NCBI RefSeq assembly: GCF_019931195.1
Contig: NZ_JAIOUO010000002.1
Span: 744,001-808,000, forward strand
DNA: 64,000 nucleotides
DNA from: Marinobacter sp. F4216
Lineage (GTDB): Bacteria; Pseudomonadota; Gammaproteobacteria; Pseudomonadales; Oleiphilaceae
Reading direction: 5' to 3'
In this document: one piece after another, positions 1-64,000 of the stretch
Layout: the number at the start of each line of letters is the position of its first letter
Numbering within the stretch: the stretch's first letter is position 1
Notes under the pieces: generated by a model
The model's input: only the letters and a program-made list of their open reading frames with translations
The model's database searches: none
What the model was told of the DNA's origin: nothing
Program-made: the position numbers and the translations under genes

Positions 1-1031
1 TCTATCGCCAGGGTGAAGTGGCTGCTGAGGCCGGAAATGTGGATGCGGCCGTCAAGCATTTCGAGCGCATTGAGTCGGCACTTCCGGGTTCCGAGATCGC
101 CATCAAGGGGCGTTACGATGCAGCCAATACTCTGTTAATCGCACATCAGTACGCTGATGCCATCGATGCCTTTACCCGGTTCCGGGCTGATTTTCCTGAT
201 CATTCTCTGACGGCCGGGATTAGCGACAAACTGGTCCATGCCCACGTATCGGCCGGTGATCCGGCACAAGCCGCCGACGAGCTGCTTCTGGTTGCCAGGT
301 CCGAATCAAATCCCTGGCCGACACGGCTCAAGGCAGCGGCGCTTTACCATGAGGGCGGTGCCATCGAGTCCAGAAACACCATTTATACGGGGTACCTTGG
401 AACAAGTCCGGTGGTAGAAAGTGCCGACCACCATGTTCTGCAGCAAACCATGCGACAGCGCCTTATAGCGTCCGGGGATGACCCGCTGAAGCTGCAGGAG
501 GCGATTGTTGCCAGCGAACTTGACAGCCAATGGCACTCCGAGGAGACGCTGGCCTGGGCGGCGCGCAGCGCCCTTATTCTTGGCGCAAAGGCCGCAGCGA
601 CATTCACCGGAATCCGACTCACGCATCCCTTGGCAGATTCGCTGGACAGAAAGCAGGTTGCGCTCGAAAGCGCGCGCCAACGTTTTCTTGAAGCAGAGAA
701 GTTCGGGGATGAGGTGGTTCGCTCTGAGTCCCTGTACCGCCGTGCCGAGCTTTACCGGGGGTTGGCACAGGATCTGATGGCGTCTTCGGTCCCGGATGAT
801 CTGAACGAAATGGAAGCGATGCAATATCAGATGCTGCTTGAGGAAGAAGCCTATCCCTTCGAGGAAAAAGCGATCCGATTGCATTCAGACAATCACCAGC
901 GCATCGCGTCGATCGGTTTCAACGCGTGGATAGGTAGGAGCCTGGATGCACTGGCAAAGATGAATCCGGGGCGATATGACCGGACCGTGCGCTGGATGAG
1001 TTGGGCAATGGAGGTGAATGATGGCGCCTGA
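1..1031 (+). CDS. TPR-repeat protein, 3' part (gene begins before the window)
   Basis: The frame is open from the window edge (TAT CGC CAG GGT GAA ...) to TGA at 1029-1031, so only the C-terminal part, about 342 residues, is seen. The sequence is helical and repetitive, with TPR-like units (GDPAQAADELL, VDAAVKHFERI). No catalytic motif is visible. It overlaps the next gene by 14 bases and heads a co-directional run ending in ExbB, two ExbD and a TonB-like protein. In such clusters large TPR proteins are thought to be periplasmic scaffold components of an energy-transduction complex; that role is inferred from context. The GTG at 18 is an internal codon, not a likely start. Confidence 0.75.
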   Translation, partial: YRQGEVAAEAGNVDAAVKHFERIESALPGSEIAIKGRYDAANTLLIAHQYADAIDAFTRFRADFPDHSLTAGISDKLVHAHVSAGDPAQAADELLLVARSESNPWPTRLKAAALYHEGGAIESRNTIYTGYLGTSPVVESADHHVLQQTMRQRLIASGDDPLKLQEAIVASELDSQWHSEETLAWAARSALILGAKAAATFTGIRLTHPLADSLDRKQVALESARQRFLEAEKFGDEVVRSESLYRRAELYRGLAQDLMASSVPDDLNEMEAMQYQMLLEEEAYPFEEKAIRLHSDNHQRIASIGFNAWIGRSLDALAKMNPGRYDRTVRWMSWAMEVNDGA

Positions 1032-1497
1032 CAGCAAGTGGTTCTGGATTGGAACGGCCTGTGTTCTGCTGACGCTCATGGCCGGGTGCGGGGGCCCCGG
1101 GGTAAAGGTACCCCAGGAACCAGCGAAGCCGGAACTGGCAGCGCAGTTCGCCAACGAGGGGAAGCAGGCCTTTGATCAGGGGCGTAAACAGGCTGCGGAA
1201 ATTGCCTGGCAGAAGGCTGTGAGCCTGAACCCCGCTGACGCCGCAGTGGTCAATAATCTTGCCCTGCTCAAAAAGGAAAACAAGAACTTCAGGGAAGCGG
1301 TCACTCTCCTTGAAACCGGTATTCAGTATTCACCGGATGTTGCCGAGTTGCACTACAACCTGGGCGTGATAGCGGAGCTTTACCTTCTGGATCTTGAGAA
1401 AGCCCTGATCCATTACCAGCGGTATCGGGAACTGGCGGGTCAGGACGATCAGCGGGTGGCTGGCTGGATTGCGGATCTGGAACGGAGATTAGACTAA
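1018..1497 (+). CDS. TPR-repeat lipoprotein
   Basis: A 159-residue protein. The N-terminus has a hydrophobic stretch followed by a lipobox-like LMAG-C, with the Cys about 24 residues from the start, so it is probably a lipoprotein anchored after signal peptidase II processing. The mature part holds about three TPR units (residues 45-140), including NPADAAVVNNLALLKKE and VAELHYNLGVIAELY. ATG codons at 1018 and 1021 both fit. The start overlaps the end of the upstream TPR gene, suggesting translational coupling. It lies upstream of the ExbB/ExbD/TonB-like genes and is probably part of the same envelope complex; the exact function is unknown. Confidence 0.8.
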   Translation: MMAPDSKWFWIGTACVLLTLMAGCGGPGVKVPQEPAKPELAAQFANEGKQAFDQGRKQAAEIAWQKAVSLNPADAAVVNNLALLKKENKNFREAVTLLETGIQYSPDVAELHYNLGVIAELYLLDLEKALIHYQRYRELAGQDDQRVAGWIADLERRLD

Positions 1498-1863
1498 GTG
1501 CCAAACATGAGACTGAAAGTGCTGGATTCATTGAAGTCGCTGCCCCTGTTACCCCCGCTACTTCTATTGTGCCCGGTGTCGGTGGTGGCCGCGGCGGGTT
1601 CTGAATCCGAGGCACCCGAGCTGGGACTGATCGTGGAAGGTATCTCAACCAGCGTGGGGGAGGATAACCCAAGGGTACTCTACATATTGCCATGGCAGCC
1701 GCCAACACTACCCCGGCGCGAGCGCCAGGAGCTCAATAGCAGCGCTCCTTCGCTCACTCAACCTGTCGATGCAGAAGTCCTTGAAAGGCAGCGTGTCTTT
1801 CGGGAATCCCTCAATCCACTAACACTGATTCCCGGACGGGAATCTGCCGTGAGCCAGCAGTAA
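1498..1863 (+). CDS. small secreted protein of unknown function in the ExbB/ExbD operon
   Basis: A 121-residue protein that I do not recognise. The GTG start directly follows the stop of the TPR lipoprotein gene and has GGAG about 10 bases upstream; an in-frame ATG at 1507 is an alternative. The N-terminus is a strong signal peptide with a leucine/proline-rich core (SLPLLPPLLLLCPVSVVAAA), and the rest is short, polar and probably exported. The middle carries VEGISTSVGEDNPRVLYILPW, here split by no recognisable domain. It sits between the TPR lipoprotein and the ExbB-like gene with only 18 bases to the latter, so a part in that complex is inferred from position only. Confidence 0.7.
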   Translation: MPNMRLKVLDSLKSLPLLPPLLLLCPVSVVAAAGSESEAPELGLIVEGISTSVGEDNPRVLYILPWQPPTLPRRERQELNSSAPSLTQPVDAEVLERQRVFRESLNPLTLIPGRESAVSQQ

Positions 1864-1881
1864 TAACGGAGAGTTCAGAAA

Positions 1882-2526
1882 ATGGATACGATTGTTCGGT
1901 TTTTCCAGGATGGCGGCCCTTTCATGTACCCGATTGGCGTGGTGCTGTTGATTGGACTTGCGATAACGGTTGAGCGTTTTGTGTACCTCGGCGCCATGCG
2001 CCGCCACAACCGGGTGGCCTTTGAACGAGGAATACTCCCGCTTCTTAAAAAAGGCGATTACCACAGGGCCATGAAAGCTGCTTCCAGCTCGGACAGCGCG
2101 ATTGCTGCCATCATGGGAGCTGGCCTTGGGCGCCTTCTGAATAATAGCCGGCGTGAAGATGTGGAATACGCCATGGAAGAAGGGCTGATGGAAGTGCTTC
2201 CCCGGCTGGAGAAGCGAACGCAGTACCTGGCAACGCTGGCCAACGTTGCAACACTGCTTGGCCTGCTGGGAACCATCATCGGTCTGATTGCAGCCTTTAC
2301 TGCGGTTGCAGCTGCAGATCCCTCGCAGAAAGCGAGTCTGCTGTCTGAAAGTATTTCCGTCGCCATGAATACCACGGCGTTTGGTCTGATGTCTGCCATT
2401 CCATTGCTGATGTTCCATGCGGTCTTACAGACCAAAACCAACGAAATTGTCGACAGCTTCGAAATGGCTGGCGTAAAGCTGCTCAACATGATTGCCGATC
2501 CGAAACAGCCGGGTGTGGTTGCCTGA
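1882..2526 (+). CDS. MotA/TolQ/ExbB-family proton channel protein
   Basis: A 214-residue inner-membrane protein with the ExbB/TolQ layout: one N-terminal membrane segment (residues 11-31, MYPIGVVLLIGLAITVERFV region), a cytoplasmic loop, and two C-terminal membrane segments around residues 115-140 and 155-180. The hallmark LATLANVATLLGLLGTIIGL precedes the second segment. In this family five subunits form a channel around an ExbD dimer and use the proton gradient to drive an envelope partner. GGAG lies upstream of the ATG. Two ExbD-type genes and a TonB-like gene follow. It could belong to a TonB-like or a gliding-type (Agl) system; the substrate cannot be told from the sequence. Confidence 0.9.
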   Translation: MDTIVRFFQDGGPFMYPIGVVLLIGLAITVERFVYLGAMRRHNRVAFERGILPLLKKGDYHRAMKAASSSDSAIAAIMGAGLGRLLNNSRREDVEYAMEEGLMEVLPRLEKRTQYLATLANVATLLGLLGTIIGLIAAFTAVAAADPSQKASLLSESISVAMNTTAFGLMSAIPLLMFHAVLQTKTNEIVDSFEMAGVKLLNMIADPKQPGVVA

Positions 2527-2573
2527 TCTGGAATCCACTTAATCATGGACGTGAGCAGCAAGAGTAAGCAGTT

Positions 2574-3104
2574 ATGAGACGCCGACATCGACGAATTACC
2601 GGCTCACCCGAGCTCGATATCACTGCGTTCCTGAATCTGATGATTGTGCTGGTGCCCGTGCTTCTGCTGGGTATGGTCTTCAGTCAGGTGCGGATGATCG
2701 AGCTCAATTTTCCGGGTACCCAAAGTGGTGATGTGCCACCACAGGAGGAGTTGAAGCTGGTTGTGACGCTTATTCCGGAAGGGATCGAGATTGGGGATAG
2801 TGAACGAGGAGTGATAAAGGTTCTTCCTGCCAAAGCGGGCGAGCAGAATTACGCCGAACTGCGCTTTGTGCTTCGACAGATCAAGACTCGCATGCCGGAC
2901 AAGACTGATATCGTTCTTGAGGTTGGCCCCGAGATTGATTATCAGACCCTGGTGAGCACGATGGATACCGTCCGCTCTTACCCTGCCGTCGTTGCCGCCA
3001 GTGTAGTCGAAGGCGAGCTGTTTCCGGATGTCGCCCTCATGGACGCGCAGGAAGACCGACAGCTGGTTACGACCTCCAGCAGCGCGAGTGGAGGTGGCGT
3101 ATGA
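2574..3104 (+). CDS. ExbD/TolR-family protein, transmembrane Asp replaced by Asn
   Basis: A 176-residue protein with a basic N-terminus (MRRRHRR), one membrane segment (about residues 15-36) and a periplasmic domain, as in ExbD/TolR. The membrane segment reads ITAFLNLMIVLVPVLL. Aligned with the ExbD encoded next (SLMDIFTILVFFLMV), Asn21 falls where the family has the essential proton-binding Asp. The periplasmic part (EGIEIGDSERGVIKVLPAK ... TRMPDKTDIVLEVGPEIDYQ) fits the ExbD fold. It overlaps the second exbD by 4 bases (ATGA). It may form a mixed dimer with that protein, in which only one subunit carries the charge; that is inference. Confidence 0.85.
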   Translation: MRRRHRRITGSPELDITAFLNLMIVLVPVLLLGMVFSQVRMIELNFPGTQSGDVPPQEELKLVVTLIPEGIEIGDSERGVIKVLPAKAGEQNYAELRFVLRQIKTRMPDKTDIVLEVGPEIDYQTLVSTMDTVRSYPAVVAASVVEGELFPDVALMDAQEDRQLVTTSSSASGGGV

Positions 3105-3589
3105 AAGCTTCTCGCAGAGCTCAGCGTATGCAGCGGCATTACGGACGCATGCACAGGGCAGGCGGGCTGAATCTGGTGTCCCTGATGGATATCTTTACCA
3201 TTCTGGTGTTCTTCCTGATGGTGAACTCCTCCGACGTCAAGGTGATGCAGAACACTGCCGACGTGCCTTTGCCAACGTCGACGGTCGATCAACAGGCGGT
3301 TGAAAATCTGACTGTGCAGGTAACCGGTGGTGCCATTCTGGTGCAGGGTAGGGAAGTGGCGCGGCTCGACAGTATTGTTGGTGCCGACGCCCATATTTCC
3401 GGGCTTTCCGACGAGCTGGCTTATCGTCGGGGAAAATGGCAAGAAATTCCGGAGCAGGGCCTTGAAGTTACGATCATGGCCGGCAAGGATACCGACTACC
3501 GTCTGCTCAGAAAGATCATGCAAACGTGCGTAGATGAAGAGTTCCGACAGGTTCGCCTGGCGGTCGAGCCGGAGGTGCGCAGTGGCTGA
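3101..3589 (+). CDS. ExbD/TolR-family biopolymer transport protein
   Basis: A 162-residue ExbD-type protein. It has a basic cytoplasmic N-terminus, one membrane segment (residues 24-42) with the conserved Asp30 in LMDIFTILVFF, and a periplasmic domain. Asp30 is the residue expected to carry protons in the ExbB/ExbD motor. The start codon overlaps the stop of the preceding exbD-like gene (ATGA), and the end overlaps the start of the TonB-like gene, so the three are probably co-translated. Together with the upstream ExbB-like protein it should form the inner-membrane motor; what it drives is not shown by the sequence. Confidence 0.88.
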   Translation: MKASRRAQRMQRHYGRMHRAGGLNLVSLMDIFTILVFFLMVNSSDVKVMQNTADVPLPTSTVDQQAVENLTVQVTGGAILVQGREVARLDSIVGADAHISGLSDELAYRRGKWQEIPEQGLEVTIMAGKDTDYRLLRKIMQTCVDEEFRQVRLAVEPEVRSG

Positions 3590-4562
3590 ATCTCGCAACA
3601 TGGATGTGCGCAGCAGTGGTCTGCCATGGAGTTCTTCCATTGGCGAGAACCGGCGTTTCGGGCTCATCCTAGGGCTTCTGTTTGCGCTTACCTTACCGCC
3701 GGCCCTGATGATTCCGTTACTGGATGTGCCGGAAATTGAACGGAACGAAGCGGAGAAGGTTGCGCCCCGGCTGGCACGACTGATGGAGCGGGCCAAGCCC
3801 CTGCCGCCTCCTGAGCCGGTCAAGCCTGAGTCGGAGCCCGAACCTGAACCTGAACCTAAACCCGCCGAGGTGAATCCGCCAAAGTCAGAGCCAGTTCAGC
3901 AGGTGGCGAAACCAGAGCCCAGGCCGGAACCTGTTTCGAAGCCTGAGGCCGCACCAAAGCAGACCCTCGAACAAGCGCGCCAGAAGGCATCGCAGTCGGG
4001 CCTTCTCGCGATGAAAGATCGACTGGCATCGTTGCGCAAGCCGGACAACGAATCCGTCCAGACTCTCACAGCGAACACCAGTGGCAGTGCTTATGCGTCG
4101 AACCCCGTGCCCGATTCCAAAACAGCCCTTCAGGGCAGTGGCGGAGTGACAGATTCTGCAATGCCGGAGACCAAAGTTGCCGTCGAGGGACATGAAGTCA
4201 AGCAGGTCCAGGTGGCCAGTGCCCCGGTTCAAAAGCCACAGCCCGTCAAAGCAGCTTCGTCTTCCGGAGATGGCGAACGGGCCATGAGCAGCATTCGGCA
4301 GAAGTTCTACGCTCAGCAGTCCGCCTTGTACGCCCTGTATCGACGCGAGCACCGTCAGGATCCTATGCTGGAAGGCACGGTTCTTCTGGAACTGGTCATT
4401 GAGCCGGATGGGTCCGTGTCGGATTGCCAGGTGGTTAGCTCTGAGTTGGGGAATCCCATGTTGGAGCAGAGGCTTGCCATGCGAGTCCGCATGTTCAACT
4501 TCGGGTCGGCGAACGTCGAAACCCGCCGTGTGCGCTTCCCGCTGGATTTCGTACCCGGCTGA
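3582..4562 (+). CDS. TonB-like energy transducer with AgmX/PglI-type C-terminal domain
   Basis: With GTG at 3582 the protein has 326 residues; ATG at 3600 is an alternative. A longer frame from 3534 would overlap the exbD gene heavily and is unlikely. It has a cytoplasmic tail, one membrane segment (about residues 26-47, FGLILGLLFALTLPPALMI), and then a Pro/Glu/Lys-rich periplasmic linker with EPEPEP repeats typical of TonB. The C-terminal domain (about residues 245-326, including EGTVLLELVIEPDGSVSDCQ) resembles the TonB/AgmX C-terminal fold. It closes the TPR-ExbB-ExbD-ExbD operon and is the likely force-transmitting partner. No TonB-dependent receptor gene is in the window. Confidence 0.85.
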   Translation: MAESRNMDVRSSGLPWSSSIGENRRFGLILGLLFALTLPPALMIPLLDVPEIERNEAEKVAPRLARLMERAKPLPPPEPVKPESEPEPEPEPKPAEVNPPKSEPVQQVAKPEPRPEPVSKPEAAPKQTLEQARQKASQSGLLAMKDRLASLRKPDNESVQTLTANTSGSAYASNPVPDSKTALQGSGGVTDSAMPETKVAVEGHEVKQVQVASAPVQKPQPVKAASSSGDGERAMSSIRQKFYAQQSALYALYRREHRQDPMLEGTVLLELVIEPDGSVSDCQVVSSELGNPMLEQRLAMRVRMFNFGSANVETRRVRFPLDFVPG

Positions 4563-4942
4563 TCCGTTCACAAGTTAGCCGATCGAGGCTGGTGTTTGAG
4601 TCTTGATCGGCCCCACCTCTACCAGCGCCATTTTACCAATGTTTGCATTTCGCCCCTTTCACAGAGGCGTTCATTAGCAGCGCACTTCTGTTCTATTGAG
4701 ATTTTTCCGAACCTTTTGCCTGCCTGAAGCGTGCGTATTAGGCCGCGTTAAGAGTGATATGCTCAGCCAAGAAAAGGCGCCACGGTTGGTGTTATTGGGG
4801 AATCCGTAGAACTACCTCATCGATACCAAAACTGCTATTCTCTCCCCAACTTTTCACTACCGAGACTTTGGTAGGGTTGATTTTTAATCAGCATTAAGCT
4901 CGTAAAGCCTGACAATTAGAAAACACCGAACAGGAGATGGTG
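4563..4942. other. intergenic region between the TonB-like gene and fadD
   Basis: About 380 bases without a gene. Inverted repeats visible are a 9-bp stem at 4579-4587/4602-4610 (one G-T pair, no T run), CTACC/GGTAG at 4857-4861/4870-4874, and TGATT-TTT-AATCA at 4878-4890. The last two lie 50-85 bases before fadD and could be operator sites for a fatty-acid regulator, but I do not recognise a specific consensus. No convincing -35/-10 pair was found. Confidence 0.5.
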
Positions 4943-6616
4943 ATGGATTTTGAGCAGTTCTATCAGGACAAATACCCGGCTGGTGTATCCCTCGACGTTG
5001 ATTTCGACAAATACACCAGCATGGTGGACGTGTTTGAACAGGCGGTAAAAAAATACGCGGATCGTCCTGCTTTTAGTGCTGTCGGTGTAACTCTCACCTA
5101 CCGTGATCTCGACACTCAGAGCCGCAATTTCGCGGCGTGGCTGCAGAACAAGACGGACCTGAAACCAGGCGACCGTATTGCCGTTCAGATGCCCAACGTG
5201 TGTCAGTATCCTGTTGTTGTGTTTGGTGCAATGCGTGCCGGGCTGATTGTGGTCAACACCAACCCGCTTTACACCGCCCGCGAGATGGAACACCAGTTCA
5301 ATGATTCCGGTGCCAAAGCACTGGTTGTGCTGGCAAACATGGCGGAGAACGCAGAGAAGGTCGTTCCGCATACCGGCATTGAACATGTGATCGTGACCGA
5401 GATCGCGGACCTCCATTCGCCGATCAAGCGGACGCTGATGAACGCCGTGGTCAAGCACGTGAAGAAGATGGTTCCGGCTTTCAACATCCCGGGTGCGCAC
5501 AAGTTGCCGGCGGTTCTGAGTGCCGGTGCTCGTGAGAAGTTCACACCGGTTGAATGCAAGAAAGACGACATTGCGGTCTTGCAGTACACCGGGGGTACGA
5601 CGGGTGTAGCAAAAGGTGCCATGCTCACCCACGGGAACCTCGTGGCCAACCTTCAGCAGACCCGTACCATGATGGGCGGTGTCCTGATTGAGGGTCAGGA
5701 GGTGGTAATTGCACCTCTGCCGCTTTACCACATTTACTCCTTCACGCTGAACTGCGGCATTATGCTGGAAGCCGGTGGTCATAACGTGCTGATTCCGAAT
5801 CCGCGCGATATTCCGGGCTTCGTGAAAGAACTGAAAAATCACAAGTTCACGTGTTTTCTGGGGTTGAACACCTTGTTTGTTGCCCTGTGCAATAACGAAG
5901 ATTTCTGCAATCTTGATTTCAGTGGGCTTAAGCTTACCTCTTCAGGCGGTATGGCTCTGACCAGCGACACCGCCAAGACATGGCAGAAGGTAACTGGCTG
6001 TGAGATTTCCGAAGGTTACGGTATGACCGAAACCTCGCCGGTGGTTACCTTTAACCCCTACGGGGCTGTGCAGATCGGTACCATTGGCTTGCCTGTGCCT
6101 AACACGCTGATCAAGACCATTGACGAAGATGGTAAAGAAACCCCCGTCGGTGAGCCAGGCGAGCTCTGCGTGAAGGGACCGCAGGTCATGCGCGGTTACT
6201 GGCAGCGTCCGGAAGATACCCAGAAATCGTTCACCGAGGATGGCTACCTACTTACCGGTGACGTAGCGCTCGTGCAGGAAGACGGTTACCTGCGTATCGT
6301 CGACCGGAAGAAAGACATGATCATTGTGTCTGGCTTCAACGTGTTCCCCAACGAAATCGAAGATGTGGTAACCAGCCATCCAAAAGTGGTTGAGTGTGCT
6401 GCCGTCGGTATTCCCGATGCCAAGAGCGGGGAAGCCGTGAAAGTCTTCCTGGTGCCGGCTGAAGACAGTGTCACTGAGAACGAACTGCGCGAGTTCTGTC
6501 GTGAGCGCCTGACCGCTTACAAGGTGCCCAAGCACTTTGAGTTCCGCGACGAACTGCCGAAGACCAACGTTGGTAAAATTCTGCGTCGTGAACTTCGCGA
6601 CGAAGCCAACAAGTAA
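4943..6616 (+). CDS. fadD: long-chain fatty acid--CoA ligase FadD
   Basis: It activates free long-chain fatty acids to acyl-CoA with ATP via an acyl-adenylate, feeding beta-oxidation and lipid synthesis at the inner membrane. The ATG at 4943 (557 residues) has AGGAG 6 bases upstream, whereas the earlier ATG at 4937 abuts that site, so 4943 is preferred. Visible family motifs are the AMP-binding P-loop YTGGTTGVAKGAMLTHGN (about residues 212-229), the GYGMTETSP motif (about 357-365), and the TGDVA and VDRKKDMIIVSGFNVFP region that forms the fatty-acyl-CoA synthetase signature. Length matches FadD. It is monocistronic, with hairpins on its 3' side. Confidence 0.95.
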   Translation: MDFEQFYQDKYPAGVSLDVDFDKYTSMVDVFEQAVKKYADRPAFSAVGVTLTYRDLDTQSRNFAAWLQNKTDLKPGDRIAVQMPNVCQYPVVVFGAMRAGLIVVNTNPLYTAREMEHQFNDSGAKALVVLANMAENAEKVVPHTGIEHVIVTEIADLHSPIKRTLMNAVVKHVKKMVPAFNIPGAHKLPAVLSAGAREKFTPVECKKDDIAVLQYTGGTTGVAKGAMLTHGNLVANLQQTRTMMGGVLIEGQEVVIAPLPLYHIYSFTLNCGIMLEAGGHNVLIPNPRDIPGFVKELKNHKFTCFLGLNTLFVALCNNEDFCNLDFSGLKLTSSGGMALTSDTAKTWQKVTGCEISEGYGMTETSPVVTFNPYGAVQIGTIGLPVPNTLIKTIDEDGKETPVGEPGELCVKGPQVMRGYWQRPEDTQKSFTEDGYLLTGDVALVQEDGYLRIVDRKKDMIIVSGFNVFPNEIEDVVTSHPKVVECAAVGIPDAKSGEAVKVFLVPAEDSVTENELREFCRERLTAYKVPKHFEFRDELPKTNVGKILRRELRDEANK

Positions 6617-6630
6617 ATCCTGAAGGCCGG

Positions 6631-6657
6631 TCCCTGCTGACACCATGTAAGCAGGGA
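6631..6657 (+). terminator. stem-loop after fadD
   Basis: TCCCTGCT (6631-6638) pairs perfectly with AGCAGGGA (6650-6657) across an 11-base loop, 15 bases after the fadD stop. There is no T run, so it may be an RNA-stabilising hairpin rather than a terminator by itself. Confidence 0.45.
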
Positions 6658-6670
6658 TGCCGCATTCCCA

Positions 6671-6690
6671 CCCCGCTTCGGCGGGGTTTT
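6671..6690 (+). terminator. rho-independent terminator of fadD
   Basis: CCCCGC-TTCG-GCGGGG (6671-6686) is a 6-bp GC stem closed by a stable TTCG tetraloop and followed by TTTT and then GCGTTT. This is a clear intrinsic terminator between fadD and hrpA. Confidence 0.85.
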
Positions 6691-6759
6691 GCGTTTGTAA
6701 GAGACACGTTTGCCGATAGACTGTCCGACTAACCCTGAATCGATGACTGCTGGATTTCG

Positions 6760-9700
6760 ATGACACGTAACGCTCAACAAGCCGATAAATCGCCGATAAA
6801 CGGCCACGCCTGGGCCAAAGACATCACCGAACAGCTGGAAGCATGTAACCAGCTTGAGGCTGCCCGTATTGTCCGTGCCGTGGCGCGCTACAGGGGAAAG
6901 CCCGGTCAGAAAGATCTGGAAAAGATGAACCGATGGCTGGAACGTGGCAAGGAGGTCGTTCAGCACCGGCGTTCGTTGCACAAGCCGGTCAGCTACCCGG
7001 ACGGGCTTCCGGTGTCGGAGCGAGTCGCCGACATCCGCGACGCCATCGAGCATAACCAGGTCGTGATCATTGCCGGGGAAACCGGCTCCGGCAAAACCAC
7101 GCAGATTCCCAAGATTTGCCTGGACAGTGGGCGGGGTATTCGGGGGCTGATCGGTCACACTCAGCCCAGGCGGATTGCGGCTCGCAGTGTGGCCACTCGC
7201 ATTGCCGAGGAGATCGGAGAACAAATTGGCCAGCAGATTGGTTATCAGGTCCGTTTTACCGATGTGACCTCGGAGCAGTCACGGGTCAAGGTCATGACCG
7301 ACGGTATCCTTCTGGCGGAAGTGCAAAATGACCGGTTTCTGGACCGCTATGACACGCTGATCATCGACGAAGCTCATGAGCGTAGCCTTAATATTGATTT
7401 CCTGCTCGGCTACTTGCGCCAACTCCTCCCGAAGCGCCCGGATCTGAAGGTCATCATCACCTCCGCTACCATCGAGGTGGAGCGTTTCAGTGCGTTCTTC
7501 GACAAGGCGCCCGTCATTGAGGTGAGTGGTCGAACCTATCCGGTGGATGTCCGTTACCGCCCATTGATCGGAGACGAAGACGATCGCGATCAGGGATGGA
7601 CGGATGGTGTGCTCAGTGCGCTGGAAGAAATTGAAGATCACGAGAGATCCGCAAAACAGCCTCCGGGCGACGTACTGGTGTTCCTGCCGGGCGAACGGGA
7701 AATTCGCAACCTGAGCAAAGTGCTGCGGCATGCGGACCTGAAGCATACGGAAGTCCTTCCGTTGTATTCCCGGTTAAGTGCGCAGGAACAGAACCGGGTT
7801 TTCCAGGCCCACCGCGGACGGCGAATTGTTCTGTCGACCAACGTCGCTGAGACCTCCCTGACCGTGCCGGGAATCCGGTACGTCATTGATACGGGTGTGG
7901 CTCGTATCAGCCGGTACAGTGTCCGTTCGAAAATTCAGAGACTGCCGGTCGAGCCTATCTCCCAGGCCAGTGCCAACCAGCGCGCGGGTCGGTGTGGACG
8001 TGTGGCGCCGGGCATCTGCTTCCGGCTGTACGACGAAACGGATTTTATCAACCGACCTGAGTACACAGACCCGGAGATTCTCCGCACTAACCTGGCGTCG
8101 GTCATTCTGCAGATGGCGACGTCTGGATTGGGAGACATCCGAAAGTTCCCTTTTCTGGAGGCGCCGGACCGTCGTCAGGTCAACGATGGCTACAAACTGC
8201 TTGAAGAATTGGGTGCCGTTGACGACAAGCGGCGGGTGAGCCGGGTTGGCCGCAGCATGGCACGACTTCCTCTCGATCCCCGGCTTGCGAGAATGCTGAT
8301 TACCGCCGCAGAGCAGGGCAGTCTGGCGGAGACCCTGATCATCATTGCCGGGCTGAGTGTGCAGGACCCGAGGGAGCGACCTCAGGAAAAGCAGCAGGCA
8401 GCGGACCAGGCTCATGCGCCGTTCAACGACAAGGAATCTGATTTTGTTACCTTGCTGAACATCTGGAATTTCTACGAGGAGCAGCGTCAGGAGCTTTCAC
8501 AGAACCAGATGAAGAAGGTGTGCCAGAAGCACTTTCTCAGCTGGATGCGAATGCGGGAATGGCGGGATGTCCATCGACAGTTGACCTTGTTATGTCGCGA
8601 GCAAAAGTTTCAGTTCAACGACAAGTCTGCGAGCTATGACGCGCTTCACCGGGCTATTCTGGCGGGGCTGCTTGGCCAGGTAGCGGTGAAATTTGAGAAG
8701 AGAGAGTACCTGGCGACCCGTAACCGGAAGGTGCTGATCTTCCCGGGCTCCAAGGTCGCCAAGAGTTCGCCTAAATGGATCGTGGCTGCGGAAATCGTTG
8801 AAACCAGTCGGGTGTTCGCCCGCATGGTGGCCTCGATACAGCCGGAGTGGATCGAGCCCCTGGCGGGGCATGTTGTCAAGCATCATTACTTCGAGCCCCA
8901 CTGGGAACAGAAACGTGCCCAGGTCATGGGTTACGAAAAGGTCACGCTGTACGGCCTGGATGTAGTGCCCAAGCGCCGGATTGCCTACAGCAAGGTGGAT
9001 CCTGCGGAATGCCGAAACCTGTTTATACGCCGGGCGCTGGTGGAAGGGGATTACCGGTCCAGGGCGCCTTTCATTGCCCGCAATAGGGCAATGCTCGATA
9101 CCGTCGAGAATCTGGAAAAGAAAACCCGCCGACGCGACCTTCTGGTGGACGACGAAGTTCTGGTGGCCTTTTACGACGAGCGGCTACCCGCGGACATTGT
9201 GAGCGGTCGTCACTTCGAAAGCTGGTGGAAAGGCCTGTCTGCGGACGAGTTGAAACGCCTGGAGCTGTCCGAGGACGACGTTTTGCAGAGGCCGCTTGAT
9301 GCAGGCGCTGCGGAACTGTATCCGGATTACCTGGAATGGGAAGGTGTTCGTTATCCCCTTTCTTATGAGTTCGAGCCCACCAGCGAAAGAGATGGTGTAA
9401 CCCTGCAGGTGCCCCTCATGGCGTTGAAGCAGATACCGTCCCGTCGGTTGGAATGGCTGGTTCCGGGACTGCTGCGGGAAAAATGCATTGCGCTGGTTAA
9501 GGGATTGCCAAAATCTCTGCGTCGAAATTTCGTGCCGGTTCCGGATTTTGTCGATGCGGCGCTGGCTAATATGGAGCCCAGTAACGAACCACTGGCGCTT
9601 CAGCTGGGCGACCAACTGCGCCGAATGACCGGTGTGCAGATCGACCCCGAAGTCTGGCCTGACGCTGAACTGCCTCGGCACCTGAGAATGGGACTGCGGG

Positions 9701-10686
9701 TCCTGGGAGACAAGGGCAAGGTGCTGGCGGAAGGTCGTGATTCTTCCGCCATTCAGGATCAGCTGGAGGGCAGGGCCGAGCAGGCATTGGCCGATGCCGC
9801 CAGTGAGGATAAGGGCACACCGTCGACGCCCGAGGCGGAGGACTGGCAATTCGGAACGCTCCCTGAAGAGGTGCAGACGGAAAAGGGCGGCATGCAGGTG
9901 ACGGTGTACCCGGCGCTGGAGGATCTCGGCGGCAAGGTGCGCCAGATTCGCTGCCTCGACCCGCTCACTGCCGAAGATACGACTCGCAAGGCGGTGGCTC
10001 GCCTGATTATCAACCGTTTTGGCAAGACCCTCGACGACCTTGACCGCAAGTTGCCTCATTTCAAACAGTCAGCGCTCCTGTTCGCGCCCGTGGGGCAGGC
10101 GAAGGTTCTGCTGGATGATCTTGTGCTGGCAACCGCCATGGCCCATTTTCTCACCGAGGGCGTTCCCCGGAGCCCCGACGCGTTCGAGGCGCTGTTTAAC
10201 CAGCATCGCGGTGATTTTATTCCTGCGCTGGAGGAAGCAGACGTGAACTTGCATCGCGCACTGTCCGGCTACCAGAAGGTGGCCAAGCAGCTCAAGGGCA
10301 AGATCAATCTTGCCCTGGCCAACAGCATGGCCGATCTCAAATTCCAGTTACAGCATCTGGTGTATCCGGGCTTCCTGGTAGAAACACCGCCGGAGTGGCT
10401 GGCGGAATATGGACGTTATTTCGAAGCTGCGCTGATTCGACTGGACAAAATGCCCCGCGAAATGGGCCGCGAGCGAGAATTTCTGCACACCATCGAGCCC
10501 CTTTGGTCCCGTTATGCCACCAAGAAGGCGGCGCAGGAGCGTCAGGGCGTCAGGGATGGGGAACTGGTGTTGTACCGCTGGATGCTGGAGGAATTCCGCG
10601 TGTCATTTTTTGCCCAGCAACTGGGAACAAAGATGACGGTGTCGGTCAAACGTCTGGATAAGCAGTGGGAGCAAACCCGCGTATGA
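6760..10686 (+). CDS. hrpA: ATP-dependent RNA helicase HrpA
   Basis: A DEAH-box RNA helicase of 1308 residues, the usual size of bacterial HrpA. The helicase core is N-terminal: GETGSGKT (residues 106-113, Walker A), DEAH (203-206), SAT (235-237), and the C-terminal RecA motifs STNVAETSLTVPGIRYVIDT and QRAGRCGRV. These are followed by the helicase-associated and OB-fold regions and the long HrpA-specific C-terminal domain. In other bacteria HrpA resolves stalled ribosomes on mRNA and affects mRNA processing. The gene stands alone after the fadD terminator. The assigned ATG lacks a strong ribosome binding site but leaves a normal N-terminus. Confidence 0.95.
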   Translation: MTRNAQQADKSPINGHAWAKDITEQLEACNQLEAARIVRAVARYRGKPGQKDLEKMNRWLERGKEVVQHRRSLHKPVSYPDGLPVSERVADIRDAIEHNQVVIIAGETGSGKTTQIPKICLDSGRGIRGLIGHTQPRRIAARSVATRIAEEIGEQIGQQIGYQVRFTDVTSEQSRVKVMTDGILLAEVQNDRFLDRYDTLIIDEAHERSLNIDFLLGYLRQLLPKRPDLKVIITSATIEVERFSAFFDKAPVIEVSGRTYPVDVRYRPLIGDEDDRDQGWTDGVLSALEEIEDHERSAKQPPGDVLVFLPGEREIRNLSKVLRHADLKHTEVLPLYSRLSAQEQNRVFQAHRGRRIVLSTNVAETSLTVPGIRYVIDTGVARISRYSVRSKIQRLPVEPISQASANQRAGRCGRVAPGICFRLYDETDFINRPEYTDPEILRTNLASVILQMATSGLGDIRKFPFLEAPDRRQVNDGYKLLEELGAVDDKRRVSRVGRSMARLPLDPRLARMLITAAEQGSLAETLIIIAGLSVQDPRERPQEKQQAADQAHAPFNDKESDFVTLLNIWNFYEEQRQELSQNQMKKVCQKHFLSWMRMREWRDVHRQLTLLCREQKFQFNDKSASYDALHRAILAGLLGQVAVKFEKREYLATRNRKVLIFPGSKVAKSSPKWIVAAEIVETSRVFARMVASIQPEWIEPLAGHVVKHHYFEPHWEQKRAQVMGYEKVTLYGLDVVPKRRIAYSKVDPAECRNLFIRRALVEGDYRSRAPFIARNRAMLDTVENLEKKTRRRDLLVDDEVLVAFYDERLPADIVSGRHFESWWKGLSADELKRLELSEDDVLQRPLDAGAAELYPDYLEWEGVRYPLSYEFEPTSERDGVTLQVPLMALKQIPSRRLEWLVPGLLREKCIALVKGLPKSLRRNFVPVPDFVDAALANMEPSNEPLALQLGDQLRRMTGVQIDPEVWPDAELPRHLRMGLRVLGDKGKVLAEGRDSSAIQDQLEGRAEQALADAASEDKGTPSTPEAEDWQFGTLPEEVQTEKGGMQVTVYPALEDLGGKVRQIRCLDPLTAEDTTRKAVARLIINRFGKTLDDLDRKLPHFKQSALLFAPVGQAKVLLDDLVLATAMAHFLTEGVPRSPDAFEALFNQHRGDFIPALEEADVNLHRALSGYQKVAKQLKGKINLALANSMADLKFQLQHLVYPGFLVETPPEWLAEYGRYFEAALIRLDKMPREMGREREFLHTIEPLWSRYATKKAAQERQGVRDGELVLYRWMLEEFRVSFFAQQLGTKMTVSVKRLDKQWEQTRV

Positions 10687-10819
10687 CCCGCCAACAGCGT
10701 CTTCGACCTTAGGCGTAGGGAGGGGGTGTTGCGCCGGGCAAAGCGCAGAGAGTGTGTTAGTATTCCTGCCACTGTAAAAGTCAAGAATTCTGGCCCAACG
10801 ACCATGACGTGGAGTAAGC

Positions 10820-11941
10820 GTGATTAAAGCCGTCATTAGCGGAACCGGTCTGTACACACCGCCCGCATCGATTGATAACGACGAACTGGTTGAGGCGTTT
10901 AACCAGTACGTTGAAAGGTTCAACTCCGAACATGCGGAAGAGATCGCCCGGGGCGATCTGGAGCCCCTTCAGCCATCTGCGTCGTCGTTCATTGAAAAGG
11001 CCTCCGGTATCAAGCGCCGACATGTGGTTGATCGGGAGGGTATCCTGAGCCCGGATCGGATGGCTCCTTATATTCCGGAGCGAAGTAACGACGAACCGTC
11101 GGTACAGTGCGACATGGCCGTTGCGGCCTCTAAGGGAGCGATGGAGCAGGCCGGCAAGACCGCCAGCGATGTGGATGCTGTCATTGTGGCCTGTTCGAAT
11201 CTGCAGCGTGCCTATCCGGCTGTTGCCATTGAAGTGCAGCAGGCGCTCGGTATTGATGGCTTTGCCTACGATATGAACGTGGCCTGCAGCTCCGCAACCT
11301 TTGGTTTGCAGGCGGCAGTCAATTCCGTTGAAAACGGTTCCGCCCGTGCCGTGCTGGTGGTGAGTCCCGAAATTTGCTCCGGCCATCTGAACTTCCGTGA
11401 TCGCGACAGCCATTTCATTTTCGGTGACGCCTGTACTGCCATCCTGGTGGAGCGGGAGGAAGATGTTGCTGAAGGGCAGGGCTTCGAAATTCTTGGCACC
11501 CGCCTGAAAACCCAGTTTTCCAACAACATCCGCAATAACTTCGGCTTCCTGAACCGCGCCGACGAATCCGGCATAGGCAAGCCCGACAAGCTGTTCATCC
11601 AGCAGGGACGCAAGGTGTTCAAGGAAGTGTCTCCGCTGGTGGCTGAGACTATCCAGAAACAGCTGGAATCGCTCTCACTGAGCCCGGATGATTTGCGCCG
11701 GATGTGGCTGCACCAGGCAAACCTGAACATGAATCAGTTGATTGCCCGCCGGGTGCTGGGGCGTGATGCGGCCGCTGATGAAGCGCCTGTTATTCTGGAT
11801 GAGTACGCCAATACCAGTTCAGCCGGTTCGATCATTGCCTTCCACAAATTCAAGGATGATTTCGAGCAGGGCGATATTGGCGTTATCTGTTCCTTTGGCG
11901 CTGGCTATTCCATTGGCAGCGTGGTCGTTCGTCACCGCTGA
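10820..11941 (+). CDS. beta-ketoacyl-ACP synthase III family protein (longer FabH-like type)
   Basis: A 373-residue KAS III condensing enzyme. The catalytic triad of the family is visible: Cys156 in NVACSSAT, His298 in WLHQANLNMNQ and Asn331 in YANTSSAGS. It is about 55 residues longer than housekeeping FabH (about 317), mainly through an insertion after residue 25 (AFNQYVERFNSEHAEEIARG). This resembles the Pseudomonas PA3286-type enzyme that condenses an acyl-CoA such as octanoyl-CoA with malonyl-ACP. That substrate is inferred by resemblance. The GTG start has GGAG upstream. It converges on a thioesterase gene with 8 bases between stops. Confidence 0.85.
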   Translation: MIKAVISGTGLYTPPASIDNDELVEAFNQYVERFNSEHAEEIARGDLEPLQPSASSFIEKASGIKRRHVVDREGILSPDRMAPYIPERSNDEPSVQCDMAVAASKGAMEQAGKTASDVDAVIVACSNLQRAYPAVAIEVQQALGIDGFAYDMNVACSSATFGLQAAVNSVENGSARAVLVVSPEICSGHLNFRDRDSHFIFGDACTAILVEREEDVAEGQGFEILGTRLKTQFSNNIRNNFGFLNRADESGIGKPDKLFIQQGRKVFKEVSPLVAETIQKQLESLSLSPDDLRRMWLHQANLNMNQLIARRVLGRDAAADEAPVILDEYANTSSAGSIIAFHKFKDDFEQGDIGVICSFGAGYSIGSVVVRHR

Positions 11942-11949
11942 TACCGGCG

Positions 11950-12357
11950 TCAGCTTGCTGCCAGCGCCCTCAGGGTGTCTGGCAGCGGCGCAGACGTTCG
12001 GGTTTTCCGGTCAAACCACACAATTTTCGCGTATCCTTCCGAATAAACGTCGCCCGAGTTCGCATCCCTGAGCAGGTAATAGGTGTCGAGGCTGGTGTTT
12101 CCTGCCTTGTCTACGTATGTTTCTACCAACAGGGTGGCTGGGTGATATAACTCCTTCAGAAACGTGGCGCTGGTCTTTATAATGACCGGGCCGGTGGGTT
12201 CCTCCGGGCCGCCCAATTGCAGGGAAGTGAGCCAGGCAATTCGGGCTTCCTCATAAAAACGAAAATAGACGGTGTTGTTGGCGTGGCCGTATGCGTCCAT
12301 GTCTCCCCACCGGAGTGGAACTTCAAGCGTAGCGACCTTCTTTCCGGGAATTGTCAT
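11950..12357 (-). CDS. acyl-CoA thioesterase, 4HBT hotdog family
   Basis: A hotdog-fold thioesterase of 135 residues from ATG at 12357, which has AGAGGAAA 5 bases upstream; the frame could extend to 12414, but that start has no such site. The 4HBT signature WGDMDAYGHANNTVYFRFYE (about residues 17-36) holds the catalytic Asp. The family hydrolyses acyl-CoA or acyl-ACP thioesters; the substrate is not evident, and YbgC/FadM-like roles are possible. It is transcribed towards the KAS III gene and divergently from mlaA. Confidence 0.85.
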   Translation of the reverse strand: MTIPGKKVATLEVPLRWGDMDAYGHANNTVYFRFYEEARIAWLTSLQLGGPEEPTGPVIIKTSATFLKELYHPATLLVETYVDKAGNTSLDTYYLLRDANSGDVYSEGYAKIVWFDRKTRTSAPLPDTLRALAAS

Positions 12358-12450
12358 TACTTTCCTCTGGATTGGCTGAATAACGTTCTCAAAATAGGGC
12401 GCCGGTATTCTCAACGAATTGAGTTGAATGAAACAACCTAAGAGTAACGA

Positions 12451-13233
12451 ATGAAAAAAGCTTTTCTGCGGCGTTGGAGTTTGCTGCCCGTCACGTTAGG
12501 CCTGTGCCTGATGCTTCCAGTCTCCCCGGCGGTTTCCCAGCCACTGCCTGAAACGGATGCTGGCGAGGTCATGGCGTTTCAAACCAATGACCCTTATGAG
12601 AACTGGAACCGGAAGGTCTATCGGTTCAATGACACGATCGATCGGTGGTTCCTCAAACCCGTGGCACAAACCTACCGGACGATCACACCGGATTTCGTGG
12701 ATCGGGGTATCACCAACTTTTTCGGCAATCTTGATGAGGTCCGTAACTTCGTCAACAGCTTGCTGCAGCTAAAGGGCGAGTCCGCCGTGGTGGCGGCAGG
12801 CCGGTTTACCTACAACACGGTGTTCGGGCTCGCAGGCTTTATTGACGTGGCAACAGTCTTTGATCTGCCAGCGCGGCCAGAGGATTTCGGTCAAACCCTG
12901 GGGCACTGGGGCGTTGGCTCCGGGCCTTATCTGGTGATTCCTCTGCTGGGGCCGTCAACACCCCGGCGCCTGGGTGGATACGGTGCCGATTTGCTGGTGC
13001 TGCCATCCCTCTGGGATAACGTGGACAGCCCCTACAACTACTACGCAAGGGGCGTTCAGCTGGTTGACCGGCGGGCAGACCTGATTCCCGCCGAGAGCTT
13101 CATTTCCGGTGACAGCTATACCTTTGTTCGGAACGCATTCCTTCAGCGCAGGGAGTTTCTCATCAATGATGGTGTGGTGGTGGAAGACCCCTTTGCCAGT
13201 GGCGATGATGACCTGATGCTTGAGGATTTCTGA
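12451..13233 (+). CDS. mlaA: MlaA/VacJ-family outer membrane phospholipid-transport protein, without an evident lipobox
   Basis: A 260-residue protein matching MlaA: DPYENWNRKVYRFNDTIDRW (about residues 47-66) followed by the membrane-embedded domain (NFFGNLDEVRNFVNSLLQ, GWV-like region ETLGHWG-type FGQTLGHWGVGSGPYLVIP). In other bacteria MlaA sits in the outer membrane with porins and removes misplaced phospholipids from the outer leaflet, passing them to MlaC. The N-terminal signal peptide has Cys19 preceded by L-G-L, which breaks the lipobox rule, and the more likely cut is SPAVSQ by signal peptidase I. The other mla genes are not nearby. The C-terminus is acidic (DPFASGDDDLMLEDF). Confidence 0.88.
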   Translation: MKKAFLRRWSLLPVTLGLCLMLPVSPAVSQPLPETDAGEVMAFQTNDPYENWNRKVYRFNDTIDRWFLKPVAQTYRTITPDFVDRGITNFFGNLDEVRNFVNSLLQLKGESAVVAAGRFTYNTVFGLAGFIDVATVFDLPARPEDFGQTLGHWGVGSGPYLVIPLLGPSTPRRLGGYGADLLVLPSLWDNVDSPYNYYARGVQLVDRRADLIPAESFISGDSYTFVRNAFLQRREFLINDGVVVEDPFASGDDDLMLEDF

Positions 13234-13269
13234 TCGGATTTATCTGGCGAGCAATAGTGGAGGGCTTCG

Positions 13270-14757
13270 GTGCTTAGGGATCCAAGGATCAAGAAATACA
13301 GAAAAATGCTGGCCGAAGCCGAGAACTATGAGGTCTGGAAAGCGGCGGCGTTGGAGCTCGATATTCTCGAGGGCAATGCCGACTGGAAGGAGGATTTCTC
13401 CTCTGATCTTTACCACTACGAACTGATCTATGATCGTCTGAGCCACCTCAAGCAGTATCGTCAGCAGAACGATATCCATCGGCTCAAACGAGCGCTCAGA
13501 GAAGGCCTGCACCACGATCTGGGTAATCTCGGAAACCCGGCGCTGTACCGTCGCTCCAGGGTGGGCACCAAGCACCTCATCGAGGAATACATTACCCAGG
13601 CCTGTGAGGCCCTGGACTTTCTTTGCGATCATCCCGTCCCCGATTTTCCGGTTGAGGAAAAGCTGCGCTTCTTCCGGGAGACCCTCAAAAGTTTTGGCCG
13701 TCCCACCCTGTTGCTGAGTGGCGGTGCAACCCTCGGGATTTTTCACTTTGGCGTTATCAAAGCGCTCTGGGAAAAGGGGCTGCTGCCCCAGGTGGTGGCC
13801 GGCTCAAGTATTGGGGCCATTATCGCCGGTATCCTAGGGGTACATACCGACGCCGAAATCCCGGAGATGCTGGTTCCCGAAACCCATAACCTCAAGGCGT
13901 GGAAGTGGCGCGGACTGCTCAGCGCCATGCGTGGCGATGGCCTGATGGACCAGGAGCAGCTTAAACGATGTCTCCGCGAGAACATCGGTGAATACACTTT
14001 CGAAGAGGCCTACGAGCGCACTGGCCGTTCCATTAATATCAGCGTTTCCCCCATTCAGACGCATCAAAAAGCGCGGCTGCTTTGCGGATACACTTCGCCT
14101 TACCTGATGGTATGGAGTGCTGCACTTGCCAGTGCGGCGGTGCCCGGCGTATTCCCGCCAGTGACCCTGATGAAGAAGGACATACACGGAAACGTCCTGC
14201 CGTATATGCCACGGCTGAAGTTTGTGGATGGGTCGGTGGTGAGTGACTTGCCCATTGAACGGCTCATGCACCTGTACGATGTGAATTTCACCATTGTCAG
14301 CCAGACGAATCCGCATGTGGTGCCGTTCCTGGGCGATCAGGCGGACGATGACAGGCTGTCGCTATCCCGGCTCCCGCTCCACCTGCTGAAGTCGGAAGTG
14401 CAGTTTCATGGTCAGGGGGTTTTCGACTACCTGCGCAAGCGAGTGCGACCGGAGCTGCTTCGTCAGGCTTCCGGGCAGCTTTACACGATGATGGCCCAGC
14501 GCTATTCGGGCGATGTCACCATTGCGCCCACCTATTCGTTCCGGGACTACGGTCGGATGTTGGCGAATCCGGACCCCAAATACCTGCGCCAGATGATTCT
14601 GGCAGGAGAGCGGGCGACCTGGCCAAAAATCTCGATGATTCGTTCCCATGCCCGGATTTCCAAGACCCTGGAGCGATGCGTTGCACGTCTTAAACAGGAT
14701 AGAGGGCACAGCGGCGAGCTCCGACTGGTCAGGAAAAACGATTCCGGGAACGCCTGA
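13270..14757 (+). CDS. patatin-like phospholipase with DUF3336 domain
   Basis: A 495-residue protein. The N-terminal about 140 residues match DUF3336 (KYRKMLAEAENYEVWKAAAL-like helical region), and the patatin domain follows. The oxyanion loop is SGGATLG (about 150-156) and the catalytic Ser180 lies in GSSIG (178-182); the catalytic Asp is probably in VDGSVVSDLP. The family hydrolyses acyl esters such as phospholipids or triacylglycerols. The GTG start at 13270 has GGAGGG 5 bases upstream. It lies 36 bases after mlaA in the same direction, so the two could be co-transcribed and both act on lipids; that link is inference. Confidence 0.88.
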   Translation: MLRDPRIKKYRKMLAEAENYEVWKAAALELDILEGNADWKEDFSSDLYHYELIYDRLSHLKQYRQQNDIHRLKRALREGLHHDLGNLGNPALYRRSRVGTKHLIEEYITQACEALDFLCDHPVPDFPVEEKLRFFRETLKSFGRPTLLLSGGATLGIFHFGVIKALWEKGLLPQVVAGSSIGAIIAGILGVHTDAEIPEMLVPETHNLKAWKWRGLLSAMRGDGLMDQEQLKRCLRENIGEYTFEEAYERTGRSINISVSPIQTHQKARLLCGYTSPYLMVWSAALASAAVPGVFPPVTLMKKDIHGNVLPYMPRLKFVDGSVVSDLPIERLMHLYDVNFTIVSQTNPHVVPFLGDQADDDRLSLSRLPLHLLKSEVQFHGQGVFDYLRKRVRPELLRQASGQLYTMMAQRYSGDVTIAPTYSFRDYGRMLANPDPKYLRQMILAGERATWPKISMIRSHARISKTLERCVARLKQDRGHSGELRLVRKNDSGNA

Positions 14758-14758
14758 G

Positions 14759-14788
14759 ATGACAGCCCCTTGGCGCCAACGGTATGAT
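14759..14788 (+). promoter_or_regulatory. candidate promoter for gspA-gspB
   Basis: ATGACA at 14759-14764 and TATGAT at 14783-14788 are 18 bases apart and resemble a sigma-70 -35/-10 pair, 67 bases before the gspA start. Found by eye only. Confidence 0.35.
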
Positions 14789-14854
14789 ACGGCGATAGTT
14801 AAAGGGGCGCGCTCCACAGCGATTCCCGACGCCTGAGCACCATACTGGATACCC

Positions 14855-16555
14855 ATGTATTACGACTTTTTCGGTTTTCGGGAACCACCGTTTTCCATCG
14901 CACCCGACCCCAGATACCTGTATCTCAGCGAACGACACAAAGAAGCGCTGGCGCACCTGATGTACGGGGTGAAGGGGCAGGGTGGGTTTATCGTGATCAC
15001 CGGTGAGGTGGGCACGGGGAAAACCACCATTTCTCGCTGCTTTATCGAAAATGCGCCGGACTATGTGGATATTGCGCTGATCCTGAATCCACGATTGTCG
15101 GCGCGGGAACTGTTGTCCTCAATCTGCAGCGAGATGGAAATTCCCCATCAGTCCGATGCCAGCGTCAAGACAATGGTTGACCTGCTCAATCGGGAACTGC
15201 TCAAGGCGCATGCCGCCGGCCGGCACAAAGTTCTTTTGATCGACGAAGCCCAGAACCTGTCCGCCGATGTGTTGGAACAGTTGCGTTTGCTGACCAACCT
15301 GGAAACCGCTGAGAAAAAACTTCTGCAGATTGTGTTACTCGGGCAACCTGAGTTGCAGCAGATTCTTGGACTGCCCGAACTGCGGCAATTAAACCAACGG
15401 GTCACGGCCCGGTACCATCTGGATGCGATCGGAAAGGCCGAATTGCCCAATTACCTTCGTTATCGTCTCGGCGTTGCCGGTGTTCGGGGCGAGGTGTTTT
15501 CCCCAAGAGCGATAGGCCGGCTCTATCAGGAAAGTGAGGGCATTCCGCGTCTGATCAATCTGATCAGTGATCGAGCGCTGCTTGGCGCCTACGCCGAAAG
15601 CGAGCACGAGATTACGGCCTCTCATATTCGACAGGCCGCCCGAGAAGTACGCGGGCATGAAGGATGGCAACAGAGTGGCCGGCCCGGTTGGCTATCCCGC
15701 CCACACCGATATCTGATGCTGGCAGCTCTTGCACTGGTGGCCTTCATTAGTCTGGCCTGGCTTTACCAGAAGTCACCAATTGCCGATGCCACCGCCATGC
15801 AGGAGATCGCGGGCGACCTTCTGGCGACCGGGAAAATTGATCGGCCGGATGACAATAGTCCCTTACAGGAAAGCGCGGCGGCACAGCCGGTTGAGCCTGC
15901 AGAAAATGTGGCTGAGCCCTCTCGGGCTCTGTTCGAGTTTGGCTCGGATGCGCTGGCCTTGCCGGAAGGGTATCGGTCTCTGTTTGAAATCTGGGGCAGA
16001 GAGTATCAGGCAGACCAGTCCCCGGCTCCATGTGACTTTGCCCTGACCGAAGGCCTTGGCTGTCTTGAACGGCAGGGCACCCGCCGCAGCCTCGAATTTC
16101 TGAACCGGCCGGCGTTGCTCGAACTCCGTGGCGATTCCGGAGAGAGAGGCTACGTGGTGCTCAGGACACTGATGGGCGATGTGGCCGAGGTGGACACCCG
16201 GATAGGTGTGCGGCAGGTGTCCTTTGCAAGCATTGAGCCCTATTGGTTCGGTACCTACCAGATCCTGTGGAGCCGGCCTTCGTTTCTGGATGCCCGGGGA
16301 GACACTGCAAACAGGGCCGAGCAGCTCTGGTTGGGCGCACGCATGATGGAGCTTGCTGATAAATACACGGCGTCGAGAACGGAAAATGCTCGTGTTAAGC
16401 GGTTGGGTACCGAAGAGCAGGTTCGCTGGTATCAGGATCTGAAGGGCCTGAGTGTCGATGGTATTGCAGGTGCCATGACCATCATCCAGATCAATAATGA
16501 TCTAGATTCGGACTTGCCACGTCTGGTCCCCGGCGCTCGTTCCGGAAAGGGGTAA
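14855..16555 (+). CDS. gspA: GspA/ExeA-family AAA ATPase of type II secretion assembly
   Basis: A 566-residue protein starting with the typical ExeA N-terminus (YYDFFGFREPPFSIAPDPRY). The AAA domain carries GEVGTGKT (50-57, Walker A) and LLIDEAQNL (Walker B). One membrane segment follows (about 286-304). The periplasmic part ends in a peptidoglycan-binding-type motif (VRWYQDLKGLSVDGIAG, about 526-542). In Aeromonas, ExeA with ExeB helps insert the secretin through the peptidoglycan. The next gene, gspB, starts 3 bases after the stop, which supports this over the related MshM or FHA-type ATPases. No other type II secretion genes are in the window. Confidence 0.88.
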   Translation: MYYDFFGFREPPFSIAPDPRYLYLSERHKEALAHLMYGVKGQGGFIVITGEVGTGKTTISRCFIENAPDYVDIALILNPRLSARELLSSICSEMEIPHQSDASVKTMVDLLNRELLKAHAAGRHKVLLIDEAQNLSADVLEQLRLLTNLETAEKKLLQIVLLGQPELQQILGLPELRQLNQRVTARYHLDAIGKAELPNYLRYRLGVAGVRGEVFSPRAIGRLYQESEGIPRLINLISDRALLGAYAESEHEITASHIRQAAREVRGHEGWQQSGRPGWLSRPHRYLMLAALALVAFISLAWLYQKSPIADATAMQEIAGDLLATGKIDRPDDNSPLQESAAAQPVEPAENVAEPSRALFEFGSDALALPEGYRSLFEIWGREYQADQSPAPCDFALTEGLGCLERQGTRRSLEFLNRPALLELRGDSGERGYVVLRTLMGDVAEVDTRIGVRQVSFASIEPYWFGTYQILWSRPSFLDARGDTANRAEQLWLGARMMELADKYTASRTENARVKRLGTEEQVRWYQDLKGLSVDGIAGAMTIIQINNDLDSDLPRLVPGARSGKG

Positions 16556-16558
16556 CAC

Positions 16559-17296
16559 ATGTCGTACATACTCGATGCTCTCAGAAAATCCGAGACCGAG
16601 CGGCGTCAGGGTAAAGTGCCCGATCTTGGCCAGCAGGTTCAGTTGATCCACAAGCCCAAGAAGAAGTCCATCTCACCAGTGGTCTGGCTAAGCATCGCTT
16701 TGCTGGTGAATGCCGGGATCGTCGCCGGTGTATTCTGGCAACGCTCAGCGCCTGCTGTTGATTCAGAGACAGTAATGGCCGTGCCAAAAAAAGGCGAGCC
16801 TGAGACACATTCGCCCTCCCCAGCGGTTTCGAAGACGTCGGTTGAGCGCATGCCGGAAGGCCGCCCTGAGAGTGTCCCCGTGAGTCAGTCCAATGCCACT
16901 GTTAACCCGGTAGAAACGGCAACCAGGTTCGACGATGCCAACCCCGAGGTTATCAAGCCCGGCCCTCAGGAACGTCCCGTTATTATCACGCCGTCTTCCC
17001 AGCCAGAACGGTCCGCCGAACCTGTCGACGAACGAGGTCCAGCTGAGCGCGTTCCCCATCTGGTCGAACTGCCCTTATCTTTCCAGCGGAGCATTCCCGA
17101 TTTGACCTTCAACAGCCATATCCATTCTTCCGACCCCTTCGCCAGCCGGGTGATGATCAACAATCAGTACCTGCGCAGAGGCGATACGTTCTCTGGCGTA
17201 GAGGTTGAGGACATAACCGAGGAAGGCGTTATTCTGAGCAAGCAGGGGCAGCGTTTCCGGGTTGGCATCGTCCGTGACTGGGTGAGCCCCCGGTAA
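16559..17296 (+). CDS. gspB: type II secretion assembly protein GspB
   Basis: A 245-residue protein beginning MSYILDALRKSETERRQGK, the characteristic GspB N-terminus. It has one membrane segment (about 41-60), a Pro-rich periplasmic linker, and a C-terminal GspB domain (residues 175-245, with FNSHIHSSDPFASRVMINNQ). It should complex with GspA to assemble the secretin. GGAAAGGGG precedes the ATG, which lies 3 bases after the gspA stop. Its stop TAA overlaps the dinG start by one base, so gspA-gspB-dinG probably form one transcript. Confidence 0.9.
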   Translation: MSYILDALRKSETERRQGKVPDLGQQVQLIHKPKKKSISPVVWLSIALLVNAGIVAGVFWQRSAPAVDSETVMAVPKKGEPETHSPSPAVSKTSVERMPEGRPESVPVSQSNATVNPVETATRFDDANPEVIKPGPQERPVIITPSSQPERSAEPVDERGPAERVPHLVELPLSFQRSIPDLTFNSHIHSSDPFASRVMINNQYLRRGDTFSGVEVEDITEEGVILSKQGQRFRVGIVRDWVSPR

Positions 17297-19497
17297 TGGC
17301 ACTTACGGACGCAATCAAGCAGGACATACAGCAGGCATACAGGGACTTACTTTCCGGCAAAGACATTCGGGCCAGGTACGGTCAACGCCTGATGATTGCC
17401 GAGATCGCCCGTTATATGGGCGCAATCACCGACAACGATGGGCAGCGCACGTCGCCGCCTTCGGTTTGTGTGGTTGAGGCAGGTACCGGTACCGGCAAGA
17501 CACTGGCGTATCTTGTTGCTGCTATCCCTGTTGCCAAGGCGCTTGGCAAAACCCTGGTCATTTCCACCGCCACGGTGGCGCTTCAGGACCAGATCGTCCT
17601 GAAAGATCTTCCTGACCTGAAAAAACACACGAACCTCCAGTTCTCCTGGACCCTTGCCAAGGGGCGGGGGCGTTACCTGTGCCTGTCCCGGCTGGAAAGC
17701 CGTTTGCAGGAAGAGGGACATGGTGACAGCGACACCATGCCACTGTTTTTGCTGGATGATCTTCAGACCGACGAAGCCGGTTCAAAAGCCTTTTTCGAGC
17801 AGATGCTGGCCAGTTATGGCTCCCGGGAATGGGACGGAGACCGGGATCACTGGCCAGAGCAGATTCCCGACGATGTCTGGCGGCAGGTGACCACAGACCA
17901 TCGCCAGTGCACCAACCGGCATTGCAGCTACTTTGACAGCTGTGCCTTTTTCGATGCCCGCAAGGGCCTGGACGAAGCAGAGGTTGTCGTTGCCAATCAT
18001 GATCTTGTCCTGGCAGACCTTGCTTTGGGCGGCGGTGCCATTTTGCCTGAGCCTGAGAATGCCCTGTATGTGTTTGACGAGGCCCATCATCTTCCGGATA
18101 AGGCACTGAACCATTTCGCTGCCTCCGTGGGCCTGAACAGTGCTCGGCAATGGCTCAAGCAGTTGTCGCAGGCACTGTCCACCATGCAGCCTTACCTCGC
18201 TCCCGGCGCGCAGGCGACTAAAACCCTGGACCGAATCAGCATCGCATCCCGGGATCTGGATCTGGTGCTGGCCCGGGTCTATGAGCAGATGGATGAGAAC
18301 ACCGCCTGGGAGTTCAGCGATGAACGACGGCCTGCACAGTGGCGCTATGCCCACGGTGAACTGCCAGAGGTGCTCTCCAACCTGGCGGCTGAAGCGCGCA
18401 TAGCGACGGCCAACGTGTGCCGACACCTGGGTTCGCTCGTGGATGAGCTTCAGGGAGCATTCGATGAGCGCAAGGAAAGCGAAATTGACCGGGATACCGC
18501 TGAAGCCTGGTTCCCGGTGATTGGGGCGTTTCACAGCCGCGCCGAAGATCAGCTGCGACTCTGGGTTGCCTGGAGTGAGAGGGACGTCGGTTCAAAGCGG
18601 GACGGAGAGGAAGCGGGCCCATCGCCGGAACCGGTCAAAGGTGAACCAAAGAGCGAGCGCCGGAGCCCCGCACCGGCACGATGGGCGGTGAAGCAGCGGT
18701 GGGAGCATGCAGAGGACATAACGCTGTACAGCTCACCGGTGCTGGCGGATAACCTTCTGTATTCCAGGCTCTGGTCCCGGGCTTACGGCGCGGTCCTCAC
18801 CAGCGCTACCTTAACGGCGCTGGGCCGTTTCGATCGACTGAAAACACGTGCTGGCCTGCCGGAGCACAGCCGGTTTCTGAACGTGCCCAGTTCGTTCCGA
18901 TACGCGGACATGGCCACCGTGGAGATACCGGCCATGTCGGTCATGCCTACCGACGACAGTTTCACTGACACGTTAACCGAGCGATTACCGGATCTGTGGG
19001 CTGGCGAAAAGGCGACCCTGGTGCTGTTCACGGCTCGCCGGCAAATGCAGCAGGTACGGGACGCCCTCGATCCCAAATATCCCGGGCTGATCATAACTCA
19101 GGATGACAAAGCCAAGGGGGAGGTTCTGCGGGAACATTGTGCCCGGGTGGATGAAGGGAAACCCAGTGTATTGTTTGGGGTTGCCAGCTTCGCCGAAGGC
19201 ATCGATTTGCCCGGCAAATACCTGCACCATGTAGTGATCACCCGACTACCGTTTTCGGTACCCGATGACCCCATCGAGGCCAGCCTGGCCGAATGGGTGA
19301 CCCAGCGCGGTGGCAATCCGTTCATGGAAATCACGGTTCCCGATGCGTCGGTAAAGCTGGTTCAGGCGGTTGGTCGTCTGCTCAGAACCGAGCAGGATAC
19401 GGGCCGGGTAACGATCCTGGATCGGAGGATCATTAGCCGTCGGTATGGCCAATTGCTGCTGGATGCCCTTCCACCTTTCCGACGAGTGATTGACTAG
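17296..19497 (+). CDS. dinG: ATP-dependent DNA helicase DinG
   Basis: A 733-residue superfamily 2, XPD-like 5'-3' DNA helicase that resolves R-loops and other structures. Visible are GTGTGKT (63-69, Walker A), DEAH (261-264), and the four iron-sulfur cluster cysteines Cys129, Cys205, Cys210 and Cys216 between them. C-terminal motifs include LFGVASFAEGIDLPGK and QAVGRLLRTEQDTGRV. The size fits E. coli DinG (716). The 4Fe-4S cysteines distinguish it from YoaA-like variants only weakly, but the overall layout is DinG. It overlaps gspB by one base, an uncommon operon partner. Confidence 0.93.
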   Translation: MALTDAIKQDIQQAYRDLLSGKDIRARYGQRLMIAEIARYMGAITDNDGQRTSPPSVCVVEAGTGTGKTLAYLVAAIPVAKALGKTLVISTATVALQDQIVLKDLPDLKKHTNLQFSWTLAKGRGRYLCLSRLESRLQEEGHGDSDTMPLFLLDDLQTDEAGSKAFFEQMLASYGSREWDGDRDHWPEQIPDDVWRQVTTDHRQCTNRHCSYFDSCAFFDARKGLDEAEVVVANHDLVLADLALGGGAILPEPENALYVFDEAHHLPDKALNHFAASVGLNSARQWLKQLSQALSTMQPYLAPGAQATKTLDRISIASRDLDLVLARVYEQMDENTAWEFSDERRPAQWRYAHGELPEVLSNLAAEARIATANVCRHLGSLVDELQGAFDERKESEIDRDTAEAWFPVIGAFHSRAEDQLRLWVAWSERDVGSKRDGEEAGPSPEPVKGEPKSERRSPAPARWAVKQRWEHAEDITLYSSPVLADNLLYSRLWSRAYGAVLTSATLTALGRFDRLKTRAGLPEHSRFLNVPSSFRYADMATVEIPAMSVMPTDDSFTDTLTERLPDLWAGEKATLVLFTARRQMQQVRDALDPKYPGLIITQDDKAKGEVLREHCARVDEGKPSVLFGVASFAEGIDLPGKYLHHVVITRLPFSVPDDPIEASLAEWVTQRGGNPFMEITVPDASVKLVQAVGRLLRTEQDTGRVTILDRRIISRRYGQLLLDALPPFRRVID

Positions 19498-19509
19498 ACT
19501 CCCGTCCAT

Positions 19510-19538
19510 AAAAAAAGAGCCATCCAAATGGATGGCTC
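19510..19538 (-). terminator. strong minus-strand terminator
   Basis: GAGCCATCC (19517-19525) pairs with GGATGGCTC (19530-19538) across AAAT. On the minus strand the stem is followed by seven T (A tract 19510-19516). It therefore ends leftward transcription, either of the MalT-like gene, whose stop is 200 bases away, or of a separate transcript arising in the gap. Confidence 0.85.
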
Positions 19539-19655
19539 GTGTCAAAAGGGGTCCAGCTAGAACCCAAGCGTCGAAATAAAAGGAAACAAGGAATCTGAAG
19601 GCCTGAAGTTCCAGAATTCCGGGTAAGACTTTGCCTCACCGTTGGGTTAATAATA

Positions 19656-19694
19656 GGGCGTAAGGGGGCGTAACCGGATCGTCCAAAGGGCGTA
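19656..19694. repeat. three direct repeats of GGGCGTA
   Basis: GGGCGTA occurs at 19656-19662, 19666-19672 and 19688-19694, with start-to-start spacings of 10 and 22 bases, that is about one and two helical turns. MalT-family activators bind short direct repeats, so this could be an activator site; the link is inference. Confidence 0.5.
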
Positions 19695-19719
19695 GTGGAA
19701 AATTTAAATTCGAGCAAAA

Positions 19720-19735
19720 TGTGATGCGAATCACA
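19720..19735. promoter_or_regulatory. consensus CRP/Vfr-type binding site
   Basis: TGTGA-TGCGAA-TCACA at 19720-19735 matches the CRP family consensus TGTGA-N6-TCACA exactly. It lies 4 bases beyond the 3' end of the MalT-like gene in a convergent gap, with no annotated promoter beside it. Leftward it precedes the GGGCGTA repeats and the minus-strand terminator. Confidence 0.6.
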
Positions 19736-19739
19736 ATTG

Positions 19740-22475
19740 TCAGTGGTGCAGGAGTCCCAGATTGCGAGCGCGCACCAGAGCCTCGGTGCGCCGTTTTACC
19801 CCCAGCTTGCCGTACAGGTTGCGGATGTGGGCTTTGACCGTTGCTGGAGCTACATCCATTTTTGCCGCGATTTCCTTGTTAGCGTAGCCGTCATTGATCA
19901 GGGACAGCACTTCCAGTTCCCGTTGGCTTAAGGGTTCCACCAGGGGCACTTCAGCGGGTTTAGGTACTGTTGCAGTGATGGTGGGCGGGATCTCGGTCCT
20001 CTCTGGCGCTTTTTCTTCCACGCCTTGCTCTGCGAGCATCGACAGCAACCGCTGATTCCAGGATCCCGGAGATTTCAGAGAAGGGAGTTCCAGGAGAAGC
20101 TCGCGAACTCGACGGCTCTCTTCGACAAACAGCCGGAGGAACCCTGCATTGGAGGCTTTGACTAAGGCCCGCTCGAGTATCTCACGGGCTTCGTTCTGCC
20201 GGGATTGATGATCCAGGGCCTCAGCATAGACCAGTAGTATCTCAACCTGGTGACGAATGTGGGCGTTTTTCTCTGCAGCCCGCATCAGGGCAGTGAGCAT
20301 CTCCTGGGCCGTGTCAGGCTTATTCGAAGCAACCAGTACGCGCGCCATGCTGATTTGCATCTGCTCGCGGTTGAGCGGGTTGCTCCATTCAAGAGCGTCC
20401 GGGTTGCCAAGGCAGTCTCTGGCTTTGTTAACAAGGCCCAGGGTGAGATAGCATCGTGCCAGAAGTGCCTCGCTTGCCGGGGGCTCAAATACAATGTGGT
20501 CGCGCCGCTTGCGGCCGGTATGGGCGGCATCTTCCAGGAACTCAACCGCCTCGTTAAGCCGCCCTTCACTGAAGGCCAGGTGGCCGCGGACATACTGAAT
20601 GATCACGTGTTGTCCGGGTTCGGTGCCTCCATCCACATGTTCCAGTAGAGGGGCCAGATAGGTGCTGGCCTGTTCCAGCCGGTCGGTTTCCCGGAAAATT
20701 TCCGTCAAGGCGCTGTTTTGCCAGCAGGAAATGAGTACCGGCTGCGTGGGATCGGCGTAATGCTTGTCAACCCATCGCCTTACTTCGGTACACGTATCCA
20801 GCGCGATGTCGATATCCCCTCGATCGTACTGAATCCAGGCAAGCAGTCCGCCGCTGGAAAGAACCGTACTGGGCTTTCGCTCAATCTGGCCATAATGCAC
20901 GGCTGAGCGGAGAGCGTCTTCGGCATCGCCAAGATTTCCCTGGCCGTAATAGTCCAGCCCCACACCGTAGTAGGTGACTGACTTTAATGGAATCTGGGTA
21001 TGGTCAATATCCTTGAGTACTTGTCGGGTGAGATCGCTGGCGCTCTTTTCGTCACTGCGGGTACGTGCCAGGTAGGAGCGAATAAGCGAGATTTCGCTCT
21101 GCAGGCCCAGTGCACCCTCCGCATCCGGGTGCGAGTCTGCGACCCGTTTGTCGAGCAGGTCTTCCAGAGAGGTCAGCAGCGGCTCAAGGGTGTCAACCCG
21201 ATTGGCAAAGAAGAGGCCCCAGATTTTGAGCATTTGAAGCTGCGGGCTGTCTTGGAGCAGGTCAACCGGAAGCGCATCAATCCAACCCAATACCGGAAGG
21301 TGATAGCCGCCATGGATCAGGTTATTGCCGTGCTCGGCCAGAACGCTGGCCAGCCATGGCCAGTCTTCCAGCTGAAGAATCTGCGCGATGCCTTCATGAA
21401 CCTCTCCATGTTCGAGCAACCAGCTTACCGTTTCGCGCCGTAATTCCTTTGCACGTTCCGGGCTGCTCTGGTGCAACCGGTATAACAATGCATCCCGGAA
21501 CAAGTCGTGATAACGGAACCATTCATTGTGGGTATCCAGAGGGATCAGGAACAGATTCTGGCTCAGCAGCTGTTCCAGTTTTTCCTGGCTATCACCTTGG
21601 CCGCGGATACTATTGCAAAGAGAGGCGCACAAACGGGGACAGCATGCCGTGTCAAGCAGGAACTGCACGGCCTCTTCGGGCTGATTTTGCAGAACCTCGC
21701 TCAGGACATAGTCACTGATGTGACGTTCATCGACTTCCAGATGAGAGCTGGCCGGGGATTGTTGGCTGTGTCCCAGGATGGTCCGTCCCGACAGGGCTGA
21801 AAGCTGCATCGCAGCCACCCATCCCTCGGTCTTTCGGTAGATGGTTGCCGCATCGTTTCCTGACAGCTCAACGCCCATGGTGTCTTTGAAAAACTGCCGG
21901 CATTCAGCCTCGGAAAAGGCCAGTAATCCCGGGTGTATGTCCTGAATCCAGCGTCTGACACGCCACCTGGCAAGGGGAAGGGCAGGCTCGGTTCGAGAGG
22001 CAATCGTGACAGTGATTCCCGGGTGAAGGTAATCAATAAAATAGGCGAATTCCCGCAGAATGCCGCGATCTTGGATGAAGTGAAAATCGTCCAGCACGAG
22101 TGCCCATGCGCTGTCATCCTCAGCCAGAGTATTCAGTAATGCAGTCACGGCACCTGTGGATGCGTCTCCACTATCTTGGCTCAGCAGCTTTCTGCAGGTA
22201 TCCAGATTGGCCAACCCAGCGTGCTCGAACCCTCCGACCACATATTCCCAGAAGCGGCGTGGTTCATTGTCATGTTCGTCCAGTGATAGCCAGGCGGTTC
22301 GCGAGGTTGTTTGGGAGCACCATTGCGATGCCAGAGTGGTTTTCCCAAAACCTGCAGGTGCAATCACCAGATTCAGTCGCTTCGGCGCTTCCGGATGCAG
22401 CAGTGATATCAGCCTGTCCCGGCGGACAGCCCGTGAATCTGCGGAAGGACGAAGAAACTTGGTGGTGAGTAGCAT
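19740..22475 (-). CDS. MalT-type LuxR-family transcriptional regulator (STAND ATPase)
   Basis: A 911-residue regulator from ATG at 22475, which has CAGG 7 bases upstream; a TTG at 22493 would add six residues. The N-terminal NTPase domain shows APAGFGKTT (Walker A, about residue 40) and VLDDFH (Walker B). A long TPR-like helical domain with a sensor role follows. The C-terminus is a LuxR helix-turn-helix (LSQRELEVLSLINDGYANKE and VAPATVKAHIRNLYGKLGV). Such proteins need ATP and an inducer to activate transcription. No maltose genes are near, so the inducer and targets are unknown; AlkS and AcoK-like regulators are also of this type. Confidence 0.88.
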   Translation of the reverse strand: MLLTTKFLRPSADSRAVRRDRLISLLHPEAPKRLNLVIAPAGFGKTTLASQWCSQTTSRTAWLSLDEHDNEPRRFWEYVVGGFEHAGLANLDTCRKLLSQDSGDASTGAVTALLNTLAEDDSAWALVLDDFHFIQDRGILREFAYFIDYLHPGITVTIASRTEPALPLARWRVRRWIQDIHPGLLAFSEAECRQFFKDTMGVELSGNDAATIYRKTEGWVAAMQLSALSGRTILGHSQQSPASSHLEVDERHISDYVLSEVLQNQPEEAVQFLLDTACCPRLCASLCNSIRGQGDSQEKLEQLLSQNLFLIPLDTHNEWFRYHDLFRDALLYRLHQSSPERAKELRRETVSWLLEHGEVHEGIAQILQLEDWPWLASVLAEHGNNLIHGGYHLPVLGWIDALPVDLLQDSPQLQMLKIWGLFFANRVDTLEPLLTSLEDLLDKRVADSHPDAEGALGLQSEISLIRSYLARTRSDEKSASDLTRQVLKDIDHTQIPLKSVTYYGVGLDYYGQGNLGDAEDALRSAVHYGQIERKPSTVLSSGGLLAWIQYDRGDIDIALDTCTEVRRWVDKHYADPTQPVLISCWQNSALTEIFRETDRLEQASTYLAPLLEHVDGGTEPGQHVIIQYVRGHLAFSEGRLNEAVEFLEDAAHTGRKRRDHIVFEPPASEALLARCYLTLGLVNKARDCLGNPDALEWSNPLNREQMQISMARVLVASNKPDTAQEMLTALMRAAEKNAHIRHQVEILLVYAEALDHQSRQNEAREILERALVKASNAGFLRLFVEESRRVRELLLELPSLKSPGSWNQRLLSMLAEQGVEEKAPERTEIPPTITATVPKPAEVPLVEPLSQRELEVLSLINDGYANKEIAAKMDVAPATVKAHIRNLYGKLGVKRRTEALVRARNLGLLHH

Positions 22476-22689
22476 ACTTACCTGATTTGCCAACGATTAG
22501 TATGGGATTGTGTGCTTTGTGACAGGCAAGTCAAGGGCTTTAAAGACCTGTTGTTTGGTTTTCGGCCTCGTAAATTCAATTTTGGTCTAAACTTAGCTTT
22601 AGGTCTTGCGTATATTAAAAAGGAATGAAAAACAAAAACCTTATGCGTAAACTGGCCAGAAAGTGTCAGGGGCAGGATTTCTCCCCTGA

Positions 22690-23697
<1,008 letters not shown>

Positions 23698-23704
23698 TGG
23701 CCGA

Positions 23705-23729
23705 GCGGTGGTTTGAGGTAAACCACCGC
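23705..23729. terminator. bidirectional hairpin between cysB and cysH
   Basis: GCGGTGGTTT (23705-23714) and AAACCACCGC (23720-23729) form a perfect 10-bp stem with a 5-base loop in the 38-base gap between two convergent stops. There is no long T run, but its position suggests it ends both transcripts. Confidence 0.55.
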
Positions 23730-23735
23730 CGACGC

Positions 23736-24479
23736 TCAGTGTGACTGTGTACTGGCGATCAGATTATCCGCGTGCAGGCCGCATTCTTTTTTCGTGGCCT
23801 CTTCCCACCACCATCTGCCTTCTCTTTCATGCTGTCCCGGCAAGACGGGGCGGGTGCAGGGCTGGCAGCCAATGCTGACAAATCCTTTTTCATGTAGCTT
23901 GTTGTAGGGTGCTTCCGAAATACGGATGTAGTCCCAGACCTCCTGGGAACTCCAGTTTGCCAGCGGGTTGAACTTCACCAGAGGGTGCGCTGGCGTCGAG
24001 AACGCGGAGTCTAGCTGAACCGTCGGAACGTCGTTACGGGTGCCCGGGCTCTGATCCTTTCGCTGGCCGGTAATCCAGGCATCTACCTGTGCGAGCTTCT
24101 TACGCAGCGGGTTTACCTTGCGGATGCCGCAGCACTCCGAGTGTCCATCTTCGTAAAAACTGAACAATCCCTTATCCCGCACCAGTTCCTGCACTTCCTG
24201 TGAATCCGGAAAAAGCACTTCGATATCCAGATCGTAGTGTTTTCGAACCTGTTCCAGAAATTCATAGGTTTCCGGGTGCAGTCGACCGGTATCGATGGTG
24301 AAAACTTTCAGGTTGTCCGTCAGCCGGTGAGCCATTTCAATCAGTACTACGTCTTCCGCACCGCTGAACGAGATAGCGATATTTTCATAGCGCTGAAAGG
24401 CGGCCTTCAGAATGCTTCTTGGGCTCTGACCTTGCAGTTCGGCTTGTAGCTGATTGATATCATTCATAGGTTTACCCAT
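23736..24479 (-). CDS. cysH: assimilatory adenylylsulfate (APS) reductase, CysH family
   Basis: It reduces APS (or PAPS) to sulfite with thioredoxin in cysteine synthesis. The 247-residue protein has the SGAEDVVL phosphate loop (39-46) and the pairs Cys116-Cys117 (ECCGIRK) and Cys205/Cys208 (GCQPC). These bind a 4Fe-4S cluster in the APS-type enzymes of Pseudomonas and plants and are absent from E. coli PAPS reductase. Cys233 in ECGLH is the catalytic residue. An in-frame ATG at 24467 is an alternative start. An inverted repeat at 24535-24560 may be a CysB site. Confidence 0.93.
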
Positions 24480-24534
24480 TACTGGTCGGAACTGATAAAC
24501 ACAGAGGCTAACACTAACTCATACATAGCTGGAA

Positions 24535-24560
24535 GGAATGACAATCTATATGTTTATTCC
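24535..24560. promoter_or_regulatory. possible CysB site upstream of cysH
   Basis: GGAAT (24535-24539) and ATTCC (24556-24560) form an inverted repeat around 16 AT-rich bases, 56-81 bases upstream of the cysH start. CysB sites contain ATTCC-like half-sites; the assignment is tentative. Confidence 0.3.
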
Positions 24561-24703
24561 CAGATTTATATACACTGGCGTCGGTGGTGGGGGATCTTAA
24601 TCCTATGCATGGGGCAGGTGATTTGCCTATCATACGGTCCATCATTGGCACCCGGTATAAGCCCTGCCTCTTAACTATGTAAATCAACGATCAGGAGAAC
24701 AAC

Positions 24704-25318
24704 GTGGAACTCGCATGCCTTGACCTTGAGGGAGTACTGATTCCGGAAATCTGGATTGCGTTTGCCGAGAAAACCGGAATTGAAGAGCTCAAGGCGACTA
24801 CCCGGGACATTCCCGATTATGACGTGCTGATGCGCCAGCGGCTCAGCATCCTGGATGAGCACGGCTATGGTTTGCCACAGATTCAGGAGGTCATTGGCAC
24901 GCTGGATCCGCTCCCCGGCGCCCGTGAGTTTATTGACTGGCTGCGTGAACGGTTCCAGGTGGTGATCCTGTCCGATACCTTCTACGAATTCGCCATGCCC
25001 CTGATGGCCAAGCTGGGGCACCCCACGCTGCTGTGCCACAAACTCGAAGTCGCTGAAAACGGCCAGATTACCGACTACCTGCTGCGCCAGCGGGATCCGA
25101 AGCGCCAGTCCGTGCGGGCTTTCCAGCTGTTGAACTACCGTGTTATCGCCACCGGTGACTCCTACAACGACACCACCATGCTGGGGCAGGCGGAGGCAGG
25201 CATCCTGTTCCACGCGCCGCAGAACGTGATTGAGGAATTCCCCCAGTATCCGGCTGTGCATACCTACGATGATTTGAGAAATGAATTCCTGAAAGCCAGC
25301 GTTGTTCACAACAGCTGA
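24704..25318 (+). CDS. thrH: ThrH phosphoserine phosphatase / homoserine phosphotransferase
   Basis: A 204-residue HAD-family protein. The N-terminal motif DLEGVLIPEIW (residues 6-16) is the DxE variant of the HAD nucleophile motif typical of ThrH; in P. aeruginosa ThrH both hydrolyses phosphoserine and transfers phosphate to homoserine. Further motifs are ILSDTF (motif II, about 88-93) and TGDSYNDTTML (motif III/IV, about 149-159). The GTG start has AGGAGA 5 bases upstream. It is a single gene with a strong terminator behind it. Confidence 0.92.
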   Translation: MELACLDLEGVLIPEIWIAFAEKTGIEELKATTRDIPDYDVLMRQRLSILDEHGYGLPQIQEVIGTLDPLPGAREFIDWLRERFQVVILSDTFYEFAMPLMAKLGHPTLLCHKLEVAENGQITDYLLRQRDPKRQSVRAFQLLNYRVIATGDSYNDTTMLGQAEAGILFHAPQNVIEEFPQYPAVHTYDDLRNEFLKASVVHNS

Positions 25319-25335
25319 TCAGGGAAGATAGGAAA

Positions 25336-25358
25336 GGGGGCTGAAAGCCCCCTTTTTT
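25336..25358 (+). terminator. rho-independent terminator of thrH
   Basis: GGGGGCT-GAA-AGCCCCC (25336-25352) followed by six T (25353-25358), 17 bases after the thrH stop. Confidence 0.9.
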
Positions 25359-25396
25359 ATGGTCGTTGAGCCAGGGCAGTTCCGGCTTCCTGGTGC

Positions 25397-26749
25397 TCAG
25401 GCGTGGAGCGTTTCGAGGAAATCCATCAGTGGCTTCACCTTGGTAAGCGTTTCCTGATACTCGCTCTCCGGATCGGAATCCGCCACGATGCCGCCACCGC
25501 CCCAGCAGCGGATGGTGCCGTCCTCTTCGCACAGTAGCGTCCGGATGGCAATGTTGCTGTCCAGCCGGCCGTTCAGTCCCCAGTAGAATACCGAGCCGCA
25601 ATAGGGGCCTCGCCAGTGTGGCTCCAGTTCGTTGATGATTTCCATGGAACGAATCTTCGGCGCCCCGGTAATGGAGCCCCCTGGGAAGGCATCCATCAGA
25701 GCCTTGATGGGTGAGATTCCGTCACGAAGTTCGGCGCGAATATGGCTGACCAGATGGTGAACGTTTCGGTAGGACTCCAGGGCAAACAGACGGTCCACCT
25801 TGACGCTGCCGGGCACCGCGTTTTGACCGAGATCGTTACGCAGCAAGTCCACGATCATCAGGTTTTCTGCACGATCCTTTTCCGACGCCTGTAATTCCTC
25901 GGCGTAGGCGTTGTCCTGCTCCGGTGTGTCGCCACGGGGCCGCGTTCCCTTGATCGGACTGGTCGTTATAGTGCCCCGTTCGATTTCCAGGAATCGTTCT
26001 GGCGAAAGGGATAAAACAGCGCCGCCGTTTACCCGGAGAAACGCACTGAACGGTGTAGGGTGCTCTTCAGCCAGGGCCTTGAATCCGTGCCACGGATCCC
26101 CCGAGGATTGCCCGACGAATTCTTGGGACAGGTTGGCCTGATAACAATCGCCGGCATTGATGTACCGGAGGATACTCCCGACACCCGCTTTGAACTGGGG
26201 CTTTGACTGGGTTGCCCTGAATGGGCGAGTCACCGACCAGGCAGGTGGGTTGTCGCCGGGCGGAACTTCAAGCCAGCGTAGGAGAGTTTGCCGGGTCTCC
26301 GTAGAACACTGGGGGTGAATCCACAAAAAGTGCCGCCCGGTTCGTTCGTTATAACTGGCTGCCCAGAGATAAAAGCCCGCATGAATCAGGGGGAAGGGCG
26401 TGTTATTTGCCGAGCCTCTCAGCCTCGGTTCCCGGTGCAGTCCGAATTCGTAACCGATAACGCCATACCAGCCGCCCGTGAGGTGCTCTTCACCATCGCC
26501 AGACGAAAGTCGGAATTCGTCCATACGGGACTGCATGGCCTGACTGATGTGGTCTACGGCTGAACCGCGTTTGGGGCTTTCATCGACACGCAGCTGTTCT
26601 AGTGCAAGAGCACTGAAGCCCCGGAGCGTTCCGCGCCCCTTTCCCTCGCCGATGCTGCCAAGATAAACAAAGTCTGCGCTTTGTGAGGCGTGTTCCTGCA
26701 AACGCAGATATTCCGCTTCAGACAGTTCCTGCAGTAGTGAAGAGCTCAA
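25397..26749 (-). CDS. pabB: aminodeoxychorismate synthase component I (PabB)
   Basis: It converts chorismate to aminodeoxychorismate for p-aminobenzoate and folate synthesis. The 450-residue length and motifs fit PabB: SPIKGTRPRGDTPEQD, GSITGAPKIRSMEIINELEP, YCGSVFYWGLNG and the C-terminal GGGIVADSDPESEYQET region. PIKGT rather than the PIAGT of anthranilate synthases supports PabB over TrpE. The apparent start is TTG (26749) with GGGG upstream; no nearby ATG gives a full N-terminus. It converges on thrH. Confidence 0.9.
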   Translation of the reverse strand: MSSSLLQELSEAEYLRLQEHASQSADFVYLGSIGEGKGRGTLRGFSALALEQLRVDESPKRGSAVDHISQAMQSRMDEFRLSSGDGEEHLTGGWYGVIGYEFGLHREPRLRGSANNTPFPLIHAGFYLWAASYNERTGRHFLWIHPQCSTETRQTLLRWLEVPPGDNPPAWSVTRPFRATQSKPQFKAGVGSILRYINAGDCYQANLSQEFVGQSSGDPWHGFKALAEEHPTPFSAFLRVNGGAVLSLSPERFLEIERGTITTSPIKGTRPRGDTPEQDNAYAEELQASEKDRAENLMIVDLLRNDLGQNAVPGSVKVDRLFALESYRNVHHLVSHIRAELRDGISPIKALMDAFPGGSITGAPKIRSMEIINELEPHWRGPYCGSVFYWGLNGRLDSNIAIRTLLCEEDGTIRCWGGGGIVADSDPESEYQETLTKVKPLMDFLETLHA

Positions 26750-26821
26750 GGTGTCCCCGAATTGATTCCAAGAAGTGATACATCGTGCACAGAAAACGCG
26801 TTGTCTCTGAGGGGGTCGCGC

Positions 26822-26900
26822 TGATGTAATGGTACGCAGGGCAGCGACTCCGAGCCTTATTTTAACTCAGGGGTAAAGGCATTGGCTGCCCGTTACATCA
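26822..26900. promoter_or_regulatory. long-range stem-loop in the leader of the secreted-protein gene at 26919
   Basis: TGATGTAA (26822-26829) pairs with TTACATCA (26893-26900), and inside it GGGCAGC (26839-26845) pairs with GCTGCCC (26885-26891), both perfectly. A 9-base bulge lies on the left arm and one base on the right. The outer arm ends 6 bases before the ribosome binding site AAAAGGAA (26903-26910). This could control translation or mRNA stability of the downstream gene. Confidence 0.55.
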
Positions 26901-26918
26901 TTAAAAGGAATAATAATT

Positions 26919-27545
26919 ATGATGCTCGACACTTTAACTAATGCTCGCAGCAAGGTTTCTCAACGTATCCGTTTAATGCTTTCTCACACGCTTCGCAGCA
27001 AGTTACCCAAAGTTGGGTTTTGCGCTGCGCTCGCGCTCTCTATCGGTGCTCCTTTGGCGGTTGGGGAAACTAAACAGCTCTCGCCGGAGCAGATTACCAA
27101 GGAGGTCCAAGCAAACACGCAATACCTTTTGAAGCATGTCGCGGCAAAGACAAAAGCTTTAATGGGCGCGTATGGCGATTTTGCACCTTTTGGGGCGGTA
27201 TTGATGCCTGATGGAGCCGTACGCTATGTCTGGGCAGTGAAGCCGGGAGATCCGTTGGATGGGGTTAGTGCTCCTGTGGTGCTTGGTACTGTGCGTCAGG
27301 CTCTGAAGATTCATGCGGACGAAGGACGAATCCTGGGTTCTGCTGCGGTGTATAGGTACCAGGCAAAGAATAATGGTGGTGCCAACCAAATCAATATTGA
27401 ACTGGAGTATTTGGGGGGCTTCGCTCAGGTAGTGGCAGCGCAGTATAGCGCAGAGGGGCAAGAGGTTGAGTTCGATAAGGGTGCATCAAAAAATTATGAT
27501 GCACTGATTTTTTCTCCGATAGCCGTTTCAACCCATACGAATTAA
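26919..27545 (+). CDS. secreted protein of unknown function
   Basis: A 208-residue protein that I do not recognise. It has a long basic N-region, a hydrophobic core (VGFCAALALSIGAPLAVG, about 32-49) and a likely signal peptidase cut after that. The mature protein has a helical start (LSPEQITKEVQANTQYLLKH) and a mixed part (GAVLMPDGAVRYVWAVKPGD, GSAAVYRYQ, NIELEYLGGFAQVV). It has no catalytic motif or lipobox. The region is more AT-rich than its neighbours. AAAGGAA precedes the ATG at a long spacing, and a stem-loop lies just upstream. It is followed by two paralogous secreted proteins; a shared surface role is possible but unproven. Confidence 0.7.
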   Translation: MMLDTLTNARSKVSQRIRLMLSHTLRSKLPKVGFCAALALSIGAPLAVGETKQLSPEQITKEVQANTQYLLKHVAAKTKALMGAYGDFAPFGAVLMPDGAVRYVWAVKPGDPLDGVSAPVVLGTVRQALKIHADEGRILGSAAVYRYQAKNNGGANQINIELEYLGGFAQVVAAQYSAEGQEVEFDKGASKNYDALIFSPIAVSTHTN

Positions 27546-27552
27546 GAGTGCT

Positions 27553-27591
27553 TTGTCACAAAATAATTCTGATGATGCTGGCGTGTGACAA
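27553..27591. promoter_or_regulatory. inverted repeat upstream of the secreted-protein gene at 27711
   Basis: TTGTCACA (27553-27560) and TGTGACAA (27584-27591) form a perfect 8-bp inverted repeat across 23 bases, followed by CTGTTACAG (27593-27601). It lies about 120 bases before the next start and could be an operator or the 3' hairpin of the preceding gene. Confidence 0.35.
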
Positions 27592-27710
27592 TCTGTTACA
27601 GAAACGTGCTTTTCATCGCAGTTTTCCTGAAATGGGTCTGAGAGACTGAATCTGCAGTCGGAGGATCTGGCTGTATAAGAACAAAACATAAGTACTCTAG
27701 GAGAAAAAGT

Positions 27711-28622
27711 ATGAAAGGCCTGAAGAAAGTAGTTCTGGCAACTGCCGTTGCCGCAGCTCCATTTGCCGCTCAAGCAGAGCTGAAAGCGCTTGATGACACC
27801 AGCATGAGTTCAGTTACTGGTCAGGCTGGTGTGACTATCGACCTGGAAGCAACTGTGTCCATCGGCGAAGTTGCCTATCAGGACGGCGGTTACCTTGCTT
27901 TCACTGGTGTCGACATTACCGGTTCAGACGGTGTGTCCGCGCTTGATAACGTCCGTATGTTTATCGATGTTGTTGGAGCCAGTGGTACCGATTTGGGCTC
28001 GCCTGCCCGCGGTGCAGCTTACCTGGGGGGGCTTGGCATCGACGCTAGCACTGTAAATGAGGCGCTGCCGGCTTTGGATGATGGTGATCTTGTGATTTCT
28101 CTACGTGCGCAGGACCCTACCGCGGGTGTTGACTACGGACTGGGTATCGACACGATCTCCTTGGCTGAGTCTACCGGCACCCGTGGTAACCTTTATGAAG
28201 CTGGGGTTACAACCAGCACCGTTCTGGTTTCCGATCTGCAGATTGGTGGTAACCTGGGTCCGATCGACATCGTGATCAAGGAAGATACCAAGAACATGAA
28301 CATCAACGCCTACTTCAATGCCTTCGGTAGCTTGGATATGCCATTTGTGGGCACTAGTATGAACTTCGCTCTGCACAATAATCGTGGCGACTCAACTGCG
28401 ACAGGTGGCTCTCAGCAGACAAGCTTCGCTCACGCACAGGTTGATGTCAGTGTGACGCCCGGTTATGCAGCCACCTCTGATGATACTCTGCATGTTGTGG
28501 TTCAGGACTTCTCAGGTGATCTTGATCTGACCAACATCAACACGGGTGGCACAGCGTCTATCGGGTCACTGTACATGACTGATTTGGCAATCACCGCGGA
28601 TATGCACATCTACGGCCACTAA
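27711..28622 (+). CDS. secreted protein with N-terminal VTGQ(A/S)G motif, paralogue 1
   Basis: A 303-residue exported protein. It has a signal peptide (cut near AAQA-EL, residue 22), then LKALDDTSMSSVTGQAGVTI with VTGQAGVTI at residues 35-43. The rest is Gly/Asp/Ser-rich, beta-strand-like and acidic. The next gene has the same layout with VTGQSGLTV at the same residues 35-43, and the C-terminal regions also align. I believe proteins of this kind are grouped in a DUF6160-like family linked to FilA-type pilus genes, but cannot confirm it. AGGAG precedes the ATG. A surface or matrix role is plausible; function unknown. Confidence 0.75.
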   Translation: MKGLKKVVLATAVAAAPFAAQAELKALDDTSMSSVTGQAGVTIDLEATVSIGEVAYQDGGYLAFTGVDITGSDGVSALDNVRMFIDVVGASGTDLGSPARGAAYLGGLGIDASTVNEALPALDDGDLVISLRAQDPTAGVDYGLGIDTISLAESTGTRGNLYEAGVTTSTVLVSDLQIGGNLGPIDIVIKEDTKNMNINAYFNAFGSLDMPFVGTSMNFALHNNRGDSTATGGSQQTSFAHAQVDVSVTPGYAATSDDTLHVVVQDFSGDLDLTNINTGGTASIGSLYMTDLAITADMHIYGH

Positions 28623-28644
28623 GTCTCACTTTCGTGAGCAATTC

Positions 28645-28670
28645 AGTGACGCCCCTTGCGGGGCGTCACT
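28645..28670. terminator. hairpin after paralogue 1
   Basis: AGTGACGCCCC (28645-28655) and GGGGCGTCACT (28660-28670) form a perfect 11-bp stem with a TTGC loop, followed by TCTCCTT. A smaller hairpin, CTCAC-TTTC-GTGAG, precedes it at 28625-28638. It probably ends or attenuates the transcript before paralogue 2. Confidence 0.75.
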
Positions 28671-28728
28671 TCTCCTTAATCCCTTCTTGATCCGTTCGTT
28701 TTTCCTGGGCTTCTGACTAGGGGTACTC

Positions 28729-29622
28729 ATGACTTCAATGACAAAATATGGGGTTGTGGCCCTGGCATTGGCTCTCTCCGGCGTTACCAACGCCGACCTC
28801 AAATCCATTGACGACGACGAACTCTCCGGTGTCACCGGCCAGAGTGGGTTGACCGTTGCCTATTCCGGTCGGGCAACCTTGGGTCAGTTTCGTTTTGAAA
28901 AGCTGGGCACTTATCAGGTCGATGGCATCACTATGGGGGGGGCGGGTGTCACCGCCGACGGTTCTGCGCAGGGGCTGGGCGCTTACTTTGATGATGCGAT
29001 CGCCACCATCGACATCGGGCCGGATGGAACCCTCGATGTGCGCTGGGAGCCAGGAGCAGGCTCTGCCATTGACTGGGGTTTCCGGGCGAACGAGGTGTCA
29101 TTGATTTCCTCCACAGCGCAACAGGTCAGTCTGCTGTCTGGCGTCGAAGCCTGGGGTTATTTACGACGGGCCTATCGACGGGTGGAACCAACTGCCGGAG
29201 CCAATGGGTTGCCGGTGGGTTCGAATATGTACACGGCGTTTACCGTTGAAGACCTGTCTTCTACGGTAACGCCAGATACCCTTGGCCTTACCGGCGCCTA
29301 CGTACGAGGTACAGAATCGGGGGGGCAGGCGATTGGCGGCGCAACACTGACCAGTGAATTTTCCCGGTGGGCAAACGATGGGGCAGCAGGGTTCAGTTCG
29401 CCTCTATCCGACATCACCGATGGCTTCGCGGCCATGGAATACACCTATCGCCCGGTGAGTGCGGCTGACTCTCCAACAGGTGTTGAAACGGTAGCGGTTG
29501 AAGTCCACGGATTTGCCGCCGATATCGGCATGACCAGTCTTTCCGTAGGCCAGGTCGACCTGGGCGTTATGCGGCTGGACAACGTTCAGGTCCACGATAC
29601 AGTCCTGACGTTTACTCCCTGA
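28729..29622 (+). CDS. secreted protein with N-terminal VTGQ(A/S)G motif, paralogue 2
   Basis: A 297-residue exported protein related to the preceding gene product. The signal peptide is short (YGVVALALALSGVTNA), then LKSIDDDELSGVTGQSGLTV follows, with the motif at residues 35-43 as in paralogue 1. Shared later features are a segment like AIDWGFRANEVSLIS (paralogue 1: GVDYGLGIDTISLAE) and a C-terminal strand-rich end. It has about 40 residues not present in paralogue 1 (YRRVEPTAGANGLPVG region). GGGG precedes the ATG. It may be a surface protein; function unknown. Confidence 0.75.
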   Translation: MTSMTKYGVVALALALSGVTNADLKSIDDDELSGVTGQSGLTVAYSGRATLGQFRFEKLGTYQVDGITMGGAGVTADGSAQGLGAYFDDAIATIDIGPDGTLDVRWEPGAGSAIDWGFRANEVSLISSTAQQVSLLSGVEAWGYLRRAYRRVEPTAGANGLPVGSNMYTAFTVEDLSSTVTPDTLGLTGAYVRGTESGGQAIGGATLTSEFSRWANDGAAGFSSPLSDITDGFAAMEYTYRPVSAADSPTGVETVAVEVHGFAADIGMTSLSVGQVDLGVMRLDNVQVHDTVLTFTP

Positions 29623-29759
29623 TTTTTCTTTGAGTTTCTCTGCGTATTCGAGTTCCCGTAGAAGCTAACGCAGGTTCAGGGGACTTCTTTCCTTGTTTTA
29701 CGGCTGGGAGCTGACCCTCAGCCTTACCCCAATCTTTAGCTTTTATTGAATAGCTGCGG

Positions 29760-30386
29760 TTATTGATCGGGCACCTGAATGGACAGATCGAAGCCACCGC
29801 CGGGCCTTGGTGTCAGGTTGATCGGGCCCTCGTTGATTGCGTTTGGAATCTGAATCTGGTCAATCCCCGCGGGTGAGCCAATGGAGAAGTTAAGAGCCTG
29901 TCCATCAAAGCTGAGTCCCAGCTGGTCATTGAGGAACGTCTGCTCGAACGGTCCTTCAGGAATGACGAGCTGCTCGCCAAAGATAATCGGGGGTATATTG
30001 GGCGAAAAGTCCACGACACCCGGTTGGGCGTTCGCCAGCTCCTGCTGAGGCAAAAGAATGGCTCGCCGGACGAATTCTTCCTCCGCACTGACCAGCGCAT
30101 CGGATTTACCTTCTTCGGTAAGGCGCTGCAGTTCCTGCCTGTAAGCCTCTTCCTCCGCCTCGGAAAGTTCCGGTTCACCCGGCGCTATGGTCAGGGCTCT
30201 GATAATTCGACGCCGGTCGGCCTCTGATTTTTTAGGGCGATCCGTCGGCACAATAATCACTGCCGAATCCTTTACGTAGGTTTCAACCATCTCGTCCGAA
30301 GTGAGTGTTCGGACCCCGGCATTTGCCGATAAACAAACGCTCGCCCCCGCGATGGATACGGCAAGTAGCTGTGAGTGCTTCTTCAT
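29760..30386 (-). CDS. secreted acidic protein of unknown function
   Basis: A 208-residue protein from ATG at 30386 (AGGG upstream). The longer frame from 30551 is rejected because the segment before this ATG is not signal-like. It has a signal peptide (MKKHSQLLAVSIAGASVCLS-type, cut near ANA), then VRTLTSDEMVETYVKDSAVI, which loosely recalls the N-termini of the two neighbouring VTGQ proteins. The middle is a Glu-rich helix (ELSEAEEEAYRQELQRL), and the end is strand-like with NLTPRPGGGFDLSIQV. It converges on paralogue 2. No known domain is recognised. Confidence 0.7.
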   Translation of the reverse strand: MKKHSQLLAVSIAGASVCLSANAGVRTLTSDEMVETYVKDSAVIIVPTDRPKKSEADRRRIIRALTIAPGEPELSEAEEEAYRQELQRLTEEGKSDALVSAEEEFVRRAILLPQQELANAQPGVVDFSPNIPPIIFGEQLVIPEGPFEQTFLNDQLGLSFDGQALNFSIGSPAGIDQIQIPNAINEGPINLTPRPGGGFDLSIQVPDQ

Positions 30387-30621
30387 GGCGTGGCCCTTGT
30401 GTAGACGAGTAATGCCCAGCGCTGCAGACAATGGGGATAGTCGAACGCTGATGAGCAGTATTCGGTTAACACAGAATCTTTTCAAGATAAGAGCCCGGGG
30501 TTTGTGATAGGGATCGTTAAAGTGGCCAGCGGTTCCGGGCTGGGGCTTCATTTTCTGTGGTCACTGGATGCTTACTCCGATACAGTTTCAGAATATTCAA
30601 TAACAAGCGTATTCAATCGCA

Positions 30622-31656
30622 GTGGGACTGATGGGCCATTTTTTTACAGATCGGTGGCAGCGATGGATCCATCGGCGAATTCCCCGGTCGGATGTGCAGC
30701 ATTTCGATCAAAAAAATATCTTCATTCTTCCCACGCGAGCGGGCTTTGTCTTCGGCATTCTGCTGGTGATCATGCTGATTACCGGAATTAACTATCAGAA
30801 CAGTCTCATTTATCTGATGACCTTTGTGCTTGGTACGGTTTTCATTGGTGCAATGCATCAGACCCATCGAAACCTTTCCGGGCTTGAGCTATCCCTGTTA
30901 AAAGCCGGCGAGACCTTTTCCGGCGAGGAAATTGGATTCCGTTTCAGGGCGAAAGCGAGTGGCGCGGATGTGGTCGCGATTTGGCTCTCTTGGCGCGGAC
31001 ACAAAGTTGCGCCCGTGCACATCCCGGCCGGCCAGACTCGCGATGTCAATCTCCTGATTCCAACGACTTATCGTGGTTATTTCCGGCCAGAACGAATTCG
31101 GGTTGAAACCCGTTTTCCTTTCGGTTTGCTCAGGGCCTGGTCCTGGATCCGGCCTGCGACGTCCGGAGTGATCTATCCGTCGCCTCTGACAGCTCCTGAG
31201 AGTACGGGAGCGGTTCCGGACGAGTGCGATGATGCCAGCGCAAGCCCCATTGACGACACCGATCACGCCGAGTTACGACCCTGGCGCGAAGGTGATCTGA
31301 GTCAGCGAGTCATGTGGAAGCGTTACGCCAGAAATGGGCAGATGGTGGTCGCAGACTGGGAAGGTGAGGGTGGTAGCCCCCACTGGCTCGATTTCGACAG
31401 CTTTCAGGGCATCGATCCGGAGGTTCGGCTGAGATACCTTGCCTGGTTGGTCCGGGAGCGTACCAAAGCCGATCAGCCCTTTGGATTGCTTCTCCCCGGC
31501 GTCACCATTGAGCCGGATCAGGGCGCTGCCCATGGCCAGAGATGTTTGCGCGCTCTCGCGGTGTGGGGGCTTGAGGGAACGGAAGTACCGGATGGTGAAG
31601 CCATAAACCCGCTGGAGGTTGCCCGGGCAAGTTCCGGTTCGGAGGCGCGGTCGTGA
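30622..31656 (+). CDS. DUF58-domain membrane protein
   Basis: A 344-residue protein. Two membrane segments lie near the N-terminus (about 40-60 and 64-82), then a beta-rich region, then the DUF58 signature LRPWREGDLSQRVMWKRYAR (about 216-235). DUF58 proteins usually sit between a MoxR AAA ATPase and a transglutaminase-like membrane protein; here the latter follows with a 4-base overlap, but no moxR lies immediately upstream. GTG at 30622 and ATG at 30631 are both possible starts. Function in envelope maintenance is inferred from this linkage. Confidence 0.85.
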   Translation: MGLMGHFFTDRWQRWIHRRIPRSDVQHFDQKNIFILPTRAGFVFGILLVIMLITGINYQNSLIYLMTFVLGTVFIGAMHQTHRNLSGLELSLLKAGETFSGEEIGFRFRAKASGADVVAIWLSWRGHKVAPVHIPAGQTRDVNLLIPTTYRGYFRPERIRVETRFPFGLLRAWSWIRPATSGVIYPSPLTAPESTGAVPDECDDASASPIDDTDHAELRPWREGDLSQRVMWKRYARNGQMVVADWEGEGGSPHWLDFDSFQGIDPEVRLRYLAWLVRERTKADQPFGLLLPGVTIEPDQGAAHGQRCLRALAVWGLEGTEVPDGEAINPLEVARASSGSEARS

Positions 31657-33722
31657 AGCTTTTCCCGATGACCGGTAGTAACGAGCGGGCAGACACGCAG
31701 CAGCCACCGTTGCCCTCCAGTGCCTTGCTCTGGCTGCTCGCCAGTTTCGGTATCCTGGTAATGCCGCAGGTTGACCGCCTTCCACTTTGGTTAGTGGCTT
31801 CCTGTGCCGTGCTGGCGGGGTGGCGCTGGCTTGCCCAGTCCAGCCGGGTCAGGCTGCCCGGTAGAGCGGCCAGACTGGCGGTGATTATTACACTGGTGGC
31901 GGCGTATGTAGCGACCGTGAAGGAGAGCTTCTCGGTCGATACCGCCGCTTCATTTTTTGTGTTGGCAGTCAGTCTCAAATGGCTGGAGTGTCGTTCGACC
32001 AGGGACTATTACGTCCTGTTCTTTATTCTCGTCTATCTCGGTGGCGTCAATTTCCTGTTCCGCCAGGAAATTTACTGGGCCTTGGTGAATTTTGTCGCTC
32101 TCGCGGGGCTGCTGATTGGTCTGCAACTGCTCAATGCACCTGATTTGCCCCATGGTGTGGCGTCGGGGTGGCGTCGCCTGGGCGGGTTGATGTTCAAAAC
32201 ACTCCCGATTGTGGTGCTTTTGTTTATCTTTTTTCCCCGAATGGCACCGCTCTGGAGTGTGCCGCTGGTTTCCAGTGAGGCGCGGTCGGGCATTTCCGAA
32301 ACCATGAAGCCCGGCGATATCTCCAATCTGGCCAAAAATGACGAGCGTGCTTTTCGTGTGACTTTCGGCGGCGAAACGCCCGCGCATCGCGATCGCTACT
32401 GGCGGGGTCTGATTCTGGATTATCTGGATGGGGAAACCTGGCGGCAGTCTTCGAGCGACGGGTTTCGCCGGCCTGGTCGAGTGGCCAATGATGGCGGTGT
32501 CGGTGAGCTTCAATCTGATGAATACGAGGTGCTCCTCGAGCCCACGGATCAGCGCTGGGCGTTTGCCCTGGCTGAGTCCCGTGTTGCTTCCCGAAACGTG
32601 GTTGAGGAATCCGAGGACCTGTTTCGTTTCCGCCGTCCGGCCGATACCACGGTTCGGTATCGGCTGGCGTTCGAGCAGGAAACTCAGGCCTCCTCCCCAC
32701 AATTGTCCGTGGAGGAACGTCAGCGCTACCTCCAGTTACCGGATGCCGGAAATCCGCGGGCCCGTGAGCTGGCTGCGTCGTTTAAGGAAAGGCTGAATGA
32801 TGCTGGTATGGTCGAAACCTTATTAAGTCGCTTTCGTGACCAGCCTTATTACTACACGCTTCGGCCACCCCGGATGGCTGAAGATGGCATCGACACTTTG
32901 TTGTTCGATGTTCGTCGGGGCTTCTGTGCCCACTACGCAGGCGCCACGACGTTTGTCCTGCGTGCGGCGGGTGTTCCGGCCAGGGTAGTGGTCGGTTATC
33001 AGGGTGGCGAGCCGGTTGCCAACAATGACTACCTGATTGTTCGCCAATACGATGCCCATGCCTGGGTAGAAGTCTGGCTTGATGGGCAGGGCTGGGTGAG
33101 ACTGGATCCGACGGCCGCGATCGCTCCCTCGAGGATTGAATCGGGACTGCGAGATGCGGTGGCAGAGGAGGGGTCCTTTCTCGAAGATAACTGGGCGTCT
33201 CCCGAGCGCTACAGTGATATCAAAGTGGTCCGTTGGTTCAGCCATCAGCTTGACCGCATTAATTACAACTGGCAGCGCTGGGTGGTGGGCTATCAGGGGG
33301 AAAGCCAGATGGACCTGCTGTCGCGTTTGCCCGGAAGTTTCGGCTTGAAGGAACTGGGCTATATTTCAGCCGGTATCGTGGGTGTCGGGCTGCTAATCGC
33401 CGCATTGTTTTCTGCTCTGCGGTTAAAGCAGCTTGAACGGAAGGACGATTTTGGCCGGTTAATCGTGGCATGGCACCGTCTGTGCAATCGTACCGGGGTG
33501 CCGGTGCGGGCAGGTGATACACCCATCGATCTGGCCTCAAAACTGGCCTCCGCCGCACCGGAAGTATCGGATACAGCTCGGCTTTTTGCCCAGGGCGTGA
33601 ACAGTCATTACTATAAGGCGGGCGCCGAGGGCGGCAGCGTGGAACTCGCCCGGCTTCGCCGGCTGCTTGCGACCATGAAAAAGCAGCTTCGTCATTCCCG
33701 CTCAAACAGGAACCGTTCGTGA
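31653..33722 (+). CDS. tgpA: TgpA-type membrane transglutaminase-like protein
   Basis: A 689-residue protein with five to six N-terminal membrane segments (DUF3488, about residues 20-195), a periplasmic transglutaminase-like domain, and one more membrane segment (about 568-590) before a cytoplasmic tail. The Cys-His-Asp triad is visible as Cys425 (RRGFCAHYA), His469 (YDAHAWVEVW) and Asp485 (RLDPTAA). In P. aeruginosa TgpA is essential and its periplasmic domain has transglutaminase activity. It overlaps the DUF58 gene by 4 bases (GTGA) and holB by 4 bases. Confidence 0.9.
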   Translation: MKLFPMTGSNERADTQQPPLPSSALLWLLASFGILVMPQVDRLPLWLVASCAVLAGWRWLAQSSRVRLPGRAARLAVIITLVAAYVATVKESFSVDTAASFFVLAVSLKWLECRSTRDYYVLFFILVYLGGVNFLFRQEIYWALVNFVALAGLLIGLQLLNAPDLPHGVASGWRRLGGLMFKTLPIVVLLFIFFPRMAPLWSVPLVSSEARSGISETMKPGDISNLAKNDERAFRVTFGGETPAHRDRYWRGLILDYLDGETWRQSSSDGFRRPGRVANDGGVGELQSDEYEVLLEPTDQRWAFALAESRVASRNVVEESEDLFRFRRPADTTVRYRLAFEQETQASSPQLSVEERQRYLQLPDAGNPRARELAASFKERLNDAGMVETLLSRFRDQPYYYTLRPPRMAEDGIDTLLFDVRRGFCAHYAGATTFVLRAAGVPARVVVGYQGGEPVANNDYLIVRQYDAHAWVEVWLDGQGWVRLDPTAAIAPSRIESGLRDAVAEEGSFLEDNWASPERYSDIKVVRWFSHQLDRINYNWQRWVVGYQGESQMDLLSRLPGSFGLKELGYISAGIVGVGLLIAALFSALRLKQLERKDDFGRLIVAWHRLCNRTGVPVRAGDTPIDLASKLASAAPEVSDTARLFAQGVNSHYYKAGAEGGSVELARLRRLLATMKKQLRHSRSNRNRS

Positions 33723-34750
33723 ATAACATCGCTGGTGAAATGCCCTGGCTTGCCAAGGCCTGGAAGGTTGTGCAAAACGGCCTGAAAGAGGACCGCCTGC
33801 CTCATGCCCTGATCATTGCCGGAGAACATGGGGTGGGAAAACGTGCCTGGGCGGACGCTGTTTCTGAACTGCTGCTCTGTGATCAACCCGCGAATAATGC
33901 CGAGGGCCTTCCTACGGCCTGTGGTCATTGCAAGCAGTGCGCACTGTTTCAGGCGGCCAGTCATCCTGATGTGCGGGCCTACTCCCCGGAAAAATCGAAA
34001 GTCATCAAGGTGGCTCAGGTGAGGGCGCTGTCTGCGTTTACCGTTGCTTCACCTCAGGTAGGCCGGAGGAAAGTGGCCATTGTTGATCGGGCAGATCAGC
34101 TGAATATCAACGCCGCCAACGCATTGCTCAAAACGCTTGAAGAACCGCAACCGGATGTCAGCTTATTGCTGCTACAGGAAAGCGGACGGCCTGTGTTGCC
34201 GACCATACGTTCACGTTGCCAGGTCCTGACGATTCCTGCTCCGGGCATCGAGCAGGCTCAAGACTGGTTGAGTGCCCGGATTGAGCAAATGGACGGGGCT
34301 GACCGGCCATCGGAGCAAACTCTCAACAAGGCATTGATGCTGGCTGGCAATGCGCCGCGATTGGCGCTGGAATACGCGACCGGTGATTTTATTGGCTTGC
34401 GGGACGAGGCGTTCGAGCAGTTTCGTCAGTTCATGAAGGGTCAGGTGCCGGTGACACAGGCCGCCCGTGCCTTCAAGGCGCTGGGCCTGGAGGGCGCGCT
34501 AACCCTGTTCGAAGGTTGGGCAGTGGATCTGGCCCGGCTGAGCGCGGGCGGGCAGGCCATGGATTCAGAGGCCGCGGAAATGCTTGGTTTCCTCGCGCGC
34601 ACCAATCCCGGCTGGCGTGCGCACGAGCTTCAGGACAAGGTGAACGAAGCGCGCGAGGCTGCCGTATACAATGCCAATCCTGAACTGGAAGCCGCGCAGC
34701 TTCTCATCGAGTGGAAGAAGCTGATGCCGAGGCGGCGTCGTAATGCCTGA
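33719..34750 (+). CDS. holB: DNA polymerase III subunit delta' (HolB)
   Basis: A 343-residue clamp-loader subunit. It begins with the AAA+ segment LPHALIIAGEHGVGKRAWA (about 25-43), where the P-loop is degenerate as is normal for delta'. Four cysteines (LLLC, TACGHCKQC) form the zinc site. NALLKTLEEPQPD and SRCQVLTIPAP match sensor and SRC motifs. With DnaX and HolA it loads the beta clamp. The start overlaps tgpA by 4 bases. The next gene, pilZ, is the conserved neighbour in pseudomonads. Confidence 0.92.
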   Translation: MNNIAGEMPWLAKAWKVVQNGLKEDRLPHALIIAGEHGVGKRAWADAVSELLLCDQPANNAEGLPTACGHCKQCALFQAASHPDVRAYSPEKSKVIKVAQVRALSAFTVASPQVGRRKVAIVDRADQLNINAANALLKTLEEPQPDVSLLLLQESGRPVLPTIRSRCQVLTIPAPGIEQAQDWLSARIEQMDGADRPSEQTLNKALMLAGNAPRLALEYATGDFIGLRDEAFEQFRQFMKGQVPVTQAARAFKALGLEGALTLFEGWAVDLARLSAGGQAMDSEAAEMLGFLARTNPGWRAHELQDKVNEAREAAVYNANPELEAAQLLIEWKKLMPRRRRNA

Positions 34751-34791
34751 GCAGGGATCTGGCCGGGCCTTGCACCTGTGATGCAAACTAC

Positions 34792-34800
34792 TGGTATGAT
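34792..34800 (+). promoter_or_regulatory. candidate extended -10 element for pilZ
   Basis: TGG-TATGAT at 34792-34800 resembles an extended -10 box, about 60 bases before pilZ; TTGCAC at 34770-34775 is a poor -35 with a 19-base spacer. By eye only. Confidence 0.3.
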
Positions 34801-34856
34801 GCCGGGATGACCGGGGCTTTGTCCCTGAAACAACAACGAAATCGAAAAGAGAAAAG

Positions 34857-35216
34857 GTGTCAGTTATGGGGCCCGGATTTGGCGCACGCAGTGGCATTCT
34901 AACCCAGACCATTAAAGACAAGGCAGTGCTTTATGCGGCGTACATGCCCTACATCCGTCAGGGTGGCCTGTTTATTCCCACTCAAAAGCAATACCAACTG
35001 GGTGACGAGGTGTTTCTGCTTCTGAACCTGATGGACGAGCCCGAGAAAATTCCGGTCGCAGGAAAGGTCATCTGGATAACGCCCAAGGGTGCGCAGGGCA
35101 ACCGTGCTGCCGGAATCGGTGTGCAGTTCACCGGCGACGATGAATCAGCCCGCACTAAAATTGAGTCCTATCTTGCCGGATCCCTGAGCTCGGATCGCCC
35201 AACTCACACCATGTAA
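34857..35216 (+). CDS. pilZ: type IV pilus biogenesis protein PilZ
   Basis: A 119-residue single-domain PilZ protein with GILTQTIKDKAVLYAAYMPY, GGLFIPT and VWITPKGAQGNRAAGIGVQF-like strands. It closely resembles P. aeruginosa PilZ, which is needed for pilus assembly and does not bind c-di-GMP because it lacks the RxxxR motif; that motif is also absent here. The start could be GTG at 34857 or ATG at 34866, both near AAAAGG. The holB-pilZ order is conserved in relatives. Confidence 0.92.
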   Translation: MSVMGPGFGARSGILTQTIKDKAVLYAAYMPYIRQGGLFIPTQKQYQLGDEVFLLLNLMDEPEKIPVAGKVIWITPKGAQGNRAAGIGVQFTGDDESARTKIESYLAGSLSSDRPTHTM

Positions 35217-35229
35217 CCTTAAGGGGCCC

Positions 35230-36153
35230 ATGAACGCGATCGAAACGTCGCCCGACATTGTCGCAACGGAAGCTGGGGCTTTCGAAGACCGCTGGCCTCT
35301 TCAATCTATTACTCTGGCGGGCAAAACCTGGCCGGCCAGATCCAATGGTGATCTTTCCTCTGTTCCTGTGGTGATGGTCCATGGGTGGCTGGATAACTGT
35401 CTGAGTTTTTCCCGGTTGGCACCGGAGCTGTCCGTCAACCGAACGCTCCATGGTGTTGATCTGGCAGGGCACGGTTTGTCGGGTGGCCGGCCATCGGGTC
35501 AGAGTTACCTGCTGATGGATTACGTGGTCGACCTGGCAGAAATGGTGGAGTCCCATCTCGTCTCGGGAGAGGGGCAGTCTATCGATCTGGTCGGGCACTC
35601 GCTCGGAGGCGCCATATGCGCGCTCTATGCGGCTGCGGTTCCGGAGCGGGTCCGGAAACTTGTGATGATTGACAGTCTTGGTGCCCTCAGCCGGCCAAGC
35701 GACCAAACGGCTTCCCAACTGAGAAAAGCCATTGATAAGCGCCTGGGCGGTTCCCGCAAGCCTACGGTGTATGCTGATATCAAGACCGCTGCGCGGGTTC
35801 GTTCGGGTGGGTTTATCCCTCTGAGTCAGCAAAGCGCCGAGATCCTGACCGAACGAAACCTGAAACCCCGTGATGGCGGTTTCGTGTGGCGAACGGATTC
35901 GAGGCTACGCCATCCGTCACCGTTGATGATGACCGAAAAACAGGTACAGGAGACCTTACGTGCCATCCAGTGCCCGACTTTGTTTATCAAGGCAGAGCAA
36001 GGGTTGCTTGCAACGCGAAAGGGGCTTGAAAACCGGGAGGCGGCTGTTGCGCATCTGAAAACGGTTCGCGTTCCAGGTGGTCACCATTGCCATTTAGACG
36101 GGGATGTTCGCCCCGTTTGTGAATTCATCAAATCCTTTTTGAGCGATGACTAA
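35230..36153 (+). CDS. alpha/beta hydrolase
   Basis: A 307-residue alpha/beta-hydrolase fold protein. VVMVHGWLDN (oxyanion HGW), DLAGHGLSGG, the nucleophile elbow GHSLGG and the C-terminal His in GGHHCHLDGD are visible, giving a full Ser-Asp-His layout. The substrate is unknown; esterase or lipase-like roles are possible. It starts 13 bases after pilZ and overlaps the next gene by 8 bases, so pilZ, this gene and the DUF4892 gene may be co-transcribed. Confidence 0.85.
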   Translation: MNAIETSPDIVATEAGAFEDRWPLQSITLAGKTWPARSNGDLSSVPVVMVHGWLDNCLSFSRLAPELSVNRTLHGVDLAGHGLSGGRPSGQSYLLMDYVVDLAEMVESHLVSGEGQSIDLVGHSLGGAICALYAAAVPERVRKLVMIDSLGALSRPSDQTASQLRKAIDKRLGGSRKPTVYADIKTAARVRSGGFIPLSQQSAEILTERNLKPRDGGFVWRTDSRLRHPSPLMMTEKQVQETLRAIQCPTLFIKAEQGLLATRKGLENREAAVAHLKTVRVPGGHHCHLDGDVRPVCEFIKSFLSDD

Positions 36154-37057
36154 AACGACAGCACGGCTAACATTGAATGCTCTGGGTTTCTGGTTTTTTG
36201 CGGGCTTTCCCATTCTGGGCATGGCCGCGTTTCCGGAAACAATTCCTGAACCCTTTCCGCAGGCTGAATTGGAAGACGTTGCTGATATTCAGTCATCCGG
36301 GCACCTGGTGCTATTCAGTCCGGTCCGTGAGGTGCGTGACGAGATTCGGTCCGAAACGATGGCACGCCTCCCGGTATCAGGCGAAGGGCACCTGTATGAA
36401 ATAGAGCGGGATTCTAACCGGGAAAAAGCCAGGGATCATTACCTTCGCGTTTTGAAGGCCCGTGGCAGCCAGGTTCTGTTTGAGTGTGTAGGGCTGTCTT
36501 GCGGGCGCAGTAACGTCTGGGCTAATCAGATCTTTGGCCAGCGAAAGCTGTATGGCAGGGATGCTAACCAGGATTATCTCGTTGCAGGGACTACAACAGA
36601 AGACGGGCGCCGGTGGTTGACGCTGGTTTACACCGTAACTCGGGGTAACCTGCGGGAATATATCTGGGTTGAGCACCTGGAGGTTACGGGCTCCGTGGTG
36701 ATTCCGGGATTGGGTAGTGTAGATAGTCGTATTCGGGGCCCTATTGTTGTGCCCTGGACAGGGAGTCTGACCCATCGATTTGACTGGTCGGCCAATGACC
36801 GGCGCAAGATAGCGGATTGGGCCCGTGCGGAATCAACCATTGTGGTCTTGACCGGGTTTTCGTCGCTGGACGCCGGAGAGGGACTAGAAGAATCGCTGCA
36901 GCGTGCTGAAAGGGCGGTTGCTTCTTTGGCCGATGTCCTTGCGAAGACGGGCGTGCCTGAAGAGCAGCAGAGAACGCTGGTTGTGGGTCCCGCAATACCG
37001 ATTGGTGATCCTGATCGTCAGGGTAATCGAGTCGAAATTACCGTCATCACTCAATAG
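36146..37057 (+). CDS. exported DUF4892-family protein
   Basis: A 303-residue protein with a signal peptide (LNALGFWFFAGFPILGMAAF) and a first domain with paired cysteines FECVGLSCGRSNVWANQIFG (about 112-131), a hallmark of DUF4892. The C-terminal part (SLADVLAKTGVPEEQQRTLV ... NRVEITVI) is reminiscent of the end of OmpA-like domains, so it may bind peptidoglycan; that is inference. It overlaps the hydrolase gene by 8 bases. Function unknown. Confidence 0.8.
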   Translation: MTKTTARLTLNALGFWFFAGFPILGMAAFPETIPEPFPQAELEDVADIQSSGHLVLFSPVREVRDEIRSETMARLPVSGEGHLYEIERDSNREKARDHYLRVLKARGSQVLFECVGLSCGRSNVWANQIFGQRKLYGRDANQDYLVAGTTTEDGRRWLTLVYTVTRGNLREYIWVEHLEVTGSVVIPGLGSVDSRIRGPIVVPWTGSLTHRFDWSANDRRKIADWARAESTIVVLTGFSSLDAGEGLEESLQRAERAVASLADVLAKTGVPEEQQRTLVVGPAIPIGDPDRQGNRVEITVITQ

Positions 37058-37073
37058 GGGCATGGGGTAAGAG

Positions 37074-38279
37074 GTGAGTAAAAAGGATTTGAAAGCTCAG
37101 GCATCCGATCAGGATTCCCCAAAAAAGAGTGCGAAGGATCGCAAGCGTGGTTCCGAAGTCTCTTCCGATGTGAAAGCAGAGACTACTCCATCCCCAGAAT
37201 CCCATCCTAAGAAAACTGTCGCCTTGACCCTTGGAAGCGGTGGCGCGCGAGGCTACGCGCATATCGGCGCCATTGAAGTCCTGAATGAGCGCGGGTATGA
37301 CATTGTTGCAATTTCCGGCTGTTCCATGGGCGCCCTGATCGGCGGGGTCTATGCGGCGGGTAAGCTGCAGGATTATAAGGACTGGGTCACCGGGCTGGGC
37401 CAATTCGATGTGCTCAAGCTGCTGGATGTCACCTTCAACGCCATCGGTGCCATTCGAGGCGAAAAAATATTCTCTGTGGTTCGTGAAATGCTGGGCGGCA
37501 TCCGCATTGAGGATTTGCCCTTGGCTTATACGGCCGTGGCGACAGACCTCCTGTCTCACAAGGAAGTATGGTTTCAGGAGGGGCCCCTGGAACAGGCCAT
37601 TCGGGCGTCGGTGGCTATTCCCGGACTGGTGACACCCCTGGTGCTCAACAGACGCGCCTATGTCGACGGTGCCTTGCTGAATCCCCTGCCCATCATCCCT
37701 ACGATCTCTGCCCACGCGGACCTGATTGTTGCGGTGAACCTGGCGGGTGAAGAAGAGCGGCAGCAGGGTCAGACCGTTGAGGATGCAGCGTTTTTGCAGG
37801 CGGATGAGGGGAGCGATCTGGAAGAGTGGGTCGATTCCATTCGAGACAAAGCGTCACGCTGGTTTGATTGGGACAACCTGAAATCGCTGGCGGTCAAAAA
37901 AGGCGAATCTTCGAGCGGGGGGCAGGAACTTGAAGAACAGCCTCTCCAGCCGCCTGAAGCCGCCAGTGAAAACAGTGTTGAGAAGGCGTCCTCGGATTCG
38001 AAAAAGGCGGAAGAAAAGGAAAAAATCGACTGGGACAAGTTGGGCATTGGCAAGTTTGATGTGATGAACCTGACCATAGAAACCATGCAGAGCGCTCTGG
38101 TTCAATACAAAATAGCCGGTTATCCACCGGATTTGCTGGTCAACCTGCCCAAGAATGCGTGCCGGAGCTATGACTACCACAAGGCTCCCGAGTTGATTCA
38201 GTTGGGCCGGGAGAAAATGACCGCCGCGCTCGATCGGTATGAACGCAATCGCAACAGTTCAGGTCCGTTGGCGATTTGA
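37074..38279 (+). CDS. patatin-like phospholipase, RssA type
   Basis: A 401-residue protein. After a charged N-terminal tail of about 47 residues the patatin domain starts: LGSGGARGYAHIGAIEVL (oxyanion loop), Ser84 in GCSMG, and the Asp of VDGALLNPLP (about 199-208). The C-terminal region has an acidic/basic linker (KGESSSGGQELEEQPLQPPE) before a last helical segment, longer than in RssA (about 300). The GTG start follows GGGTAAGAG. It is the second patatin in the window and is not closely similar to the DUF3336 one. Confidence 0.85.
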   Translation: MSKKDLKAQASDQDSPKKSAKDRKRGSEVSSDVKAETTPSPESHPKKTVALTLGSGGARGYAHIGAIEVLNERGYDIVAISGCSMGALIGGVYAAGKLQDYKDWVTGLGQFDVLKLLDVTFNAIGAIRGEKIFSVVREMLGGIRIEDLPLAYTAVATDLLSHKEVWFQEGPLEQAIRASVAIPGLVTPLVLNRRAYVDGALLNPLPIIPTISAHADLIVAVNLAGEEERQQGQTVEDAAFLQADEGSDLEEWVDSIRDKASRWFDWDNLKSLAVKKGESSSGGQELEEQPLQPPEAASENSVEKASSDSKKAEEKEKIDWDKLGIGKFDVMNLTIETMQSALVQYKIAGYPPDLLVNLPKNACRSYDYHKAPELIQLGREKMTAALDRYERNRNSSGPLAI

Positions 38280-38334
38280 ATGGCTTTATGGCAACGCTTG
38301 TTTTCCCAGGCTGCAGGGTAGTGAACAAAGAGCG

Positions 38335-38340
38335 TATAAT
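38335..38340 (+). promoter_or_regulatory. candidate -10 box for prmB
   Basis: A perfect TATAAT at 38335-38340 lies 36 bases before the prmB start. No good -35 is seen 16-18 bases upstream. Confidence 0.35.
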
Positions 38341-38375
38341 GCCGCGCTGAAATTACTCCCAACAGGATTCAAGCT

Positions 38376-39278
38376 TTGACCAGTCCGATCGACGATCTTC
38401 AAACCATCCGTGATTACCTGCGCTATGCCAGCTCCCGATTTGCGGCATCCGAGTTGTATTTCGGTCACGGCACCGACAACGTCTGGGACGAGGCTGTGCA
38501 ACTGGTGCTTCGCTCCGTGAGCCTTCCGCTGGAAAACAACACGCTGTTCCTGGACGCAAGGCTGACCCGGGAAGAGCGACAGCGCATCCTGGAGCGCATC
38601 GAACGACGCATCAAGGAACGCATCCCCGTAGCCTACTTGTTGGGTGAGGCGTGGTTCATGGGCATGCCGTTCCATGTAGATGAACGCGTGCTTGTGCCGC
38701 GCTCGCCCATTGGCGAACTTCTGGAAAACGGCCTTCAGCCCTGGCTTGCCGAAAAGCACGTGGAGCGGGTTCTCGATCTGTGCACCGGAAGCGGTTGCAT
38801 TGGAATCGGAGCAGCCAGCGTGTTTGAGGATGCGGAAGTGGATTTGTCCGATATTTCTGCGGATGCGCTTGAGGTTGCTGGTTCCAATATTGATTTCCAC
38901 GGGGTCCGGGATCGCGTCCATCTTGTGCAATCCGATGTCTTCGACAATATCGAAGGCCGCTACGATGTGATTCTCAGTAACCCGCCGTACGTGGATGCCG
39001 GCGATCTTGCCTCGATGCCGGAGGAGTACCAGCACGAACCGGAGCTTGGCCTTGCTGCGGGCGAAGATGGGCTGGATATTGCGCACCGCATCATTGCCCA
39101 GGCCCTGGACCACCTGACGCCGGGTGGTCTGCTGATCGTGGAGGTAGGAAATAGCTGGGTAGCGCTTGACGAAGCCTATCCGGATCTGCCATTAACATGG
39201 CTGGATTTTGAAAATGGCGGTAACGGTGTGTTTTTACTCACGGAAGACGCATTGCGCCAGTGGCATAACAAGGCGTAA
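38376..39278 (+). CDS. prmB: 50S ribosomal protein L3 glutamine methyltransferase PrmB
   Basis: A 300-residue SAM-dependent methyltransferase that methylates a glutamine of ribosomal protein L3. Motif I is [15 protein letters not shown] and the catalytic NPPY lies in [12 protein letters not shown]. The N-terminal [20 protein letters not shown] and [17 protein letters not shown] favour PrmB over the release-factor enzyme PrmC. The start is TTG with AGGA upstream. aroC follows 35 bases later, a conserved order in gammaproteobacteria. Confidence 0.93.
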
Positions 39279-39313
39279 GCCCCTGTCCCATAAAAACAGA
39301 AGAAGTAGCAGAT

Positions 39314-40408
39314 ATGTCGGGAAATACCTTCGGTAAATTGTTCACGGTTACCTCCTTTGGGGAAAGCCACGGTGCGGCACTGGGCTGCATCGTCGATGGT
39401 TGTCCTCCAGGGCTGGAGCTGTCAGAAGAGGATTTGCAGCGAGATCTTGACCGTCGCAAGCCCGGCACCTCCCGCCATACTACCCAGCGCCGCGAGGCGG
39501 ACGAAGTTCGTATACTGTCCGGGGTATTCGAGGGCAAAACCACCGGAACGCCCATTGGTTTGCTGATAGAAAACACCGATCAGCGCTCCAAGGATTACTC
39601 CAAAATTTCCGAGCAGTTCCGCCCGGCCCACGCCGATTACACCTACATGCATAAATACGGCGTTCGAGACTACCGGGGTGGTGGACGTTCCTCGGCGCGG
39701 GAAACGGCCATGCGGGTTGCGGCCGGCGCGGTGGCCAAGAAGTTTCTTGAGCAGCGCCTTGGCATTCGCGTGCGCGGCTACCTGTCCCAGCTCGGCCCCA
39801 TCAAAGCTGAAAAGCTCGATTGGGATCAGGTCGACCAGAATCCGTTCTTCTGTCCGGATGACAGCAAGGTGGGAGAGATGGAGGCCTACATGGATGCCCT
39901 GCGTAAAGAAGGGGATTCCATCGGTGCCCGGATCAATGTGGTTGCCGAAGGTGTGCCTCCGGGTCTTGGTGAGCCGATTTTCGATCGTCTGGATGCCGAC
40001 CTTGCCCACGCCCTGATGAGTATCAATGCGGTCAAGGGAGTTGAAATTGGGGCTGGTTTTGGCTGCATTGAACAAAAGGGCACGGAGCATCGTGACGAGA
40101 TGACGCCCGAGGGCTTTTTATCGAACCACGCGGGCGGCGTGCTTGGCGGCATTTCTTCTGGCCAGCCGATCGTTGCCAGCATCGCGCTCAAGCCCACGTC
40201 CAGCCTTCGCCTGCCGGGCAGGGGCATTGATGTTCACGGCAATCCCGTGGAAGTGATCACCACCGGTCGACACGATCCCTGTGTTGGCATCCGCGCGACG
40301 CCGATTGCAGAGGCAATGATGGCCATCGTGCTGATGGATCACTACCTGCGTCATCGTGGTCAGAATGGTGACGTGCAGGTGGATACGCCGGTACTTGGTC
40401 AACTCTGA
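39314..40408 (+). CDS. aroC: chorismate synthase AroC
   Basis: It makes chorismate from EPSP with reduced FMN, supplying aromatic amino acids and folate. The 364-residue protein has the standard N-terminus ([20 protein letters not shown]), the [20 protein letters not shown] segment, [12 protein letters not shown] and the conserved [12 protein letters not shown] end. Its product feeds trpFBA and pabB in the same window. A perfect hairpin follows the gene. Confidence 0.96.
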
Positions 40409-40432
40409 TCCACTCTAAGGTCGGTGTTCTCA

Positions 40433-40461
40433 GGCTTGGCTGAACCGGATTCAGCCAAGCC
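40433..40461. terminator. stem-loop after aroC
   Basis: GGCTTGGCTGAA (40433-40444) and TTCAGCCAAGCC (40450-40461) form a perfect 12-bp stem with a 5-base loop, 24 bases after aroC. No T run follows, so it may be a terminator aided by other factors or a stabilising hairpin. Confidence 0.6.
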
Positions 40462-40491
40462 CAGATTGCCGGGCTCTGTTCGCTAGGGAGC

Positions 40492-41649
40492 GTGCGTATC
40501 TACTGGCGTTTATCTAACCTCTACTTCTGGTTCTTTGCGCTGCTCGGAGGTTTGCTGCCCTACTGGTCGCTTTACCTTGAGGGGCGGGGCTACACCTATC
40601 TTCAGATCGCCACATTGATGGCGACCATTCAGTTCACCAAGATTATCGCCCCCAGCGTCTGGGGCTATCTGGGCGACCGTACGGGGCAGCGGGTCCGGCT
40701 GGTTCGCTTCGGCGCCATCTTCGGTTCGCTGTTCTTCGCCGGTGTGTTCATGGAGCCCGGCTACTACGGTTTGTTGATGGTTATGCTGGCGTTTACCTTT
40801 TTCTGGAACGCCATTCTTCCGCTGTACGAGGTTATTACTCTTCGAGCCCTGGGTACCCACAAAGAAAAGTACGGAAAAGTGCGCCTGTGGGGATCTGTGG
40901 GCTTTATTGGCGCGGTCGGTGTGGTAGGCGCCGTTCTGGAGTTTGTGCCGATTCAGTCATTGCCGTTTCTGTTACTGCCGGTGTTTATTGGCATCGGGGT
41001 GTCGGCGTTTCTCGTGCCGTCGGAGCGAGGTGAGCGAAAACCAGCTGAAGCCACCGACAGTCTGCGAGCCATCCTCGCTCACCCCGGGGTGCTTGCGTTC
41101 TTCCTGATGAACTTCCTGCTCCAGGTGTCTCACGGGGCTTACTACACCTTTTTCAGCATTCATCTGGAGCAGCATGGTTACGGAAAACTGTCGATTGGCT
41201 TGCTCTGGTCACTGGGGGTCATTGCCGAGATCGTCCTGTTCCTGGTGATGCATCGTCTGTTCCGGCGCTTCAGTGTGCGTCATATTGTCATAGGTGCACT
41301 GGTGCTGACCCTGGTTCGCTGGGTGTTGATTGCAGAAGTCACCGACGTGGTTGCTGTGCTGATTTTTGCTCAGTGTCTTCACGCGGCGTCGTATGGCGCC
41401 CTTCATGCGGTGTCGGTTGGCTTTATCCAGAACGCATTCGGCAAGGATCATCACGGGCAGGGGCAGGCGCTGTATAGCGGTTTGACCTTTGGCGCCGGGG
41501 GAGCGCTGGGTGCCTGGCTATCAGGCTTTCTGGTAGAAGGCGGCAGCACCTCCCTGGCCTTCTGGGGCAGCGCTGCCGTGATTGTGGTTGCTGTTTTGGT
41601 AACCTGGCGGGGCCTCAGACTCCCGCCATCGTCGCCGGAGCCTGGTTAA
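40492..41649 (+). CDS. MFS transporter (HcaT/MFS_1-like)
   Basis: A 385-residue membrane protein with 12 predicted hydrophobic segments. The N-terminus (YWRLSNLYFWFFALLGGLLP) and the loop GYLGDRTGQR between segments 2 and 3 fit the MFS_1-like group, which contains 3-phenylpropionate permease HcaT and LacY-type proteins. The substrate is not evident. The start is GTG after AGGGAGC. Its stop (TAA 41647-41649) abuts the stop of the opposite pilus ATPase gene with no gap. Confidence 0.88.
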   Translation: MRIYWRLSNLYFWFFALLGGLLPYWSLYLEGRGYTYLQIATLMATIQFTKIIAPSVWGYLGDRTGQRVRLVRFGAIFGSLFFAGVFMEPGYYGLLMVMLAFTFFWNAILPLYEVITLRALGTHKEKYGKVRLWGSVGFIGAVGVVGAVLEFVPIQSLPFLLLPVFIGIGVSAFLVPSERGERKPAEATDSLRAILAHPGVLAFFLMNFLLQVSHGAYYTFFSIHLEQHGYGKLSIGLLWSLGVIAEIVLFLVMHRLFRRFSVRHIVIGALVLTLVRWVLIAEVTDVVAVLIFAQCLHAASYGALHAVSVGFIQNAFGKDHHGQGQALYSGLTFGAGGALGAWLSGFLVEGGSTSLAFWGSAAVIVVAVLVTWRGLRLPPSSPEPG

Positions 41650-42807
41650 TCAGGCTTCAGTGTCTTCTTCGTCTTCCTCAATCTGAAGCGACAATCCACT
41701 GCCCATGGCGCTTGCCGCCTTTGGTGCCGCGGCAGCGGACTCGCCACCCTGGCCGTGCAGTTTGATCTTCAGGCGCAGGTTGTTGGCGGAATCGGCGTTC
41801 TTGAGCGCTTCCTCTTCGGAAATCCTGCCATCTATCCACAGGTTGAAGAGGGCCAGATCGAATGTCTGCATGCCAATGTTGGCGGACTTCTCCATGATTT
41901 CCTTGATGCCCTCAATTTCGCCACGAAGGATCAGTTCACTGATGGTTGGCGTTCCCAGCAGAATTTCGATCGCGGCGCAGCGTTTTTTGTCGACGGTTGG
42001 TACCAGTCGTTGTGACACGAACGCACGAAGGTTCATGGCCAGGTCCATCAGCAGCTGAGGGCGCCGCTCTTCCGGGAAGAAGTTGATGATGCGGTCCAGA
42101 GCCTGGTTGGCGTTGTTCGCATGCAGGGTCGAAATACAGAGGTGGCCGGTTTCGGCAAAGGCCAGAGCGTGTTCCATGGTTTCACGGTCACGGATCTCAC
42201 CGATCAGGATAACGTCCGGGGCCTGGCGCAGGGTGTTCTTCAGCGCCTGGTGGAAACTGCGGGTATCGACGCCCACTTCCCGTTGGTTCACGATGCACTT
42301 CTTGTGACGGTGGATGTATTCCACCGGGTCTTCAATCGTGATGATGTGGCCCGCGGAGTTGGAATTCCGGTAATCAATCAGAGCCGCCAGGGAAGTGGAC
42401 TTGCCGGAACCGGTGGCGCCAACAAACAGAACCAGACCACGCTTGGCCATAACGACTTCTTTCAGAACCTGCGGAAGGCCCAGATCGTCGGCATTGGGGA
42501 TTTCAGTGACAATGTTTCGTGCAACGATGGAGATTTCGTTGCGCTGGCGGAAGATGTTGATCCGGAAACGGCCGACGTTGCGGATGCTGTACGCCAGGTT
42601 CATCTCGAGTTCCTGTTCGAATTCGGCCACTTGCTCGCTGTCCATGATCTCGTAGGCGATGTCCTTGATCGCGCCGGGCCCGAGCGGAGTTCGGTCAATG
42701 GGCTTCAGGGTACCGTGGAATTTCGCACAGGGCGGGGCACCGGTGCTCAGGTAAAGATCAGAGCCATCGTGTTTGGCCAGAATCTTCAGGTAATCGTCGA
42801 ACCCCAT
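41650..42807 (-). CDS. PilT/PilU-family type IV pilus retraction ATPase
   Basis: A 385-residue secretion ATPase. GATGSGKS (130-137, Walker A), the Asp box ITIEDPVEYIH, Walker B-like DVILIGEIRDRETM and the His box GHLCISTLHANNANQALDRI are all present. The overall sequence is closer to PilU than PilT (INFFPEERRPQLLMDLAMNL), with an acidic Ala/Glu-rich C-terminal tail. No pilT lies adjacent, so this may be the second PilU-like paralogue that many relatives carry. It should act at the cytoplasmic base of type IV pili in retraction. Confidence 0.9.
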   Translation of the reverse strand: MGFDDYLKILAKHDGSDLYLSTGAPPCAKFHGTLKPIDRTPLGPGAIKDIAYEIMDSEQVAEFEQELEMNLAYSIRNVGRFRINIFRQRNEISIVARNIVTEIPNADDLGLPQVLKEVVMAKRGLVLFVGATGSGKSTSLAALIDYRNSNSAGHIITIEDPVEYIHRHKKCIVNQREVGVDTRSFHQALKNTLRQAPDVILIGEIRDRETMEHALAFAETGHLCISTLHANNANQALDRIINFFPEERRPQLLMDLAMNLRAFVSQRLVPTVDKKRCAAIEILLGTPTISELILRGEIEGIKEIMEKSANIGMQTFDLALFNLWIDGRISEEEALKNADSANNLRLKIKLHGQGGESAAAAPKAASAMGSGLSLQIEEDEEDTEA

Positions 42808-42836
42808 GAAATCTCCTAAAACATTGTTGTTTATCG

Positions 42837-43712
42837 TTACTTTCCGGACCCTTCCCTCTGAACCGTTTCCAGCAGGGCGCGGGCCGCATGACTGAGCTGT
42901 CTGCCGTTCAGGCCGACAGCGCCTAATACCCTTGCAACCGGAAACCCGATGTCCAGCGTCCGGATGCTTGAATCGACCATGCTGATCGGTAATACGCTCC
43001 AGCCGATACCCACACCGGTCATCATCTTGATGGTTTCCAGGTAGTTGGTCGGTATCTGTTGCCGAAGCGGTAGGTTGGCCTCCAAAAACAGTCGGCTGAC
43101 CACCCGATAGGTCGCTGTTGTTGTATCTGGCAGGATCGCCGGATACTCGGCCAGATCCTTCAGCTCGATGCGAGCACGGGTGGCAAGCTCATGATCGGGT
43201 CCCACGACAAACGCCATAGGATCTGGCCATTGTTCGTATACCACGAAGTCGCTTTCCATACTGTCACTAAGTGTGACAAAGGCGAGTTCCGCCTGTCTTT
43301 TTCGCATCTGGATGTAGGCCGTATCCGACTCCATGAACTGCAGATTCAGCGACACCCTGGGATGCTCGCGCGTGAACTTTCTGAGCCAGTTCGGCAGGTG
43401 GTGGAGACCGATATGATGACTGGCGATGATCTGAAGCTCGCCGGAAACCACTCCATCGCCGGAAGAGAGCATGGTTGTGGCGTTATGGATCTCATCGAGG
43501 ATTCGGCGGGCGTGGGGGATCAGGCGTTTGCCGGCGTCAGTCAGGCCGATGCTCCGTTGGCTGCGATCAATCAGGGTGGTGTCCAACTGGCTTTCCAGAG
43601 CAGCGAGCCGCTTACTGATTGCAGGCTGTGTTAAATGAAGTGATTCTGCCGCTTCGGAAAAGGAGCCCTGATCAACAATGGCCAGGAACGCTTTTAATGC
43701 ATTGGAATCCAT
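42837..43712 (-). CDS. LysR-type regulator divergent from leuC
   Basis: A 291-residue LysR regulator from ATG at 43712; the frame runs further upstream, but the added 29 residues do not fit the family. The helix-turn-helix is SFSEAAESLHLTQPAISKRL (about 17-36). The C-terminal effector domain has the usual layout (ELQIIASHHIGLHHLPNWL). It is divergent from leuCDB with a 170-base gap containing palindromes, as for the LysR gene beside leuC in Pseudomonas. Control of the leu genes is inferred. Confidence 0.88.
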   Translation of the reverse strand: MDSNALKAFLAIVDQGSFSEAAESLHLTQPAISKRLAALESQLDTTLIDRSQRSIGLTDAGKRLIPHARRILDEIHNATTMLSSGDGVVSGELQIIASHHIGLHHLPNWLRKFTREHPRVSLNLQFMESDTAYIQMRKRQAELAFVTLSDSMESDFVVYEQWPDPMAFVVGPDHELATRARIELKDLAEYPAILPDTTTATYRVVSRLFLEANLPLRQQIPTNYLETIKMMTGVGIGWSVLPISMVDSSIRTLDIGFPVARVLGAVGLNGRQLSHAARALLETVQREGSGK

Positions 43713-43765
43713 AAGATGTGCTCGCTGAAAGAAGGTCGACCGCGCAATAGGGCGAATCAATTTAG

Positions 43766-43790
43766 CATTCCATTTGGGAATGGGCCAAAT
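43766..43790. promoter_or_regulatory. overlapping palindromes, likely operator for the LysR regulator and leuC
   Basis: CATTCC-ATTTG-GGAATG (43766-43782) is a perfect 6-bp inverted repeat, and ATTTGG/CCAAAT (43772-43777/43785-43790) overlaps it and contains a T-N11-A LysR motif. It ends 12 bases upstream of the candidate leuC -35 box, a normal place for an activator site. Confidence 0.5.
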
Positions 43791-43802
43791 AAAAAACATG
43801 AA

Positions 43803-43832
43803 TTGCGGTTATGTGTGGATGGTGAGTATCAT
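43803..43832 (+). promoter_or_regulatory. candidate leuC promoter
   Basis: TTGCGG (43803-43808) and TATCAT (43827-43832) are 18 bases apart, 50 bases before the leuC start. Confidence 0.4.
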
Positions 43833-43882
43833 TCGGCCAGCGTTGTTAATAACAGCAATGATTTGATAGTGAGAGATCAGTT

Positions 43883-45301
43883 ATGGCGGGCAAGACCTTA
43901 TACGACAAGTTGTGGGATGACCATTTGGTAAAACAGCGGGACGATGGTTCCGCGCTTATCTATATCGATCGTCAACTGCTGCACGAAGTGACGTCACCGC
44001 AGGCGTTTGAAGGCCTGCGTATTGCGGGTCGCAAGCCGTGGCGCATCGATGCGAACCTCGCTACTCCCGATCACAACGTGCCAACCACGGACCGGGAAAA
44101 GGGCATCGACGGCATCGTTGATCCGGTCTCCCGTACCCAGGTGGAAACCCTGGACCGCAACTGCGACGAGTTTGGTATTCAGGAATTCAAGATCAAGGAT
44201 CAGCGCCAGGGTATCGTGCATGTGATTGGGCCGGAGCAGGGCGCTACGCTGCCGGGCATGAGCATCGTCTGCGGTGATTCCCACACGTCCACCCACGGCG
44301 CTTTCGCCTGTCTTGCTCACGGTATTGGAACCTCTGAAGTTGAGCATGTTCTGGCCACCCAATGTCTGGTCCAGAAGAAGATGAAAAACATGCTGGTGCG
44401 CGTGGACGGCCAGCTGGGGGCTGGGGTTACCGGTAAGGACGTGATTCTGGCCATCATCGGCAAGATCGGCACGGCGGGTGGAACCGGCTACGCGATCGAG
44501 TTTGGTGGTGAGGCGATTCGTGGCCTGAGCATGGAAGGCCGGATGACCATTTGCAACATGGCCATAGAGGCGGGTGCTCGTGTCGGTATGGTGGCGGCTG
44601 ATGATGTCACCATCGATTACGTTCGCGGTCGTCCGTTTGCACCGGCTGGTGACACCTGGGATGCCGCCGTTGCTTATTGGAAAACCCTGCACAGCGATGA
44701 AGATGCGGAGTTCGACAAAGTCGTGGTGTTGGATGGCGCGTCCATCAAGCCGCAGGTCAGCTGGGGGACCTCGCCGGAAATGGTGGCCGATGTGGATGGC
44801 CAGGTGCCGGATCCGGCTCGCGAAGAAGATCCCATCAAGCGTGAAGGCATTGTTCGTGCTCTCAAGTACATGGGGCTGGAGCCGAATATGGCCATCACTG
44901 ATATTCAGCTCGACCGCGTGTTCATCGGATCCTGCACCAACAGTCGAATCGAAGACCTTCGGGAAGCTGCGGCGGTCGTGAAGGGACGCAGGGTTGCGCC
45001 GACCCTGAAGCAGGCCCTGGTGGTTCCGGGCTCCGGACTGGTCAAGGCGCAAGCCGAGCAGGAAGGTCTGGACAAGATTTTTGTTGAGGCTGGCCTGGAA
45101 TGGCGTGATCCGGGTTGTTCCATGTGTCTGGCCATGAACGCCGATAAGCTGGGGCAGGGTGAGCACTGTGCGTCAACCTCCAACCGGAATTTTGAAGGCC
45201 GGCAGGGATTTGGTGGCAGAACCCATCTCGTCAGCCCTGCCATGGCCGCTGCTGCGGCAGTGGCAGGTCATTTTGTTGATGTCCGCGACTTGCTGAACTG
45301 A
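43883..45301 (+). CDS. leuC: 3-isopropylmalate dehydratase large subunit LeuC
   Basis: A 472-residue aconitase-family subunit that isomerises 2- to 3-isopropylmalate in leucine synthesis together with LeuD. It carries the 4Fe-4S ligands in [18 protein letters not shown] and [13 protein letters not shown], and the N-terminal [13 protein letters not shown]. It starts the operon leuC-leuD-leuB, with LeuD 15 bases downstream. The LysR gene on the other strand is its probable regulator. Confidence 0.96.
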
Positions 45302-45316
45302 TCCATAGGAGACACC

Positions 45317-45964
45317 ATGCGCGCTTTTACTCAATACAAAGGGCTGGTTGCCCCGATGGACCGTGCCAACGTGGACACGGACATGATCATTCCCAAGCAG
45401 TTCCTGAAGTCCATCAAGCGGACCGGTTTCGGTCAGAACCTGTTTGACGAGCTGCGTTACCTCGATGAAGGAAAACCGGATCAGGATTGCTCGTCCCGGC
45501 CGTTGAATCCGGATTTTGTGCTCAACCAGGATCGGTACCAGGGGGCAGGTGTGTTGCTCGCCCGGGCAAACTTTGGCTGCGGTTCAAGCCGGGAGCACGC
45601 TCCCTGGGCCCTGGAAGACTACGGTTTTCGGGTCGTAATCGCACCGAGCTTTGCCGATATTTTCTACAACAACTGCTTTAAGAATGGTCTCTTGCCCATT
45701 GTTTTAGATGAGGAAATTGTTGATCGGCTGTTCCGGGAAGCTGAGGCCAGTCCGGGCTATTCCCTTGAGATTGACCTGGTCAAGAAAGCTGTGACGACCC
45801 CGTCCGGCGAGACGTTCGATTTTGAAGTGGATGATTTCCGTCGCCATTGCCTGCTGAACGGCCTGGATGATATCGGCGTCACTCTCGAAGATGCGGATGC
45901 GATCCGTAGCTATGAAGAAGAGCGTCGGGAGACCGCGCCCTGGTTGTTCGGCTCCGGAAGCTGA
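45317..45964 (+). CDS. leuD: 3-isopropylmalate dehydratase small subunit LeuD
   Basis: A 215-residue swivel-domain subunit of isopropylmalate isomerase. It has [20 protein letters not shown] near the N-terminus and the conserved [15 protein letters not shown], which closes the active site. AGGAGA precedes the ATG. Its length is normal, and it lies between leuC and leuB. Confidence 0.96.
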
Positions 45965-46003
45965 TCGTTTACAGATTGAAGTGATTTAAAACAGGAATTG
46001 ATT

Positions 46004-47077
46004 ATGTCCAGAACTGTATTGATGTTGCCGGGCGATGGCATTGGCCCCGAAATTGTGGCTGAGGCCGACAAGGTTCTCAGGAAAGTAAATGAGCAGTTTG
46101 GGCTCGGAATCGAGTTTGACGATGCGCTGGTGGGTGGTGCCGCCATTGATGAGTCCGACACCCCGCTTCCGCAGGAAACCCTCGACAAGGCCCGACGCGC
46201 CGATGCCATCTTGCTTGGCGCTGTTGGCGGCCCGAAGTGGGATGCACTGCCAATGGCCAAGCGGCCTGAGAAAGGGTTGCTCGGCTTGCGCTCCAACCTT
46301 GAACTGTTCGCGAACCTTCGTCCTGCCATTCTGTATCCGCAACTGGCGTCAGCGTCCTCTCTGAAGCCGGAGGTTGTCTCCGGTTTGGATATCATGATTG
46401 TTCGGGAGTTGACCGGTGGAATTTACTTTGGTCAGCCCCGAGGCGTTCGTCAGCTGGAGAGCGGTGAGCGCCAGGGTTACAACACGTACGCCTACACAGA
46501 ATCCGAAATCCGTCGTATTGGCCGTGTCGCTTTCGAAGCTGCCCAGCAGCGCGGTAAGAAGCTGTGCTCGGTGGACAAGGCAAACGTGCTGGAAGTGACT
46601 GTTCTGTGGCGGGAAATCATGAATGATCTGCAGCGGGAATACCCCGATGTGGAACTCTCTCACATGTATGTGGATAACGCGGCGATGCAGCTGGTCAAGG
46701 CACCCAAGCAATTTGACGTGATTGTGACTGGCAATATGTTTGGTGATATCCTTTCGGACGAAGCTGCCATGCTGACCGGTTCCATCGGTATGTTGCCGTC
46801 CGCGTCACTGAACTCCCAAAAGCAGGGGATGTACGAGCCCTGTCACGGTTCAGCGCCGGATATTGCGGGTAAAGGCATTGCCAACCCGCTGGCCACGATT
46901 CTGAGCGCGGCAATGATGCTGAGATACAGTCTGAACGAGGAAAAGGCTGCTCAGGCGATCGAAACCGCTGTCAGCAAGGTGCTCGACCAGGGCCTTCGTA
47001 CAGCCGATATCATGGCCGAGGGTGGTCGCCAGGTCTCTACGAGAGAAATGGGCGACGCCGTTCTGGCCGCGCTGTAA
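46004..47077 (+). CDS. leuB: 3-isopropylmalate dehydrogenase LeuB
   Basis: A 357-residue NAD-dependent oxidative decarboxylase, third enzyme of the leu operon. The ATG at 46004 has ACAGGA 7 bases upstream; the TTG at 45998 is too close to that site. It shows [14 protein letters not shown], the substrate loop [23 protein letters not shown], and the signature [20 protein letters not shown]. Confidence 0.96.
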
Positions 47078-47104
47078 ACCAGCCCTGGTGAACCCGAGAT
47101 CCGA

Positions 47105-47126
47105 CGGCAACAACATGCTGTTGCCG
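47105..47126. terminator. hairpin between leuB and asd
   Basis: CGGCAACA (47105-47112) pairs with TGTTGCCG (47119-47126) across 6 bases, 27 bases after leuB. Without a T run it is a weak terminator candidate. Confidence 0.4.
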
Positions 47127-47199
47127 CGGAATCATCCATCCGGTCCCTGCCAGCGATAACGGCAAGGGGCGGGCACAATACGAGATTCAAAGGTCGCAA

Positions 47200-48315
47200 A
47201 TGAAGCGAGTTGGACTTGTAGGCTGGCGCGGCATGGTGGGCTCTGTCCTGATGCAGCGCATGCGCGAAGAAAATGATTTTGCCGATATCGATCCGGTATT
47301 CTTTTCCACTTCCCAGACCGGGAAACCAGCACCGGACGTAGGCAAAACCGGCGTTCCCACTCTGCAGGACGCCTTCGACATTGACACCCTGAAAACCATG
47401 GACGTGATCGTCACCTGTCAGGGTGGGGACTATACCTCCAAGGTTTTTCAGCCGCTGCGTGATGCAGGCTGGGAAGGGTACTGGATTGATGCGGCATCCA
47501 CGTTACGGATGGCTGATCATTCCGTGATCGTACTGGATCCTGTTAACAGAAACGTTATTGATGACGCGCTCGGAAAGGGTGTAAAAGACTTCATCGGCGG
47601 TAACTGTACCGTGAGCCTGATGATGCTCGCCCTGGGTGGGCTGCTGGAGCAGGATCTGATTGAGTGGGTTTCACCCATGACTTACCAGGCGGCCTCCGGT
47701 TCCGGCGCGCAAAACATGCGTGAGTTGCTCAACCAGATGGGTGCTTTGAAAGACAGCGTGGCTGATGAGCTGGCGGATCCGTCCTCGGCGATTCTGGACA
47801 TCGATCGCAAGGTCACGGACACCATGCGTGGAGGCGATTTCCCCACTGAGCATTTCGGTGTGCCGCTGGCGGGTAGTCTGATTCCGTTCATCGACAAGCA
47901 GCTCGATAACGGTATGAGCAAGGAAGAGTGGAAGGCGGGCGTTGAGACCAACAAAATTCTTGGTCGCAGCGACAACCCGATTCCCATCGATGGCATCTGT
48001 GTTCGTATTGGTGCCATGCGCTCTCACAGTCAGGCGCTGACCATCAAGCTCAAGAAGGATCTCTCGGTTTCGGAAATCGAGGGCATTCTTGCCGGAGCCA
48101 ACGATTGGGTGAAAGTCATTCCCAATGATCGTGACGCCACCATGGAAGAGCTGACGCCGGCCAAGGTGACTGGAACCCTGAGCATTCCAATCGGCCGTAT
48201 CCGGAAACTGGCAATGGGCCCGGAATACATTTCCGCGTTCACCGTAGGCGATCAGTTGCTGTGGGGTGCTGCGGAGCCCTTGCGGCGCATGCTCCGTATC
48301 CTGCAAGAACGTTAA
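47200..48315 (+). CDS. asd: aspartate-semialdehyde dehydrogenase Asd
   Basis: It reduces aspartyl phosphate with NADPH for lysine, methionine, threonine and diaminopimelate synthesis. The 371-residue protein has [17 protein letters not shown] (NADP-binding) and the catalytic Cys in [13 protein letters not shown], followed by [12 protein letters not shown]. This is the longer type found in gammaproteobacteria. A second asd-like gene that follows in Pseudomonas is missing here. A strong terminator follows. Confidence 0.95.
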
Positions 48316-48374
48316 GAAATGTTACGCAGGGGCTGAGTAGTGCCAACTGCGTCCGGTTTTGGTAAAGCCGGCTG

Positions 48375-48414
48375 GGGGCGGAGGCTGACGACAGCCTTCG
48401 CCCCTGTTATTTTG
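48375..48414 (+). terminator. rho-independent terminator of asd
   Basis: GGGGCGGAGGCTG (48375-48387) pairs with CAGCCTTCGCCCC (48392-48404) with a single G-T pair and an ACGA loop, followed by TGTTATTTTG. The remaining gap to fimV (48415-48627) holds palindromes, listed separately. Confidence 0.85.
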
Positions 48415-48431
48415 TGGCGAACTAACAAGTT

Positions 48432-48472
48432 CCACGTGGTTTGTAAAAAAACGGTACAAATTTCACCGGTGA
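48432..48472. promoter_or_regulatory. cluster of three palindromes upstream of fimV
   Basis: CCACGTGG (48432-48439), TTTGTA-N9-TACAAA (48440-48460) and TCACCGGTGA (48463-48472) stand end to end in 41 bases, about 155 bases before the fimV start. They look like operator sites; I do not recognise the regulator. Confidence 0.45.
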
Positions 48473-48627
48473 TTGATTGATTCAAAGGGCGTTATCAACA
48501 ATACTGGCCCGACGAAAATTAAACATTCGACATAATAACTAGAACTATCCAGACGGAAGTCATCCAACCTCGTCCGATTCTGTTTTAACAAGCAGTAGAG
48601 AATAACGGAGACTGGAAAGGAAAAAGC

Positions 48628-51600
48628 ATGAAGGTACGCAAGCTTGCGGTTGCCCTGGCGCTGGCGGGAGGGCTCGGGTCCGGCGTCGCACAAGCCTTGG
48701 GGCTGGGAGAAATTAAACTTCAGTCCTATCTGAATGAACCTTTGGATGCGGAGATTCGTCTTCCCCAAAGCCGCGGTGTGGATCCCAGCGATGTATACGT
48801 AAACATAGCCCCAGAGTCGGCCTATGAGACCGTGGGTCTGGATCGTGACCAGTTCCTGAGCAAGCTCCGGTTCCAGGTTGTAACAGAAAGCGATGGTTCG
48901 TTGGTGGTTCAGGTTTCCTCGCGGGAACCGTTGCGTGAACCGTACCTTAACTTCCTTCTTGAATTGACCTGGCCAAGCGGCCGGTTGATGCGTGAATACG
49001 CTGTTCTGGTTGATCCCCCTGTATACGCAGAAGATTCCGGGGTTCAGGAAAGTGTGACCGCGCCGTCTGCGGCTACCAGCACCTCCCAGCCTTCCCAGAC
49101 ACGTGATCCGGAATCCGTCCGTCGCCAGGCGCAGGCTGAAGCCTCGGTGCAGCGCGGTTACCAGGGTAATACCCTGGGTCCGACCGATTCCTCCGACACG
49201 CTCTGGACGATTGCTTCCCGGGTCCGTCCTGACAACAGCGTGACCACTCAGCAAGTGATGATTGCCATCCAGGATCTGAATCCGGATGCATTCATTGGCG
49301 CAAATATTAATCGCCTGAAACGTGGCGAGGTTCTGCGAGTCCCGACCCTTGAGCAGATCCAAAGCCGCTCTCGTGCCGAAGCTACGCGGATCGTTGCCCA
49401 GCAGAATCGTGAGTTCCAGTCTCCTCAGCGTACGGTTGATGCAACAGATACACAGGTAGCCCAGGCTTCCGGTACTCAGGCCCAGGCTAGCGGCGACGAA
49501 CTGAAGCTGCTGGTTGCTGACGCGGATTCCCGAGAAACCAGTGAGGGAGGGTCTGCCGGTGGCGATGGTCAGTTGCCAGGAGGCGTAGACGCGGGTGCAG
49601 CTGTAGCGATGGAAGAGCTTGAAAGCGCCCGTCGCGAAAACGAAGAGCTCTCTGGTCGGGTTCAGGATCTGGAAGGTCAGATCGAAACCCTGCAGCGTTT
49701 GCTGGAGCTGAAAAACAGTCAGTTGGCTGATATTCAGGGCATGGCCCAGGAAGGTGAAGAGCCTTCACCTGTGCAAACTTCCGGCGAAGAGGGCGTCGCT
49801 GAGTCTGGCGAGGGCGAAGCCGACGCTGAAGCTGACGTTAATGGCGAAGCCGCTGCGGATGCAGGTGTTGATGCTGAGGTCGATGCGGAAGCAGAAGCAG
49901 CCGTAGAGGGTTCCGCGATTGCTGGCGAAACAGCGGTTGAGAGCGAGGAAGCCTCTGAGCCTGTTACCGGTGAGTTGGCTGAGCAGGACGGTTCTGAAGT
50001 CGATCTGGCTGCTGAGCAAACTGATGAAGTGGCTGAGGTTGATCCGGTGATGACTGAAGCCGGTAGTGAAACTGAGGTGGAGCAGCCTGAGGTTGTTGAA
50101 GGCTCTGACGCTTCCGAGGTTGCTGAGAATGCGGGCGTCCAGGCGACTGAACAGCCGCAGCCTGAAGAAACTGCTCCGGAGTTCCAGCCCGCTACTGCGA
50201 ATGCTGAGCCTGCACAGCCAGACGCTCAGCCCGCCGCAGAGCAGGGGGCGATTGCGGGCATCATTGATACCATCCGTAGCAACCTCTTGTATCAGGTGGC
50301 CCTCGGTGGTGGTCTGATCCTGCTTCTGCTTCTGCTTCTGGTGGTTGCGCGTCGGAACGCTAACCGCGAGAAAGCTTTCTACGAGCAGTTGAATCAAGAG
50401 TCCGAATCTGAGGGTGATGATCTTGAACTGACTCTGGATGATGACGAATCGTTCGAGTCCGACAAGGACAGCGCCATTGCTGAAGCCGATAACTACATCG
50501 CGTTCGGTCGCCATGAGCAGGCGGCCCAGACTCTCGAGGAGGCAATTTCCCGTGAGCCTAGCCGGACCGATCTGCGGCTGAAGTTGCTGGGTATCTATGC
50601 CGAAACCCAGAATCAGGTGTCGTTTGACAAGCAATACTCTGAAATCGAGTCACTCGACGACGAGAAGGCGCTGGCAACCGCTAACGAGTTGCGCGCTAAA
50701 TTGGAAGACGCCGAGTCGATACCGAGTATTGACGATCTGGAATCTCAGCTGCGCTCTGATTCTTTCAGCACAGCCGAACCTCAAGTAGAGAATGATTTTT
50801 CCTTTGCGTCGGACAATGAAAGCGATGCGACCCTCTCTGATGAGCTGCTGGCCGATCAATACGATGCGCAGAAAGAAGAAAAGGTTGAAGACGAGTTTGC
50901 GGAATTCGACACCGATTTTGCCGACTTTGAACTGAACGAGCCGGAAGAATCGAAGAGTGATGTTGAAGAAGCATCAGCGCTCGAGACTGAGGGCGAAAAT
51001 CGGAGTCGTGCAGATGATGCTATCGAATTCGATCTGTCGGACGTCTCACTGGAATCCGAATTGCCGTCGGAGCCGGTAAAAGAGAAGGATGATCTTGATT
51101 CCCTGTCTTTGGAAATCGACGAAGATAACGGTTCTCTGGATTTCGATCTTGAAGAGTCGCTGAGTGACATCACTGAGAAACCAGAGTCTGGCCTGGCTGA
51201 ATCGGATGAAACCGGGCCCGAGCTGGAAACGCTCGAGGACAGTCTCGACTTTGATCTCGAAGAGGCTCAGGAAGAGATCGTCGATGGGGATAATAGAACT
51301 TCCGAGGAGAAGGGTGTCGACACCCTGGATTCTCTCGACGAGTCATTTCTTGATGAACTCGACGCGGAGCTGGACAAAGTAGCCGGAGAAGATGAAGCTG
51401 GTGAATCGGTTTCCGAAGACGGCGGTCTGGACGAGCTGGAGCTGGACGTTTCCGATGAAGATCTCGCCCTGATGGAGGAGTTCTCAGAGACTACTGACGC
51501 AGCCAACGACGACGAACCAGGCGCGCCAGCTCTGGGCGAAGACCTGAGTCTCGAGGATACGCTGGAGCCGGAAGGCGCCTCGAGTACTGATAGCCCAGAG

Positions 51601-51942
51601 GAAGAAGTGGCGGCTGTAGAGGAGTTCGGGGACCTGGGGTCATGGGACACTCTTGAAGAGCCAGCGGAGCCTGAAATTCCTGTTACGTCTGAAGTGCTTG
51701 AAGGCGAATCTGCGTCAAAACCCTCTGCGCCTGTTGATATCGACGAAGGCGATCTGGGTGAGGACGATGATTTTGACTTCCTGGCAGGCACGGATGAAGC
51801 AGCCACCAAGCTGGATCTGGCCAGAGCCTATATCGAGATGGGCGATGCCGATGGTGCTCGCGATATTCTCGAAGAGGTCTCTCTGGAAGGAGATGAGGAG
51901 CAGAAAGCCGAAGCGCAGGATCTCCTTAAAAATCTGGCCTGA
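48628..51942 (+). CDS. fimV: FimV peptidoglycan-binding polar hub protein
   Basis: A 1104-residue protein. It has a signal peptide (cut near AQA-LG, residue 23), the FimV N-terminal domain (GEIKLQSYLNEPLDAEIRLP), a LysM peptidoglycan-binding domain (about 190-245), a coiled coil (about 328-372), a very acidic Ala/Glu-rich region, one membrane segment (about 551-573) with a run of leucines, a long acidic cytoplasmic region and the C-terminal FimV domain (KLDLARAYIEMGDADGARDI, about 1068-1087). FimV organises pole functions, type IV pili and cAMP signalling in Pseudomonas. The start has GGAAAGG upstream. Confidence 0.95.
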   Translation: MKVRKLAVALALAGGLGSGVAQALGLGEIKLQSYLNEPLDAEIRLPQSRGVDPSDVYVNIAPESAYETVGLDRDQFLSKLRFQVVTESDGSLVVQVSSREPLREPYLNFLLELTWPSGRLMREYAVLVDPPVYAEDSGVQESVTAPSAATSTSQPSQTRDPESVRRQAQAEASVQRGYQGNTLGPTDSSDTLWTIASRVRPDNSVTTQQVMIAIQDLNPDAFIGANINRLKRGEVLRVPTLEQIQSRSRAEATRIVAQQNREFQSPQRTVDATDTQVAQASGTQAQASGDELKLLVADADSRETSEGGSAGGDGQLPGGVDAGAAVAMEELESARRENEELSGRVQDLEGQIETLQRLLELKNSQLADIQGMAQEGEEPSPVQTSGEEGVAESGEGEADAEADVNGEAAADAGVDAEVDAEAEAAVEGSAIAGETAVESEEASEPVTGELAEQDGSEVDLAAEQTDEVAEVDPVMTEAGSETEVEQPEVVEGSDASEVAENAGVQATEQPQPEETAPEFQPATANAEPAQPDAQPAAEQGAIAGIIDTIRSNLLYQVALGGGLILLLLLLLVVARRNANREKAFYEQLNQESESEGDDLELTLDDDESFESDKDSAIAEADNYIAFGRHEQAAQTLEEAISREPSRTDLRLKLLGIYAETQNQVSFDKQYSEIESLDDEKALATANELRAKLEDAESIPSIDDLESQLRSDSFSTAEPQVENDFSFASDNESDATLSDELLADQYDAQKEEKVEDEFAEFDTDFADFELNEPEESKSDVEEASALETEGENRSRADDAIEFDLSDVSLESELPSEPVKEKDDLDSLSLEIDEDNGSLDFDLEESLSDITEKPESGLAESDETGPELETLEDSLDFDLEEAQEEIVDGDNRTSEEKGVDTLDSLDESFLDELDAELDKVAGEDEAGESVSEDGGLDELELDVSDEDLALMEEFSETTDAANDDEPGAPALGEDLSLEDTLEPEGASSTDSPEEEVAAVEEFGDLGSWDTLEEPAEPEIPVTSEVLEGESASKPSAPVDIDEGDLGEDDDFDFLAGTDEAATKLDLARAYIEMGDADGARDILEEVSLEGDEEQKAEAQDLLKNLA

Positions 51943-51947
51943 TTCGT

Positions 51948-51953
51948 TATAAT
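51948..51953 (+). promoter_or_regulatory. candidate -10 box upstream of truA
   Basis: A perfect TATAAT at 51948-51953, just after the fimV stop. CTTAAA at 51925-51930 gives a weak -35 with a 17-base spacer. A terminator-like hairpin begins 20 bases downstream. Confidence 0.4.
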
Positions 51954-51972
51954 CGAAACATCAGGTAACGAG

Positions 51973-52019
51973 CGCCGGCCACCGGGAACTGTTCCCGAGT
52001 GAGCCGGCGTTTTCTTTTG
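51973..52019 (+). terminator. terminator or attenuator between fimV and truA
   Basis: CGCCGGC (51973-51979) pairs with GCCGGCG (52003-52009), enclosing a second stem CGGGAAC-T-GTTCCCG (51983-51997), followed by TTTTCTTTTG. It ends fimV transcription, and if the -10 box at 51948 is used it would also act as an attenuator in the truA leader. Confidence 0.8.
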
Positions 52020-52044
52020 TCAGCAGAAAGAATCGGGATGGCGC

Positions 52045-52950
52045 TTGTTTCTCGAACCACAACCTCTCACGACGGATAATGCAATTGGCAATGGTCGGGT
52101 GGCCATCGCGTTTGAATACGATGGTCGTGACTTCCATGGCTGGCAGTTCCAGAAATCCGGAGTTCGCTCCGTTGAGGGTGAACTGGCCAAGGCGGTGGCC
52201 AAAGTTGCCAATCACCCGGTCGATCTGGTGTGCGCAGGTCGAACCGATGCGGGCGTTCATGCCAGCCACCAAATCGTGCATTTCGAAACCTCGTCGATTC
52301 GGAACCGGCGCTCCTGGGTGATGGGGATCAACACCGCTTTGCCCAGCGACATCGCCGTGCATTGGGCGGGAAACGGGGCAGCCGATTTCCACGCGAGGTT
52401 TTCTGCCACGTATCGCCGCTACCGCTATGTCATTTATAACCACGCGGTTCGACCAGGCATACTCCGGGGCCAGGTGAGCTGGAACTTTCGCCCTCTGGAT
52501 GAACACAAAATGCATCAGGCGGCTCAGGCTCTGGTCGGTGAGCACGATTTTTCCGCTTTCCGTGCAGCTGGCTGTCAATCCCGCTCACCGATACGGTTTC
52601 TCGAGCGTATCTCCGTCTCCCGTAAGGCTGAGTTCGTTGTGATTGATGTGCAGGCGAACGCTTTCCTGCATCATATGGTCAGAAACATCGCAGGGGCTCT
52701 TATGGCGGTTGGTACGGGTGAGCAATCAGCTAATTGGATAGCGGATATTCTGGCAACCCGGGACCGAAAGAAAGCGGGTGTCACCGGCCCGGCACAAGGG
52801 TTGTATCTGGTTGATGTGGGCTACCCAGCCGAATGCGGAATCCCCGAGGCGGACTGTGGGCCAGCATTTCTGCGGCCGTGGTTTACGCCTGAGGAAAACA
52901 GGCCCATCGAGCCAACACATATCCATCGTAAGCAAAGACAGGACGTATGA
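52045..52950 (+). CDS. truA: tRNA pseudouridine(38-40) synthase TruA
   Basis: It isomerises uridines 38-40 of the tRNA anticodon arm. The 301-residue protein has [20 protein letters not shown] near the N-terminus, the catalytic Asp in [14 protein letters not shown], and [20 protein letters not shown] at 52045 is the apparent start, giving an extension of about 18 residues before the core; the exact start is uncertain. It overlaps trpF by 4 bases (ATGA). The fimV-truA-trpF order matches Pseudomonas. Confidence 0.93.
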
Positions 52951-53576
52951 CGACAAGGGCAAAAATTTGCGGTTTGACCCGGACCGAGGATGTACGGGAT
53001 GCCGTGGCAAGCGGCGCGGACGCGCTGGGCCTGGTGTTTTACGAGCCCAGTCCGAGAGCCGTGAGCGTTGAGCGGGCAGCGGAGCTGGCCGCCGAAGTGC
53101 CGGCCTTCGTTACGCTGGTTGGTCTGTTCGTGAATCCGAGTGACAGGTTCGTCCGAACGGTTCTGGATAGGGTTCCGTTGGATGTTCTGCAGTTTCACGG
53201 GGATGAAAGCCCGGAGTTCTGTAACCAGTTTGGTCGCCGGTGGATCAAAGCTATTCGTGTCCGTGAGTCCGGGCAAATTGAAAGGGCGTTTTCGGAATAC
53301 CGAAAAGCCTGTGGATTACTGGTAGACGCTTGGGACCCTGACCGTTACGGTGGTACAGGGCAGTCCTTTAACTGGCAACTTATCCCTGAAAAGCGTCCTA
53401 TGCCGTTGATATTGGCCGGCGGTTTGTCATCTGATAACGTATTTCGCGCCATTGAGCAGGTCCAGCCGTGGGCAGTGGATGTGAGTGGCGGCGTTGAGGA
53501 GCAAAAAGGCGTCAAGGACAGAAGCAAAATGTTTAATTTCATGAAAGAGGTTCGCCGTGTCTGTAAAACTGACTGA
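52947..53576 (+). CDS. trpF: phosphoribosylanthranilate isomerase TrpF
   Basis: A 209-residue TIM-barrel enzyme of tryptophan synthesis. The catalytic Cys is in [13 protein letters not shown] (about residue 8), the catalytic Asp in [15 protein letters not shown] (substrate loop region), and the phosphate loop is [10 protein letters not shown]. It overlaps truA by 4 bases and trpB by 20 bases. Confidence 0.95.
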
Positions 53577-54777
53577 AGAAATGCTGAGTGCATTGCCGGA
53601 TGCAAGGGGGCACTTCGGACCCTTTGGTGGCCGCTTTGTTTCCGAAACATTGATGGATTCGCTGATGACGCTGGAAGACGAGTACCAGCGCTTGAAAAAG
53701 GATCCTGATTTCCAGGCCCAATTCGACAAGGAGTTGGCGGATTACGTCGGTCGGCCCACGCCGCTTTATTTTGCCGAGCGCCTCAGTCGTGAAACCGGTG
53801 GCGCCCAGATCTGGCTGAAGCGGGAAGACCTCTGTCATACCGGTGCTCACAAGGTTAACAACACGATTGGCCAGGCCCTGCTGGCGAGTTTCCTCGGTAA
53901 AAAACGGGTGATTGCCGAAACCGGCGCAGGCCAGCATGGTGTTGCCACCGCGACTGTCTGTGCTCGGTTGGGCCTTGAGTGTCATGTGTTTATGGGTGCG
54001 GAAGACGTTCAGCGGCAATCGCTCAACGTGTTCCGGATGAAGCTGCTGGGTGCAACGGTGCATCCGGTAGAGAGTGGGACCAAGACCCTGAAAGATGCCA
54101 TGAACGACGCCATGCGCGACTGGGTTACCAATGTGGACGATACTTTCTACATCATTGGCACTGTGGCAGGGCCCCATCCATATCCTCTGCTGGTTCGCGA
54201 TTTCCAGTCCGTGATCGGTCGGGAAACCCGTCGTCAGGCACTGGAGAAAACCGGCAAGCTCCCGGATGCGCTCGTGGCGTGTGTGGGCGGTGGCTCGAAC
54301 GCCATCGGTATGTTCTACCCATTCCTCGCTGATGAGTCGGTAGAGTTGTACGGCGTCGAAGCGGGGGGGCTTGGCATTGAGACGGGCAAGCACGCTGCGC
54401 CATTGTGCGCCGGTCGCCCGGGCGTTCTGCACGGCAATCGCACCTATCTGATGGAAGACGAAAATGGCCAGATAGCGGGCACCCATTCCGTGAGCGCTGG
54501 CCTTGATTATCCTGGCGTCGGTCCGGAGCACAGCTGGCTGAAGGATATCGGTCGTGCCAACTACGTGTCGGTGACCGATGATGAAGCAATGGAAGGCTTC
54601 CGAAAGCTGACCCGAGTTGAAGGCATCATGCCGGCCCTGGAAACCGCTCACGCGGTTGCCTATGCCATCAAGCTGGCTGCCACCATGGATAAGGATCAAA
54701 CCGTTGTGATCAATGTATCGGGGCGGGGCGACAAAGACATCAACACGGTTGCCCGATTGGAAGGCATCGAGATCTAA
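53557..54777 (+). CDS. trpB: tryptophan synthase beta subunit TrpB
   Basis: A 406-residue PLP enzyme that joins indole and serine. The PLP lysine lies in [19 protein letters not shown], and the phosphate loop is [25 protein letters not shown] marks the N-terminus. The start is GTG with AGAGG upstream inside the end of trpF, so the two are translationally linked. In Pseudomonas trpBA lie elsewhere with trpI. Confidence 0.96.
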
Positions 54778-54801
54778 GGTTGTAACAGGAGCAGCATTGG
54801 C

Positions 54802-55614
54802 ATGAGCCGAATTGAAGGAGTTCTGAAGACGCTCAAGGGGCAAGGTCGAAAGGCGTTGATTCCCTATATCACCGCGGGTGATCCTCACCCTGATACAACC
54901 GTTGAACTGATGCACACGCTGGTTGAAGCTGGCGCCGACATTATTGAACTGGGTGTGCCTTTCTCCGACCCCATGGCTGACGGACCGGTCATTCAGCTGG
55001 CCTGCGAGCGGGCACTCAAGCATGGCACCTCTTTGCGTCAGGTTCTGGGTATGGTCAAGGCGTTCCGATCCCGGGATTCTGAAACGCCCATCGTGTTAAT
55101 GGGGTATCTCAACCCCATGGAAGCAATGGGTTACGAGGCGTTTGCAGACGCCGCGCGCGACGCGGGCGTTGATGGTGTCTTGACGGTAGACCTGCCTCCG
55201 GAGGAGGCAGACGAGGTTGCGCCACTGTTCACTGACCGCGGGCTGGACGCCATTTTCCTTTTGTCCCCGACCACGACAGATGATCGGATCCGCGCCATCA
55301 GCGAGTATTCTTCCGGCTATGTGTACTATGTTTCATTCAAGGGGGTGACAGGAGCTGCCAAACTGAATGTGGAGGAAGTAGCGTCGCGTGTCAGCCATAT
55401 TCACGAGCTGACAGCCCTGCCTGTGGGTGTTGGGTTTGGTATTCGTGACGCCGAAACCGCCGCTGCGGTAGGGCAGGTATCCGATGGTGTAATTGTTGGA
55501 AGCGTCCTAGTCGATACAATTGCCAGAAATCAGGCAGATACCGCGCAACTTAAACGCGCGTTGACAGATCTGCTGCAACCGATGCGAGAAGCACTGGACA
55601 GCCTGAGTTCCTGA
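54802..55614 (+). CDS. trpA: tryptophan synthase alpha subunit TrpA
   Basis: A 270-residue TIM-barrel lyase that releases indole from indole-3-glycerol phosphate and passes it to TrpB. It has [19 protein letters not shown], the catalytic Glu in [20 protein letters not shown] and the catalytic Asp in [23 protein letters not shown] lies upstream of the ATG, which is 24 bases after trpB. Confidence 0.96.
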
Positions 55615-55660
55615 GCCCTGGTGCTTCAGGCTGGACGGCATCACAGGACAGGATGAAATC

Positions 55661-56587
55661 ATGAGTAACTGGCTGGACAAAATCATGCCGAGCAAAATTC
55701 GCTCGGACTCCAAGCAACGAACCGGTGTGCCGGAGGGGCTATGGAAAAAGTGCCCCAAGTGCGGCGCCTTTCTCTATAAGCCGGAGCTGGAGAAAAACCT
55801 TGATGTTTGTCCCAAGTGTAACCATCACCTGAGGGTCGCTGCGCGGCGTCGTCTCGATATTTTCCTCGATCCCGGTGACCGTGTGGAAATCGCAGCGGAT
55901 CTGGAGCCCTGGGATCGCCTGAAATTCAAAGACAGCAAGCGCTACAAGGATCGGTTGTCCCAGGCACAGAAGGCCACCGGGGAGAAAGACGCGCTTGTGG
56001 TGATGAAGGGTGCGACTATGGGTGTTCCACTGGTTGCCTGTGCCTTTGAGTTTAACTTCCTGGGTGGTTCCATGGGGCAGGTGGTTGGCGAAAAATTCGT
56101 CCAGGCTGCCAACGTTGCGCTGGAAGAGCGGATTCCCCTGGTGTGTTTCTCTGCCAGTGGTGGCGCTCGCATGCAGGAAGCCATCCTGTCTCTTATGCAG
56201 ATGTCGAAAACGGCGGCTGTGTTGGAACGCATGAAACAGGAAGGTATCCCATACGTGTCGGTGATGACTGACCCGGTATTTGGTGGCGTATCCGCCAGTC
56301 TTGCCATGCTTGGTGACCTCAATATTGCCGAGCCGAATTCTTTGATCGGCTTTGCTGGTCCACGGGTGATTGAGCAGACGGTGAGAGAGAGGCTTCCGGA
56401 AGGCTTCCAGCGCAGTGAGTTTCTGGTAGAGCACGGTGCCATCGATATGATTCTGCACCGCCATCAGATGCGCGAGCGCATTGCGCATCTATTGGCCAAA
56501 TTTACCGCGGCAGAACGACCGGGCACGGAAGAGCCAATTGAATTCGAAGTCAGCGAAATGCCGGGATCTGATGGCGCGGTGGAATGA
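55661..56587 (+). CDS. accD: acetyl-CoA carboxylase carboxyltransferase subunit beta (AccD)
   Basis: It transfers carboxyl from biotin to acetyl-CoA together with AccA, the first step of fatty acid synthesis. The 308-residue protein has the N-terminal zinc finger Cys31, Cys34, Cys50 and Cys53, then the crotonase-fold domain with [19 protein letters not shown] (Gly-Gly oxyanion loop) and [20 protein letters not shown]. The length and motifs are those of a normal active AccD. It overlaps folC by 17 bases. A degenerate copy of its residues from about 61 onwards is fused to the folC product downstream. Confidence 0.96.
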
Positions 56588-58583
56588 GCGTGATGCCAGC
56601 TCTCCGGAACCGCCCGGGGCTGGCGCCACTGTCGACCGGTGGCTTACCTATCTGGAAGCTATCCATCCCAAAGAGATAGATCTTGGCCTCGACCGTGTTT
56701 TACTGGTGTTGCGCCGACTATTCCCGCGGAAGCCAGATGCACGAATCATCACGGTGGCAGGTACTAATGGCAAGGGCAGCACGGTTGCATCCATAGAGCG
56801 ACTGCTCCTTTCCTGTGGTCGTAAGGTTGGTGCCTACACCTCTCCCCATTTGCAGGTCTACAACGAGCGGGTCCGCCTTAACGGACGTGACGTTGAAGAT
56901 CGTCGCCTGATTGCAGCATTCGAGCGTGTTGAAGAGGCTCGTCGAAACGTTTCCCTGAGTTACTTCGAATTCGGTACCCTCGCGGCATTCGTAGTGTTCG
57001 ACGCCGCTGGTGTTGAAGACTGGATTCTTGAGGTGGGTCTTGGCGGGCGCCTGGATGCCGTCAACGTGCTCGACGCTGATCTTGCCGTTATCACTTCCGT
57101 GGATATCGACCACGTTGCCTTCCTTGGCGATAACCGGGAGGTCATCGGCTTCGAAAAGGCCGGTATTCTTCGCCCGGGTATCCTCGCCGTGTGCGCGGAT
57201 GACAATCCGCCCCAGTCGATTCTGCAGCAGGCCGAGGCCCAGAAGGTCGATCTGGCGTTAGTGGGCCGTGATTACCGCTTGTATGAGGACCGCGGGATTA
57301 CCGGCAATTTGTCGCCGCAGATTTTGCTGGACGAGAAGGGGTGGCAAGTTTCGTTGCCAAATGGTCCGTTACCCGTGTCAAGTGTGGCGGCGGCCGTGGT
57401 GGCGGTGCGCCGCCTTGAGCCGGACATCAGCGAGCGCATGGTTGAAAGCGCTCTGGCTGGCCTGAAGGTTCCCGGCCGTTTCGAGCAGTTGGGGGAGCGG
57501 CCCGCAGTGTTTGCTGATGTTGGCCACAACCCCCATGCAGCGCGCTGGCTGGCGGGCCGCTTGCTGGCCCGTAAGTATTCTGGATGCAGAGTGTTGGCGG
57601 TATATGCTGCTCTGGCGGACAAAGATGTGGCAGGCGTGTTTGCCGCCATGGCGCCGGCGGCCGACAGGTGGTGGGTGGCTGGCCTGGATGTGCCCCGCGG
57701 GATGTCTTCGGTCGAGTTGTTTGATCAGGCCCATCAGTGTGGGCTCACTGGTGTTGAGAAGGTCGAGACGGTATCCGATGCAATACGTGCGGCTCTTGAT
57801 GAGGCGTGCAGCAACGACATCATTATCGTGTTTGGCTCGTTTTTTACGGTTGCCGAGGCTCGCGCCTTGCTTGCCCACCCGACAGCGCGGCAGCGGCTGG
57901 ATGAGTTTCTTGATCCGGACGGTCGTTCCGAGTTGAGCGTTTTCGATCAACAAGGGACCTCGAGCTGTGTGGCCTTTCCGGGCTCCTATGTCGATGACCA
58001 TGCCCTGGCCCAGGATAGGACGGGCGAGCAGGAGTCCTTACTTGCCATGAGCGGAACCTGTCTTGGTAACCCGGTGGTCGCTTGTGCTTTCGAGCATGGT
58101 TTTTTGGGTGGCACACTTGGTGCGGTAGCGGGTGAGGTGTTTGCACGTGCAGCGCGCTACGCGCTGGAGATGCGGGTTCCCCTCGTCTGTTTTACGGCCA
58201 GCGAGGGGGCAAGGATAGAAGAGGGTATGGGCTCCCTCATGCAGATGGCGAAGACGGCTGCATCGATAGAGAAGCTCCACCAGGAGGGTGTTCCCTACAT
58301 TTCCGTTCTTGCCAACCATGTGTCCGGAGAGGTTTGGGCCAGTCTTGCGGTTCTTGGTGATATCAACATTGCCGAATCCGGAGTACGGGTCAGTATGGCG
58401 CCATTGGCGCTTATGGAGCAGGGGGCCCTGGACGGAGACGCACAGCTGAGGGATGCCGAGCAGCTCCTGAGTCATGGTGCGGTGGACATGGTGGTTGATC
58501 GCCTGGATATGCGCACCTCCATTGGGCGCTTGCTGGGGAAGTTCGGGTCCGCGGCGTCGTCTGGTGAGGTCAGCGAAGGCTGA
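56571..58583 (+). CDS. folC: FolC (folylpolyglutamate/dihydrofolate synthase) fused to a degenerate AccD-like domain
   Basis: A 670-residue protein from ATG at 56571 (GGGA upstream); FolC is usually 420-440 residues. Residues 1 to about 435 are a normal Fol[21 protein letters not shown]-loop [50 protein letters not shown] and the usual end [10 protein letters not shown]. Residues about 438-660 then match Acc[12 protein letters not shown] (Acc[12 protein letters not shown]), [58 protein letters not shown] and [17 protein letters not shown]. The zinc finger is missing, the AccD Gly-Gly is Glu-Gly, and [11 protein letters not shown] is not kept, so carboxyltransferase activity is unlikely. No stop or frameshift separates the parts. 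Confidence 0.93.
57882..58552 (+). repeat. accD-derived segment inside folC (diverged duplication)
   Basis: This stretch encodes residues 438-660 of the folC product and corresponds to accD from about 55841 to 56530. By eye, about 66 of 107 residues (roughly 60%) are identical from Acc[14 protein letters not shown] to LGDLNIAE; outside that core similarity is lower. The copy begins just after the position of the AccD zinc finger. It is in the same orientation, with the folC core between the two copies. Confidence 0.85.
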
Positions 58584-58611
58584 ACCCTGGGGCAGAGTTG
58601 GGCTTTAAGCC

Positions 58612-58628
58612 CGGGAGTGGTTCTCCCG
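58612..58628 (+). terminator. small hairpin before dedD
   Basis: CGGGAG (58612-58617) pairs with CTCCCG (58623-58628) across TGGTT, followed by AACTTTCAGCCTTT. A second short inverted repeat, GGGCTTTAAGCCC, stands just upstream. Weak terminator candidate for accD-folC. Confidence 0.4.
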
Positions 58629-58719
58629 AACTTTCAGCCTTTGTGTTATGTCAGTATCGCGGTTAGTATCTTTTGCGATAAAAAAACGCAGAATGGTTTT
58701 CAGACAGGAGTGTGGGATT

Positions 58720-59394
58720 GTGGATGGACTGAAACAAAGAATTGTCGGTGCACTGGTGCTGGTGTCCCTGGCGGTCATCTTTGTTCCCATGATATTTGAT
58801 GAGCCGCACTCGGAGCGTACTTCTAATTCCATTCAGATTCCTGAGGAACCCCCGTTTCCCGAAGTGACCGTTCCGGAGGATGATGCGATTGTTGCGCCTG
58901 TCGATGGGCCGACCGGTGTTGAGGGTGACGGTGGTGCAAGCGCTGCCAGCGATGATGAGCCCGAACCTGATTACCGAATTGTCGAAACGGAGCAGGCTCC
59001 CTTTGAGGGCGTTCCTGAGGTCGATCAGGAGTCGGAGCCAGTCGCCGAATCCAGGGTAGAAAGTGCTCCTGAGGTATCAAGCCAAGCGCCCGAAGATGCC
59101 GAGGTCGAGCCTGAAATCACTGAAACGTCTCCCGATGCCGGTCGAGACATTGAAGCGGGTGACTGGGTCGTCCAGCTTGGCAGTTTCGGCAACGCAGACA
59201 ATGCCCGTCGCCTGAGCGAGCAGGTTCGGGATAAGGGTTACGGTTCCCAGCTACAGGCGGTCAAACGCGGCGATGCCACCCTGACGCGGGTGTTCAGTGG
59301 TCCTTTCCCGGACCGCGCCAGTGCCGAGGCCGCAAAGCGCGTCCTGGATGAGTCCTTCAGCCTTAATAGTCTGGTTACAACCAGCGACAAATAA
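58720..59394 (+). CDS. dedD: DedD-like SPOR-domain cell division protein
   Basis: A 224-residue protein from GTG at 58720, with AGGAG 9 bases upstream; a longer frame from 58648 adds residues not found in the family. It has one N-terminal membrane segment (LKQRIVGALVLVSLAVIFVP, residues 4-23), an acidic Pro/Glu-rich periplasmic linker, and a C-terminal SPOR domain (WVVQLGSFGNADNARRLSEQ, about 148-167), which binds denuded glycan at the septum. The folC-dedD-cvpA-purF order is typical of gammaproteobacteria. Confidence 0.9.
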   Translation: MDGLKQRIVGALVLVSLAVIFVPMIFDEPHSERTSNSIQIPEEPPFPEVTVPEDDAIVAPVDGPTGVEGDGGASAASDDEPEPDYRIVETEQAPFEGVPEVDQESEPVAESRVESAPEVSSQAPEDAEVEPEITETSPDAGRDIEAGDWVVQLGSFGNADNARRLSEQVRDKGYGSQLQAVKRGDATLTRVFSGPFPDRASAEAAKRVLDESFSLNSLVTTSDK

Positions 59395-59421
59395 ACCGGT
59401 TGGTTTGGCGGCGCTGGCGGT

Positions 59422-59449
59422 TTGGCGAAGGTCGGTTTCCTGATAGAAT
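59422..59449 (+). promoter_or_regulatory. candidate promoter for cvpA-purF
   Basis: TTGGCG (59422-59427) and TAGAAT (59444-59449) are 16 bases apart, 31 bases before the cvpA start. Confidence 0.4.
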
Positions 59450-59480
59450 TCGCGCTTCCTCTCGTTCCATTGGGTAGTTC

Positions 59481-60050
59481 ATGGAAACTCTGATCTGGAT
59501 TGATTGGGTGATTATCACCCTGATCGCAGTATCCACTCTGTTTAGCCTCAAACGAGGTTTCGTCCGGGAAGCCTTGTCGCTGGTTACCTGGGTGGGTGCG
59601 TTTATCCTGGCACGCACTTTTCATCCCCAGATGCAGATGTTGCTTGAAAGCACGGTTGAAACCCCACTGGTGCGTCTGATCGCCGCCTTCGCCATTCTGT
59701 TTTTTGGTACGTTGATTGTCGGCGCTATTATCAACAACATGATTGGCCACCTGATTCGCGCGACCGGGCTGTCTGCAACAGACCGGGTGCTGGGTATGGG
59801 CTTTGGGCTTCTCCGGGGTGTGGTGGTTGTGATCGTGGGTATCGCATTTACCCGTTACACCCCCTTGGCGCAGGATACCTGGTGGCGGGAATCGGTGATG
59901 ATCAATCATCTGGCGGTGGTCGAGGACTGGTCCAGGCGGACTCTGGGCGACGAGTTCGCGCGATTCCTGGGGCCCGCGCCAGATAGCACGGATGCGGGAA
60001 CTTCCATTCAGGAGCAGACAGGTGTAGAGCCTGTATCTGCATCCAGTTAA
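59481..60050 (+). CDS. cvpA: CvpA family membrane protein
   Basis: A 189-residue inner-membrane protein with four hydrophobic segments (about 5-25, 29-46, 64-86, 101-122). WIDWVIITLIAVSTLFSLKR and GFVREALSLVTWVGAFILA are characteristic. CvpA is needed for colicin V production in E. coli and affects envelope stress tolerance; its molecular role is not settled. It lies 35 bases before purF, its usual partner. Confidence 0.93.
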   Translation: METLIWIDWVIITLIAVSTLFSLKRGFVREALSLVTWVGAFILARTFHPQMQMLLESTVETPLVRLIAAFAILFFGTLIVGAIINNMIGHLIRATGLSATDRVLGMGFGLLRGVVVVIVGIAFTRYTPLAQDTWWRESVMINHLAVVEDWSRRTLGDEFARFLGPAPDSTDAGTSIQEQTGVEPVSASS

Positions 60051-60085
60051 TATTCAGAATTTAACCCTCGGAGACAGTTTGACCC

Positions 60086-61612
60086 ATGTGTGGCATCGTC
60101 GGCATCGTCAGTACATCCAACGTCAACCAGACGCTTTATGATGCGCTGACCGTACTTCAGCATCGGGGCCAGGATGCCGCGGGAATCGTGACCTTCCAGA
60201 ATGAGCGCTTTCATCTGCGTAAGGACAATGGTCTGGTACGCGATGTGTTTCATACGCGACACATGCGCCGGCTGGTTGGTAATGTTGGTATCGGCCATGT
60301 CCGCTACCCGACAGCCGGCAGCTCCAGCTCCGCAGAAGCCCAACCGTTTTATGTGAACAGCCCCTACGGGATTACCCTGGCCCATAACGGTAATCTCACC
60401 AACGCAGACGAGTTGAGCCAGGACCTTTTCCGTACGGACCTCCGTCATATCAATACCAATTCGGACTCCGAAGTTCTGCTCAACGTATTTGCTCACGAAC
60501 TGCAAAAACTGGGCAAGCTGACGCCGACAAAGGATGAAATCTTTGCCGCGGTCAAGGCTGTTCATAAGCGTTGTCGGGGCGCTTACGCGGTGATTGCTAT
60601 GATTACGGGCTATGGCATTGTCGGTTTCCGCGACCCGAACGGTATTCGTCCGGCCTGTTATGGCGTCCGGGAGAGTGAGGATGGCCGCAAGGAATACATG
60701 ATCGCGTCCGAGAGTGTGGCCCTGAACGCTGCTGGCTTTACCCTGGTTCGTGACATTGCCCCTGGTGAGGCGGTGTATATCGAGACCGATGGCACGCTCT
60801 ACACCCAACAGTGCGCTCAGGATCCGCACCTGTACCCCTGTATTTTTGAGCATGTGTACTTTGCCCGGCCGGATACGATCCTGGATGGCGTATCGGTCTA
60901 CAAGGCGCGCCTGCGCATGGGCGAGACCCTGGCTGATAAAGTATTGCGCGAATTCCCGGATCACGACATTGATGTGGTCATGCCAATCCCGGATACCAGC
61001 CGTACCTCTGCGATGCAGATGGCTCACCGGCTTGGGGTCAAGTTCCGCGAAGGGTTTATCAAGAACCGCTACATTGGCCGGACGTTCATCATGCCCGGTC
61101 AGAAGATGCGCAAGAAGTCGGTGCGTCAGAAGCTGAATCCGATCGACCTCGAGTTCCGGGACAAGAACGTCATGCTGGTGGACGATTCCATAGTTCGCGG
61201 CACCACCTGCAAGGAGATCGTACAGATGGCCCGGGATGCCGGTGCCCGGAAAGTGTACTTTGCTTCCGCCGCGCCCCCCGTTCGCTATCCGAACGTGTAC
61301 GGTATTGATATGCCCTCGGCCAACGAACTCATTGCGCACGACCGCACGGTCGAAGAGGTGGGTGAAATGATCGGCGCTGACTGGCTGCTGTACCAGGATC
61401 TTGAGGATCTGGTGACCTGTGTCAGTGATGTGAACGACGACATCGAAGGCTGGGAATGCTCGGTATTCACCGGCAACTACGTGACCGGCGATATTGATCA
61501 GGCTTATCTGGACAAGCTCGACGCCGCCCGCAACGATACCAAGCGATCAGGTACCGGAGGCGGCAATCCCGCTGACAACGGCATCATTGATCTACATAAC
61601 GACGAAGACTAG
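60086..61612 (+). CDS. purF: amidophosphoribosyltransferase PurF
   Basis: The first committed enzyme of purine synthesis, making phosphoribosylamine from PRPP and glutamine. The 508-residue protein starts MCGIVGIVS with the N-terminal nucleophile Cys2 and no propeptide, as in E. coli. The glutaminase domain has [12 protein letters not shown] and [15 protein letters not shown]; the PRPP-binding loop is [20 protein letters not shown]. It is probably repressed by PurR-type regulation in relatives, but I see no clear operator. Confidence 0.96.
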
Positions 61613-61648
61613 ACCGTAAGACACATAAGACATAAGCAGGAGCAGTTC

Positions 61649-62875
61649 ATGACCTTTCGCCGCGAAGAAACTGTCTGGATCCCGGAATCGGATCTTGAGG
61701 GTATGTCCGTCGATACCCTCGCGGTGAGGGCAGGGCAGATGCGTACCGGGGAGCTGGAGCACAGTGACCCGATTTACCCGACATCCAGCTTTGTCTACGG
61801 TAGCGCCGCTCAGGCGGCCGCCCGTTTCGGTGGTGATGAGCCCGGAAACATCTATTCCCGGTTTACCAACCCCACTGTGCAGTCATTTGAGCGACGAATG
61901 GCCGCGATGGAAGGTGGCGAGCGTGCGGTCGCCACTGCATCGGGCATGGCGGCCATCCTGAGCACCTGTATGGCGTTGCTCAAGAGCGGCGACCATGTGG
62001 TTTGCTCCCGGGGAGTGTTTGGTACGACCAACGTGCTGTTCCAGAAATACCTGGCCAAGTTCGGAGTGGAAACGTCGTTTGTGAGCCTGACGGATGACGA
62101 GGGCTGGCGAAGTGCGGTGGGTGAGAACACCCGCATGCTGTTTATTGAAACACCTTCCAACCCGCTCTGCGAAGTGGCGGATATTCGTGCACTGGCCGAC
62201 CTGGCGCATTCACACGAGGCTTTGCTGGTCGTTGACAACTGCTTTTGTACGCCGGTGTTGCAAAGGCCGCTGGAACACGGCGCCGATGTGGTTATTCATT
62301 CCGCGACCAAGTACCTGGATGGTCAGGGACGGTGCGTTGGCGGCGTGGTCGTTGGCCCCGAGAAACTGATGGAGGAAGTCTATGGTTTCCTGCGTTCCGC
62401 AGGGCCGACCCTTAGCCCGTTTAACGCCTGGGTGTTCCATAAAGGCCTGGAAACCTTACCAATCCGTATGCGAGCCCACTGTGAGAATGCATTAGAGTTG
62501 GCTCAATGGCTGCAACAACAACCTGAGGTAGAGACGGTATTCTATGCCGGTTTGCCTGAGCATCCGCAGCATGAACTGGCAAAGCACCAGCAGAGTGGGT
62601 TTGGGGGGGTTCTGTCGTTCCGGGTAGAAGGTGGCCGGGAGGAAGCCTGGAGCTTCATCGACGCCACCCGAATGGTCTCAATCACCGCCAATTTGGGCGA
62701 TGTCAAAACGACGATTACTCACCCGGCCACAACGACCCACGGACGCTTGTCTCCTGAAGACAAAAGCGCCGCGGGCATCACTGAAAACCTGATAAGGATC
62801 TCAGTGGGTGTGGAAGCAGTCGAAGACCTGAAGACCGACCTTGCCCGGGGGTTTCAGGCCCTTCAGAACCAATAA
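61649..62875 (+). CDS. metZ: O-succinylhomoserine sulfhydrylase MetZ
   Basis: A 408-residue PLP enzyme of the Cys/Met metabolism family that makes homocysteine from O-succinylhomoserine and sulfide. The PLP lysine lies in VIHSATKYLDGQGR (about residue 219), with DNCFCTPVLQRPLEHGAD before it. The N-terminal LEGMSVDTLAVRAGQMRTGE and the position after purF match Pseudomonas metZ. AGCAGGAGCAG lies upstream of the ATG. It uses sulfide, the end product of the CysH pathway encoded at 23.7 kb. Confidence 0.93.
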   Translation: MTFRREETVWIPESDLEGMSVDTLAVRAGQMRTGELEHSDPIYPTSSFVYGSAAQAAARFGGDEPGNIYSRFTNPTVQSFERRMAAMEGGERAVATASGMAAILSTCMALLKSGDHVVCSRGVFGTTNVLFQKYLAKFGVETSFVSLTDDEGWRSAVGENTRMLFIETPSNPLCEVADIRALADLAHSHEALLVVDNCFCTPVLQRPLEHGADVVIHSATKYLDGQGRCVGGVVVGPEKLMEEVYGFLRSAGPTLSPFNAWVFHKGLETLPIRMRAHCENALELAQWLQQQPEVETVFYAGLPEHPQHELAKHQQSGFGGVLSFRVEGGREEAWSFIDATRMVSITANLGDVKTTITHPATTTHGRLSPEDKSAAGITENLIRISVGVEAVEDLKTDLARGFQALQNQ

Positions 62876-62894
62876 ATAAAAATAGCAGAATTGC

Positions 62895-64000
62895 ATGGCC
62901 GAATCCGTAAAAGCAAAGCGCGCCCCAAAGGAATTGACCGATAAACAGCAGCGTTTCCGGCGCCTGGTTACCCAGGGGGCCCGGGAGGGTGCGGTAATCG
63001 CCCTTATTGCGCTGGCCATCTACCTGGCCATGGCTCTGGTTACCTACAGTCCGACCGACCCTGGCTGGGCCAGCATCGGCCATGATACGTCAGTGACCAA
63101 TCATGCCGGCCGAACTGGAGCCTGGCTGGCCAGTCTGTTCATCGATTTCTTTGGCCAGGTGGCGTTCCTGTTCCCTGTTATGATCGCGGGTTACGCAGTG
63201 ATCCTTATCCGCAGAAGGAACGAGCCGTTGGAGCTTCACTGGCCTCTGGTGATGATGCAGTTTGGCGGATTCCTCCTTATCTTGCTGTCGGCGTCCAGTT
63301 TGCTGTCCCTGTATTCCGTGTTCGGCCTGGGAGCTTCCTCGGGCGGCGTTCTGGGCACCACAGTATCGGAAGCCATGGTCCGCTTCTTCAATTTGCCGGC
63401 GACCACACTGCTACTGATTGCCATTTTCCTGTTCGCACTTACCGTAACGACCGGTTTGTCCTGGTTCAGGCTTATGGATCAGATTGGCGGGCTGATGATC
63501 CGGTTGTTTGATTCCCTGAAATCCGCCTTCGCTTCTGATCCGGAGAAGAAAGCGGCGGCGAAGGAGAAGGCCGAAGCGAAGCAGCGGAGAGCCGACGAGA
63601 AAAAACAGGCGAAACAGGCGAAAAAGGCTCTTAAAACACCGGAGCCTCCTGTCGTTCAGGATCGAGTAGTCTCCAGTACAGCTGAGGGTATCGACTCCGA
63701 AGGGGGGACTGGCGAAGGTAAGACCGGATGGTGGCAGAAGCTAACCGGCGGTGGCAAAAAGACCCGAGACAGGCGTGCAGATAAGGTTATCGAACGCAAA
63801 GAGCCCGGGTTTGAGGGCATTCCTCCGGGGCTGAGTGTCGAACCGGTTGAGTTCGAGAGTTTCAGCTCTAGAGGCGAACCGGCGCCAGAAAAGCGTTCCA
63901 AGGCTAAGCAAAAAGCGGTTGAGGCAGAGCCAGTTCCCGCTCACACGCCAGCCCGTTCGGTGAAAATCTCGCCGTTCAAGAAAGAAGAACAGGTTCCCAA
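62895..64000 (+). CDS. ftsK: DNA translocase FtsK, 5' part (continues beyond the window)
   Basis: The frame is open from ATG at 62895 to the window end (368 codons, the last one complete at 63998). The N-terminal domain has four membrane segments (about 33-53, 86-108, 116-140, 155-185), including ALIALAIYLAMALVTYSPTD and PGWASIGHD, the typical FtsK start. A Lys/Ala/Glu-rich linker follows (AAAKEKAEAKQRRADEKKQA). The motor and gamma domains lie outside. FtsK anchors at the septum and segregates chromosome dimers. No strong ribosome binding site is visible. Confidence 0.92.
   Translation, partial: MAESVKAKRAPKELTDKQQRFRRLVTQGAREGAVIALIALAIYLAMALVTYSPTDPGWASIGHDTSVTNHAGRTGAWLASLFIDFFGQVAFLFPVMIAGYAVILIRRRNEPLELHWPLVMMQFGGFLLILLSASSLLSLYSVFGLGASSGGVLGTTVSEAMVRFFNLPATTLLLIAIFLFALTVTTGLSWFRLMDQIGGLMIRLFDSLKSAFASDPEKKAAAKEKAEAKQRRADEKKQAKQAKKALKTPEPPVVQDRVVSSTAEGIDSEGGTGEGKTGWWQKLTGGGKKTRDRRADKVIERKEPGFEGIPPGLSVEPVEFESFSSRGEPAPEKRSKAKQKAVEAEPVPAHTPARSVKISPFKKEEQVP

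Follow-up and report, generated by a model that had tools for sequence, protein, structure and literature searches.

A probably inactive AccD-derived domain, maintained by purifying selection, at the C-terminus of FolC in a small group of Marinobacter

The stretch of DNA analyzed here (the window, 64,000 nucleotides from Marinobacter sp. F4216) contains the neighborhood trpB-trpA-accD-folC-dedD-cvpA-purF, within which accD lies directly upstream of folC and the end of the one gene shares 17 nt with the start of the other (Table 1). We know of no functional reason for this adjacency. Rather than ending with FolC, the downstream frame runs on without a stop into a segment that resembles AccD, an in-frame fusion that had been predicted from the DNA of the window alone and that we find again in seven further genomes, the proteins of all eight being 667-675 residues long. 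The upstream accD is intact, as had likewise been predicted: its product scores 413 bits against TIGR00515 (cut-off 317.45) and contains the zinc ribbon PF17848. That accD and folC are neighbors has long been known (PMC2395257). The neighborhood is thus a familiar one, and what we describe here is likely to be a pseudoenzyme domain in a new fusion, no description of a FolC-AccD fusion having been found in the open-access PMC literature searched.

Table 1. Features of the accD-folC locus in window coordinates.
Feature	Position	Strand	Basis or remark
accD, intact carboxyltransferase beta subunit, 308 aa	55661..56587	+	TIGR00515 and PF17848
folC::pseudo-accD fusion	56571..58583	+	one 670-codon open frame; same architecture in 7 further genomes
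FolC part (dihydrofolate/tetrahydrofolate synthase)	56571..57863	+	TIGR01499, NF008101; FolC tails of relatives
pseudo-AccD extension, 239 aa	57864..58580	+	homologous to AccD 61-288, without zinc ribbon; model; Foldseek
first oxyanion loop, SEGAR in the window	58200..58214	+	Gly-Gly in AccD and in 6/8 extensions
second oxyanion loop, Gly-Glu	58326..58331	+	counterpart of AccD Gly208-Gly209
reworked segment matching AccD 227-251	58383..58454	+	consensus match; pLDDT under 50 at 612-623

The gap between folC and dedD holds a sigma70-like element (window positions 58636-58672) made up of TTGAG, 17 nt, and TTAGTATC or TTACTATC. An element of this kind is found directly 3' of folC in 63 of the 115 same-genus loci examined, with constant spacing, and across all loci (1.15 Mb in total) the pattern matches that strand just 65 times. 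The window genome and G056 have the TTAGTATC half alone. The element is perhaps the promoter of dedD-cvpA-purF.

The FolC part of the fusion is a full domain, scoring 282.7 bits against TIGR01499 (cut-off 162.65) and 371.6 bits against NF008101 (cut-off 360). The P-loop GTNGKGS is present in all eight fusions, and GTNGKG is invariant across 48 aligned sequences. In unfused relatives FolC stops soon past an EAR motif, 13 residues after it in G003 and G066, whereas the fusion has a further 239 C-terminal residues of AccD origin. The window genome encodes one FolC above the curated cut-off (next match 35.9 bits), one AccA (next match 25.8 bits) and one AccD, for which the next match, at 173.5 bits, is the extension itself. 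As FolC is single-copy in an assembly that is 99.93% complete, folate synthesis must depend on the fusion, to judge from this assembly.

When the extension is compared with the window's own AccD by BLASTP, 106 of 228 residues are identical (46%, E 3e-66) over AccD residues 61-288, and in the best 107-residue stretch, AccD 121-227, the count is 65/107 (60.7%), which agrees with the roughly 60% first judged by eye. Against TIGR00515 the extension scores 174.9 bits (173.5 in the genome search), under the cut-off that AccD passes, and the best E-value among the eight extensions is 2.4e-79. The zinc ribbon PF17848 was found neither in the extension, which starts at AccD residue 61, nor in the fusion as a whole, so the missing zinc finger of the original prediction is borne out. 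An AlphaFold model of the extension alone (pLDDT 78, pTM 0.82) is predicted to adopt the crotonase fold, as AccD does, and the best matches that Foldseek returned for it from the PDB are the E. coli CT-beta chains 8uz2_H (TM 0.81, E 5e-22) and 8uz2_D (TM 0.82), with TM values of 0.79-0.82 over the E. coli CT-beta chains. The model of the full-length fusion (pLDDT 84, pTM 0.83) is confident for FolC and for the core of the extension, and pLDDT falls under 50 at residues 1-8, 460-469, 483-485, 511-514, 612-623 and 666-670.

Resemblance to AccD is distributed unevenly along the extension. We took as near-invariant those AccD columns conserved in at least 97% of 118 genus AccD proteins (from 118 of 120 genomes, those whose AccD frame is split, G066 and G072, being excluded) and in at least 8 of 10 outgroups; there are 129 such columns, and 58 of them are unchanged in all eight extensions. 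Among the changes found in every extension are Gly209 to Glu (FGGV to xGEV), Ala174 to Gly and Leu228 to Arg or Lys, and R235 and R242, both Arg in 118/118 AccD, are gone from all eight. Gly209 is likewise Gly in 118/118 genus AccD, and together with Gly208, which every extension retains beside the new Glu, it corresponds to positions 204-205 of the E. coli chain 2f9y_B, a pair that we take to form an oxyanion hole. The original prediction had noted a Glu-Gly in an oxyanion loop. This is correct for the first loop of two extensions, in which Gly167 has become Glu (SGGAR to SEGAR), but not as a common trait: Gly167-Gly168 is retained in the other six, and what all eight share is the Glu at position 209. 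In the six less diverged extensions, agreement with the AccD consensus is 83% in loop 2 (207-226), 78% in loop 1, 48% in segment 227-251 and 37% in segment 77-94; in the two extensions of the window lineage (G000 and G056) the corresponding values are 68%, 65%, 12% and 8%. It is this last pair that has the second Glu, in the first loop, and it also sits on a very long branch of 2.16 substitutions per site and shows 44-46% identity to its own AccD, which has meanwhile been conserved (dN/dS 0.022).

The homologous MdcD-MdcE pair indicates what such changes might mean. According to the structural report (PMC5534430), the oxyanion hole there consists of the main-chain amides of two MdcD residues, Val121 and Gly162, the active site lies at the subunit interface, where the alpha6 helices of both subunits make a lid, and an Arg of MdcD is near the CoA pyrophosphate. 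Using approximate positions from the ends of the matches, Val121 and Gly162 fall near AccD 169 and 210 or near 174 and 215, depending on which end sets the offset, and AccD 227-251 would include the counterpart of helix alpha6, by position rather than by superposition. With the zinc ribbon absent, Gly209 lost and the following segment rebuilt, catalysis by the extension is unlikely; judged from its sequence, the domain is very probably dead as an enzyme, much as had been suggested when it was first called a pseudo-enzyme.

The new Glu could also be read as the mark of a repurposed crotonase-fold domain, one that binds a CoA thioester or some other acyl compound and signals to FolC, whether by sensing this ligand or by an enzymatic activity that uses the shared residue. 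Hydratases of the crotonase superfamily use glutamates near the oxyanion hole, an analogy that would favor such a function, as would the fact that all eight extensions have this Glu next to a preserved Gly208 and that six have kept Gly167-Gly168. The disappearance of R235 and R242 from every extension and the reworking of 227-251 speak against it, as would the Arg that MdcD places near the CoA pyrophosphate (PMC5534430) if it is the counterpart of R235 or R242. On balance we regard repurposing of this kind as quite improbable.

The extension has a narrow distribution. We searched 124 Marinobacter genomes and recovered 120 accD-folC loci; there was no match in G064, G075 and G086 and a weak match alone in G077. 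Two of these loci (G090 and G112) were left out of the count because their contigs stop at folC or within it, leaving 118 informative loci. The fusion is present in eight of them (G000, G056, G050, G007, G008, G061, G092 and G002), and two of the eight genomes are single-contig assemblies. Mapping of the extension in relatives had been proposed with the original prediction, and the result is that close relatives do carry it. An assembly artefact is rejected, as eight assemblies carry the full-length frame. At the other 110 loci folC has no extension, and in three of these frames are broken: folC in G051, accD in G066 and both in G072. In these same three genomes accD, folC or purF is split in two frames, perhaps as a result of assembly errors; G066 also belongs, with G003, to those members of the group discussed below that have no extension.

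Beyond the genus, a search of the family (163 genomes from 16 genera) gave, among the matches listed, no further fusion and no other open frame over 400 codons, the eight known fusions scoring above every ordinary AccD among those matches. In an even draw of 390 genomes from the order, which included one of the eight fusion genomes, that of the window, the window genome was the sole fusion among the matches listed; a 758-codon row in G177, also among those matches, contains a stop.

The extension had a single origin: the eight sequences come together in a single clade (UFBoot 98), with a branching order that is not in conflict with a tree built from six operon proteins. In the operon tree all eight fusions fall within a group of ten genomes (SH-aLRT 92.9, UFBoot 83), for which support is 0.46 in a larger FastTree, and the eight genomes that remain when G000 and G056 are set aside are supported at 97/96. 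The two other members of the ten-genome group, G003 and G066, have an ordinary FolC of 444 residues without the extension and, with two of ten members lacking it, the domain is dispensable. Because G066 pairs with the fusion-bearing G007 (86.6/92; folC DNA 93% identical), the domain was lost or replaced in G066. G003 would have undergone a separate loss or replacement, unless it acquired the unfused state by recombination, a possibility raised by the similar FolC tails of G003 and G066 (EARRLLLP... and EARRVLLP...). Should the ten-genome group prove incorrect, the extension would have to be older or to have been lost more often. A recombination event also seems likely, from the DNA comparison, inside folC of G061: its first 600 nt share 91-99% identity with folC of G007 and G066 and the remainder 75-83%, while G007 and G066 are 91-96% identical along the whole length.

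As to where the extension came from, the accD immediately upstream is the likely source, and we infer that the route was a partial duplication. Homology to AccD sets in at its residue 61, a few positions past ...FTVAEAR of FolC, and AccD itself has ...RVAARRRL at that point; the two short motifs are alike, which suggests that the end of folC recombined with accD. No second folC remnant was found in the 260 nt downstream of the extension in any of the eight genomes, and a duplication would therefore have had to be followed by a deletion. Mean identities of the six less diverged extensions are 60.6-66.3% to genus AccD and 51.8-58.1% to the AccD proteins of ten outgroups, of which that of Tamilnaduibacter is the best (59.1-65.8%). 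For G000 and G056 the genus means are 45.4 and 46.1%, about the same as the outgroup means of 46.0 and 46.5%, and where the extension clade branches among the AccD proteins of the genus has no support (31-46). Taken together, these sequence comparisons do not favor a horizontal origin.

The selection acting on the extension was estimated as dN/dS from Nei-Gojobori counts. As dS is saturated in distant pairs, five close pairs from three groups were used; the three pairs among G008, G092 and G002 have branches in common and so do not count as independent. Alignment columns 1-51 were treated as the linker and those that follow as the core (Table 2). Over the whole extension dN/dS is 0.05-0.17, far below 1, and the extension is under purifying selection. 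Its constraint is similar to that on FolC, for which these pairs give 0.07-0.13, and weaker than that on AccD (0.00-0.03). In the core of G007/G061, where dS is 0.31 and unsaturated, 14.5 non-synonymous changes stand against 35.5 synonymous ones (Fisher p 1.9e-13).

Table 2. dN/dS of the extension and its parts in five close pairs.
Pair	Whole extension	Core	Linker
G007/G061	0.149	0.113	0.200
G092/G002	0.060	0.041	0.117
G008/G092	0.052	0.036	0.087
G008/G002	0.074	0.041	0.299
G000/G056	0.170	0.118	0.484

These values bear directly on the idea, entertained in the original prediction, that the extension is a neutral remnant of a duplication that happens to have stayed open. Its absence from two genomes of the group would be expected of such a remnant, and in the linker of G000/G056 taken alone constraint is not clear (p 0.057). 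Neutrality is nevertheless rejected by the dN/dS of the whole extension in all five pairs, and synonymous sites are saturated in several pairs, yet the frame is open in all eight genomes. In simulations of neutral frames under point mutations only, 2.7% were still open after 0.2 substitutions per site, a share that fell to 0.2% after 0.5. We therefore give the neutral reading almost no weight. An interrupted frame, absence of the fusion from relatives and a dN/dS near 1 had been named in advance as grounds for abandoning the original prediction; none of these appeared, with the frame open in eight assemblies, the fusion present in relatives and dN/dS far below 1.

The explanation that we prefer, with middling confidence, is that a selected and catalytically dead CT-beta domain serves as a docking or regulatory module on FolC. 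An ancestor of a small Marinobacter group would have acquired, by partial duplication, an in-frame copy of accD 3' of folC that ran from about codon 60 almost to the last. The copy would then have lost catalysis, being without a zinc ribbon, with Glu in its second oxyanion loop and the segment past that loop rebuilt, and would have kept its crotonase core. Purifying selection has preserved the copy since. Attached to the cell's only FolC, such a non-catalytic module could display a surface like that of CT-beta, with AccA as the most plausible partner, and might either compete with AccD or keep FolC near acetyl-CoA carboxylase. The original prediction had likewise proposed that the extension may bind AccA or AccAD and so may tie folate synthesis to fatty acid synthesis.

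Docking on AccA is the simplest proposal since CT-beta does so and many conserved residues persist, but the reworked segment at the position of the lid and the two group members without the domain weaken a simple story of AccA binding. The reworked segment matches alpha6 by position, and as alpha6 of MdcD adjoins that of its partner (PMC5534430), contact with AccA may be impaired. In the window lineage, where the extension is very diverged, the partner or the role may have changed. From the sequences, AccA as partner seems to us a tentative proposal, somewhat short of an even chance, and a regulatory effect of the extension is less likely than that. More speculative still, and in our estimate rather unlikely, is that a crotonase module with a new, shared Glu in its oxyanion loop couples folate polyglutamation to the state of acetyl-CoA carboxylase, through competition with AccD for AccA or through sensing of a CoA thioester.

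The main rival to a docking module is a structural one, in which FolC came to need the extension for folding, solubility or oligomerization and acetyl-CoA carboxylase is not involved. Four residues separate the last FolC helix (424-434) from a helix of the extension (439-446) in the predicted structure of the whole fusion, which would fit such a role, as would the stronger constraint on the core than on the linker and the failure to maintain the segment past the second oxyanion loop. It is harder to reconcile with G003 and G066, which lie inside the group and manage with an ordinary FolC, and with the AccD polar residues R62, R64, E130, R170, E173, K183, R267 and R271, kept in all eight extensions, which upkeep of a fold alone may not need. 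A purely structural role is thus conceivable, if on the doubtful side.

Returning to the docking or regulatory module that we prefer, two known systems provide points of comparison. The plant BADC proteins are inactive analogues of BCCP that regulate acetyl-CoA carboxylase by direct interaction (PMC7212373), so this way of working exists, and by analogy a retained inactive relative of a carboxylase subunit could work in this way here also. The likeness is one of operation alone: BADC proteins are analogues of the biotin carrier and not of CT-beta, and their interaction has been reported, whereas the extension is known from sequence and model. AdmT of andrimid producers is, like the extension, a second AccD-like protein in a genome that also has accD (PMC13151354), and the existence of AccD duplicates that protect against carboxyltransferase antibiotics raises the thought that the extension might be a resistance paralogue or a decoy against such compounds. 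AdmT is located in the gene cluster of the antibiotic and gives self-resistance (PMC13151354), in contrast to the extension, which is fused to FolC in the trpB-trpA-accD-folC-dedD-cvpA-purF neighborhood and has an altered oxyanion loop, and we consider resistance a highly improbable function for it.

A selected fusion of FolC with an AccD paralogue is a concrete, removable handle on whether folate and fatty acid synthesis are linked at the level of proteins. If AccA binds the extension, bacteria would offer an instance of an inactive subunit paralogue that acts on acetyl-CoA carboxylase while fused to the enzyme of another pathway; if AccA does not, the fusion would illustrate clearly how an essential protein can come to retain a domain that is dead as an enzyme.
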